Part shown: positions 1 to 46,769 of the stretch, piece after piece | Position numbering within the stretch: the first letter of the stretch is position 1 | Layout of the letters: the number at the start of each line of letters is the position of its first letter | DNA from: Candidatus Saccharimonadota bacterium | GTDB lineage: Bacteria; Patescibacteriota; Saccharimonadia; Saccharimonadales; 2-12-FULL-41-12 | DNA: 46,769 nucleotides | NCBI GenBank assembly: GCA_022842995.1 | Contig: JALHOM010000010.1 | Coordinates: 1-46,769 of the forward strand | Direction: 5' to 3' | Translations under genes and position numbers: made by a program | The notes under the pieces: model-generated | What the model was told of the DNA's origin: nothing | The model's database searches: none | Seen by the model: the letters and a program-made list of their open reading frames with translations, nothing else

Positions 1-13
1 GCTCTTCCGATCT
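1..13. other. Residual Illumina adapter sequence (GCTCTTCCGATCT)
   Basis: Exact match to the reverse complement of AGATCGGAAGAGC, located at the first base of the window. Confidence 0.93.
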
Positions 14-3000
14 CATTTATAATTACGCTTTCGATAAAAGCGCCAACTTTTCTCAACAAGAGTTGATAGAGACCGTTGCGAAAGACCCAGAATTTATAAA
101 ATATTTCGGCGAGAATATTCAATCCCTCAATACTCTCGACACTGACTCGGACGGTACGCCAGATTATCGTGATTCCGACGATGATAACGATGGCATAAAA
201 GATAAAGACGATACCGACGATGATAACGACGGCGTCGCTGATTCTTCTGACCCAAGTGCAGCTATAGTCGGGCTGGTGGCAGCGTCTCAAAATTCGGTAA
301 CTGATGGGCCTCTCGCTCAGGGTGCTGACGGCGAAGACGGCGAAGACGGGCTTGATGGCCGCGATGGTGTCGACGGCGAAGATGGCCTCGACGGAACCGG
401 CACGGATGGGACTGACGGCAGTGGTGGATCTAATGGTACTGATGGCACTGGCGGTACGGACGGAAATAACGGCGGTGACGGGTCCAATGGTAATGACGGC
501 AACAATGGTCTCGTGGGTCCAGCTGGACCTGCTGGAGCTGCCGGACCGAAGGGCGACAAGGGCGACAGAGGTGATACCGGAGCAACGGGCGCAACCGGCG
601 CTACCGGAACGGTCGGTGTCGTCACCGACGACGGCGTTGTTCAAACAACCCTGACTGGCGCTGATTTGAATATCCAACTTCTTCTTGCTGCTGGCTCTGG
701 TCTCGAGAAATCAGGCGCTGGGCTCAGCCTGACGCGAACCTGTGCCACCAACGAAGTTTTGAAATGGGACGGCGCTGAATGGAACTGTGCTTCAGATGAC
801 GGCGGAATTTCTTATACTGCTGGCAGTGGCATAACAATTGCTTCTGGCGTGATTTCATCTGTTTTAGGCACGGCTATCGAAACTGGTGAGCTAGCTGATG
901 ACGCCGTAACCAGCGTTAAACTGGCTGATGGCTCGGTGGTGACCAGCAAAATCGTGGACGACGCAGTTCTCACGGCCAAGATTGCCGACGGCAACGTAAC
1001 GACTGGTAAACTGGCTGATGCTTCCGTTGCAACAGCTAAGCTAATAGATAGCGCGGTTACTTTCGGTAAAATTCAAAACCTCACTGCCAATAGCCTCTTT
1101 GGTAACCCGACTGGTTCTGCTGCGGCAGGCACAAACGTAACCATTGGTCCTGGACTCACCTTTAATGCTGGCGCACTCGAAAACGCCGGTATTTTAGCCG
1201 TTGGCGTGAGCGGGCCTTTGCAGTCAACTGGTGGCCAAAGCCCTACGCTGTCATTTGCTCAAGCAACCGGCTTAGTGGATGGCTATTTAGGCGCGACAGA
1301 CTTCGCTACGTTTGCCGCTAAAGAAAACGCTCTTACTTTTAATGGTAATGGCGCTTTTGCACGCAGTGGAAATGTGATCAACGCGACAACTTGTGCATCA
1401 AACGAAATACTTAAGTGGAACGGCTCGGCGTGGGCTTGTGCAAATGATAATAACGGCGCAGCTACGGCGGGCGACCTTACTTCGGCAACATCGGGCATAA
1501 CTATTACGAATGGCGGCAACGCTGTTCTCGGTAGTGGTACTTCAATTGCGATTGCCACAGCAAATGGTAGCGCAAATGGTCTTTTGAGTTCTGTTGACTG
1601 GAACACCTTTGATGCTAAGGAAGACGCCCTCACCTTTACCGGCAATGGTTTATTTAGCCGAGTTGGCAACACGATTAGCTCGACGACTTGTAGCAATAAC
1701 CAGATCGTTAGATCAAACGGCGTCAGCTGGGTGTGCTCAAACGATACAGATACCACATATGCTGCCGGTACTGGCTTGTCTTTGGCTGGAAATACCTTTA
1801 ACAACACCGGGATTTTGAGCGTGGCCGTTTCTGGTCCTTTGCAGGCGACCGGTGGCCAAAACCCAACATTTAGCATTGTTCAAGCAACGGGCTTAGTCGA
1901 CGGATACTTGAGTGCTACTGATTTTGCCAGTTTTGCGGCTAAGCAGGCAGCCCTACCTACAGGACTCTCCACGCAGTATCTTAAGGGAGATCTAACTCTT
2001 GGCACGCTTGACACGAGCGAGGTCGCCGAAAACGGTAATCTATACTTTACCAACGGACGTGCCGATGGTCGGATTACTATTCAAAAAGGCGCAGCAAATG
2101 GTCTTGCCACGCTTGATGGTACCGGCAAAATCCCAACCAGTCAGCTCCCTGCCCTGGCCATCACCAATACCTTTGTTGTGGCTGACCAGACAGCAATGTT
2201 GGCATTGACGGCTAACCAAGGTGATATCGCCGTTCGTACCGACACATCAGAAACCTATGTTTTGAGCGCAACACCAGCCAGTGTTCTCGGCAACTGGCAG
2301 GAACTGCTAACCCCTACCTCCCCTGTTTTGTCGGTGAATGGTCAAACAGGTGCTATCACGCTTACCTCGTCTAATATTACTGAAGGCAGCAATTTGTACT
2401 TCACTGATGCTCGAGCCCGTGGTGCGCTGAGCGTCACTGGCCCTCTGACATACAACAGCGGTACGGGTGTTCTTGGCATCGATCAGGCTAACACAAGTAC
2501 CGGTGGGTTCTTGGCATCGGCCGACTGGAACGCTTTTAACGCGAAAGAAAACGCCTTAACATTCAACGGTCGCGGCATCTTTACTCGTGCTGGTAATGCA
2601 GTCACTGCCGTAGCTTGTTCTACTGGAGAGACGTTGAAATATGACGGCACAACCTGGAACTGTTCTGCCGATTCTAATACGACTTATTCGGCCGGAACTG
2701 GCCTTTCTTTGGCTGGCACGACATTTAATTTGTCGGACACGAGCGTTTCTGCAGGCACGTTTGGTACTGCGGCTTCCGTGCCAGTATTTACGGTTGACGC
2801 TCAAGGTCGCCTGACCGGTGTTACGAACACCGCTATTTCTGGTCTTACCACTTCAAACCTTAGCGGTACGGCTGGTATCACGAATGCACAACTTGCTAAC
2901 CCAGGCATAACGTTTGCTCTTGGAACTTCTGGTGTGGATGCTAACTGGGGCGTATCTACGGTAAACCTTGGCGGCACGGCTACACTTAATATCCCGGATG

Positions 3001-6000
3001 CTAGTGCGTCTGCTCGAGGTCTCATCAATACGGGAGCGCAAACCATTGCCGGTAATAAAACTCTTTCTGGTAACACCAATTTAAGTGGTACCCTAGCGCT
3101 CAATAGAGGTGCAGATTATTCCAATGTTGGCTCAACAAACGATGTTAACTTCGGTAACACTTCCCTCGTTCGTCTGACGGGTGCTTCTGCGCAGACAATC
3201 ACCGGTATCGCTGGTGGCACTGACGGCAGGCTCTTAACCATTATTAATGCTGCATCTCAAGCTGCTACCATCTCTAATGAATCCGTAAGCTCAACCGACG
3301 TTAACCGTATAAGAACTGGCACCGGCGCTGACTTGAATTTAGCTGCTGACGCTTCCCTATCGCTTGTTTATGACTCTGGTGCTTCACGCTGGCGCGTTGT
3401 TGGCGGCACGGGTGGCTCTGGTGGTGGTTACAGCTCACTCGACATCGCTAACGATGCAGATGGCGGCGCTATCGGCACGGCTGTAGGTACGGTAGACACC
3501 TATACTAACTTCAACATGGCTCAAACGACTGCGTCTCAAACCTTTACTATCCCAAGCCCGACAAACACAACGACTACCCGGGGTAAGATCATAACTATCA
3601 ATAATACGGGTTCTGCAAACTTCACAATCGGTGGAATAACGATACCTGCTGGATCATACGGCTCGGCATTCGTGTGGAATGGTACTGTGTGGAACCCAAT
3701 TAATGCAGCCAGCAATGTGGCATTCAACAGCGTTCGAGCCGACATTACTTCTGGACAAACAACAGCATCGACGACTTCGGTAGACGTAACTGGTGGGTCA
3801 TTTACGATTTCGAGTGCTGGTTTGTATGAACTTTCGTATTCAGTTCCTTTCGCAGGTTCGACTGCCGGAGTGCCTGCTACATTTGAAATTACAGACAGTT
3901 CCAATGCGGTCGTTGCAAATACTACGGTACGTGCAACTTCTAGCAATGCTGGCGTGCGCGTAGGTACGGCAAATGTTGGCGACGTAAATACTGCTAACGG
4001 ATGTGCGTCCAGCGGAGCAATAATTTCATGTTCTAATACCAGCGGTGTCGGAAATAATCGCTATACGGTTAACTATGCCGACCTTGGCTACGCACCAATT
4101 GTTGTTGCACAGTACCGTGATGCGGTGAATACGGGAACGATTTCTAACGACATGAGCATAATGCCTGTAGTCGGCACTCCGACAAACACGTCAGCCCAAT
4201 TCTTCCTCGAGGAGTCAGCTTCTAATGGGCAAAACGTAACAATCAATATTCTGCTTATCGATCCCACAGCAACCGACGTTTCAAGGGCAGTACTAACACC
4301 TGTCACGACAAATCTTGCGGCGGGAACATACAAGTTGCGCGTTAAGTCTGGTAATGCTGCAAGTACCATTACTGTTTACAATAACACTACTCAAGGTGCT
4401 GGCTTTGTTACTGCCTCGCAAGTTGGCGGTAACGTCCCTGCTATAGGGCAGATCACTAACTTTATAAATGCGCGCAGTACTTCTGGAAACAGCGGGGCAT
4501 CTGGCACAATTACATTTGCTGGTGGGGACATAGTAGCCAATAATGGATTTAGCCTAGCTAGCAACGCATTTACAGCTACATCGAGCGGTACATATCGTGT
4601 CCGCCTCGAAGTACAGGTTACATCGGCTAGCGGTAACTTTGAGTCGGTTAACCTTCAGCTTCGCAGGAATGGTTCGGCAGTGTTTACGACGCCGACAACA
4701 AACGTGGCAGAAATTGATGGCTATGGCGCTTTTGGTGTTCCGCATTCAATCGACCAAGTCATAACACTAAGTGCCGGTGATAATGTGTCCTTCGCTTGGG
4801 GCGGCAGTGGCGGAAGTAAGGTCATTGGCCTCAAGGATCTTAATATTACCCAACTGGGCTCTTCAGCCTTTACGACCGTGTCTATGAGCGCCCTTTCGGC
4901 TGCCCTCGCCAATAACTCACTCGACAACGCCGCATTCGCCCAAACCTGGAACTGGAACTCCTTAACTACCGGCACAGGACTAACGTCTAACGCGAATGCC
5001 CTCACCAGCGGTATCCTCCAGCAACTCGCCACCAGCTCTACAGCCTTCACCGGTTCCCTCTTAAATCTTTCGTCAACTGGTAATGCCGTTACCTCCACTG
5101 GCTCTCTTGCCAAGCTCGACATTGTCGGCTCGTCTAATGCGGCTAAAGGCCTTCAGATAAATAATGCTGGTACTGGCGACGGCATAAATGTTGCTTCAAC
5201 AGGAGCTGGATTTGCACTCAAGACATCTGGTGCGGTAGCCTTTGCCGCTGGGACGAACTTTGCAAGTACGGCAACCGCGCACAACGCAGCCTTTGGCAAT
5301 ACGTCGCTTATTCGAATCACCGGCTCGACAGCTATGAACCTCACGGGTATTAAGTCTGCCGATGGCACCGACCATACTACGCCGGCTAACGAAGATGGTC
5401 GACTGCTCACCATCCTAAATACCAGTAGTGCAATCACGACTATCGCAAATAACAACTCTGGTTCAGTTGCGGCTAACCGGATCATTACGGGCACAGGTGC
5501 TGATCTGTCGCTTGCAGCTGGTGCTGCTATCCAAATGGTATACGACTCAACTAGCACTGCTACTGGGGGTACGGGCTCTTGGCGTGTTATTGGTGGCACC
5601 GGTGGTTCAGGTGGTAGCTCATTCTCATCAAGTACTATTACTTCCAACTTCCCGACGGGTGGTGCTATCGGCACTGCAGCCGCTACGGTCGATGCTTTCA
5701 CCTCGTTTATCCTCTCCGGCCAGACAACAGCCGGTCAAGCACTCAGCTTGCCAAGCCCAACAGTCACTACAGCAGGAAGAATTGTCACGGTTACGAATAC
5801 ATCAACAGCAAGCTTCACTATGTACACGACGCAGCTTTCAGCAAGCAGTCCATCAGCAAGCTTTATCTGGAATGGCTCATCTTGGAACCCGATTGGTACG
5901 AGCTCTAATGTGGCGAGTGAGTTTGGAGAAGTTGTTCTAGGGTCAAACATGGCTTTGACCACTGGTACCTTGACGACAGTTGTGTCTACGCCAGTCTTGC

Positions 6001-9000
6001 CGGCAGGTACCTGGAAAATCGAAGCGCAGGTCGCCGTTAGCACGGACACGAATGCTCAAACTTTTGCAGCGGGAATTTATAGCTCAGATAACCTAACAAC
6101 TAATATTTCAGCTGCAGCTCAACTGGTCTACGCGGGAGGCCCGTCGAGTGGTACCAGCACAAATTGGAGTACATTTGTCGTAAGTGATGGAACGAAGAGC
6201 TACCTATTGCGTGTACGAGAAAACAACACCAACGCTACCGTACTAGGCGCTCAAGACATTGGAGCGGTAAACACGGGTGCCGTTACCAAGCTTGTATATA
6301 CCAAAGTCTCGGGCAACGCTGCAGTGACGGGCCAGAGTGTAGACTATGTAAGTAGAGAAACTTCTGCCGGAACAACCTATGCTGCAAATGCGACAGTAGC
6401 CTACGGCACAGCAATTAGCGGTAACATTCCTTATAACACCACTCTTAACCAGAACTTTACTGGTCCTGCAGGTACATTCAGACTCACAGCAGGCAAGACG
6501 TATCAGTTGACATCCTTCAACAGGATAATCACTGGGACAAACTCTAGCTACTTCTGGTACAACAATACCGCCACAGCCCCTATACCTGGTGTTCATTCAA
6601 TTGCTAGAAACACAGATGCACAACCTGCAGCAATTTCGATATTCACACCTACTGTTGATACTGTTGTCTCGGTACGAAACGGCTCTTCTTCTGCAGAATA
6701 CCAATATGGCTATGCAGATATCGTCCAAATAGGTTCAACAGCCTTTACAACTGTATCCATGAGTACGCTCAGCGCGGCCCTCGCAAGTAACGCTCTCGAC
6801 AACACTAACTACACACAAACCTGGGATTGGTCTACGCTTAGCACAGGCACTGGACTTACGTCTAACGCGAATGCTTTGACCTCTGGTATCTTGCAGCAAC
6901 TCGCCACCAGCTCAACAGCCTTCACCGGTTCCCTTCTGAACCTTTCGTCAACTGGTAATGCCGTTACGTCAACTGGTTCTTTGGCCAAACTTGACATAGT
7001 AGGTTCGACTAACGCCGCAAAAGGTCTGCAGATAAACAACGCAGGTACTGGCGATGGCATAAACATTGCTTCGACCGGCACAGGACTTGGTGCTAACATC
7101 GGTGGTGCGGTAGCCTTCCGCTCTGGTACTACCTATACAACCCCAGGCTCTGCGAACGACGTCGTACTGAGCAATGCGAGCTTTGTGCGGCTTGACACTT
7201 CTGGCGCGGCACAGACTCTGACCGGTATCGCTGGTGGAGTAGACGGTAAGCTACTGACACTCACTAACGCAGATGCTACTTTGGCGGTTACGCTCGTTAA
7301 TCAGTCCACAAGCTCTGCTCCAGCGAATAGAATCGTTACCGGCACGGGTACTGATCTGACAATTGTGGCTGGCGCATCTGTTAACCTTATCTATGACGCA
7401 ACCGATAGTCGCTGGCGTGTTGTCGGTGGTACCGGTGGTTCTGGCGGTGGCTTCAGCTCCCTCGACATCGCTAACGATGCAGACGGTGGCAATATAGGGA
7501 CTGCGGCTGCGACTGTAGACCAATTTACTAACTTCAACATGGCTCAGACTACAGCATCTCAAACCTTCACCATCCCTAGCCCAACCAACACAACAAGCAC
7601 ACGAGGCAAGATCATTACTGTCAACAACACAGGTTCGGCTAACTTCACCATAGGTGGGATAACAGTACCTGCCGGTAGCTATGGCTCGGCCTTTGTATGG
7701 AATGGCACGGTGTGGAATCCTTTGAATGCGGCGAGCAATGTGGCTGCAAGCTATGCCCAGATCAATCGAACGGCGTCTCAGACTACAGACTGCTCTGGTG
7801 GCGCGCTCGGTGTAAATGATCGTGTCTGCTTTAGTAACGTGGCGGCAACAACAGGTACAGATATAACCGTTGACTTAGCAGCTGACGCGAACCAAGGTCG
7901 CGTACTGCTTAAAGCCGGCAAAACATATCGACTGTTTGGTTCTGTCGGAGCATTAAGCGCTAACGGTGGGGCAGATAATTACGTTTCATTTGCATGGTAT
8001 AACATTACAGCGGGCGCAGAAGTAACAGGTGGTTCAAGAGGTTCAGTAGAGGGCTCTACAGAAGCAAGTGCTGACGCATTACAGTCATACGCAGAAGCCA
8101 TCATTACACCGTCCACAGATACGTATGTTGAGCTAAGAATTCTAGCACTTGGAGGTAATACAACATCTATTGGATCGGCCAATTACGGATTACCTCGGGC
8201 ATATGTTGAGGTTGTTTCAGGCAACGCGCCAGTTGTTGGGCAGAGTGTGGACTTTGCACAGTTCAGATTAGCAGCAAACACAACTGCCTATTCTGCTAAC
8301 GCTAACATTCCTCAAGGAACCACTGTAACAACTACTGCAGGTAATATCCCTGTCACCTCAGCAGGACTTATCACCCTGACCGCTGGAAAGACATACAGAT
8401 TTGATACTCAGATAGCTCTTAGTAATGCTGGGTCAAATGCGTACCTCTATTACGGGCTTTTTGATACCAATGATGTAAGGATACCAAACTCTCCAACGGG
8501 TGTGGCTGCATCAACAGAGCTGGGTCTTTCTGGTATATCTTCTGCCCCTAGTTTTGGATTTGTGTACACACCAACCACTAACCAAACAGTTAAGTTCCGC
8601 ACGGATGGTGTAGGGGGAAGCCCAATCATTAACAGTGGCAATACTTACTTCACTGTTACTCAGCTTGGTTCAAGCTCAGTGACATCACTAGATATTGCCG
8701 GAGAGTATGGAGAAGTAAGGTTGCCTTCCACAGTAAACATTACAGGAGGTAATACAACACCAGCGACGGCTATAGACGTAATGTCGTTCACACTGCCAAG
8801 TGCGGGGGTGTGGAAGGTGACATACATAGCAAGCGTAAGCAATAATGCAGGTGGAAGTAACCCAACCGTAGGCATCTTTGATAGTACCAATGCCTTTATT
8901 GCGAACTCAAATATTCTTGGTACATTTACTAATACTGGAGGATCAACTGTCGTAAACACTTCTACTGGAGTTACGTTCGTTACTACTAGCGGTCCAGCTG

Positions 9001-10736
9001 TGTACAGAATGCGAGCATGGTCCGGTAACGGTACTGGTGTTATAACTGGTTCAACAGGCTCTAACCAAGACTTAACTAAAGTAGTCTACGAAAAAATCTC
9101 TGGCTTCAGGCCAACAATAGGTCAAAGCGTAGAAGCAGCAACATTCAACTTAGGTTCAAACTGGTCTAATAGCACTGGAAACTTTGTAAACACTTGGCAA
9201 ACAGCGGCTGCAACTGGTACAACGACAATAACGTCCAGCGGTACAAACTTCGTTATTCCTGCAGGTAAAGCATTTACTGCTAATCTTTCGCTTGTGTCTC
9301 AGTCTGGTGTTCATTCAACTTTTTCTGTACGTGATGTTACAGGGGGGGGTCCTGGGGTACAACTTGGTTCGGGTTTGGCAATCGGAATGAGTGAAGGACC
9401 AAACTGGAGCTCTAGTTCGGCCCAGGCAGTGTACATACCGGCCAGCGGTACAGCACGTACAATCTCAGTACGCCTAGACGGCGTAAACACAACTAATCCA
9501 ACACTTAATTCTAACTACAGCTCAATAACCTTTACGCAAGCTGGCACAACTGCAATGACTGGTGTTGCAATGTCTTCACTCGCCGCAGCGCTTGCTAGCA
9601 ACGCCCTCGACAATACCAGCTTTGCCCAGACATGGAACTGGTCATCGCTTGCAGCCGGTACATCTGGCCTTACCTTTGGCAACACTGTCGGTGGCACGAC
9701 TCAAAACAACGTCATCACTATTCTTGGTGGTAACAACACGGGCGTGGCAGCATCTCAACTGATCACCTTTAGGCGAACTGACGGCACGGTAATTGGCTCA
9801 GTATCTCAAAACGCTGCCAGCACCGTCGCCTATAACACGACATCTGACCAGCGGCTCAAGTCCGACATAACAGATAGCGAGCTTGGCCTTGATGCCCTGC
9901 TTAAGATCAAAGTTCGTGACTATAGCTACGCCTCCGACCCGACTGGCAAGAAACTCCAAGGTTTTGTAGCCCAGGAACTGGCTGAGGTCTATGGCCAGGC
10001 GGTAACCGTCGGTTCTGACCAGGTTGACGAGAATGGCCTACTCACCAACCCATGGCAAGTCGACTATGGCAAGCTCACCCCTCTACTGGTTAAGGGTATG
10101 CAAGAACTAAACATGAAGATCGAAGCGAACAAGGTTTCGATAGACGGGCAGAACGTTGATGGACTCTCTGATGTAAACAGCAAGCTTGTAAAGATCACCG
10201 AAGGCCTGACCCAAGTTTCTGGTGATGTCGTTGCTATCAACACCGCTCTCGATACTGTTAACAAGCGCCTGGAAGGTCTTGATACTCGTCTAGCCGCCCT
10301 AGAAGGCAAAACTCCAACGACTGTCGAGAAAACGACTACCGTCCAAAATACACCGGTCACGAACGTCACGCAGCAAATCGTCAAAGACACTGCCCAGTAC
10401 GGCAGCGTTAAGATCTTGAAGGGTAAGATCGGTGTTAAGGTGACCTTTACGACCGCCTACAAGACCGCTCCTGCCGTCTTCATAACACCTCTTAGCGGTG
10501 CTGAATACACGCTTGAGACGGTCAGTACAACTGAGTTCGTGATCAAGCTAAAAGAGCCAGCTACGGCTGACCAAGGCTTTAACTGGATGGCTGCCGAGTA
10601 CGAGCCAGGCACAAACAGTGGTGGCGACCAGATCGACGCCCCGGTTGTCCCCGTCCCGGCTATTTCTACGAGCGCACCAGCCCAAGCGCAACCAGAAAAC
10701 CAGAACGAAAACACGCCTACTAACAGTGGCCAATAA
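14..10736 (+). CDS. Giant secreted modular adhesin / tail-fibre-like protein, 5' truncated: TSP3-like Asp repeats, collagen-like repeats, tail-fibre modules, C-terminal peptidase S74 domain
   Basis: The frame stays open from base 1 to the TTG used at 63 (..IYNYAFDKSANFSQQELIETVAKD..), so the listed start is artificial. Motifs: DTDSDGTPDYRDSDDDNDG; GPAGPAGAAGPKGDKGDRGDTGATGATG; TTSDQRLKSDI...GFVAQELAEVYG (S74); C-terminal coiled coil. Confidence 0.9.
3130..3723 (+). repeat. Scaffold module A copy 1 in the giant protein (..VRLTGASAQTITGIAGG..WRVVGGTGGSGGG..FVWNGTVWNPINAASNVA)
   Basis: Near-identical protein sequence recurs around 5270-5916 and 7140-7745. Confidence 0.85.
4853..5206 (+). repeat. 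Scaffold module B copy 1 (..TTVSMSALSAALANNSLDN..LAKLDIVGS..)
   Basis: Shares the identical string LTSNANALTSGILQQLATSSTAFTGSLLNLSSTGNAVTSTGSLAKLDIVGS with 6731-7085. Confidence 0.88.
5270..5916 (+). repeat. Scaffold module A copy 2 (more diverged)
   Basis: WRVIGGTGGSGGSS..GGAIGTAAATVDAFTSF..FIWNGSSWNPIGTSSNVA. Confidence 0.75.
6731..7085 (+). repeat. Scaffold module B copy 2
   Basis: See module B copy 1; a partial third copy lies near 9544-9660 (TGVAMSSLAAALASNALDNTSFAQTWNWSSL). Confidence 0.88.
7140..7745 (+). repeat. Scaffold module A copy 3
   Basis: WRVVGGTGGSGGGFSSLDIANDADGG..NFNMAQTTASQTFTIPSPTNTTSTRGKIIT..FVWNGTVWNPLNAASNVA, nearly identical to copy 1. Confidence 0.85.
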
Positions 10737-10786
10737 CGAGCAGTATTTGCTATAATTAATCAAAGTAAATAAGTGAGGGAGATTGA

Positions 10787-11281
10787 TTGAGCATGAGCGA
10801 TTCTGATGAGCTTGATTCAAAAAAAGACAGTGCAGTAGAAGAAACTAAGAAGTCTAAGAAAAAGCGGGTTAAGGCGCCAAAAGGCAAAGCACTTGTTGTG
10901 CTGTTGATCGTAGCTTTGATCGGCGTCGCTGGGTTTATGACCTTTAAATATATGGACCTTAAGCAGAATCCAAATAAGGTTACTGAAGCCGAGCAAAAAT
11001 CACTAATTCAAAAAGTGGGTAAACTCATGAAGTTGCCTGACGGCGAACAGCCTTCTATTGCCACGGTCAGCGACAAAGAAAAGCTCAAGGACCAAGCCTT
11101 CTTCTCTAAGGCCGAAAATGGCGACACGTTGCTTATCTATACAACTGCAAAACAAGCTATTTTATACCGAGAAAAGGATAATCAGATTATCCAGGTAGCG
11201 CCGATTGCTATCGACACAACCACCGGTGGCACTACGCAGGGGACTACCCCTGCCCCAGCTCCAGAGCAAAAAACCGAGTAA
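10787..11281 (+). CDS. Hypothetical single-TM protein
   Basis: Lys-rich N-terminus then TM helix (ALVVLLIVALIGVAGFMTFKYM); GAGGGA SD-like sequence just upstream; TGCTATAAT extended -10 near 10748-10756. ATG at 10793 is an alternative start. Confidence 0.75.
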   Translation: MSMSDSDELDSKKDSAVEETKKSKKKRVKAPKGKALVVLLIVALIGVAGFMTFKYMDLKQNPNKVTEAEQKSLIQKVGKLMKLPDGEQPSIATVSDKEKLKDQAFFSKAENGDTLLIYTTAKQAILYREKDNQIIQVAPIAIDTTTGGTTQGTTPAPAPEQKTE

Positions 11282-11294
11282 CTTTTACGGAGGC

Positions 11295-12212
11295 TTAGCT
11301 CGCAATAGATGGTTCAGGGATTTTGAACCATACACCTTCGGCTGGATGCAGTTTTGGTGTCAGTAGTCTGAACTCTAGATTATGATTTTTGGCCTGGGCA
11401 TCGTGGGCGTGCTTTAGAAACTCGCTGAGATATTCGACGGCAAAGACAAGGTTTGAATTATGAACTTCGGTGAGGAGCCGTGGTTGATAGCCTTGTCGAC
11501 CAGCTGCGACAACAGCATGAAGGACCTCACGCGGTAAGGTTTTGCCACCGTAACCACGTTGATCAGGGCGTACGGTAGTGCCTTCAGAAACTGAAGGGTT
11601 AGATGCTAGCCAGCCTTCACGAACAACGTTCCAGTCGGCTCCAACAGTCTGTGAAATCTCGTACATTTCGTTGACGAAGGTAACTTTGAGTGCCAGGAAA
11701 GTTAGTATCGTAGAAGCGATGACCTCTGCTTCAACAGATGAACACTGGATATATTTGGTCTCGTGTCCATACATTCGCTGAAGCAACGTCACCCATGGTC
11801 TGCTCATTTCTTTATTTCCGCCGATGACGAGGAAATCCGGGTCATTCATGTCATCTTCGTTGGTAATGGTTTTGGGGATATAGGGGCAATACACAAGTTT
11901 TTTGTTGGTCAGGATCTCTAGTTCTGCGATTGCACCGGGGTCGAGTAAGGTGCGTATCAAGATGAGGTCTTGCGGGATTGAGTCGATTGTTTGTTTTAGT
12001 TTGCTGATGTTACGGGAACCGTCTTCGTTGATGGTAGTAGGCAGACAGATCACGGCGGCGTCGGCAGTTACGTGCTTGCCGTTTTTGATGGTTTTTTGGT
12101 ATTTTGGGTCGGATATTTGGATTCTGACTTGGTCGTTGGCGTGCTTATAGAATTCTCTTCCGACGACGCCAAATCCGTAAATGACGACTGAGTTTATGGT
12201 TGTTATATTCAT
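11295..12212 (-). CDS. UDP-glucose/GDP-mannose dehydrogenase family protein, short form lacking the catalytic Cys
   Basis: N-terminal GFGVVG Rossmann motif; FLALKVTFVNE central motif; GYGGKTLPREV where the family has GFGGxCxPKD; AAAGGAG SD. Confidence 0.8.
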   Translation of the reverse strand: MNITTINSVVIYGFGVVGREFYKHANDQVRIQISDPKYQKTIKNGKHVTADAAVICLPTTINEDGSRNISKLKQTIDSIPQDLILIRTLLDPGAIAELEILTNKKLVYCPYIPKTITNEDDMNDPDFLVIGGNKEMSRPWVTLLQRMYGHETKYIQCSSVEAEVIASTILTFLALKVTFVNEMYEISQTVGADWNVVREGWLASNPSVSEGTTVRPDQRGYGGKTLPREVLHAVVAAGRQGYQPRLLTEVHNSNLVFAVEYLSEFLKHAHDAQAKNHNLEFRLLTPKLHPAEGVWFKIPEPSIAS

Positions 12213-12227
12213 CTGTTTTCTCCTTTT

Positions 12228-13508
12228 TTAAATTCCGCGGGTCACCCAGCGTTTGTTTTTAACTGTTACGAGTGCGTATAAGTTGACCCAATACAGGATT
12301 AACTCAAAGAAAAATGCGTAGACAAAGAGTCCGAGCGTCTTTTTGGGTGCGCGCATCAGGACCAAGATGTAGCGAAGTAGCATGGCGATTATCCAGATTG
12401 GCGCAATGATGAGCAGCACATACAATGGGTTGAAGATCAGTAGTAAAAAGATGTAGAGCCGGAAACCGAGGGTTATGTACGGCGCGGTTAGGTCCCAAAA
12501 CGCTATTTGAAAGAACAGTTTCTTTTGGTTTTTCCAGGCGTAACTAAGGGTGTAGAGTGATTCTCGGACGTAGCCCCGCTTCCAGCGTAATTGCTGCCGA
12601 CAGAAACCTTTGATAGTGTCTGGGGTTTCGGTATAACAGATCGCTTCTTCGACGTAGAGTACTTTGTGGCCTCGCTGCAGGATTAGGTTTGTTAAGTGAC
12701 GGTCTTCGGAATGGGTGGCTTTTTCGCCTAGGAATGTTTGTGAGTTGAATTCGTCGATTATCTCTTTGATGAGCGGCGTTTGGTAGGCCGACAGGCAACC
12801 ACTGCAACAGACAACATTGCCGACGGAACTCTGGGCGTTTTTGTAGATGTTCAGCCCCATCCAGTAATACGTACCGGCCATCCTGGTGAGGAGGTTTTTC
12901 TTTTCGTTGAGGAGGAGGACATTTCCGGTGGTAGCGCCGACAGAAGCGTCTTTTAGCGGTGCGGCTATTCTGATCAGAGCATTTCTGTCTAAGATAGTGT
13001 CGCTATCGATGGTTACAACGCAGAAGCTCTCAGGGCTAACCAGGTTACTGACGGCGAAATGGAGGGCTTCCCTCTTGCCTTGGTTATGGGAAAAACGATG
13101 GACGGTGATGTTGTGTCTGTTGGCAATTATTTTCATGAGCCAGGCAGAGTCGCTGAGACTGCCGTCATCGACGATGATGATCTCTTTTCGGCCATGAGCG
13201 TTCTCGACTGAATCGATGGTTTTTGCCAAAAGATCGAGGCGTTCGTTATAGCTCGGGATGATGACGCTAATTAACTCTTTTTCAAGCGAGTCAGAGCGTT
13301 CTTTTTTAAGGTCATTAAAGACGATGAGTGACATGATGTACCAGCTATTCAGCGCTAACAGGCCCAGATAAGCGATGGTGAAAAATTCCCAGTACGGCGC
13401 AAATGTTGGCGAGATCAAGTATAGACCAAAAAGGGCGACCGACAGGATAGGTATAAACAGCAGCGAGCGGTACAGTCTTTTTTGGGATTTAAGCGACCAG
13501 CGGTTCAT
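12228..13508 (-). CDS. Glycosyltransferase family 2, processive membrane type (hyaluronan synthase/NodC-like)
   Basis: SVIIPSYNE, TIDSDTILD, SEDRHLTN and QQLRWKRG (QxxRW) motifs; N- and C-terminal TM segments. Confidence 0.88.
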   Translation of the reverse strand: MNRWSLKSQKRLYRSLLFIPILSVALFGLYLISPTFAPYWEFFTIAYLGLLALNSWYIMSLIVFNDLKKERSDSLEKELISVIIPSYNERLDLLAKTIDSVENAHGRKEIIIVDDGSLSDSAWLMKIIANRHNITVHRFSHNQGKREALHFAVSNLVSPESFCVVTIDSDTILDRNALIRIAAPLKDASVGATTGNVLLLNEKKNLLTRMAGTYYWMGLNIYKNAQSSVGNVVCCSGCLSAYQTPLIKEIIDEFNSQTFLGEKATHSEDRHLTNLILQRGHKVLYVEEAICYTETPDTIKGFCRQQLRWKRGYVRESLYTLSYAWKNQKKLFFQIAFWDLTAPYITLGFRLYIFLLLIFNPLYVLLIIAPIWIIAMLLRYILVLMRAPKKTLGLFVYAFFFELILYWVNLYALVTVKNKRWVTRGI

Positions 13509-14022
13509 TGTGCCCTACCCCCGGCAATTGGTAATAACTTACCGTTGGCGTCACTTGGAAAAAGAAGAACTTGCCATCTTGGACGTTCTTGCACCTTGTA
13601 GCATCGGACGAAAGGTCCGGTCCGAGAGCACTCGAAAGGAGTGAGCTGTCGACATTGTCCGGGATCACTACGTAGCGGACGTATTTTCCATTAACCATTA
13701 CTTTATCGACTTTGGCACCGTTTATATTTGAAATTAATGAAAACCGGTCGGTTTCGATCGCACAGAGCACTCGATTGGTTGAGTTGGCTAGTCTCTCTGC
13801 AATTGTTGCCTCGTTTTCTTTGAGATTGTCCGAGGATGTCAGGATGAAATCACTAGCTCCTGCAAAGTCGGAACTAGCTGCCGCATCCCTGACGACGGAA
13901 GCATCACTTTTTTTGAAAAGGCCAAAGCTTAGGCCGGTGAATAGCCCGAGGGCTAAGATGGCAATAGTCAGCGAGATTATGACCATTGGTTTATTTAGTT
14001 TTGTTCTTTTTTCTTCGTACAT
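13489..14022 (-). CDS. Hypothetical membrane-anchored protein, first gene of the GT2 operon
   Basis: AAAAGGAG SD 7 nt before the ATG at 14022 (MYEEKRTKLNKPM..), a better start than the 14085 extension; TM helix; overlaps the GT2 gene by 20 nt. Confidence 0.75.
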   Translation of the reverse strand: MYEEKRTKLNKPMVIISLTIAILALGLFTGLSFGLFKKSDASVVRDAAASSDFAGASDFILTSSDNLKENEATIAERLANSTNRVLCAIETDRFSLISNINGAKVDKVMVNGKYVRYVVIPDNVDSSLLSSALGPDLSSDATRCKNVQDGKFFFFQVTPTVSYYQLPGVGHNEPLVA

Positions 14023-14040
14023 TTGTTTCTCCTTTTTATT

Positions 14041-14082
14041 AAAAAAACGGCGGTCGCTACTTGTTAGTCGTAGCGACCGCCG
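14041..14082 (-). terminator. Intrinsic terminator inside the leader of the GT2 operon
   Basis: Perfect 13-bp stem CGGCGGTCGCTAC/GTAGCGACCGCCG, 9-nt loop, followed on the minus strand by T7; 3-4 nt before the SD of the 14022 gene. Confidence 0.85.
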
Positions 14083-14331
14083 CAAAAAGTACTGTCAGGT
14101 CGAACAAGGCCTATCCCGACGACGTCATCTAAAAAAAGAGGACATCGCTACGAATAGCATTGATCAATTAACGTGACATTTCTTTACCGTGGTGGGTTCG
14201 CTACTAGCTCGGCGACAGTACAAGCGACCAACATTGCATACTGTGCTTCAACGCTCTGGATTATTCCTTGGACGGCGTGGTCCAAAAAATGAAATGTTAC
14301 CATCGATTAAGACGTTCTAGGCCTTATTCGG
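14048..14331 (-). ncRNA. Candidate structured leader RNA (attenuator or riboswitch-like) ending in an intrinsic terminator
   Basis: Promoter-like TTGCAT (14360-14365) - 16 nt - TACTAT (14338-14343); 13-bp closing helix 14318-14330 with 14101-14113; internal helices 14291-14297/14176-14182, 14268-14273/14280-14285, 14215-14220/14239-14244; terminator hairpin at 14048-14082. Confidence 0.6.
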
Positions 14332-14463
14332 AATACCATAGTAACATAAAGTTGACATTATGCAAATACTTTTTGAAAATACCTCATAATAATTTCATTT
14401 CTCTTATGATTGCGTGTTTTTATGTCGGTGTTTGGTGCGCGTAATGGTGCTAGAATAACCACT

Positions 14464-15297
14464 ATGGCTAGCTCAAGTAAACAATTCTCTCAGCAGTCGC
14501 CCCTCGACAGATTGGATCTTTTGGACTCTTTCGTGTTAAGTGGTGTGCTGACGGTTTTGGTGGTGCGCGGCGGGCTGTATCTGACAGGATTTCCAGCTAT
14601 TGGCGGTGACAGTTTGCATATTGCTCATGTTCTGTGGGGCGGCTTGTTTTTGGTAGTTGCCTTTTTGATTTTACTCCTTGGCCGTAAGCCGAATAAACTC
14701 TTGACTGCCGTCTTGGGCGGTATTGGATTTGGTTTATTTATCGATGAAATTGGTAAATTCATCACCAAAGACAATGATTATTTTTACCGGCCGGCTTTCG
14801 TGCTGATGTATCTGAGCTTCTTGGCTATTTGGTTTTTGTCGCGACTCGTTTTGGTAAGGATGTCGGATCAAAAATTTCTCTCCCCTGCCGAATGGCCAAA
14901 AAGCGAGCTCATGGTTCGCGCAATCGTTTACTGGGCACGACTACAGATCATCAGTGGGGTTTTACTGCTTTTGGTTGGCATTGTTACTGACTTTAGCCGG
15001 ATAAGTGATTTTTTGGGTATCTCTGGTATAGGGGTTATCGCCGGGCTTGGCTATGTATTGATGCTTGCAAAAGGCGTCAGGCAATATCGTTTAGGTGACG
15101 TAATTCCCGCGGCCCATACCATCAGAGGTGCCTCTATTGTGAGTATTTTACTGCTGTTCCCTTTTATTTTTATCGAGTATCCGATCATCGGAATAGTTGG
15201 CGTTATCATCACCGTGCCGGTCATCGTCGGCTTATCTCAAGTGACGCTCAAAGAATTGTTATGGAATCTTGTGTACGCCCACCGTTCTCGGTCATAG
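14464..15297 (+). CDS. Hypothetical polytopic membrane protein
   Basis: Multiple hydrophobic helices; ATG at 14464 lies 7 nt after a TGCTAGAAT element (probable leaderless start), preferred over 14410. Confidence 0.75.
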   Translation: MASSSKQFSQQSPLDRLDLLDSFVLSGVLTVLVVRGGLYLTGFPAIGGDSLHIAHVLWGGLFLVVAFLILLLGRKPNKLLTAVLGGIGFGLFIDEIGKFITKDNDYFYRPAFVLMYLSFLAIWFLSRLVLVRMSDQKFLSPAEWPKSELMVRAIVYWARLQIISGVLLLLVGIVTDFSRISDFLGISGIGVIAGLGYVLMLAKGVRQYRLGDVIPAAHTIRGASIVSILLLFPFIFIEYPIIGIVGVIITVPVIVGLSQVTLKELLWNLVYAHRSRS

Positions 15298-15369
15298 TTC
15301 TCGTCGTTATTGCCTATGCTTTGATCTGTAGTTGTAATGTATTACACTGGATAGTAAAGAGGTAGAAAA

Positions 15370-15786
15370 ATGTTAACCAAAATAATAGCCAAGCTCAAAA
15401 AAATGCCCTACGATCGACTGATTGTCCTTCAGATTGTCATATTGCTTCTTGTTGCCATCTTTGGGATGATGCTTCGCTCTGAACCCTTCGATGGTCCTCG
15501 TGGACTACATAGGCTACTGGGGATGTGTGCGGCAGTTATAACCCTGATCAATGGCGTGCGGTTTAGTCGTCAAAAGCGCTTTACTATCAACCAAAAAGCC
15601 TTCTTGTGGGTTCCGTTTACTCTCGTTGTGATGGCCTCTGTCTCGGCTAATTTGATGGGCGATATAGATGCTTATGAAATGCTTTTTAACATGATGCTGA
15701 TGGGCGGAATTCTGGCACTGATTACATCTGTTATTTCGGCAAAAGTTGTGGCGTCAGCCGGGTCTAAAGCAAAACCAGCTAAATAG
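15370..15786 (+). CDS. Hypothetical small membrane protein
   Basis: Several TM segments; AGAGG SD-like sequence upstream. Confidence 0.7.
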   Translation: MLTKIIAKLKKMPYDRLIVLQIVILLLVAIFGMMLRSEPFDGPRGLHRLLGMCAAVITLINGVRFSRQKRFTINQKAFLWVPFTLVVMASVSANLMGDIDAYEMLFNMMLMGGILALITSVISAKVVASAGSKAKPAK

Positions 15787-15854
15787 CTCGCTTTTGTAAA
15801 ATCTTGGTATACTAAACTAGTACATTATTTAGTTATAACGCCAAAGGGGAATGT

Positions 15855-16178
15855 ATGGGATATTTTAAGTTATCTGAATCAAATGGTAAGTGGCGCTTTA
15901 GTCTGCTGGCGGGTAATCACGAACCGATTTTGCAGAGTGAAGTTTATGAGTCTAAGTCGGCCGCCCAGAACGGTATCGAATCTGTTCGTAAAAACGCCGT
16001 CCGTGAAGGTGCTTTTGAAGTTAAAGAAGCCAAAAATGGTGATAGCTATTTTGTTTTGAAATCTACCAATGGTCAGATTGTCGGTCAAAGCGAAATGTAC
16101 TCGTCTGAATCTGGCTGCTCGGGTGGTATTGAGTCCGTTAAAAAGAATGCTCCTGACGCAGAAGTAAAAGAAGTATAA
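15855..16178 (+). CDS. YegP-family (DUF1508) protein, two tandem repeats
   Basis: Repeated GYFKLSESNGKWRFSLLAGNHEPILQSEVYESKSAAQNGIESVRKNA / SYFVLKSTNGQIVGQSEMYSSESGCSGGIESVKKNA; AAGGGG SD; upstream TATACT. Confidence 0.88.
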   Translation: MGYFKLSESNGKWRFSLLAGNHEPILQSEVYESKSAAQNGIESVRKNAVREGAFEVKEAKNGDSYFVLKSTNGQIVGQSEMYSSESGCSGGIESVKKNAPDAEVKEV

Positions 16179-16194
16179 GGCATAAACTCACGTC

Positions 16195-16228
16195 GTAAAA
16201 GTGGGCCACTTCGTTGGCCTACTTTTAT
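16195..16228 (+). terminator. Intrinsic terminator downstream of the YegP-like gene
   Basis: GTAAAAGTGGGCCA-cttcgt-TGGCCTACTTTTAT, 14-bp stem with two G-T wobbles. Confidence 0.75.
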
Positions 16229-16312
16229 TTGTCAGGGTTGGATATCGGTAGAAAATGCTGAATACGATATAGATATCCTCAATTATTACGCGTAGGAAAA
16301 GCCTCTGGCTCG

Positions 16313-16969
16313 TTATTTTTCGCAGGCTACCCCGTCGTTGTCGCGGTCAAGCCGGTCTTCGTATGATGGGTCAGAGCGCGCGATATTAAATACGCCGGCG
16401 TCAAAGGCGGCATCGCAATTTTCGAAGGTTCTACCATTGCTGGCAGCGCTTTCTGTCTTATCCTGGACTTTCTTTTTCGATTCACTCGGGGTAGCAACAG
16501 TATCGGAGTCGTCCTTGGCGTTAGCGGTTGGTTTTTCGCTGGATTTGCTAGTATCTTGGGCTTTCGTTTCGGTAGTCTTGGCGTTAGTGGACGAGGTAGC
16601 TTCTGGTTGAGTAACGAGTGGATCTTGGGTTGCAATAATACCGAAAGCCGATGCCCAGGCTACAATAACGGCGATCATGATCGGCATAGCTTTGCTTTTT
16701 TTGAAGCCCTCTGGATCTTTGAGGTACATAACGAGCGTGATGACGACCGGAATTATCGGTAGAACAATAAGCCACATGAGCAGCCCAATAATGATTCGCT
16801 TGGTTTTGGACCAGCTTTCATAGCGGTACTTAAACCATGGTAGCCGCGATAATAACCAGTTGGATATATTGAGCAAAAAGCCGCCTTCATGCGAAGATTT
16901 TTTTGTTGGAGCTGGGTTTTCTTGTTGTTTTGGTTCTGCGTTCGTCGGCTGTTTCTTGGTATTGGCCAT
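16313..16969 (-). CDS. Membrane protein with C-terminal Excalibur calcium-binding domain
   Basis: C-terminal FENCDAAFDAGVFNIARSDPSYEDRLDRDNDGVACEK; two TM helices in the N-terminal half. Confidence 0.85.
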   Translation of the reverse strand: MANTKKQPTNAEPKQQENPAPTKKSSHEGGFLLNISNWLLSRLPWFKYRYESWSKTKRIIIGLLMWLIVLPIIPVVITLVMYLKDPEGFKKSKAMPIMIAVIVAWASAFGIIATQDPLVTQPEATSSTNAKTTETKAQDTSKSSEKPTANAKDDSDTVATPSESKKKVQDKTESAASNGRTFENCDAAFDAGVFNIARSDPSYEDRLDRDNDGVACEK

Positions 16970-17117
16970 ATAATTCCCCTCCCCGGGAGTATTAGGCTGC
17001 TAATGTAGCTTATTGTAGCATTACTTCAGTTTAGACTGGTGGTTTTTCTCTTGTGATGGTTTGGCACCGTTCGAAAAATAGAATCCAAGACTGATTTTTC
17101 GGATATATCGAGTTCTC

Positions 17118-19070
17118 CTAGCGCTCGTCTCGCATGTCTTTTATTGGGTTGCGGCGGATATTCCCAAGAAGAGCAATAGCTGCAGCCAGTAAGCTAGCCA
17201 GTAGTATCAGGCCGCAAATGAGACTTATGTCTGTAAGGTTGAGCCCGAAAAGGTCGAACGTTTTGCTTAGGTCTTTTTGGTTGTAGGCCAATAAGGCATC
17301 AAGGGTCGCCTCTTTGCTATAGCGTGAATGCAGGATAGCCGTAAAGGCGGCGCCTATTAAAAAGCTGATGCCAGCGATAAGGACTGCAATCATGGCGGTG
17401 TATGTTAAATAAATTTGTGAAATATCGATACGCTTTGCGCCAATAGCTCTAAAGACTGCAGTTTCTCGGCGACTGTCGGCAATAATGCGCCCAATATTGC
17501 CCATCATCACAAAACTGGCAATGACACTTATGACAAGTGCGGTAATGAGTAATATTCTCGAGAATATTCTTTCAAATTCATCAATTGCCGCACTATTGCT
17601 ACCGAACGACGCAATGTAGAAACTTGATTGACCTGCTTTTTTGCAATTTTCGGCTGGATCGAAGCTGTTAATATTAACAGAATTTGAAAAATCTGGTATG
17701 CAGTTCTGTTCATCAACGAATTTTTTTAATTGCGCAGACGAGGAGAACTCTGTGTAAAGTGTTTTTGCGGCTCTAAAATCGCCACCAAGAGAGTTTTCTG
17801 GAAATATTTTTGCGGTAGTTTCGTTTGCTTTGACTGCTTTATCGGGCGAAAACCAGCCTGGTCCTAGGCTGGATTGTAGGACACTTGAAATAATTGTTGA
17901 TGCACTGAATGAAAAATTAGTTTCTACGTCATTGTTGATCCCGACGATACGGAGCTTAACTTTATTAGCGGTCGGCTCGGCTTTTCCGAATTTTCGATCA
18001 AATGTCTCCCATGCGGCGTCGGTTTTTTTCTCGTCTGCGGTTCGAGTGTCTTTAGTAACTACAATATCTTCACAGGCATTCTTTGGGTAATCGAATTGTA
18101 GTGCGGGTGCTCGATAGTCCTTCTTATCCTTATTTTGAAGCGCTTCATTTTTTTGAGATTTAACAAGTTCAAGGCGTTGATTGGATGAGTTGTTACGGAT
18201 ACAGATTTCAAAATTATAGCCAGCGGCGCGCGATCGAACTTCTTTCAGTCGCTCTAATTTTTGTTTTGAAGAGGCGTTATCGGGTAGTTTTTTTAGTCCT
18301 AAAATTTCTTCGGCCGCCGTGTATGGTGCGACTACTGGTATGCTGTTATCGGCCCCTGCTTCAAAGTTCTGGCCGTCAAGGAGGAAAGGCTTCAGCAGCT
18401 CGTCGGAAATACTTACCCAGCTTGTGTTGATCGATTGAACTCCGTTAAAATCCGGTACTCCTCCGGAGTCGCTTTGTCCGTTGGAATATTCGTAGTTCTC
18501 TTTGTTGTCGACGAGTACATTGAGGCTGCCGTTATTTTCTAGCTGATGCGGTACTGATCGGTAGGTGGCGATAGCGCCGTAGTTAGAGCTGATTGCCCGG
18601 AATTCATCGTTTAGTTTTTCGGCTTTTCCGGAATTTTTTTGGTTGAGTAGATTTATTACTTCGGGTTGGCTGGAGTCGGCGATTTTATCTGGCCCACCAC
18701 CCCCCGGACCTTGATTGACGAGAACTGTCTCTCGTGACGGGTCGAGCTCTAGTCCGAGTTTGGCGGCTTCGGCTTTTTTCTCGGCGTTGATTTTTTTCTG
18801 GAGAGCCTCGGCATTGGCAATGAACTCTTTATCGCTTAACGTCGTGTAATCTCCACCGAAATTCGCACTGATTGCTGATGTTATGTACCTGTCGCCGAAT
18901 CCAGATTTTGAAAATTCTTCTATACTGCTGACGACACCTCTTACCGCCAGTGAGCCACTGAATAAAATACTGAATAATAGGCTGGAAACGATTAAAGTGA
19001 CGGCGAGTCGAACTTTTCGAGTTCGTAATTTTGTAGAGGCTAGCTTTAGGGAGTCAGATATTCGTATCAT
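17118..19070 (-). CDS. ABC transporter permease, FtsX/MacB type with a large extracytoplasmic insert
   Basis: C-terminal MMGNIGRIIADSRRETAVFRAIGAKRIDISQIYL motif, 3 C-terminal TMs, 1 N-terminal TM, adjacent ATPase gene. Confidence 0.85.
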   Translation of the reverse strand: MIRISDSLKLASTKLRTRKVRLAVTLIVSSLLFSILFSGSLAVRGVVSSIEEFSKSGFGDRYITSAISANFGGDYTTLSDKEFIANAEALQKKINAEKKAEAAKLGLELDPSRETVLVNQGPGGGGPDKIADSSQPEVINLLNQKNSGKAEKLNDEFRAISSNYGAIATYRSVPHQLENNGSLNVLVDNKENYEYSNGQSDSGGVPDFNGVQSINTSWVSISDELLKPFLLDGQNFEAGADNSIPVVAPYTAAEEILGLKKLPDNASSKQKLERLKEVRSRAAGYNFEICIRNNSSNQRLELVKSQKNEALQNKDKKDYRAPALQFDYPKNACEDIVVTKDTRTADEKKTDAAWETFDRKFGKAEPTANKVKLRIVGINNDVETNFSFSASTIISSVLQSSLGPGWFSPDKAVKANETTAKIFPENSLGGDFRAAKTLYTEFSSSAQLKKFVDEQNCIPDFSNSVNINSFDPAENCKKAGQSSFYIASFGSNSAAIDEFERIFSRILLITALVISVIASFVMMGNIGRIIADSRRETAVFRAIGAKRIDISQIYLTYTAMIAVLIAGISFLIGAAFTAILHSRYSKEATLDALLAYNQKDLSKTFDLFGLNLTDISLICGLILLASLLAAAIALLGNIRRNPIKDMRDER

Positions 19071-19072
19071 TC

Positions 19073-19921
19073 TTAGGTACCTACAATTAACCCGTCTTGA
19101 ATTTTAATCTCTCGGTCAGCGCCACGAGCAATCTCGGGGTCGTGGGTAACGATAATAATGGTTGTGCCATAGCGCTGCCTGACAAGCTTGAAAAGCTCTA
19201 TAATTGCTTGACCATTCTCGCGGTCGAGGTTGCCGGTCGGTTCATCCGCCAGGAGTAACTTTGGCTTATTTAGGAGTGCTCGAGCAATCGCTGCTCGCTG
19301 CATTTGCCCGCCAGATAGTTCTTTCGGTAGATGCTTGAGTCGCTCGCCTAGTCCGACGGCGTCAGCTAGTTCTTGGGCATGCTTGGTGTTTTGGTCGGCG
19401 TTTGTTCTGGCGAACATCCCTGGAACGGTGATATTCACTTCAGTGTTCAGAAATGGCTGTAAATAAAAGAACTGAAAAACGAACCCGATGGTCTTATTCC
19501 TGAAAATAGATATCTTGCGATCGCTTAGTTTTGAGATATTTTGGCCATCTATCACGATGTTGCCGCTGGTTGGCTTGTCGAGGCCCCCGATCAGCTGCAA
19601 CAGCGTGCTTTTGCCACTACCGCTCGGCCCGGTGAGTGCGATAAACTCGCCCTGTCGTATTTGGAGGCTGACTGATCTCAGGGCTTCTATGTGTTGCTTG
19701 CCTAGTTCATATTTTTTTGTAACATTATCAACTTCAATGATAATGTCCCCGTAGTCTGGAATTGACTGGCGATCGGCGACATTTACCTTCGTTTGCGTTT
19801 TGTCCGAAACTTGTTGTGTTTGGTCTTTCAGCTCCCCTAGAAGGTGGCCGATTTGGTGATAATCGCCGTCAAATGATGCAATGAGGCGCTTTGCTAAGTC
19901 AATTTGTTCGTCTGTAGCCAT
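19073..19921 (-). CDS. ABC transporter ATP-binding protein (MacB/LolD-like)
   Basis: Walker [10 protein letters not shown], signature LSGGQMQR, Walker [13 protein letters not shown]; about 60-aa N-terminal extension. Confidence 0.95.
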
Positions 19922-20012
19922 AATCTTATGCTTAATTTTAGCATCTTATAGATTATCTGAAATACGAATTACGAGTAGTGATATTTATTAGCTAGAGTGT
20001 GGCTGTTGTGAT

Positions 20013-22106
20013 TTAGTGCCCTTTTTCCATGTGTTCTGCAAAATGCGCGTCGATAATGTTGCGGTCCTCTAGATAGTTGAGCGCTTTCTTACCTGAGGAA
20101 TTTAGGGAGCGCTGGGCGAGCGATCGCATTTCTTCGCCTAATACCGAGCCGTGTTTTACGCAGAGTTTTTTTACTTTTTCTTCGGCTTTTTGGCGATATT
20201 GTTCGTATTTTGATATCACTCGGTCGAATGATGACGTGCGAAACAGCTCTTGTCCGGATGAATTTTGCATTGTGTTCAGTGTTTTGACGCATTTTCTAGC
20301 CATGATCATCTGCGCTCGATAATAGGCCAATTCTTCAGTCGCCGCCAAACGAGCATTAGCTTTATTGAATTTTGATGTTTTTTGTAGGTAGTTAACTAGT
20401 CGGTAAAAGATGTCTTTGTTGTCCATGTATTCCGAGGGATTGATTCGGTCATGCTGGGCCTTTTCTATTTTTTCTTGCTGGAGGTTGAGCTTATTCTTTA
20501 TTTTTTGATAGGTGCGTTCGTCAACCTCGTAATTTATGTAAAGCTGTTTTAGTACACCGTTTTCTGCGTTAATGGCGAGCAGCTCCAATGCTTGGTCGAA
20601 TAGCGATTTTCCATATTCTTTGGAAAGTTCGTTTTGGCGCATTGAGACATCGTTGATTTTTTGCCTGAGGTCTTTCTTTAGCTCGGTGAAGTGCTGCTTT
20701 TCTACGAACCCTCTCTTGTGGTGGTCGAGCAGCCTGCCCTCTTCCGTGAGGAGATAGTACAGCTCAAGATTGAGCGAGTATGCCTCTTCAAGAGGATCTG
20801 GTTTGTCGATTTTTAGGCGTTTGATCAGAGGCGAGATCAGAGGTGCTTTAATAAACAGGGTCGTTAATATACAGCCAATTGTAATAGCTAGAAGAAATTC
20901 TTTTAGTGTATAGCTTTCTGTCCAGCCTTCTAGTGATAAGTTTTCGGGGATCAGCAGTACGATAATTATCGCTAGAGCTCCTCGCAGTGAGCCCCAAGCG
21001 AGAAGCTTTTGCCAAGAACCGGGGATAGATTCTTCGAGTTTTAATTTATTAAGTGGCTTTATTACAGACCATATCATTAGCGCGCGCGCTACCGCTACTA
21101 TCACGACAGTCAATAAAATTGGCAGCCATAGTTTATCGAGAGCGATATTGGCCGATGCAAAAAGTAGCCCAGCAAGTAGAAAAACGAGGGAGTTTGCAAG
21201 AAAGGCCATATGTTCGATGAATTTATTTAGATACTCGTCACTTTTTGGCGAAAGACTATTCCGGGCGTAGTTACCCATAAAGAGAGCTGCAATGGTGGTT
21301 GCGATGATAGAAGATACATGGAAATGAACCCCGAAAAGGCCATGTTTATTGATGAGTTCGCCGGCGATAAAGACAATATGGGCAGAAGTTATGAGAAGGG
21401 TTATCGCGACAAACTCATTGCTTCGTGTATAGCGGAGTAGTTTGGTAAATGCTCCGGCTAGAACAAGACCTAAAATTACCCCGAGCACAACCATGCCAAC
21501 GAAACTCAGTATGCCTCCCAGGACAGTCTCGGTGCCATAGAAGCCGTCTTGTGCAATTGCCAGAATTACTAAAAATAGTGCTACTGCCGTGCCGTCATTA
21601 AATAGACTTTCTCCCTCAAATATCATCGTTAGGCGCTTAGGTGTACCTACTTCTTTAAAGAGCGCAAGAACTGCCACGGGGTCAGTCGCAGAGATAATAG
21701 CTCCAAAAAGTAGCGCTGCTATGAGAGGGATCTCAACTCCGACAAACGGCAGTATGAAATAAAGTAGGCCGGCAATCAAAAACGTCGAGATGGCGGCTCC
21801 AAATACGGAAAGTGCCGTGATAGACCAGGCGCTATCTATAAATTTGCGGAGTTTAATATTAAAACCCGATTCAAAGATCAGTATTGGCAAGAAAATATAA
21901 AATAACAATTCTGGCGTAAGCCTTAGCTCATTAATAAAGTCGAGACTCTCGCCTAGCGCTGGAATACTGGACAAGGGGACGAGAAGCATGCCGACCACAA
22001 CTAGAAGTACGGTGTAAGGGAGCTTAAGTCTTTTGGCCGCAAAAAAAACAGCCGAAGAAAGCATGATCAATGCGAAAAACGCCAATACAGAAGTTATTGT
22101 GAACAT
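20013..22106 (-). CDS. Na+/H+ antiporter, CPA1/NhaP family, with long cytoplasmic C-terminus
   Basis: FGAIISATDPVAVLALFKEVGTPKRLTMIFEGESLFNDGTAVALF motif; about 12 TM helices. Confidence 0.93.
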   Translation of the reverse strand: MFTITSVLAFFALIMLSSAVFFAAKRLKLPYTVLLVVVGMLLVPLSSIPALGESLDFINELRLTPELLFYIFLPILIFESGFNIKLRKFIDSAWSITALSVFGAAISTFLIAGLLYFILPFVGVEIPLIAALLFGAIISATDPVAVLALFKEVGTPKRLTMIFEGESLFNDGTAVALFLVILAIAQDGFYGTETVLGGILSFVGMVVLGVILGLVLAGAFTKLLRYTRSNEFVAITLLITSAHIVFIAGELINKHGLFGVHFHVSSIIATTIAALFMGNYARNSLSPKSDEYLNKFIEHMAFLANSLVFLLAGLLFASANIALDKLWLPILLTVVIVAVARALMIWSVIKPLNKLKLEESIPGSWQKLLAWGSLRGALAIIIVLLIPENLSLEGWTESYTLKEFLLAITIGCILTTLFIKAPLISPLIKRLKIDKPDPLEEAYSLNLELYYLLTEEGRLLDHHKRGFVEKQHFTELKKDLRQKINDVSMRQNELSKEYGKSLFDQALELLAINAENGVLKQLYINYEVDERTYQKIKNKLNLQQEKIEKAQHDRINPSEYMDNKDIFYRLVNYLQKTSKFNKANARLAATEELAYYRAQMIMARKCVKTLNTMQNSSGQELFRTSSFDRVISKYEQYRQKAEEKVKKLCVKHGSVLGEEMRSLAQRSLNSSGKKALNYLEDRNIIDAHFAEHMEKGH

Positions 22107-22303
22107 AATCCCTAAATCGCCAATCTTGCGAGTTTAAAATCTGATGCCAATTTTACTCCAGAATTATTGTATAATCCAGTGGAAATTATTTTTCGCCTCC
22201 CTGCTCCTGTAAAAATAACTGAATATTTCACTGCAATGAAATGGGCTTGGTGTTACATTTATAAGATGAATAATCACCCGAATATCAATAGAAGGAGGAG
22301 CTT

Positions 22304-22969
22304 TTGAATCTTAAACTATATTCTATTCCCGGAACATCGGCGACGGTCATAACCTGTGCGCTCGAGGAGTGTGGAGCCGAATACGAGGTGGTGCAAGTTG
22401 AGCGTAAAAATCGCGACAACCCTCCGGCATTTAAGGTAGCGAATCCTTTAGGCCGCGTCCCTGCCCTCGAGCATGGCGAAGTAAAGATTTACGAAACCGG
22501 CGCCATTTTGTTATATTTGGCCGATTTATTTGCTGATAAAAAACTAGCTCCAGAAGTTGGTAGTGGCGAACGAGCTGATTTTTATCGTTGGGTCGTTTAT
22601 TTATCTAATACATTCCATATGGCCTACACTGGCTTTTACGTGCCTCAATACCTTACGACGAGCGACGAGGGCCATGAGAATATCCGTGAAGCAGCGACCA
22701 ATAAACTAGTTTCCATATTTGATTTTGTAGAATCTCAACTAGAAGGACGCGAATATTTGGCTGGCAACTCGTTTAGTCTGGCTGATTTATACCTACACAT
22801 GCTCATAAGTCCGAACTGGACTATAAATTTGAAAGAAGAAGTCGATAAGCGGCCAAATCTTGCTGCTTTTCATACTCGAATAGACGCGCGTCCGGCAGTC
22901 AAAAAAGCTCTTCAGGACCACATGAGCGACAAAGCCGCCGAACAAGCCGGTACGCTACGCATCGGGTAG
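22304..22969 (+). CDS. Glutathione S-transferase family protein
   Basis: MNLKLYSIPGTSATVITCALEECGAEYEVV thioredoxin-like fold, NPLGRVPALEHG, ETGAILLYLAD, and C-terminal LAGNSFSLADLYLH; AAGGAGG SD before the TTG. Confidence 0.92.
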   Translation: MNLKLYSIPGTSATVITCALEECGAEYEVVQVERKNRDNPPAFKVANPLGRVPALEHGEVKIYETGAILLYLADLFADKKLAPEVGSGERADFYRWVVYLSNTFHMAYTGFYVPQYLTTSDEGHENIREAATNKLVSIFDFVESQLEGREYLAGNSFSLADLYLHMLISPNWTINLKEEVDKRPNLAAFHTRIDARPAVKKALQDHMSDKAAEQAGTLRIG

Positions 22970-23053
22970 AGATCATAAACGATGGATATTAGTTCGTGTT
23001 ATTCGCAAAAGTATTATATGATAATGCATATCATGTAATGTAGAATCTTCCGC

Positions 23054-23587
23054 ATGAGAGAGAAGTTTGTAGATGTTCGAATTGGTTTGAACCGCGAGAT
23101 TTTAGCCCGCTTAGTAGAGGAGTGTGCTGGTCAGCTCGATACAGTATCTAACGCAACCGGCTGGCTTATTTCTCCACAACAAGATTTGATTTTTTGTGTT
23201 CGTCGGTTGTATCGCAACTCGCCGGAAGTACCAGAGTATAGCGCTGAGCTATTTCAGTACGGGCGGATGACCTGGGCCTCGCATCCTACAAGTCTCATCC
23301 ATGATCGTATAGTATGCGGCCCGGACGGTTCGGGGATACTAAGGGAGTATTATTTCGATATCACATCGAGAGTTCTCGGACGACTCGGGGTAAGTTTTAA
23401 TCCGAATGTTCTGCAACCACAAACTAGTCAGACGTTCTCTGAAGCCATCAAGGTAGGCAGACGCGTCGAACACTTGCAGAAAATATTCCCTGCCTCAGAG
23501 CTCCTAACGAGAGAACAATTTAGCAGGTACGGCAATGGCTATTATCGTCGACGTCTTCGCTGGCTCGGCGTGTCGGCTCGAAGTTGA
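23054..23587 (+). CDS. Hypothetical protein
   Basis: 177-aa ORF with a TAGAAT element 7 nt before the ATG. Confidence 0.6.
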   Translation: MREKFVDVRIGLNREILARLVEECAGQLDTVSNATGWLISPQQDLIFCVRRLYRNSPEVPEYSAELFQYGRMTWASHPTSLIHDRIVCGPDGSGILREYYFDITSRVLGRLGVSFNPNVLQPQTSQTFSEAIKVGRRVEHLQKIFPASELLTREQFSRYGNGYYRRRLRWLGVSARS

Positions 23588-23696
23588 GGGTGACACTACC
23601 ACTTTCTGAACGATCTTTTGCTCAGATTGCATTACTGGCGAAGGTAAAGGTGGGGTGCTATATTTATATACATAAGCCTAAGGAGTTTCTGAGCAA

Positions 23697-24611
23697 ATGG
23701 GATTTTTGATTATTTTACTCATCATTGTGATCATATTCATATTGAGCGGAATTTATGTCGTCAAACAACAGACATCCGTGATCATTGAGCGTTTTGGTCG
23801 ATTCAAAAAAGTTGCAAGCCCAGGTTTGAATATCCGTATTCCGATTGTTGATCGAATTGCTGGACGTCTGAGTTTAAGGATTCAGCAGTTGGACGTCAAG
23901 GTAGAGACCAAGACAAAAGACAACGTCTTCGTGTTTGTTATGGTGAGTGTGCAGTATTATGTAATCCCAGAAAAAGTAACCGATGCATTTTATCGATTAC
24001 AGAATCCCGAGGCGCAGATTACAAGTTATGTGTATGATGTCGTGCGAGCAAATGTGCCGAAAATTATTTTGGACGATGTCTTTGAGACAAAGGACGAAAT
24101 TGCTCAAGCCGTTAAGTTGGAGCTTGAACAGATTATGGACGACTTCGGCTATGGTATTGTTAAGGCCCTCGTTACCGACATCGACCCTGATGTTAACGTC
24201 AAGGAAAGCATGAACCAGATCAACGCAGCCCAGCGACTGCGCGTAGCCGCCGTTGAGCAAGCCGAAGCCGAGAAGATTAAAGTCGTGAAAGCGGCCGAAG
24301 CTGAGGCCGAAAGTAAGGCCCTTCAAGGTAAGGGTATTGCCGATCAGCGTACTGCAATTGTGAATGGACTTCAGGCGAGCGTTCAGGAATTCCAAAATAC
24401 GGTAAAGGGCACTTCGGCTCAGGACGTCATGAATCTGGTATTGATGACGCAGTACTTCGACACCTTGAAAGACGTTGGCACGATGTCTGGCAGCAACACT
24501 ATTTTATTGCCACATAGCCCAGCCGGTATGCACGATATCTCTGATCAGCTTCGCGATGCGATGATTACTGCAAACGCTGTCAATAACCATACAACCAAGG
24601 GGACGAAATAA
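23697..24611 (+). CDS. SPFH/Band 7 (stomatin/HflK-like) membrane protein
   Basis: VVKQQTSVIIERFGRFKKVASPGLNIRIPIVDRI..KTKDNVFVFVMVSVQYYV..EAEAESKALQGKG; AAGGAG SD. Confidence 0.93.
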   Translation: MGFLIILLIIVIIFILSGIYVVKQQTSVIIERFGRFKKVASPGLNIRIPIVDRIAGRLSLRIQQLDVKVETKTKDNVFVFVMVSVQYYVIPEKVTDAFYRLQNPEAQITSYVYDVVRANVPKIILDDVFETKDEIAQAVKLELEQIMDDFGYGIVKALVTDIDPDVNVKESMNQINAAQRLRVAAVEQAEAEKIKVVKAAEAEAESKALQGKGIADQRTAIVNGLQASVQEFQNTVKGTSAQDVMNLVLMTQYFDTLKDVGTMSGSNTILLPHSPAGMHDISDQLRDAMITANAVNNHTTKGTK

Positions 24612-24640
24612 CCTCTCTCAGCTTTCGAGACCACTGAACT

Positions 24641-25189
24641 TTAGTCGATCGACTGCATGATTTCATGAACTTTTCTGACGGTGTTGCAATTGCGCACCGT
24701 CACTTTTTTGTAAAGTGGATTTTTTATAAAATTATTCATCCCGCTGCGGCTATAGTTGCTACGATCGATATGCCAAATGATTGCTCCGTCGACATATATA
24801 AGCGTGTCTATGACCGGGTCTACGGAAATAGTTTTGAGAACTGAAGGACTTTTGATATCGTTCGGTAAAAAAATGACGTCTGTTTTTTGGTCTGAGTTGT
24901 TTTCCCATAGCGGATCTAGTCCGTCCGCGGTGGTTTTTATTTGGTCGATTGAACGGACTAAGATTGCTGCCGAGAATCCAAATTCTTCCACGAAGGCGTT
25001 AGTTAGGTCACTCTCCAGACTTGTGGTCGGCAATTCAGATTCGAAAATAATATTACCCGAGTTAATGTAGGTAGCAACTTTTTTATGTCCTAGATTTTCA
25101 AAGAGTAATTTTAGCTGAGGCATAGGAACTTTATGATTCCCGCCGACGTTAATTCCGCGCAATAAAGCCACGTATATCGTAGCCGCCAT
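24641..25189 (-). CDS. DUF1697 family protein
   Basis: YVALLRGINVGGNHKVPMPQLKLLFENLGHKKVATYINSGNIIF. Confidence 0.93.
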   Translation of the reverse strand: MAATIYVALLRGINVGGNHKVPMPQLKLLFENLGHKKVATYINSGNIIFESELPTTSLESDLTNAFVEEFGFSAAILVRSIDQIKTTADGLDPLWENNSDQKTDVIFLPNDIKSPSVLKTISVDPVIDTLIYVDGAIIWHIDRSNYSRSGMNNFIKNPLYKKVTVRNCNTVRKVHEIMQSID

Positions 25190-25821
25190 TATGAGATCTT
25201 GATGTTTCTTAGCGCAGCATTGCCGAGTGTGAAAATGTGGGGAGGCCTGAGTTGCGAGTTGTGGCGCATAGATCCGTCATAAAAACACGTAAAGACTCCA
25301 CTAGATCGATCATCCCCGAGGTTCATGTAAATCTCCCTTCCGGGTTCGATCGAAATTTCCTTTTGGGGCACAGCATAGTCTCCGTCGTAATGACTCGGTA
25401 TAACGAGACTTGCCCTGCCAGAAGTAAGCTTGGCAAGTAGGTTTCGAATATGTTCAGTGCTGTCGTCTTCATCGGCTGCTCTTGTAGGGTCAAGTGTATC
25501 TAGTATGAGCGTTGTTCTGGCGGTTCGGGCTGGCTCGTCGTCTTGTTGTAGTGCTGTTGTATCGAGGGTAACGGCGATAAAGACTTCTCTTGTAAGTGAT
25601 TGAATAGCTTTGCGAACCTGCCTGGCGCCAAGTTCAATATGCTGAGCCGCACTTATTAGCTGGTTCGTGGCGGACATTTGTGCATCCAGGAGTGCGCCAC
25701 GATGAAATATCTCATATCCGGCTAGATCGGTTATTTCTCGATGCGCATCTCTTAGAACGGCAGTTTGCGTCCGGTGCTTAACAAGGATTTCTTGATGCTG
25801 TTCGGTTAAAAGACTAGGCAT
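25189..25821 (-). CDS. Hypothetical protein
   Basis: 210-aa ORF translationally coupled (TAATG overlap) to the DUF1697 gene. Confidence 0.65.
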   Translation of the reverse strand: MPSLLTEQHQEILVKHRTQTAVLRDAHREITDLAGYEIFHRGALLDAQMSATNQLISAAQHIELGARQVRKAIQSLTREVFIAVTLDTTALQQDDEPARTARTTLILDTLDPTRAADEDDSTEHIRNLLAKLTSGRASLVIPSHYDGDYAVPQKEISIEPGREIYMNLGDDRSSGVFTCFYDGSMRHNSQLRPPHIFTLGNAALRNIKIS

Positions 25822-25980
25822 TTCCTGGTTCCTCGGTTTTGATTTGGATACTTCTGGATGTGAATAGCGTGCTTGATGCCATTGCAGAGCTCCCCGTTAC
25901 TGTGTAGTTGTAGTGTAGCGTCTATTTGCGAAAAAGTCAGTACGCCTTACGCAGTGTATTTACCGCATAAGGTATAAATT

Positions 25981-26487
25981 TTAATAAATCGCATTTTGAC
26001 CGGACTCGATTCTCTTTGCTTGGGCGTTACGTAGCAGTTCGAGCAAGTCCTGAGTGGCTTCCGGACCGATATTCATTTCGCATCCATGTATTTTTTCAAA
26101 AGGCGGTCTGCGTAGATATGGATTCTCGAAATACCCTGGGGTAAGTAAAAAATCGATTGACCGAGAAACCTCTCTATCGATTTTAACTGATCCTCCAGGA
26201 AGGCTGGTTATATGATAAGTCGTTTGGTAGTAGCAAAATGGCCATCTGCCCCTAGCGCGGATGACATAGCCGGCGAGAACGTCTTAATCGATGTTCGGGT
26301 AAACTAAAATATTTGTTCGAGTACCGTTTTCATAACGTAAAGCTTCGGGAGTCTCGATACCAAACAGCATAACTTGAAAATACTGGTCATCAGGTTCCTG
26401 GTCTCCAGGACAAGCATTTAAGATATTGTTTATTTCTTGCCTCCAGAATAAGAAGTCATTTACTTGGGGTTCTTTTTCGATGCTCAT
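25981..26487 (-). pseudogene. Hypothetical protein of about 168 codons split by one in-frame TAA (67 aa + stop + 100 aa)
   Basis: The 67-aa ORF (..TNILVYPNID*) continues in the same frame after TAA at 26284-26286 as DVLAGYVIRARGRWPFCYYQTTYHITSLPGGSVKIDREVSRSIDFLLTPGYFENPYLRRPPFEKIHGCEMNIGPEATQDLLELLRNAQAKRIESGQNAIY* to 25981. Confidence 0.6.
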
Positions 26488-26530
26488 AGATAGTTACTTG
26501 GTTCTCGAATGGTTGTGCTTGATAAAAATA

Positions 26531-26564
26531 ACAAAAAAGAGCCGTTTGACGGGCTCTTTTTTGT
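26531..26564. terminator. Strong bidirectional intrinsic terminator
   Basis: ACAAAAAAGAGCC-gtttgacg-GGCTCTTTTTTGT, perfect 13-bp stem with U-tract on either strand. Confidence 0.88.
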
Positions 26565-26632
26565 CGCATCAGTCGGTGGTTGTCCCGAAAGGAAACTTCC
26601 CTTCTGTCGCTGATCACCTCCCGGTGACTGAT
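26531..26632 (-). ncRNA. Candidate discrete structured small RNA or leader with its own promoter and terminator
   Basis: Minus-strand TTGACA (26660-26665) - 17 nt - TATAGT (26637-26642); helix ATCAGTC (26626-26632)/GACTGAT (26568-26574); inner hairpin TCACC-GGGA-GGTGA; terminator 26531-26564. Confidence 0.65.
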
Positions 26633-26636
26633 TCAA

Positions 26637-26665
26637 ACTATAGATTTCTGATTAAAAATTGTCAA
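26637..26665 (-). promoter_or_regulatory. Near-consensus sigma-70 promoter: TTGACA-N17-TATAGT
   Basis: Read directly on the minus strand with optimal 17-nt spacing. Confidence 0.78.
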
Positions 26666-26897
26666 AACAATCAAAACATTGCAAAATGCTTGTGTTTTTA
26701 TCTAAGAAGTTTCATTGTGTATAAAGTGTGTATAAATGTTGTGGCTTAGTATGATCTATTCGCCCTTGTGTGATTTGTGGCTAGAAGACCAATCAATGCG
26801 AGCGCAGCAGCGAGGTTAAGCCTGTTCAATTCGCTAGAAAACTACTTTAGGTGCCTGTTTGTTCGGGATCAGTAGACTGAATCAGCTATTTGAGTAG

Positions 26898-27599
26898 TTA
26901 ATCAACCAGTTTTGAGACGATGATGATGCGGTCTTCGTAGGTTTCGGTTTTGCTGTCAAATTTGCCGCCACAGGTGACGAGATTAAGCTGCGCTTCAATT
27001 GAATCGTTTTTCTGGAAGAGATACTCTGCTGAATCTTTTTCGGCGAGTTGTTTCTTTTCGACGACCTCAAAGGTTTTGGTCGATTTATCGCCAAATTCAA
27101 CCTGATATTTATCCCCCACCTCGAGTTTTTTGAGGTCATAAAAAATACCATTCGAGTATTTGCCGCTAACATGCCCGTCGATGATGCTCAGGCCTTTTTG
27201 CCCTGGGGCTACACCGTCGACAAACCAGCCAGCGATATGGATATTTGACGGGACGGCCATGGCGTTTTCTTTGGTTGTTCCAACTTGCTGAATGAACCCA
27301 TTGGCCCCAATTTTATCGATCATAATTCGACGTGGTTTATCAGGAGCTACGCTGTATTCGGCCGTCATATCGGGCTTTTTTTCTTCTGGCTCTGCGGCGT
27401 CCTCGGTTACTACCGTATTGTAATCTGGTGGCTGCGTAGTGCCAACGGTAGCCGTTTGGCGTTGCCACATGTTAAGTCCGGCAAAGCCAATGAGTCCGAG
27501 TCCTAAGACTAGAAATATCAGGGACGTTATTTTGATGCGCGCTATCTTTGAACGGCGTTTTGGCTGATGGTTTTCGTTTTCGACAGTAGATTTATTCAT
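26898..27599 (-). CDS. Sortase family protein
   Basis: N-terminal TM; HIAGWF, GLSIIDGHVSG, LNLVTCGG (TLxTC-like catalytic Cys), EDRIIIVSKL (catalytic Arg). Confidence 0.88.
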   Translation of the reverse strand: MNKSTVENENHQPKRRSKIARIKITSLIFLVLGLGLIGFAGLNMWQRQTATVGTTQPPDYNTVVTEDAAEPEEKKPDMTAEYSVAPDKPRRIMIDKIGANGFIQQVGTTKENAMAVPSNIHIAGWFVDGVAPGQKGLSIIDGHVSGKYSNGIFYDLKKLEVGDKYQVEFGDKSTKTFEVVEKKQLAEKDSAEYLFQKNDSIEAQLNLVTCGGKFDSKTETYEDRIIIVSKLVD

Positions 27600-27736
27600 C
27601 CTCTAGACAGATTACTATATTTTCCTTGCATGGATGAATTTAAATGCACAAATTAGGGCTTTTCGAACAATTTTGTAAACTTTTTGTAGGTTGGTATGAT
27701 GGTATTTATTAATGCTAAAAACAGATTGGAGTATCC

Positions 27737-28399
27737 ATGAAACCGAAATTTTTAATACCAATTGTACTTACTCTGGTATTGGCCGGTGGCGGAGTTTTAT
27801 TTCTCGCAAACCAAAAAGACGATAATGCGAATTCCGCAACCAATACCCCGTCTACTTCCACTACTGAATCTTCGAACATCGGCAACGATTCGGCGACGAC
27901 TAGCGACGTTACAGCTAAATTGCCTAAACAAACAGTTGCTAGTGACACCGACTGTTCGTTATACGACTTTGCTCAGCTTGAGCCAATTTGGGGCGTTAAA
28001 TTCGTCGATATGGATATCAATAAAGTCATTGAACTGAGCGACGGCGGGCAGCTTTATAGCTGTAAATACAACGAGACTGATTCTGGTCTTGGTCTGACAG
28101 TATCTATAGAGTACCGCGCCTTTAAGTCTGAGGAAGCCGCCAAAAAAGACATGGCTAACGTTAGGGATGGCGCTAAGCTCGGCGACGAGGTCTATTTTGT
28201 TCAAGAAGAACAGACCGGTGTCGGCGATGAGGCATTCTTTTCCACTCCAAAGCGACAAGTCGATAACCCAAAAAACCCCAACAAGCAGCTGTATGTTCGC
28301 AAGGGTAATCTTGTCATGCTATGGTCGGCCGTTAACCTCGATGGCATAAAGCCAACCTACGGCGACAATATCCTAAAATCCTACAAGCTTCATTTCTAG
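27737..28399 (+). CDS. Hypothetical secreted/membrane-anchored protein (DUF3558-like)
   Basis: N-terminal signal anchor FLIPIVLTLVLAGGGVLFLA, Ser/Thr-rich linker, Cys-containing globular domain; GGAG SD. Confidence 0.65.
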   Translation: MKPKFLIPIVLTLVLAGGGVLFLANQKDDNANSATNTPSTSTTESSNIGNDSATTSDVTAKLPKQTVASDTDCSLYDFAQLEPIWGVKFVDMDINKVIELSDGGQLYSCKYNETDSGLGLTVSIEYRAFKSEEAAKKDMANVRDGAKLGDEVYFVQEEQTGVGDEAFFSTPKRQVDNPKNPNKQLYVRKGNLVMLWSAVNLDGIKPTYGDNILKSYKLHF

Positions 28400-28435
28400 A
28401 TACTAAATAATGTTACCCTAGTTTAAGATCGGCTT

Positions 28436-28469
28436 TCTAGTCGGCTCGTATGAGTCGGCTAGACTTTTT
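28436..28469 (+). terminator. Intrinsic terminator
   Basis: TCTAGTCGGCTC-gtat-GAGTCGGCTAGA (12 bp with two G-T wobbles) followed by CTTTTT. Confidence 0.8.
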
Positions 28470-28614
28470 GATCTTTTTGAAATCTCATATAAAGTATTTT
28501 TCTTTTGTTTTTTGTACAGGTTTGGACCCGTCCGATCTCTGTTACTCGATGGAGCTTATAGCCCAAATCTGCTATAGTTAAACATAAGTGTAATTAACGA
28601 AATGAGAGAGTGGT

Positions 28615-30576
28615 ATGGACTCAAATAATCCTAACGGAAAGCCTCGCCCAGAGGATCTTGTTGATTTAGCGGAGGATGAACAAACTAAATCGCGGCGCAT
28701 AGAAATTAGTTCGCCCGAAGAGGCTTCTGCGGATAGCCAGGCAGAATCTGGAGAGCCAATGCCTGAGCGCGCGCCCCTAGTCCCGTTGGAGGAATCTCGT
28801 AATGAAACTCCTTCTGAAGATAGTTCTACTGAGTCTCTTTCGGCTTCTAACGATTCACTAAAAGTAGAAGTCCCGACCGAGCATAACGGCTATTCAGATA
28901 ACCTCCCGGTAAGCAATGCCAGCAGCGATCAGGTCGAGAAAAAGTTTGGTCTCAAGAAGTTATTGACCACGAAAAAAATCATAATCCCTACGGCGCTCGG
29001 TTTGATCATCGCGGCGATAGTGGCTGTTCCGGTTACCCGTTATGCTACGCTCGGAATCGTCATGAAGAAAGATGTCGTTATCAGTGCAAATGATAGCGAG
29101 AATAAAAATCCCGTATCTGAAGCAGTCGTTACGTTAAACGGTAAAGAAGTGAAAACCGATGCTTCGGGCAAGGCCGAATTTAAGGCAATCCCCGTGGGAG
29201 AATATGACGTAAAAATTTCTAAGAAAAATTATGCCGACTCGACTTCGAAAATTACGGTGCCGGTTTTGGGTGGTCAGAACTCGGGCAGCGATTACTCCTT
29301 GGCGATTAAGGCCACCGGGCGACAATTGGCGGTCGCTGTTACCAACAAGATTAGCGGTAAGCCATTGACTGGCGCACTCGTTAAGGTTGGAGAGTCCGAA
29401 GCCAAATCTGGTGAAGACGGTGTTGCGAATCTGGTGATTACTCCAGGCCAGGCCAAGCAAAAAATGTCGGTAAGCAACAACGGGTTTAACTCCTACGACG
29501 CTGAAGTCGAGATCAAACAATCTGGCGATACAGAAGCCAAGGCCGAACTAGCTCCGGGGGGAAAGGTTTATTTCCTCAGCAAAAAGAGCGGCAAGATCGA
29601 CGTCGTGAAGACCAATCTTGACGGCAGTGAACGTCAAACTGTTTTGGCTGGAACTGGCAAAGAAGATGACCGACAAACAGTTATGCTAGCGAGTCGTGAC
29701 TGGAAATACCTCGCCCTTCTTTCTCGGCGTGAAGGAAGTAATGCCAAGTTATATCTCATCGAAACAGCCAGCGATAAAGTAACTCCGATGGATGAAGGTA
29801 ACGCCGACTTCACCCTCACCGGCTGGGCTGATGATAGTTTTATCTATACTGTTGCTCGTCGTAATCTTCTGCCGTGGCAGGATAAACGAGAAGCCTTGAA
29901 GGCCTATAATGCTTCCACAAAGACCATCAAAACACTTGCCGAGAGCACTGCTTCGGGGTCTAGCTATGCCGATCAAAAATCTGAATCGATTAGTCGGGTG
30001 ATTGCAGTTGGTAAAGAAGTGGTCTTTACGAAATATGGCATTAATGCCGAGAGTTCTTTCAACACCGTCAAAACCGACGGGACCGGACTGAAGAAAATAA
30101 AAGCCAGTGCCGTTAACTCGTCGCTCGATATGTTGCTCTACGAGCCGAAGGAAGTTTACATTTCCATCAATAGTAATGAAGGCCCAGACAAAGACGAGTT
30201 TTATGAATATAAGATTGGTGGCAGTAATCTAGAGAAGATAACAAAAGAAGATTACGAAAAGAGTGCTGTCTACCCTACTTTCTTGCTTTCACCATCGGGG
30301 ACCAAGAATTTCTGGAGCCAAGAGCGTGATGGTCGACCGGTTCTGTTTATCGGAGATGACAATGGCGGGAATGAAAAGCAATACCAATCGGGTGATCAAA
30401 AATACAAGCAATACGGCTGGTTTAGTGATGACTACCTACTGGTCTCGCTCAATGACAGTGAGCTCTATATCGCTGGCGCCGGTAATAACGAAGACAAGAA
30501 GTTCCTAAAGATCAGTGACTATCATAAGCCTGCTCAAACCTTCCCTAGCTACGGTGGTGGCTACGGCGGTTTCTAA
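28615..30576 (+). CDS. Membrane-anchored protein with carboxypeptidase-regulatory/PEGA-like domains and a beta-propeller-like C-terminal half
   Basis: Acidic N-terminal region, TM helix, two GKEVKTDASGKAEFKAIPVGEYDVKISKKNY-like Ig folds, then TolB-like repeats (SRDWKYLALLSRREGSNAKLYLIET..). Confidence 0.75.
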   Translation: MDSNNPNGKPRPEDLVDLAEDEQTKSRRIEISSPEEASADSQAESGEPMPERAPLVPLEESRNETPSEDSSTESLSASNDSLKVEVPTEHNGYSDNLPVSNASSDQVEKKFGLKKLLTTKKIIIPTALGLIIAAIVAVPVTRYATLGIVMKKDVVISANDSENKNPVSEAVVTLNGKEVKTDASGKAEFKAIPVGEYDVKISKKNYADSTSKITVPVLGGQNSGSDYSLAIKATGRQLAVAVTNKISGKPLTGALVKVGESEAKSGEDGVANLVITPGQAKQKMSVSNNGFNSYDAEVEIKQSGDTEAKAELAPGGKVYFLSKKSGKIDVVKTNLDGSERQTVLAGTGKEDDRQTVMLASRDWKYLALLSRREGSNAKLYLIETASDKVTPMDEGNADFTLTGWADDSFIYTVARRNLLPWQDKREALKAYNASTKTIKTLAESTASGSSYADQKSESISRVIAVGKEVVFTKYGINAESSFNTVKTDGTGLKKIKASAVNSSLDMLLYEPKEVYISINSNEGPDKDEFYEYKIGGSNLEKITKEDYEKSAVYPTFLLSPSGTKNFWSQERDGRPVLFIGDDNGGNEKQYQSGDQKYKQYGWFSDDYLLVSLNDSELYIAGAGNNEDKKFLKISDYHKPAQTFPSYGGGYGGF

Positions 30577-30623
30577 TAAATAACATTTACAAAAACCAAA
30601 AAATGTGATAAAATAATGAAATT

Positions 30624-31778
30624 GTGTTTTCTAGAGCTACGCCTCCTGGCGATGTAGACCCTGAATTAAGATATCTTCATGCGGATCGTCAAGATTTTGG
30701 CCAACTACAGGCTACTGCTCAACGTGATTTTACTAATGTAGAAGAGCGGTTAATGCAAGGCCATGCAGTGTCGCCAGTAGACTGCCTAATAGCTTCTTTG
30801 GCGATCGTTGATCTTGAAGTTTCAAGAAGGATTCTTGTATGGTCTGCCGGAAAGTCGATTTATTTCGACGCAGTACAGTCTGCTCGGGATCCAATAGTGC
30901 TTGCGCGACAAGCTCGTCATGAGTTTGATATGTACCAAAAGAGCTTGTATAAGCAGAATCTGCAGGCTTTTAGGCAAAGAACAGATGGAGTGTCGGATCC
31001 GCTCGGTGCAGTGGCGGTAATGGGAATGGCAAATTGCAGTTCTGAAGCATACGAAAAATGGAGCCCAACTTTTTTCGAACTTTGGACGAGGTCTGCTTCC
31101 CACTTCGCGTCATTGCCGGTAATTCGTCGGTTTTTATTGCAACGATCTAGGCCACGGACGGGCCCCAGTAATGATGAGCAGCTGGAGGTGGTTCAAAATT
31201 GTGTAGATGTGTCATTCGCCCTGCGTGCCGTCAGGGAGAGAATATACGATAAGATACCTTGCGATGGGCCAGCAAAACGACATTTTGACTCAATGTCGGG
31301 GTTGCTTTCTGAGATTGACGGACTACTTCGAATTTATGAGGAAGGTTCATTATCTCCGGCGTCGAATACCTGGGTCTTTCCTGCTCCTCCGAATATGGAT
31401 TTTGGATCGAAAACTAAAATAAAGGCTGACCAGTTTAGCGTGGTTTTTGGCAAAGGCGATTCGTCACCGGTCGTTTATTATTTCAGTAATAAAATGAGAG
31501 AAATAAAAAATAGCCGTCAAAGTGCAAAGGATGGTGTGAATGTATTGGGGGCAAATCACATCGGTAATATGGTGCTAAGAGACGGAAGGCTTGTTTGTGA
31601 ACCGGGGGTTTTGAGCGATACCTTAAGTGATGAACTAGATTCAGTTAACAATAATCCTCGTGATGCCGAGCAGCGTATTGCACGAGGATTAGCCGTCCTG
31701 GGAATTGATGTGGCAGAAACGGTTGAAATAGCCGCTCGTAGACCTGAGTTGCCCTTTGTTACCTACCCTTCTATTTAG
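30624..31778 (+). CDS. Hypothetical protein, no recognised domain
   Basis: 384-aa ORF with GTG start 9 nt after the TGATAAAAT extended -10 element. Confidence 0.65.
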   Translation: MFSRATPPGDVDPELRYLHADRQDFGQLQATAQRDFTNVEERLMQGHAVSPVDCLIASLAIVDLEVSRRILVWSAGKSIYFDAVQSARDPIVLARQARHEFDMYQKSLYKQNLQAFRQRTDGVSDPLGAVAVMGMANCSSEAYEKWSPTFFELWTRSASHFASLPVIRRFLLQRSRPRTGPSNDEQLEVVQNCVDVSFALRAVRERIYDKIPCDGPAKRHFDSMSGLLSEIDGLLRIYEEGSLSPASNTWVFPAPPNMDFGSKTKIKADQFSVVFGKGDSSPVVYYFSNKMREIKNSRQSAKDGVNVLGANHIGNMVLRDGRLVCEPGVLSDTLSDELDSVNNNPRDAEQRIARGLAVLGIDVAETVEIAARRPELPFVTYPSI

Positions 31779-31934
31779 GGCCGGCAAACTTAGGGGGTGT
31801 AATTCTGCAGTTTTATAGATGGCCAAAGTTATTTTTCGAAAGTAAACTATTATTATATGAACTCAAATTTTTAGCATCTGTTGGGATAATGAGATTGCAT
31901 CGTTCCCGTATTTCGTTATCGGGCTTTAATTAAT

Positions 31935-31968
31935 TGAAAATACGCTCCTATATGCGAGCGTATTTTCA
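31935..31968. terminator. Hairpin, probable bidirectional terminator
   Basis: TGAAAATACGCTC-ctatatgc-GAGCGTATTTTCA, perfect 13-bp stem. Confidence 0.7.
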
Positions 31969-32045
31969 TGGTTGCTAAGTAGTAAACCCCTGGAGGTATC
32001 CTTTATGGCACTTACTTGCTTAAGTTCAAAATGGCTTTTCTCTCT

Positions 32046-32183
32046 TTAGGCAGCTTTTGGCTTGTCTGGACTAGAGTTTGGAACTGGCTTTGGCTCCGAG
32101 TCTGCCGGCTTGTCTTCTAGAGTCAGGTACTGAGAGTAGTGCACTTTTGGTTCGGTCTCTTTGAAATTGTTGATCAGTTGCAT
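32046..32183 (-). CDS. Small protein of 45 aa, MQLINNFKETEPKVHYSQYLTLEDKPADSEPKPVPNSSPDKPKAA
   Basis: GAAAGG SD-like sequence 7 nt upstream of ATG; complete frame; absent from the supplied ORF track because of its length. Confidence 0.42.
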   Translation of the reverse strand: MQLINNFKETEPKVHYSQYLTLEDKPADSEPKPVPNSSPDKPKAA

Positions 32184-32379
32184 GTAAATGCCTTTCGCGT
32201 TAGATGAGTTAGTTGCTGTAGTAGACCAACAGCAATCTTTTTATCTCTCCTTGCTTACGGTATTTAGTGTTGGGGTGATCTATCTAGTACCTAGTATACT
32301 CCTATATATAGTGTTTAACTAATCTCATACCACACCATATAAAGCGTATATAGTTATTTTTTTGAAAGATTGTCTTAAT

Positions 32380-32991
32380 TTATGGAGCGAGCTCTTCTGG
32401 TATTAACTTAATCCTACGAAGTTTCTTGAGAAGTTCTAGAACCTGGGGCTCGATATCCTGCTCGGTAGTAATTTCGAAGAAAGTACTTTCGGTTGGAAAT
32501 ATCTTGTGTTTTTCGACTGCCTTATAATAACTTTCAACATTCCCCATTGAATATCCTTTTTCGTCCCCTGCCGATAGCCTATTCTGGATTCGTTTTAAAC
32601 AGGTCGCTTCTGAACATAAAATACGTACTAAAAGTAATTGAGCTGAATATTTATCCGCCAATTGCTCTGATAGTTTTCGTTGTTCACTAAAATCGGCATC
32701 GACAATAACTGATGTATTGTTTTGGTAATACCATTCGGTTCTTGCTTCGGCAAGCACCTTCATGAGATCTTGTCGAGGACTCTTGCCTTCAAACCCTAGA
32801 TTGTTTAGGTGGCGTCTAATTTGGTCGTTGCGAGATAAGGGTAGTTGTAACTTTTCTGCCAGAACAGTTGCAACGGTGCTTTTACCCGATCCAGGCAGTC
32901 CGATAAAACCGATAGCAAATAATTCCGAAGTGTTATGTGGATAAGCGTTTAGACTGCCAAGATAAGATTCTATTATTCTCGAGTCTGTCAT
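32380..32991 (-). CDS. P-loop AAA/adenylylsulfate-kinase-like small-molecule kinase
   Basis: GFIGLPGSGKSTVATVLAEKL Walker A, followed by VIVDADFSEQRKL. Confidence 0.85.
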   Translation of the reverse strand: MTDSRIIESYLGSLNAYPHNTSELFAIGFIGLPGSGKSTVATVLAEKLQLPLSRNDQIRRHLNNLGFEGKSPRQDLMKVLAEARTEWYYQNNTSVIVDADFSEQRKLSEQLADKYSAQLLLVRILCSEATCLKRIQNRLSAGDEKGYSMGNVESYYKAVEKHKIFPTESTFFEITTEQDIEPQVLELLKKLRRIKLIPEELAP

Positions 32992-33001
32992 GGGATTATT
33001 T

Positions 33002-33721
33002 TTAGATATTTATGCAATAGGTTTCGCCTGATTCTAGCAAGATACGGGTCGCGGCTTTGGATTCGTCCGTTAGATCGGCAAATTCTGAACCAGCACATTC
33101 TGCTGGCCACTGGAATTGAATGTTGCCAAGCGTCAGCCCTGGCGGAGTTTGGACGGGCGCCACGGGAGTAAACTCATAATCCTTGCCCGTGTTGGGGTCC
33201 TTGAAGTTGGTTAATTTACCCTTTATGTACAAATCGGAAAAGTCTTTCTTGAAAAAAGTTGGCTCGGTTGAAGGCCATTTGTTCTTTTGGGTTTTATATT
33301 CTTTGACGGTAGCGGCAAATTTAGCAAGGTCAGATTTACGTAACTGATCATTGGTTTGTTGCTTGGCCTTTACGTCGTTATTGCTGAGAGCCTCAATACG
33401 CGCGCTTAACTCCGTATTGGTTGCCTTCAGCGAGTTGATGGTTTCGTTCTTTTTCTGCACCTCATTGAAGGATATGACGGCGATTGCAATAGACAGACCG
33501 AATAGTAAAAACACGATAATCAAGAGTATGTTCTTGCCAGCGCTACCATGACCGTGAGAAGTTTGAGGATGTGAGACTATCGGGCTTGAAGTCGGAGAAT
33601 ACTGGTTTTGAACTTCGTTTTGGGCCGGAGCTGATTGAGGCAGCGACGAGGGTGATTGCGGCGGACTAACGAGGGTATCTTGTGCAGAGTTGTCTCTGGG
33701 TGAAGGTGCTTGTGGTTCCAT
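33002..33721 (-). CDS. Hypothetical protein with Pro-rich N-terminus, TM helix and coiled coil
   Basis: APSPRDNSAQDTLVSPPQSPSSLPQSAPAQ..NILLIIVFLLFGLSIAIAVISFNEVQKKNETINSLKATNTELSARIEAL; TGCTACTAT 8 nt before the ATG. Confidence 0.75.
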   Translation of the reverse strand: MEPQAPSPRDNSAQDTLVSPPQSPSSLPQSAPAQNEVQNQYSPTSSPIVSHPQTSHGHGSAGKNILLIIVFLLFGLSIAIAVISFNEVQKKNETINSLKATNTELSARIEALSNNDVKAKQQTNDQLRKSDLAKFAATVKEYKTQKNKWPSTEPTFFKKDFSDLYIKGKLTNFKDPNTGKDYEFTPVAPVQTPPGLTLGNIQFQWPAECAGSEFADLTDESKAATRILLESGETYCINI

Positions 33722-33818
33722 TGATTACAATAGTAGCATAGAAAGAGCGTTGGGGTGCAGGACTACTGTTCCTTTAGTTATTTCGCATTGAACAGTGATA
33801 GTAGTTTAAAATAGTTAT

Positions 33819-34064
33819 ATGACTTTAAAAAACGGTGAAGTCCATAAATTGCCCACTGACCTCAAAACAGCACTTTTATCTGTCAGTGCTTCTGGTGAGA
33901 CGTGGCAGGACATTACTCCCCTTGCCCGCAATGAATGGATTTGCTGGGTGACCTCGGCCAAGCAAGAAACCACCCGTGAACGCCGTATTCGAATCGCCAA
34001 AGAAAACCTAGCCAAAGGTAAGCGTCGCCCCTGTTGCTTGGCGGGTTGTCCTCACCGCAAGTAA
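33819..34064 (+). CDS. YdeI/OmpD-associated C-terminal domain-only protein
   Basis: WQDITPLARNEWICWVTSAKQETTRERRIRIAKENLAKGKRRPCC; TAAAAT 6 nt before ATG. Confidence 0.75.
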   Translation: MTLKNGEVHKLPTDLKTALLSVSASGETWQDITPLARNEWICWVTSAKQETTRERRIRIAKENLAKGKRRPCCLAGCPHRK

Positions 34065-34112
34065 GTGCTTTATAAGTTGGTTGGTGCCGACTATCTTGCC
34101 TTGGATTAGAGA

Positions 34113-35498
34113 TTAACCTGCTAGCGAAACTTCGGGGCCCGAGGAACCTTTATCGTAGGACTGCATGCCTTGATCGTCTTGTTTCCAGGCACATAGAACG
34201 TTGTGTACGACGCGCCACGATTCTAGAACCTCTCCGGTTGATGCAAAGAGAGTTTGCTCACCTCTGAAGGCGTCTACCAATACTCTTTCGTAAGCATCGG
34301 GTTGTCTGTCGTTATTGAAGTGGGTGTCGTAGCTAAAGTCCATGTGGGCTGGCTCAATTTCGTCGATAAAACCAGGTTTTTTAACGCGCAGATCGAGCTC
34401 AATACCTTCGTTTGGTTGCAGGCGAAAGGTCAAGACGTTGTGGTGTTTTGTTTCGGCGGTTGGACGGAAGTTTATAGATATTTTTGTGGCTTTTTCATGG
34501 AGGGCTTTTCCAGAAGTTAGCACTACAGGGACGCCTTCCCAACGCTCGTTATTTATCTCTACCTTGATAGAAGCAAATGTTTCCGTCACCGAATCAGGGT
34601 TGTCGACCTCTTCTTTATAGCCTGCGTACTGACCCCGAATTGTATTGTCTGCGATTTGCTCGGGTTCTATAGATATAATTTCTGACATTGCCTGGAACTT
34701 ACTTTCGTGGATGCCGTCGCTATTTAACTCTTTAGGGCGCTCCATCGTGATAAGCGCCAGCACTTGCAAGAGATGACTCTGGATTAAATCGCGTAGCGCC
34801 CCGGTTTGCTCGTAGAACTGAGCCCTACCCTCGATATCGATGGTTTCGGTGGCGGTCAATTCGATACTTTCGATATGCCAGCGGTTCCATAATGGTTCAA
34901 ATATCGGGTTATTAAAGCGAAATGCCAGGATATTTTGGACGGTTTCTTTGGCGAGGTAGTGATCGATCCGATACAGCTGATCTTCGTTGAAATGTTGTGC
35001 GGTACTGGCGCTCAAATGTTCGGCGGACGCATAGTCGTAGCCAAATGGCTTTTCGATAAGTAGTCTGACGGTGTGCCCACTGTGAGGGTGTTTATTGAGG
35101 TCGTTTTCGCCTAAGCTCGTGATAATCGGCTCAGCGACTTTTGGCGGAACAGAAAGGTAAAATAAATGGTTCATCGGGCCGCCGTGCTGCGCTTCTAAGG
35201 CTTCGATTTTAGAGGCTAGTTTTTTATATTCTGCCGGCTCATCGACGTCTAATTGGAGTAGCTCAGTCATGTTGCGTAAAGTTTGCAGGGCTTTCTCGTC
35301 GAGGTCGGCAGTCGGAAAGTTTACGTTTTTAAATACATCGTCAATCGACGTGTTGCCACGTGAGACGCCGACAATTTGCGTGCTTTCGTCTAGGAGTCCG
35401 AGGCAGACCAGATTATAGAGGGCCGGCAATAATTTGCGGCGCGATAAATCGCCAGTCATGCCAAAGATTATCAGAATAGTTGCTTCTAGATCTGGCAT
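34113..35498 (-). CDS. zwf: Glucose-6-phosphate 1-dehydrogenase
   Basis: IIFGMTGDLSRRKLLPALYNL, RLLIEKPFGYD, YRIDHYLAKETVQNILAFRFNNPIFEPLWN. Confidence 0.96.
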   Translation of the reverse strand: MPDLEATILIIFGMTGDLSRRKLLPALYNLVCLGLLDESTQIVGVSRGNTSIDDVFKNVNFPTADLDEKALQTLRNMTELLQLDVDEPAEYKKLASKIEALEAQHGGPMNHLFYLSVPPKVAEPIITSLGENDLNKHPHSGHTVRLLIEKPFGYDYASAEHLSASTAQHFNEDQLYRIDHYLAKETVQNILAFRFNNPIFEPLWNRWHIESIELTATETIDIEGRAQFYEQTGALRDLIQSHLLQVLALITMERPKELNSDGIHESKFQAMSEIISIEPEQIADNTIRGQYAGYKEEVDNPDSVTETFASIKVEINNERWEGVPVVLTSGKALHEKATKISINFRPTAETKHHNVLTFRLQPNEGIELDLRVKKPGFIDEIEPAHMDFSYDTHFNNDRQPDAYERVLVDAFRGEQTLFASTGEVLESWRVVHNVLCAWKQDDQGMQSYDKGSSGPEVSLAG

Positions 35499-35512
35499 GT
35501 TCGGTCCCCTGT

Positions 35513-36424
35513 CTACGACTTTCCGTTATTGATATCATGTCCGCCGAACTTGTTTCGCATGGCAGCTAGTAGCTTGGTCGTGAAGTTAACTTCGCCTTGC
35601 TGAGAGGCCAGTCGGACGTCGAATGAGGCCTGGATAGCAGGAGTTGCCAGCCCGAGCTCTTTGGCTGTTTCAAGCGCCCATCGTGCTTCGCCCGATTCCG
35701 CGACGTAGCCATCAATGCCGGTGAGTTCTGGGTTTTCTGTTAGTGCCGATTGCGCCAGTTCATTGAGCCATGAGGTTACAACGCTGTGGTGTTGCCAGAC
35801 GTTGCCGGCTGCTGCAAGATCAAGATTTTGGTAGGGCCCTTCTTTTAATAAGCGGTAACCTTCGGCCAAAGACTGCATCATGCCGTATTCGATAGCGTTG
35901 TGGGTCATTTTCACGAAGTGCCCTGCTCCACTCGGCCCAAAATGTCGGTAGGCACCTTCGGGCATCGAAAGTGTTTGAAAGATCGGTTCTATTGCCAGGA
36001 AGCTATTTTCGTCGCCACCAATCATCATCGAAAATCCGTTTTGGTAGCCCCATACACCGCCACTCGTTCCGCAGTCGATTAGGTTGCAGCCAGCATCTGC
36101 GACTTTTTGTCCGAGTTTTTGGGTATTGCGATAGTCTGAATTACCGCCGTCGATCAAGATGCTTCCCTGGGGTAGTACTGCTAGCCAAGCTTCAATTTGA
36201 GACTCCACAATTTCGCTGGGGATCATTAGCCAGACGATAACTTGTTCGTCGCCAAAAAGCTGGAGGGTCTCTTCTATCCCAGTGCTGGGTTTAATGCCGT
36301 ACGTCGCTGATTCGGCTAGCGGTTCTGGGCTGCGGTTGAGACCGATCACTTCATGCCCTTCTTCAGATAATTTCCGTGCAATTTGCATACCCATTTTTCC
36401 TAGTCCAACAACTGCGATTTTCAT
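35513..36424 (-). CDS. gnd: 6-phosphogluconate dehydrogenase, decarboxylating, short (about 300 aa) form
   Basis: VGLGKMGMQIARKLSEEGHEVIGLNR, IDGGNSDYRNT, DCGTSGGVWGYQNGFSMMIGG, GPSGAGHFVKMTHNAIEYGMMQSLAEGY. Confidence 0.95.
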   Translation of the reverse strand: MKIAVVGLGKMGMQIARKLSEEGHEVIGLNRSPEPLAESATYGIKPSTGIEETLQLFGDEQVIVWLMIPSEIVESQIEAWLAVLPQGSILIDGGNSDYRNTQKLGQKVADAGCNLIDCGTSGGVWGYQNGFSMMIGGDENSFLAIEPIFQTLSMPEGAYRHFGPSGAGHFVKMTHNAIEYGMMQSLAEGYRLLKEGPYQNLDLAAAGNVWQHHSVVTSWLNELAQSALTENPELTGIDGYVAESGEARWALETAKELGLATPAIQASFDVRLASQQGEVNFTTKLLAAMRNKFGGHDINNGKS

Positions 36425-37089
36425 AAGTTTTCTCCTACTTGGTCATTAAATACGGTAACATTTGGCATTGTCTTGAGTGCTTGAGCCGGCTGTAATCCCG
36501 GTTCTAGTGTTTCGTCGCGGAGGCTCGTTAGAGTAGGTTTTTTGGAGTCACCATAAGCTCCTATGATTATCTCCGTTGCCTGTTCGAGGGCTTTGAGAGT
36601 GGTGGTTATGCGTTGGTACTGACCGCCGTTGTAATAAACTGCGTATTCGTTGCTTTTAAGGCCGATTGAATGTGGTAATATCCCTGTAATGTGGCCGTCT
36701 TCTCCGAGGCCTGTAAAAACTAAAACATTGTCACGGGTAGCGATCAAACTTTCTATCTGACGTGCGAATTTTTCGGCTTCGACTTCTATGCGCTCACCAG
36801 ATATAACTGGCAGGTAGTTGTAGTTCAGTCGATCGATTCCAGCTTGGATATACTGAGCAAGATTACTGTCGGCATGGCCAACCTCGCCGTACCGTTCATC
36901 GGTTAATGTTAGGGTAATGTTGCGTCTTCTTGGTTCTTGAATTCTTTCAAGTGCATAAATGGCGACGCTTATATTTGAGCCCCCAGGTAGAAGTAGGAGC
37001 AGTGTCTTGTCGCTTGCTGTTAGGGCATCTATGCGTTCGACCAGGTAGTCTTCTAGCTTTTTGGGATTTTCAGTTAAAACAAACTTCAT
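36421..37089 (-). CDS. pgl: 6-phosphogluconolactonase / glucosamine-6-phosphate isomerase family
   Basis: LLLPGGSNISVAIYALERI, TLTDERYG, FTGLGEDGHITGILPHS; operon with gnd and zwf. Confidence 0.85.
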   Translation of the reverse strand: MKFVLTENPKKLEDYLVERIDALTASDKTLLLLLPGGSNISVAIYALERIQEPRRRNITLTLTDERYGEVGHADSNLAQYIQAGIDRLNYNYLPVISGERIEVEAEKFARQIESLIATRDNVLVFTGLGEDGHITGILPHSIGLKSNEYAVYYNGGQYQRITTTLKALEQATEIIIGAYGDSKKPTLTSLRDETLEPGLQPAQALKTMPNVTVFNDQVGENL

Positions 37090-37250
37090 GACGCTTATAC
37101 CCTCTTTTGATCCTTGTGTTTATTATAGCTTGTATCATCACGCTTTTCTCAATGTAATTTTGAAAAAACCTACCCGATTACTTATAAGGTTGTCCCGATA
37201 ACTGACGGCCGAAAGGCCTTAAATGTTGCTGCTAACGCTATAATAGGAGT

Positions 37251-37778
37251 ATGAAGAATGCAATAATCGTTGCTTTGGTTGTGGTTGTTCTCGGATTAGG
37301 CGCTTTCATATTTACTCGTGAAAATACCAACTCTACGACAAACACCCAGTCTCCGGCATCTGGCACTGCGGAACCGGCCGAACAGCTGAAAAGTAGCTCA
37401 CCTAAAGAGTTGGATTTATCTAATAAAAATTTAACTCAGGTTCAGAAAGATATCCTTGATGATAAAAATGCCATCAAGCTGGATGTCAGCGATAATGCCT
37501 TAACGGGTTCTCTACCCGCCGAAATCCGAAAACTTACCAACCTTGAAGTGCTTGATGCCTCGAACAATAAATTAACCGGTATTCCTGCCGAAATTGGTCA
37601 ACTCGAAAATTTACGTGAAGCAAATTTTGCCAACAATAATATCTCTGGTTTGCCTCTCGAGATCGGTAAGTTAAAGAAACTCGAGACCCTTGATTTACGC
37701 GGTAATCCTAACTTATCTAAAAATGACGTAGGTTTGATAGCGCAACAGATTCCTAATGCCAAAATACAAACAGATTAA
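37251..37778 (+). CDS. Leucine-rich repeat protein with signal anchor
   Basis: LTGSLPAEIRKLTNLEVLDASNNKLTGIPAEIGQLENLREANFANNNISGLPLEIGKLKKLETLDLRGNP; TATAAT 6 nt before ATG. Confidence 0.9.
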   Translation: MKNAIIVALVVVVLGLGAFIFTRENTNSTTNTQSPASGTAEPAEQLKSSSPKELDLSNKNLTQVQKDILDDKNAIKLDVSDNALTGSLPAEIRKLTNLEVLDASNNKLTGIPAEIGQLENLREANFANNNISGLPLEIGKLKKLETLDLRGNPNLSKNDVGLIAQQIPNAKIQTD

Positions 37779-38215
37779 TGCGTCGTTAGATCGATTTCAA
37801 AAACTAGTGGTGGATCTTTAGTGTAGTTAGAATATCCAATCCATGATGGCGTGACCTTAAAAATTTTGGTTTCGGTTTTTTCGAAATACTTTGGCGTGGT
37901 TGGGCTATTTTTGTCTTTGAACAATTGAATGATTTTGTTCTTGTCGTTCTCGATTTCAATAATCTCCGCTCTCCCCTCGTACTGGATGGTTATATAGCTG
38001 AACCCGACAACAAAAGACACTTTTGGGTTAACCGCTAGATTTTGAAATTTACGACTCTGGTCGGACGTTTGAAAGAATAGTGTTAAATCATCATTTTCGG
38101 CGTAAGCCATCAGTGCGGATTCCGGCTGCATGCTGACAGGGTTTAATGTCGAGATAGTCGCTAGTTTTTCGCTCGCCAGTAATTCTTTTATTAAATTGAT
38201 CTCATGTGTTTTCAC
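37775..38215 (-). CDS. Pyridoxamine 5'-phosphate oxidase-like FMN-binding family
   Basis: KLATISTLNPVSMQPESALMAYAENDDLTLFFQTSDQSRKFQNLAVNPKVSFVVGF; GTG start 6 nt after TATAGT. Confidence 0.85.
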   Translation of the reverse strand: MKTHEINLIKELLASEKLATISTLNPVSMQPESALMAYAENDDLTLFFQTSDQSRKFQNLAVNPKVSFVVGFSYITIQYEGRAEIIEIENDKNKIIQLFKDKNSPTTPKYFEKTETKIFKVTPSWIGYSNYTKDPPLVFEIDLTTH

Positions 38216-38279
38216 ACTGATACTATATCAAACGGATTGATTCTAGATTTTTAATGCAGAAATACATGAACAGATATGG

Positions 38280-39527
38280 TTATTTTTGTAATTCGTTGAA
38301 TTTGGCGGTCATGGTTGGGTTGCCTCGGGTGAGTTTTTTAATGGTGAGGTCTTGGGCTTTGTCGTTGGCGAGGCGTAGATTGTTCTCCGATGACAGTAGG
38401 GCTTGCTTGGTTTTTTCGAGTTGCTTGATGGTTTTGTCTATACCGTCAATGGCGTCTTCGAACTTTCGACTAGCCAGCTCGTAATTGCGTGCAAAGCCGT
38501 CTTTAAACTTCGTCATATTGTCTTCAAAGTTGGTGATGTCGATATTTTGGGCCCTTACTAACGCAAGCTCTGATTTGTATTTGAGAGAATTCATGGCTGC
38601 GTTACGAAGTAGTGTGATGATCGGGATAAAAAACTGCGGACGTATGACGTACATTTTGGCGTACTTATGCGATACGTCGACTATGCCAGAGTTATAGAGC
38701 TCGCTCTCCCCTTCGAGCAGACTAACGAGTACAGCGTATTCGCATTTTTTCTCGGCGCGGTCTTTGTCGAGTTCGCGCAGGAAGTCCTCGTTTTTCTTTT
38801 TGGTAGCTGTTTCGTCACCCTCATTTTTCATTTCAAACATAATGCTGATGATTTCGGTCCCCTGCTCGTCTACCTCGCGGTAAATGTAGTCGCCTTTACT
38901 GCCGGTGCTGGCGTCGTTGTCCTTTTCGAAATAAGCGTTTGGAAAGGCCGTGGCACGCAGTTTATTGAACTCGATCTCGCAGTGTTGCTCCAGCGTCTCC
39001 CCGACCATTTTGGTCGAAAGCTTGGCCTTCATGTCTTTGTAATAAGCGATCATTTCGTCTTTGGTTTTGAGCTCGTTTTCGAACTTTTCTTTCAGAGATT
39101 TCTCCAGGAGGAGTTGCTCTGTCTCTTTACTTCTCAGTTCGCTAGCCAGCGCGTCTCGCTCTTTTTCTAAAGAGGTTTTTGCTTCATTTATGGCCAGCTT
39201 TTTCTCTGTTTCAGACGAATTGAGCCGCGCTTCGAGCTTGGCAATTTCGGCGTCCTTTTCTGACTTAAGTTCGGCAAGAAGTGCACTTTTTTCGGCCTGA
39301 AGTCGCGCCAGCTCAGCCTCTTTCTTGGCGATATCTGCCTGCAGTTCGTTCTTGGTGTCGGCACGAGCGAGCTTGACGGCGTTTTCTTTGTCTCGTTCGA
39401 GCATCTCAATGCGGTCAAGTAACTCCCGTTCAAACTCATGGTCTCGCACTTGCTTCAAAATATCGGCGAACCCGGCCTCATCAATCTTGAAAGCCTTCTT
39501 GCAGTGTGGACACTGAACCTCATTCAT
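38280..39527 (-). CDS. DUF2130 family protein
   Basis: N-terminal [30 protein letters not shown], long coiled coil, [26 protein letters not shown]. Confidence 0.92.
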
Positions 39528-39602
39528 ATCAATAGTATACGTCGAATTATGCAGGAAGAACCAGGATAAGGCATAGTTGGCTTGTTCTGTTGTGTACCCT
39601 GC

Positions 39603-40001
39603 TTATTTTTTGAGCGATAAATGCTTGGCGATCGCAGCATGGGAGACGACACCTGTGAGGAGTACAATCGACATAACGTAGCGTTCGAAATCTGTCCCGG
39701 TAAACTGACTTATGAGGGGGATTGAATAGATTATTGTCATGACTATAAAGATAATATGTTTATTTTCTCCTGGCTCGGGGCTGCTTAACTTCCAGGCGAT
39801 CGATAATGCTATCAGCACTAAAATTGCACTAAGGATCGATTGCGTGAGCTGGAGCTCATACGACGCAGATCTACCGCCATTTACCCAATCGTAGGGGATT
39901 ATTTTCACGATTATCATTAAGTGTGTAAGGATGACTGAAATGTAAAAACCCGCCATCAATGCTCGGGCTACTCGAAAAGGTATTTTGGTTAGATATTTCA
40001 T
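39603..40001 (-). CDS. Hypothetical polytopic membrane protein
   Basis: Four hydrophobic segments; adjacent to the downstream end of the HAM1-like gene. Confidence 0.65.
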   Translation of the reverse strand: MKYLTKIPFRVARALMAGFYISVILTHLMIIVKIIPYDWVNGGRSASYELQLTQSILSAILVLIALSIAWKLSSPEPGENKHIIFIVMTIIYSIPLISQFTGTDFERYVMSIVLLTGVVSHAAIAKHLSLKK

Positions 40002-40567
40002 TAATTTACTTCCTCGTCTTTATTGCTTTGGTTGTCAAAAAAGGCTTTTAGTTCGGCGAATGGCTTGATCTTAAGGTAGGTTGTATGGTCGTCGGCTTCG
40101 GATAATTCTGCCCGAGTAACCTCATAACCTTTCGGGATGAAAATTTTATCCCAGCCAAAGCCATTTTCGCCGGCAGGGTGCTCGGCGATGGTGCCTTCTA
40201 GATGGCCTTTAAAATACGTTGTTTCTTTCCCGTCATAATAGCCAAAAACACACCGAGCAACAGCCGACCTATCCTGTCCGTCCAATGAACGACAGATTGT
40301 TTCAAATGGCACTTCCTCTACGTAAAATTTGATGAACGTCCCCGGTAACCGCCCAAAGGCTTTAAATTCTAAAGCAACATCCTCGACTAAAACTGGCCTG
40401 TCGATTTTTTGATACGCTTGCCGTACTTTGTGCTCCACAACCTCTTGTAAATCAAGCGACTGAATTTCATCGAGATCGACTTTTTGATGCGCGATCTCTA
40501 CGCCGAGATACTTTGCCAGATAGTCGGCTTTGGCTTGGTTGCCGGTGATGAACGTTACGTTTGCCAT
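40001..40567 (-). CDS. Non-canonical purine NTP pyrophosphatase (RdgB/HAM1) family
   Basis: VTFITGNQAKADYLAKYLG..VLVEDVALEFKAFGRLPGTFIKFYVE..GENGFGWDKIFIPKGY. Confidence 0.9.
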   Translation of the reverse strand: MANVTFITGNQAKADYLAKYLGVEIAHQKVDLDEIQSLDLQEVVEHKVRQAYQKIDRPVLVEDVALEFKAFGRLPGTFIKFYVEEVPFETICRSLDGQDRSAVARCVFGYYDGKETTYFKGHLEGTIAEHPAGENGFGWDKIFIPKGYEVTRAELSEADDHTTYLKIKPFAELKAFFDNQSNKDEEVN

Positions 40568-40674
40568 ATGACTAAACTATATCAAATTTACGTCACATAG
40601 ATCAGTGGACGCTTTGCTTGTTTACAAGCTGGTTTAGCTAGGAGCGCTTTCGGGTGTGTTTTTCGTTTAGGTTT

Positions 40675-41265
40675 TCAAAACAATTTTAACAGTTCAGATG
40701 TATAGATTGATTCGCTCATGCTGTGGCCAGCGCCCTCTAGCTCTACTAACCTCGAGTTTGTTAACTTTTCTGATGCAATTTTTGCACGCCTTACGAGAGG
40801 CGGTGAGGTCGTGTGTTCTCGTTGTCCGTAGGTAATGGTGGTCTTGATCTTCGATTGATTGATCTGATCTGCGAAAATTTGGAAGTTGGTTGAGCGAAGC
40901 TCGTTTATTCGCCTGCTTCCGAAGTAATTTATAAAGTAGCTGTCTGGTTTAAAGTGTTTGTCGCCCAAAAAGAAGGGAGACAACGAACATAAAAATATTT
41001 CATCAGGTCTTGCTAACCCGGCAGTAAGTAATGCTACTACGGCCCCAAAGGAGTTACCGGCGACGATGTTGTAGTCGCTTTTGTTCTCGTTATAAAAGGC
41101 TTCAAATTCTGCGCAGTAGTGTTTAAATGTTTTGCGCTTCCACGAAATAGGAGCTGGGCAAACCCGGTAGCCTTTAGCGCTCAGCCCTTCCCTTAAGGCT
41201 GTATATTTTTCGTCCGAAGCAGTATTACTAAGATCAAAACCAGCAATCAAAAATACTGTTTTCAT
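40675..41265 (-). CDS. Alpha/beta hydrolase
   Basis: VAGNSFGAVVAL nucleophile elbow (GNSFG) and late catalytic His in EGAGHSMSE. Confidence 0.8.
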   Translation of the reverse strand: MKTVFLIAGFDLSNTASDEKYTALREGLSAKGYRVCPAPISWKRKTFKHYCAEFEAFYNENKSDYNIVAGNSFGAVVALLTAGLARPDEIFLCSLSPFFLGDKHFKPDSYFINYFGSRRINELRSTNFQIFADQINQSKIKTTITYGQREHTTSPPLVRRAKIASEKLTNSRLVELEGAGHSMSESIYTSELLKLF

Positions 41266-41270
41266 AAATC

Positions 41271-41678
41271 TTAGTTATATTTACTTTCGGCAAGGAAAAC
41301 GAAGTCGTAGCCTGAGGTGCCGGCGTATTTCATGAATTCATCTTTGTCTTTCGGAGGTTCGTAGGTATCTGCCGAGGTCACGGGGCTAGCCTCTTCCCAT
41401 TTCTGTGGTGACTTAACTTGAAGAAGCTCGAATTTATCATCCCAACTCTCGCTTGGTAAGTTATCGTGAATAGTCTTTGAAACGAGGTCGAGAGAGTGCA
41501 CAAAATCTTCGGCGTACAAACAATAGTGTCCCTTGGCGGTAAAAAACCAAATGAAGCTATCAGGTGACAGAATCTCGTATTTAAGTAGCTTGAGGTCAGC
41601 CACATCTAAGCCGAATTGTTTAGCGATATCGATTAGAGGCTGATTTGAGTCGCCGTTCCATTCCCTAAGCATTTTCAT
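41271..41678 (-). CDS. Hypothetical protein
   Basis: 135-aa ORF with TGATATTAT 6 nt upstream of the ATG. Confidence 0.65.
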   Translation of the reverse strand: MKMLREWNGDSNQPLIDIAKQFGLDVADLKLLKYEILSPDSFIWFFTAKGHYCLYAEDFVHSLDLVSKTIHDNLPSESWDDKFELLQVKSPQKWEEASPVTSADTYEPPKDKDEFMKYAGTSGYDFVFLAESKYN

Positions 41679-41712
41679 ACTTTGATAATATCAAAAATAA
41701 TTATTGAGGTGC

Positions 41713-42480
41713 TTAAGAAACGAGTGTGCCGGCAAAGATCTGCCAAGCAAGAGCCGATTTTGCCACGAGGCTTAAGACGATGTAGGCTTTTTCGCCACGA
41801 AGGTAGTTAACCCATTTGCCTTTGGCTCGGTATTGTTTGTACTGCACCCAGGCGAAGATATTGAACAAAACAAATAGTGACACGACGATGCCATAGACAA
41901 ATCCAGGCACGGGAACGTCGCTTGGGCTGTTTGGAGAAAGTAGTTGAACAGTGAAGATAATCCATGGAATAATCCCGGCAATACAACCGAATATAAACGG
42001 CAACCACTGTCCGTCCCCAGGCTTGGTGTACTTTTCTTGCAATAAGCCAAATAAGATCATCGATACATTGACGCCAAATATCGCCAATAACGCGGCATAG
42101 TCGCTGATGCCGTTGAGCTGTGAGATAACAAAAATCATCACCGATGAGCTGAGCGAATACTCTACCCAACGGAACATGTTCTGGCTTTTCTTGAGGCCTT
42201 CGATGTATTTGCCAAAGTAGGCTTTAGAGGCGACGAGGAAATGGAAGAGCGCTGAGAGCCCTAGGAACAGGGCTATCGTGTAGCTGACGTTAACATTGAA
42301 TAAAAGTGTTGGGTCAGAAAATGCGGACCCCGGAGGCCCCGTCATGTAGGTGCCGGTTACGGGCAATGTAAAGCCGTTTGATAGCAGCAGAACGCCAAAC
42401 ATCGAAAAGAGGTGTAAAAACCCGGCCGCGATGTTCCATTTGCGCAGTGACTTGATTTTGTCAGTTGTGATTGTGCTCAT
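41713..42480 (-). CDS. Heliorhodopsin
   Basis: Seven hydrophobic helices; RWVEYSLSSSVMIFVI (TM3 Glu) and TM7 LVAKSALAWQIFAGTL with the Schiff-base Lys; N-terminal LRKWNIAAGFLHLFSMFGVL. Confidence 0.93.
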   Translation of the reverse strand: MSTITTDKIKSLRKWNIAAGFLHLFSMFGVLLLSNGFTLPVTGTYMTGPPGSAFSDPTLLFNVNVSYTIALFLGLSALFHFLVASKAYFGKYIEGLKKSQNMFRWVEYSLSSSVMIFVISQLNGISDYAALLAIFGVNVSMILFGLLQEKYTKPGDGQWLPFIFGCIAGIIPWIIFTVQLLSPNSPSDVPVPGFVYGIVVSLFVLFNIFAWVQYKQYRAKGKWVNYLRGEKAYIVLSLVAKSALAWQIFAGTLVS

Positions 42481-42530
42481 GTTTAAATAGTAGCACGAAG
42501 TCGTTCCTTCTGACGCTGCTTTAATATAAA

Positions 42531-42564
42531 AGAGCAGCCGATGCTGTTTCGCTACGGCTGCTCT
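42531..42564 (-). terminator. Intrinsic terminator downstream of the fasciclin gene
   Basis: AGAGCAGCCG/CGGCTGCTCT perfect 10-bp stem, followed on the minus strand by TTTTAT. Confidence 0.75.
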
Positions 42565-42605
42565 GAATCCTTAGGTTAATGAATAAAATGTATGATGGTT
42601 CGAAT

Positions 42606-43202
42606 TTATTGAGGCAGAAGTACTCCGGAAACGACGTGGACAACCCCGTTGCTGGCCTCTATGTCGGTTGATGTAATAGCAGTTTGCGTGCCTTTGCCGT
42701 CGACGAGATAGGCCTTGCCGTCCGTAATTTTAACAGTTAATTTCGCTCCCTGAACTGTGGTTACTTCTTGCCCATCCTTAAGATCTTTGGCCATGACTTT
42801 TCCCGATACAACATGGTACGTCAGGATGCCTTTCAGCTGATCTTTGCTTTCTGGCTTTAATAGTGTGTCCAGTGTTCCGGCTGGTAGCGCCGCGAAGGCG
42901 TCGTTGGTCGGCGCAAAAACGGTGAATGGTCCAGTGCCTTGCAGTGTCTCGACAAGGTCTGCTGCTTTAACCGCGCTTACAAGAGTCGAGAGGGAGCTTG
43001 TGCCGCTCGCTAACTCGACGATGTCGCTTTTTTGTTCCTCTGTGGCCTGCTCTTCGGGTTGTGAGGTCTGTTCGCTCGTTTGCGACGTTGTTGAAGTGCT
43101 CGGCTCGTCATCGTTCGTATTTGTGGCCAGGAAAATTCCTGCACCTGCGATAATTACTATCGCTACAATTCCGATTATCCATTTTGTTGATCCTTCGCCC
43201 AT
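42606..43202 (-). CDS. Membrane-anchored fasciclin (FAS1) domain protein
   Basis: LSTLVSAVKAADLVETLQGTGPFTVFAPTNDAFAALPAGTLDTLL..ILTYHVVSGKVMAKDL..ASNGVVHVVSGVLLP. Confidence 0.95.
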   Translation of the reverse strand: MGEGSTKWIIGIVAIVIIAGAGIFLATNTNDDEPSTSTTSQTSEQTSQPEEQATEEQKSDIVELASGTSSLSTLVSAVKAADLVETLQGTGPFTVFAPTNDAFAALPAGTLDTLLKPESKDQLKGILTYHVVSGKVMAKDLKDGQEVTTVQGAKLTVKITDGKAYLVDGKGTQTAITSTDIEASNGVVHVVSGVLLPQ

Positions 43203-43253
43203 AAAATCATCTCCCTTTGTTAGTTAACGTATATGAATCTGACTTACCCACTC

Positions 43254-43838
43254 TTATATCATTACTTTCCTCCCGCCTTCTAGCCCCCTCACGATGAACG
43301 AATGCAAATCGTTGATTATTTCGTCAAGCTCATGTTGATTAGGTGGAAGTGGGTAGTATTCAAGTAGAAATCCGTTGATTGCGTGGGCAATGACTTTAGA
43401 CTTCTTGTCGATTTCTTGGGTTAGTATGCCGAACTCTTTTGTTTTTACACCAATTTCGAGCACTTCTTTTATGTGCAAGTAAGCCTTGTCGGGGATATAG
43501 CCTCGATCAGTTAATGAAAAGTGTGCACGATAATGGAGGTAGTACTTCAGCACAAAAACGACATCTTCGATATGGTCAAATTGGAAAGCAATTCGGTCGC
43601 GCATGGCTTCGCTTGCCTTGGTTCGAACTGGCAAGCCCTGACGAGCGTCGCCAAGTTCTTTTCCGACGAGCTTAAATAACTCTCCGAGCAGCTGGTCTTT
43701 GTCTTCGAAATAATGATAAATTGTCGAAAGATTGACACCGCTTGACTTAGATAATGCTCGCATACTTAATCCGTCGTACCCGTTGGTTGCGAAAATATTC
43801 TTTGCTGAAATTAGTAGTCTGGATTTAGTGCTAGTCAT
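43254..43838 (-). CDS. TetR family transcriptional regulator
   Basis: MTSTKSRLLISAKNIFATNGYDGLSMRALSKSSGVNLSTIYHYFEDKDQLLGELF HTH. ATG at 43838 preferred over 43895 because the operator and promoter lie between. Confidence 0.9.
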   Translation of the reverse strand: MTSTKSRLLISAKNIFATNGYDGLSMRALSKSSGVNLSTIYHYFEDKDQLLGELFKLVGKELGDARQGLPVRTKASEAMRDRIAFQFDHIEDVVFVLKYYLHYRAHFSLTDRGYIPDKAYLHIKEVLEIGVKTKEFGILTQEIDKKSKVIAHAINGFLLEYYPLPPNQHELDEIINDLHSFIVRGLEGGRKVMI

Positions 43839-43839
43839 A

Positions 43840-43863
43840 ATTAGAACAAACGTTTGTTCTAAT
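43840..43863. promoter_or_regulatory. 24-bp perfect palindrome, probable TetR-family operator
   Basis: ATTAGAACAAACGTTTGTTCTAAT, ending 2 bp before the TetR start codon; TATACT -10-like element just beyond. Confidence 0.88.
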
Positions 43864-43966
43864 ATAGTATAGCCTTCGGTCTTCTTCTTCGTCAATGAAA
43901 TAAACTCAATCTATCGTAATTTGTATAAAATAGGTACTTTGGTCGAGCCATAAAAAGTCTCGGTTT

Positions 43967-44379
43967 ATGACTAAAACAGAAATCCGAGCAAGAGCCCAAA
44001 AACGTAAAGCTCGATAATTTTTCAGCGGTCATAATATAGGATTCACCGGACTGATCCCTGGCGTTTCGGGTGGAACTAGTACATTTTTATTTGGGTTTAA
44101 TAATGAGCTTCTGCATGCCATTAAACTCATGACCGTTAGAATTCCGCTGAAGCATTACCCTAAGGCTGTAATTGTTTTGTGGTAGGCGTGATGGCCGGAT
44201 CAATTCTGTGCATATGGCCGTGGCAAAATGTTGAAATTTATGACGTTTCGACCAATGGCTGGCCTGCTCTAAATGATTCCCCGCTTTGGTCCTTGTTCTT
44301 GTTGTTGTTGGCTGCAGGTTGCGCGATTGTGGTGTTTTTTGAGCAAGTGGGGATCGCTATTGGATACGACAATATATAA
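43967..44379 (+). pseudogene. Decayed DUF368 (PopT-like polyprenyl-phosphate transporter) gene
   Basis: MTKTEIRARAQKRKAR*FFSGHNIGFTGLIPGVSGGTSTFLFGFNNELLHAIKLMT..LW*, then a +1-frame fragment GVMAGSILCIWPWQ; in-frame stops, frameshift and missing middle. Confidence 0.72.
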
Positions 44380-44416
44380 ATTGTTGAGTTCAAAAATGAG
44401 CTCAAAGCAGTAAAAA

Positions 44417-45046
44417 TTAGTTCGGATTAGTGACTGTAACAGGCATTACGTCTTGATAAGCGTAGGTTTTGCCGTCATCGCCATCGAACCAAACGTGGAG
44501 ACTCCACCCAGAGTATGTCGGTAAGCCGGCTACGTCAAGCTGGCCATTGCAATCGGTAGAACCGCTAATTTTATTTGAGCTAAACCGTTTATCGTAGCCC
44601 TCTTGATATAGTTTGAAATTACATTTCCCTGACGCTGCCTTGTCGAGCTTGGACGCAATAGTTAGTGTAGCCCCCGATTGCGACACTCCAGCTGATTTTA
44701 GTGCTAGATAAACTTTGTCTTTCTTGGTCTCGGTTGCTGGAGCTTTAGTCACCGGCTTTGGGGCTGGCTTTGGTGGGGCTGGCTTTGGGGTTTCAGACGT
44801 TGGCGTAGTTGTTGTTGATGTTTCTGCTGCTGGTTTCTCGGCTGGTATTGTTACGGTCTCTGTTTTTTGCTCCTCAACTTCGAGACTTTTCTCTAGTTCG
44901 ACTTGGGCTTGTGTTTTCTTGTTGTCCTGCTGGTCGGACGAGTTTCTGATCCCGACTTGGTAAGCCGCGAATCCAACGACACCGAGCACGAGTATGAATG
45001 CGACAACGATTTGTAGATGAGCAAAACCATGTTGATTATTTTTCAT
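44417..45046 (-). CDS. Type IV prepilin-like or signal-anchored protein with Pro/Thr-rich linker and C-terminal beta domain
   Basis: MKNNQHGFAHLQIVVAFILVLGVVGFAAYQV N-terminus; PETSTTTTPTSETPKPAPPKPAPKPVTKAPATE linker. Confidence 0.65.
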   Translation of the reverse strand: MKNNQHGFAHLQIVVAFILVLGVVGFAAYQVGIRNSSDQQDNKKTQAQVELEKSLEVEEQKTETVTIPAEKPAAETSTTTTPTSETPKPAPPKPAPKPVTKAPATETKKDKVYLALKSAGVSQSGATLTIASKLDKAASGKCNFKLYQEGYDKRFSSNKISGSTDCNGQLDVAGLPTYSGWSLHVWFDGDDGKTYAYQDVMPVTVTNPN

Positions 45047-45087
45047 TTTTTTCCTGTTTTTATATTTAAATTTAGCCTGATATTACC

Positions 45088-45602
45088 ATGACTAAATAAC
45101 TTTCGTCTAGTCTGACGATCTTTATTGATAGTCTGCTTATTTTGCTATTTTTACTGATTGCCGCGCGTTACCTTAAGCGTTGGTCGCGCACACTTCAGCG
45201 TTTTTTCATACCCAGTTCATTGGTCGCGGGGATTGCAGGTTGAGTTTTAGGGCCGCAGATCCTGGGGATAATCCCGGAGTCAGTGACTGGGCAATGGGCG
45301 TAGCTTCCAAAAATATCTAATCAGTGCCGTTTTTGCTGGACTTTTTGTGGGAAAGACCATCCCTTTGTCGGTATACTCATGAACCGACTTGTTTGCCCGT
45401 CCAATAAGTTAAAGATTCGCGAAAGCCTTACCTGTATACAACGTATTTTGAGCCATTATTAGGAGGCGGGCTCGTGACTGCTGGTGCGGCGATTGTTACC
45501 CATGAAGCAGGTTCGGGCGTTGCCCTAGTATCGGTATTTATAGCAACAGCTTCTTGGCTGATTGTCGGCTTGAGACTTGGTCGCAGAAAACCGGCATCTT
45601 AA
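45088..45602 (+). pseudogene. Decayed sodium/glutamate symporter (GltS-like) gene
   Basis: MTK*LSSSLTIFIDSLLILLFLLIAARYLKRWSRTLQRFFIPSSLVAGIAG*VLGPQILGIIPESVTGQWA*, frameshift to ISAVFAGLFVGKTIPLSVYS*, then C-terminal FEPLLGGGLVTAGAAIVTHEAGSGVALVSVFIATASWLIVGLRLG. Confidence 0.68.
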
Positions 45603-45643
45603 GATAAAAAGTTTTAAAGTTTTTCAGCGCCTGTGTTGAAATT

Positions 45644-46769
45644 TTAGTTATCGTCTACACTGTAGTGTGTCTCGAGATATTGTAAATGACGGTTGCGGTA
45701 TTTATGGAATTCGGATTTTTTGAACCCAGCTCGCTTGATGAAGGTGCTTATTTTCTCTGAACCGATAAAATGCGGCATCATGACATATTCGGCGCCACAT
45801 GCGTAAAGCTTGCTTGCCTCGGCAGCGGTATTGGCCGAACAGATCACTACTGCCCGTGGGTTATTTGATTGAACCCATGAGACCAGCATTTCGTTAGTTT
45901 TGAAGTCAGAAATTGTCGACACAATAAACCGGCTTTTGTGCAGTTGGAGTTCATCGATCAGTTCTGGGTCGGATACATCGCCGTACATGACATTGATATG
46001 TTCGCGCTCCAATAGTTCGATTGCGTCAGGGTCGTAATCAACGACAATAAACCGTTTATTCATAGATTTGAAGGTTCGGATAAATTCTTGGCCGCCCCTA
46101 AAGTAGCCAAACAAAACTATAGGAAAACCGTGAGAAAGCTCCGCTTTTTCATAGTTAATGACACGATTTTCAAAAAGTCGAAGCCTGGTATTGATCCGGG
46201 TATAGATAAGGTCGTCGAACTTGATTAAATAGGCAGAAACAACGAAAGTTATGATAGCAACCAAAGATAATATTGCCTGAATGTTTTCATCGACAACGCC
46301 GGACGAAACGGTCGCTACAACAAAAATTAACGAAAATTCACTTATTTGAGCTAAGCTAATGCCTGTTTTAAAGCTTGAACGTTTCGTGTAGCCCAAGAAG
46401 CCCATTGTTAGCATGATCACCAGCGGCTTAAGAAGCACGACAATAACGGAGAAGACAAGCGCTGGAATAATAGCCGTGCTTAAATCCCCTACTAAAACGG
46501 ATTGGCCGATTATTACGAAGAATATAAGAATAAAAAAATCACGCAGCGGCTTAATCCGTGAAGCGATTTCATGTACGAACGGGGCGGATGAAAGTGCTAT
46601 TCCGGCAAACAAGGCGCCGATCTCTAGTGACAGTCCGGCGGCCTCAAAGAGATAGGCGAATCCTAGGCCCCAGGCGAGTGAAAACACTACGAGTAGTTCT
46701 TTGTTTTTTTCGAGCGCCCTCGTTATGCGTTTTAGCGGTGATCGACTAAGTAGTGTCAGCGCCACTATA
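45644..46769 (-). CDS. Kef/CPA2-type cation:proton antiporter with TrkA-N (RCK) domain, truncated at the contig end
   Basis: GLSLEIGALFAGIALSS, LRDFFILIFFVIIGQ, RRGQ-like FGYFRGGQEFIRTFKSMNKRFIVVDYDPDAIELLERE; frame open at the window edge. Confidence 0.9.
   Translation of the reverse strand, partial: IVALTLLSRSPLKRITRALEKNKELLVVFSLAWGLGFAYLFEAAGLSLEIGALFAGIALSSAPFVHEIASRIKPLRDFFILIFFVIIGQSVLVGDLSTAIIPALVFSVIVVLLKPLVIMLTMGFLGYTKRSSFKTGISLAQISEFSLIFVVATVSSGVVDENIQAILSLVAIITFVVSAYLIKFDDLIYTRINTRLRLFENRVINYEKAELSHGFPIVLFGYFRGGQEFIRTFKSMNKRFIVVDYDPDAIELLEREHINVMYGDVSDPELIDELQLHKSRFIVSTISDFKTNEMLVSWVQSNNPRAVVICSANTAAEASKLYACGAEYVMMPHFIGSEKISTFIKRAGFKKSEFHKYRNRHLQYLETHYSVDDN

Follow-up and report, generated by a model that had tools for sequence, protein, structure and literature searches.

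Variants of the c-di-GMP-II riboswitch in Rfam were reportedly defined by the papers of Weinberg in 2017 on riboswitch variants. Two such families, c-di-GMP-II-GAG (RF03169) and c-di-GMP-II-GCG (RF03170), retain the class-II scaffold with a changed ligand pocket. The consensus of the GCG family, GCGAGCCCG, has G69 C70 G73 where canonical c-di-GMP-II RNAs (RF01786) have A69 A70 G73, so the family name appears to spell positions 69, 70 and 73. According to a review, the nucleotides of 3Q3Z that contact c-di-GMP are A13, A14, U37, G39, U60, A61, C68, A69, A70, C71, C72, G73 and A74 (PMC7288161). The leader that we describe here shares with RF01786 the order and spacing of P1, P2, P3 and the pseudoknot P4, the conserved UGA, UUGG and GAGC-AGU stretches, and placement before genes of the GGDEF, adhesin and polysaccharide kind. 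It differs in having C70 and A73 in place of A and G, a weakened P1, an inserted hairpin and additional outer stems. We set the 3Q3Z numbering on our alignment by the conserved AACCG, using what we take to be the 3Q3Z sequence.

The leader lies on the minus strand of a 46,769-nucleotide stretch of DNA from a Candidatus Saccharimonadota bacterium (the window). The first-pass annotation had described it as an undescribed kind of structured RNA with no known riboswitch consensus; its coordinates and sequence were reproduced when we re-read positions 14365-14010, but that description does not hold. It is true that no Rfam family reaches its gathering cut-off in the window. However, at a relaxed threshold RF01786 matches 14266-14181, inside the leader, with 26.1 bits (E 0.0027), as compared with a gathering threshold of 53.5 bits. 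The scores for the two variant families are also below their cut-offs (27.7 bits versus 47.9 for GCG, whose G69 C70 G73 pocket is not present, and 23.0 versus 40 for GAG). There is no match at the gathering cut-off to constitutive RNAs such as 6S, RNase P or tmRNA within the window, and other sub-threshold matches (RUF1, COG2827, Xoo2) are chance-like or cover only the terminator hairpin.

Stronger evidence comes from a covariance model, R1, that was trained on 24 relatives of the window's sequence type: 16 from the same order (Saccharimonadales) and eight from other taxa (Brevibacillus, Natroniella, Actinotalea, an acidimicrobial MAG, a Falkowbacteria MAG and a Bacillota MAG). The window was left out of this training set, which includes three different loci of the same genome, i.e., two on contig C4 and one on contig C13. 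R1 scores the aptamer core at 63.1 bits (E 5.5e-15), and the second-best place in the window reaches 12.5 bits. In the alignment of the relatives, 17 of 20 pairs change on both sides, with examples in P1, P2, P3 and P4 that include two pairs of the pseudoknot; paired cells amount to 92.7%, versus 29-43% in slid controls. Covariation across the relatives is thus very strong. P2, P3, the P4 pseudoknot and the conserved loop sequences of RF01786 are all found in the window, and homology of the core to the c-di-GMP-II aptamer is well supported. We conclude that the core is a divergent c-di-GMP-II-type domain that lies below the membership threshold of RF01786. Given this homology, we rejected the idea of a novel aptamer for UDP-sugars or other ligands, a candidate sensor that had been put forward at first. 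Features of the leader, its operon and the C4 aptamers are listed below.

Table. Positions of features in the window and, in the last row, on contig C4 of the same genome (G000)
Feature	Position	Strand	Basis
Promoter-like TTGCAT (14365-14360), N16, TACTAT (14343-14338)	14338-14365	-	sequence
P0, 5' strand of 13-bp outer stem, CGAATAAGGCCTA	14318-14330	-	folds, shuffles
P1' 5' strand ACAUUUC, pairs with 14182-14176	14291-14297	-	fold
11-bp inserted hairpin, 5' side of P1	14263-14290	-	fold; absent from aligned relatives
c-di-GMP-II-like aptamer core	14180-14267	-	RF01786 and covariance model R1
P4 pseudoknot 5' strand GGUCGCUU	14222-14229	-	alignment, pair counts
P4 3' strand and pocket nucleotides 68-74, GUAGCGAACCCAC	14192-14204	-	alignment, contact list PMC7288161
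P1' 3' strand GAAAUGU	14176-14182	-	fold
P0, 3' strand, TAGGCCTTGTTCG	14101-14113	-	folds, shuffles
Intrinsic terminator: 14-bp stem 14083-14070/14060-14047, 9-nt loop, T7 14047-14041	14041-14083	-	sequence, folds
Shine-Dalgarno AAAAGGAG, directly 3' of terminator	14029-14036	-	sequence
Gene 1: 177-aa protein, one N-terminal membrane segment, no family match	13489-14022	-	
Gene 2: processive GT2 synthase, hyaluronan synthase/NodC-like	12228-13508	-	
Gene 3: UDP-glucose dehydrogenase-like; catalytic Cys region is YGGKTLPRE	11295-12212	-	
Two very similar ACA-type aptamers, ~500 bases apart	G000:C4:14979-15064 and 15475-15560	-	

In the window, the pocket reads A69 C70 A73, and two of the listed c-di-GMP contacts therefore differ from the canonical pocket. 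C70 is common to the GCG family, whose positions 69 and 73 differ from those of the window. Among 54 RNAs of the order, the pocket is AAG in 34 (with two of these, G087:C6 and G045:C3, assigned by eye), A(C/U)A in 16, AAA in two, and ACC and AAC in one each. A73 is present in 16 of the 17 RNAs with a pyrimidine at position 70 versus 2 of the 37 others (Fisher p 1e-10, a value that is not corrected for relatedness). We defined a variant by an R1 match together with A69, C/U70 and A73, and the window's aptamer belongs to this group. Examples of the variant come from Saccharibacteria, Brevibacillus, Natroniella and others; the named records of the same order that carry it are Candidatus Saccharibacteria/Saccharimonas. 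Under Rfam's convention for naming variants, the window's type would be called "ACA". We found no such family in Rfam 15, although it is possible that the type was mentioned in the 2017 papers.

The change in the pocket could alter specificity. We regard it as a tentative possibility that A69, C/U70 and A73 mark a riboswitch class that recognizes 3',3'-cGAMP, another cyclic dinucleotide or a linear relative. Positions 70 and 73 are both listed contacts and change together, canonical and variant aptamers coexist within single genomes (G028, G067, G081 and G107), and Rfam already separates the GAG and GCG pockets. However, the co-occurrence counts are uncorrected for relatedness, and one ACA-type RNA, from Natroniella, passes the ordinary RF01786 cut-off with 59.4 bits. 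Enzymes that make cGAMP are known to have Ser at the GGDEF substrate site, where Asp is usual. Apart from one protein that is too divergent to read at this position, most of the GGDEF proteins encoded behind variant aptamers carry Asp or Asn at the guanine-binding position, and none has Ser. A cGAMP-type GGDEF protein that might explain the pocket is thus not seen behind variant aptamers, and there is no positive evidence for cGAMP.

More information about the ligand comes from the genes that accompany these aptamers. We searched 298 genomes of the order with RF01786 at E up to 1 and found relatives in 51, 19 of them above the cut-off; outside the order, matches within the phylum came from 22 of 389 sampled genomes (this genome included). 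The genome under study has four aptamers: the window's copy, the two on C4, which RF01786 locates at C4:14982 and C4:15478, and one at C13:25899. Its only GGDEF gene at E <1e-3 is C4:13607-14041. Both C4 aptamers lie in series upstream of it in the same direction, with a 190-aa gene between the nearer aptamer and the GGDEF gene. The C13 aptamer precedes a gene for a small LPNTG-containing protein and a GT2 gene. Across the order, a GGDEF gene lies in first or second place at 8 of 16 variant loci versus 3 of 37 other loci (p 0.0014). The genes downstream of canonical and variant aptamers encode SpaA-type adhesins, glucosaminidases, an amidase, L,D-transpeptidases, CAP proteins, GT2 synthases and GGDEF proteins.

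The linkage to GGDEF genes and the cell-surface targets point to a cyclic dinucleotide as the ligand, most simply c-di-GMP, for whose binding the linkage is indirect support. No EAL or PilZ domains were detected in this genome. Four aptamers of the same variant before cyclase and cell-surface genes, in a reduced genome with one GGDEF gene and neither of these domains detected, suggest that RNA is a main output of the signal.

No GGDEF match was obtained at E up to 10 in several aptamer-bearing genomes, including G028, G037, G057 and G029 (95-98% complete). These near-complete relatives raise the question of where the ligand comes from: the cyclase may be divergent, the signal may have been lost, or the ligand may be foreign. 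In a broader proposal, the A69-C/U70-A73 group would form a separate riboswitch class whose specificity for dinucleotides has changed; this class would be widespread in Saccharibacteria and found also in Brevibacillus and others. In Saccharibacteria with aptamers and no GGDEF gene detected, aptamers of this scaffold would respond to a foreign dinucleotide, which might come from the host cell. We consider this proposal distinctly improbable.

Some features of the other copies concern their local arrangement. Each C4 aptamer has its own promoter-like motif and is followed by a short hairpin and T7 directly before an ATG. TTGACA-TATAAT promoter-like motifs lie just upstream of the aptamer at the genome's other aptamer loci. 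At four loci from Brevibacillus and a Bacillota MAG (L092, L096, L103 and L105), the ACA-type aptamer precedes a gene for a tiny peptide, e.g., MKKWFVAVLLVAGIVAATSAHFNVT, and at three of these four a second similar core lies beside it.

Upstream of the window's leader lie the promoter-like hexamers. These hexamers are present as first annotated and are plausible, matching 8 of 12 consensus bases, with a TG one base before TACTAT (extended -10). However, the promoter is unremarkable: it does not rise above chance in a consensus scan, which did not list it. The two strands of P0 form 13 consecutive pairs that close ~230 nt, in agreement with the earlier description of an outer stem. A run of this length for the segment that forms the 5' strand was matched in 0 of 2000 shuffles of the downstream region; if any part of the first 40 nt is allowed to pair with the rest, a run of 13 occurs in 24 of 2000 (1.2%). 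The 5' strand is alternatively predicted to form a local 5' hairpin. The folding analysis that the first-pass annotation recommended indicates stability beyond that of shuffled sequences both without the terminator (-73.2 kcal/mol, z -3.25, with 0 of 200 shuffles equally stable) and with it (z -5.36).

The strong terminator with its T7, which abuts the operon's Shine-Dalgarno sequence, was also confirmed; a stock scan does not output it because its loop is 9 nt. The ATG of gene 1, at 14022, is just 3' of the Shine-Dalgarno sequence. This layout supports the proposal, made from the start, of a cis-regulatory attenuation leader that contains an aptamer and controls the polysaccharide operon. The combination of a large terminator and a 13-bp outer stem is seen at the window only, and many relatives of the variant type in the order, unlike the window, seem to place the Shine-Dalgarno sequence in or beside a hairpin.

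GGUCGCU is common to the terminator's 5' arm and the 5' strand of P4, and AGUAGCGA is common to the 3' arm and the 3' strand of P4. In this respect the terminator looks like a duplicate of P4, and the aptamer's own P4 3' strand and pocket are possible partners for the terminator's 5' arm. As in other riboswitches that use intrinsic terminators, a terminator arm and the ligand-binding core compete for one strand. We folded the RNA at successive 3' ends using an equilibrium, not kinetic, model, either freely or with P2 and P3 enforced and the P4 strands reserved, which mimics the ligand-bound state. With 3' ends at 14069-14057, the arm in the free RNA pairs with 14206-14186 at a mean probability of ~0.9 and the outer stem is at ~0; with P2-P4 occupied, the arm pairing falls to ~0, the outer stem rises to ~0.9, and the terminator forms once its 3' arm has been made. 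The predicted pairings are thus mutually exclusive. At the window alone, the complementarity between arm and P4 is modest (p 0.01-0.03). Over 15 variant loci, the stretch that separates the aptamer from the start codon shows more complementarity to the P4/pocket strand than its shuffles do (Fisher p 5e-4) and also when compared with shuffled P4 strands (p 0.007), while 27 other loci have no such excess (p 0.16).

We consider it likely that the leader is a transcription-attenuation riboswitch based on a divergent c-di-GMP-II-type aptamer, most likely one that senses the dinucleotide made by the sole GGDEF protein. The exclusivity in the successive folds leads us to favor an OFF switch in which ligand locks P4 and causes termination. 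From these folds and the genomic context, we infer the direction of the switch, its ligand and its use in vivo as follows. RNA polymerase would make the aptamer and then the outer stem P0. If no ligand is present, the emerging 5' arm of the terminator (14083-14070) would invade the P4 3' strand and pocket (14204-14189), the outer stem would open, and antitermination would permit read-through into the operon for the hyaluronan synthase-like enzyme. If ligand is bound, P4 and the pocket would be locked, P0 would persist, the terminator would fold and the operon would be off.

The OFF direction is somewhat awkward, given that c-di-GMP more often promotes polysaccharide synthesis and adhesin expression. 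This general tendency would fit an ON switch with the same aptamer and ligand, where binding frees another strand, e.g., the spacer CGUAGCGA (14152-14145), for the terminator's 5' arm, and c-di-GMP would thereby switch polysaccharide synthesis on. The spacer is in fact the best partner of the arm in isolation (-19.7 versus -16.9 kcal/mol). However, at each of the 3' ends that we folded, the spacer engages in local pairs, and a duplex with the arm has probability 0. We therefore consider an ON switch unlikely, and rejected the spacer's copy of GUAGCGA as an antiterminator, since this pairing is strong in isolation but is never predicted in the full RNA.

Other features raise the possibility that the leader is no longer a working switch. 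Only three of the five P1 pairs of the model form in the window, with a 2x2 mismatch, and a 7-bp outer stem and the 11-bp hairpin have been added; the weakened P1 and the insertion beside it mean that this copy may be altered or decayed. It also has the lowest RF01786 score of the genome's four copies (the other three score 40-44 bits), and a search by DNA similarity found no orthologous leader among 100 relatives, the sole match (G072, 80% over ~60 bases) falling on the aptamer core. A decayed riboswitch might have an aptamer that no longer binds and a leader that terminates constitutively, or the terminator might belong to a small RNA. Nevertheless, the core nucleotides of the variant family are intact, the RNA is able to form P2, P3, P4 and the conserved loops, the alternative pairing has been retained, and the terminator, Shine-Dalgarno sequence and operon are intact. 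Moreover, it is hard to see why an intact synthase operon would have a terminator a few nucleotides before its Shine-Dalgarno sequence unless it is regulated. We thus think decay very unlikely, and a working attenuation leader remains our preferred interpretation.

How Saccharibacteria regulate their genes has received little study. This leader probably decides whether an ultra-small Saccharibacterium transcribes an operon for sugar-polymer synthesis. In the open-access papers that we searched, there is no report of c-di-GMP riboswitches in Saccharibacteria and no paper that joins Patescibacteria, c-di-GMP and riboswitches; the sole one joining Saccharibacteria with c-di-GMP and riboswitch concerns a Selenomonas genome. 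Diguanylate cyclase genes are more frequent in ultra-small microbes that are attached to sediment (PMC9938205). The pocket variant also offers a small system in which a change of specificity on the class-II scaffold can be tested directly.

The synthase encoded by gene 2 has the motifs DSD, SEDRH and QQLRW. It matches hyaluronan synthase structures with E 5e-37 and the NodC model with 188 bits, which is under that model's own cut-off of 550. The arrangement of small protein, synthase and dehydrogenase is kept in two distant genomes, which have GGHCIPVD where the window has YGGKTLPRE. Judging from this sequence, the dehydrogenase-like protein of gene 3 is possibly inactive or of changed function. 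It lacks the catalytic Cys that is present in the relative in L133. Finally, the polysaccharide operon adjoins a 3557-aa open frame at 63-10736 on the plus strand, which is weakly similar to collagen-like LPXTG adhesins.
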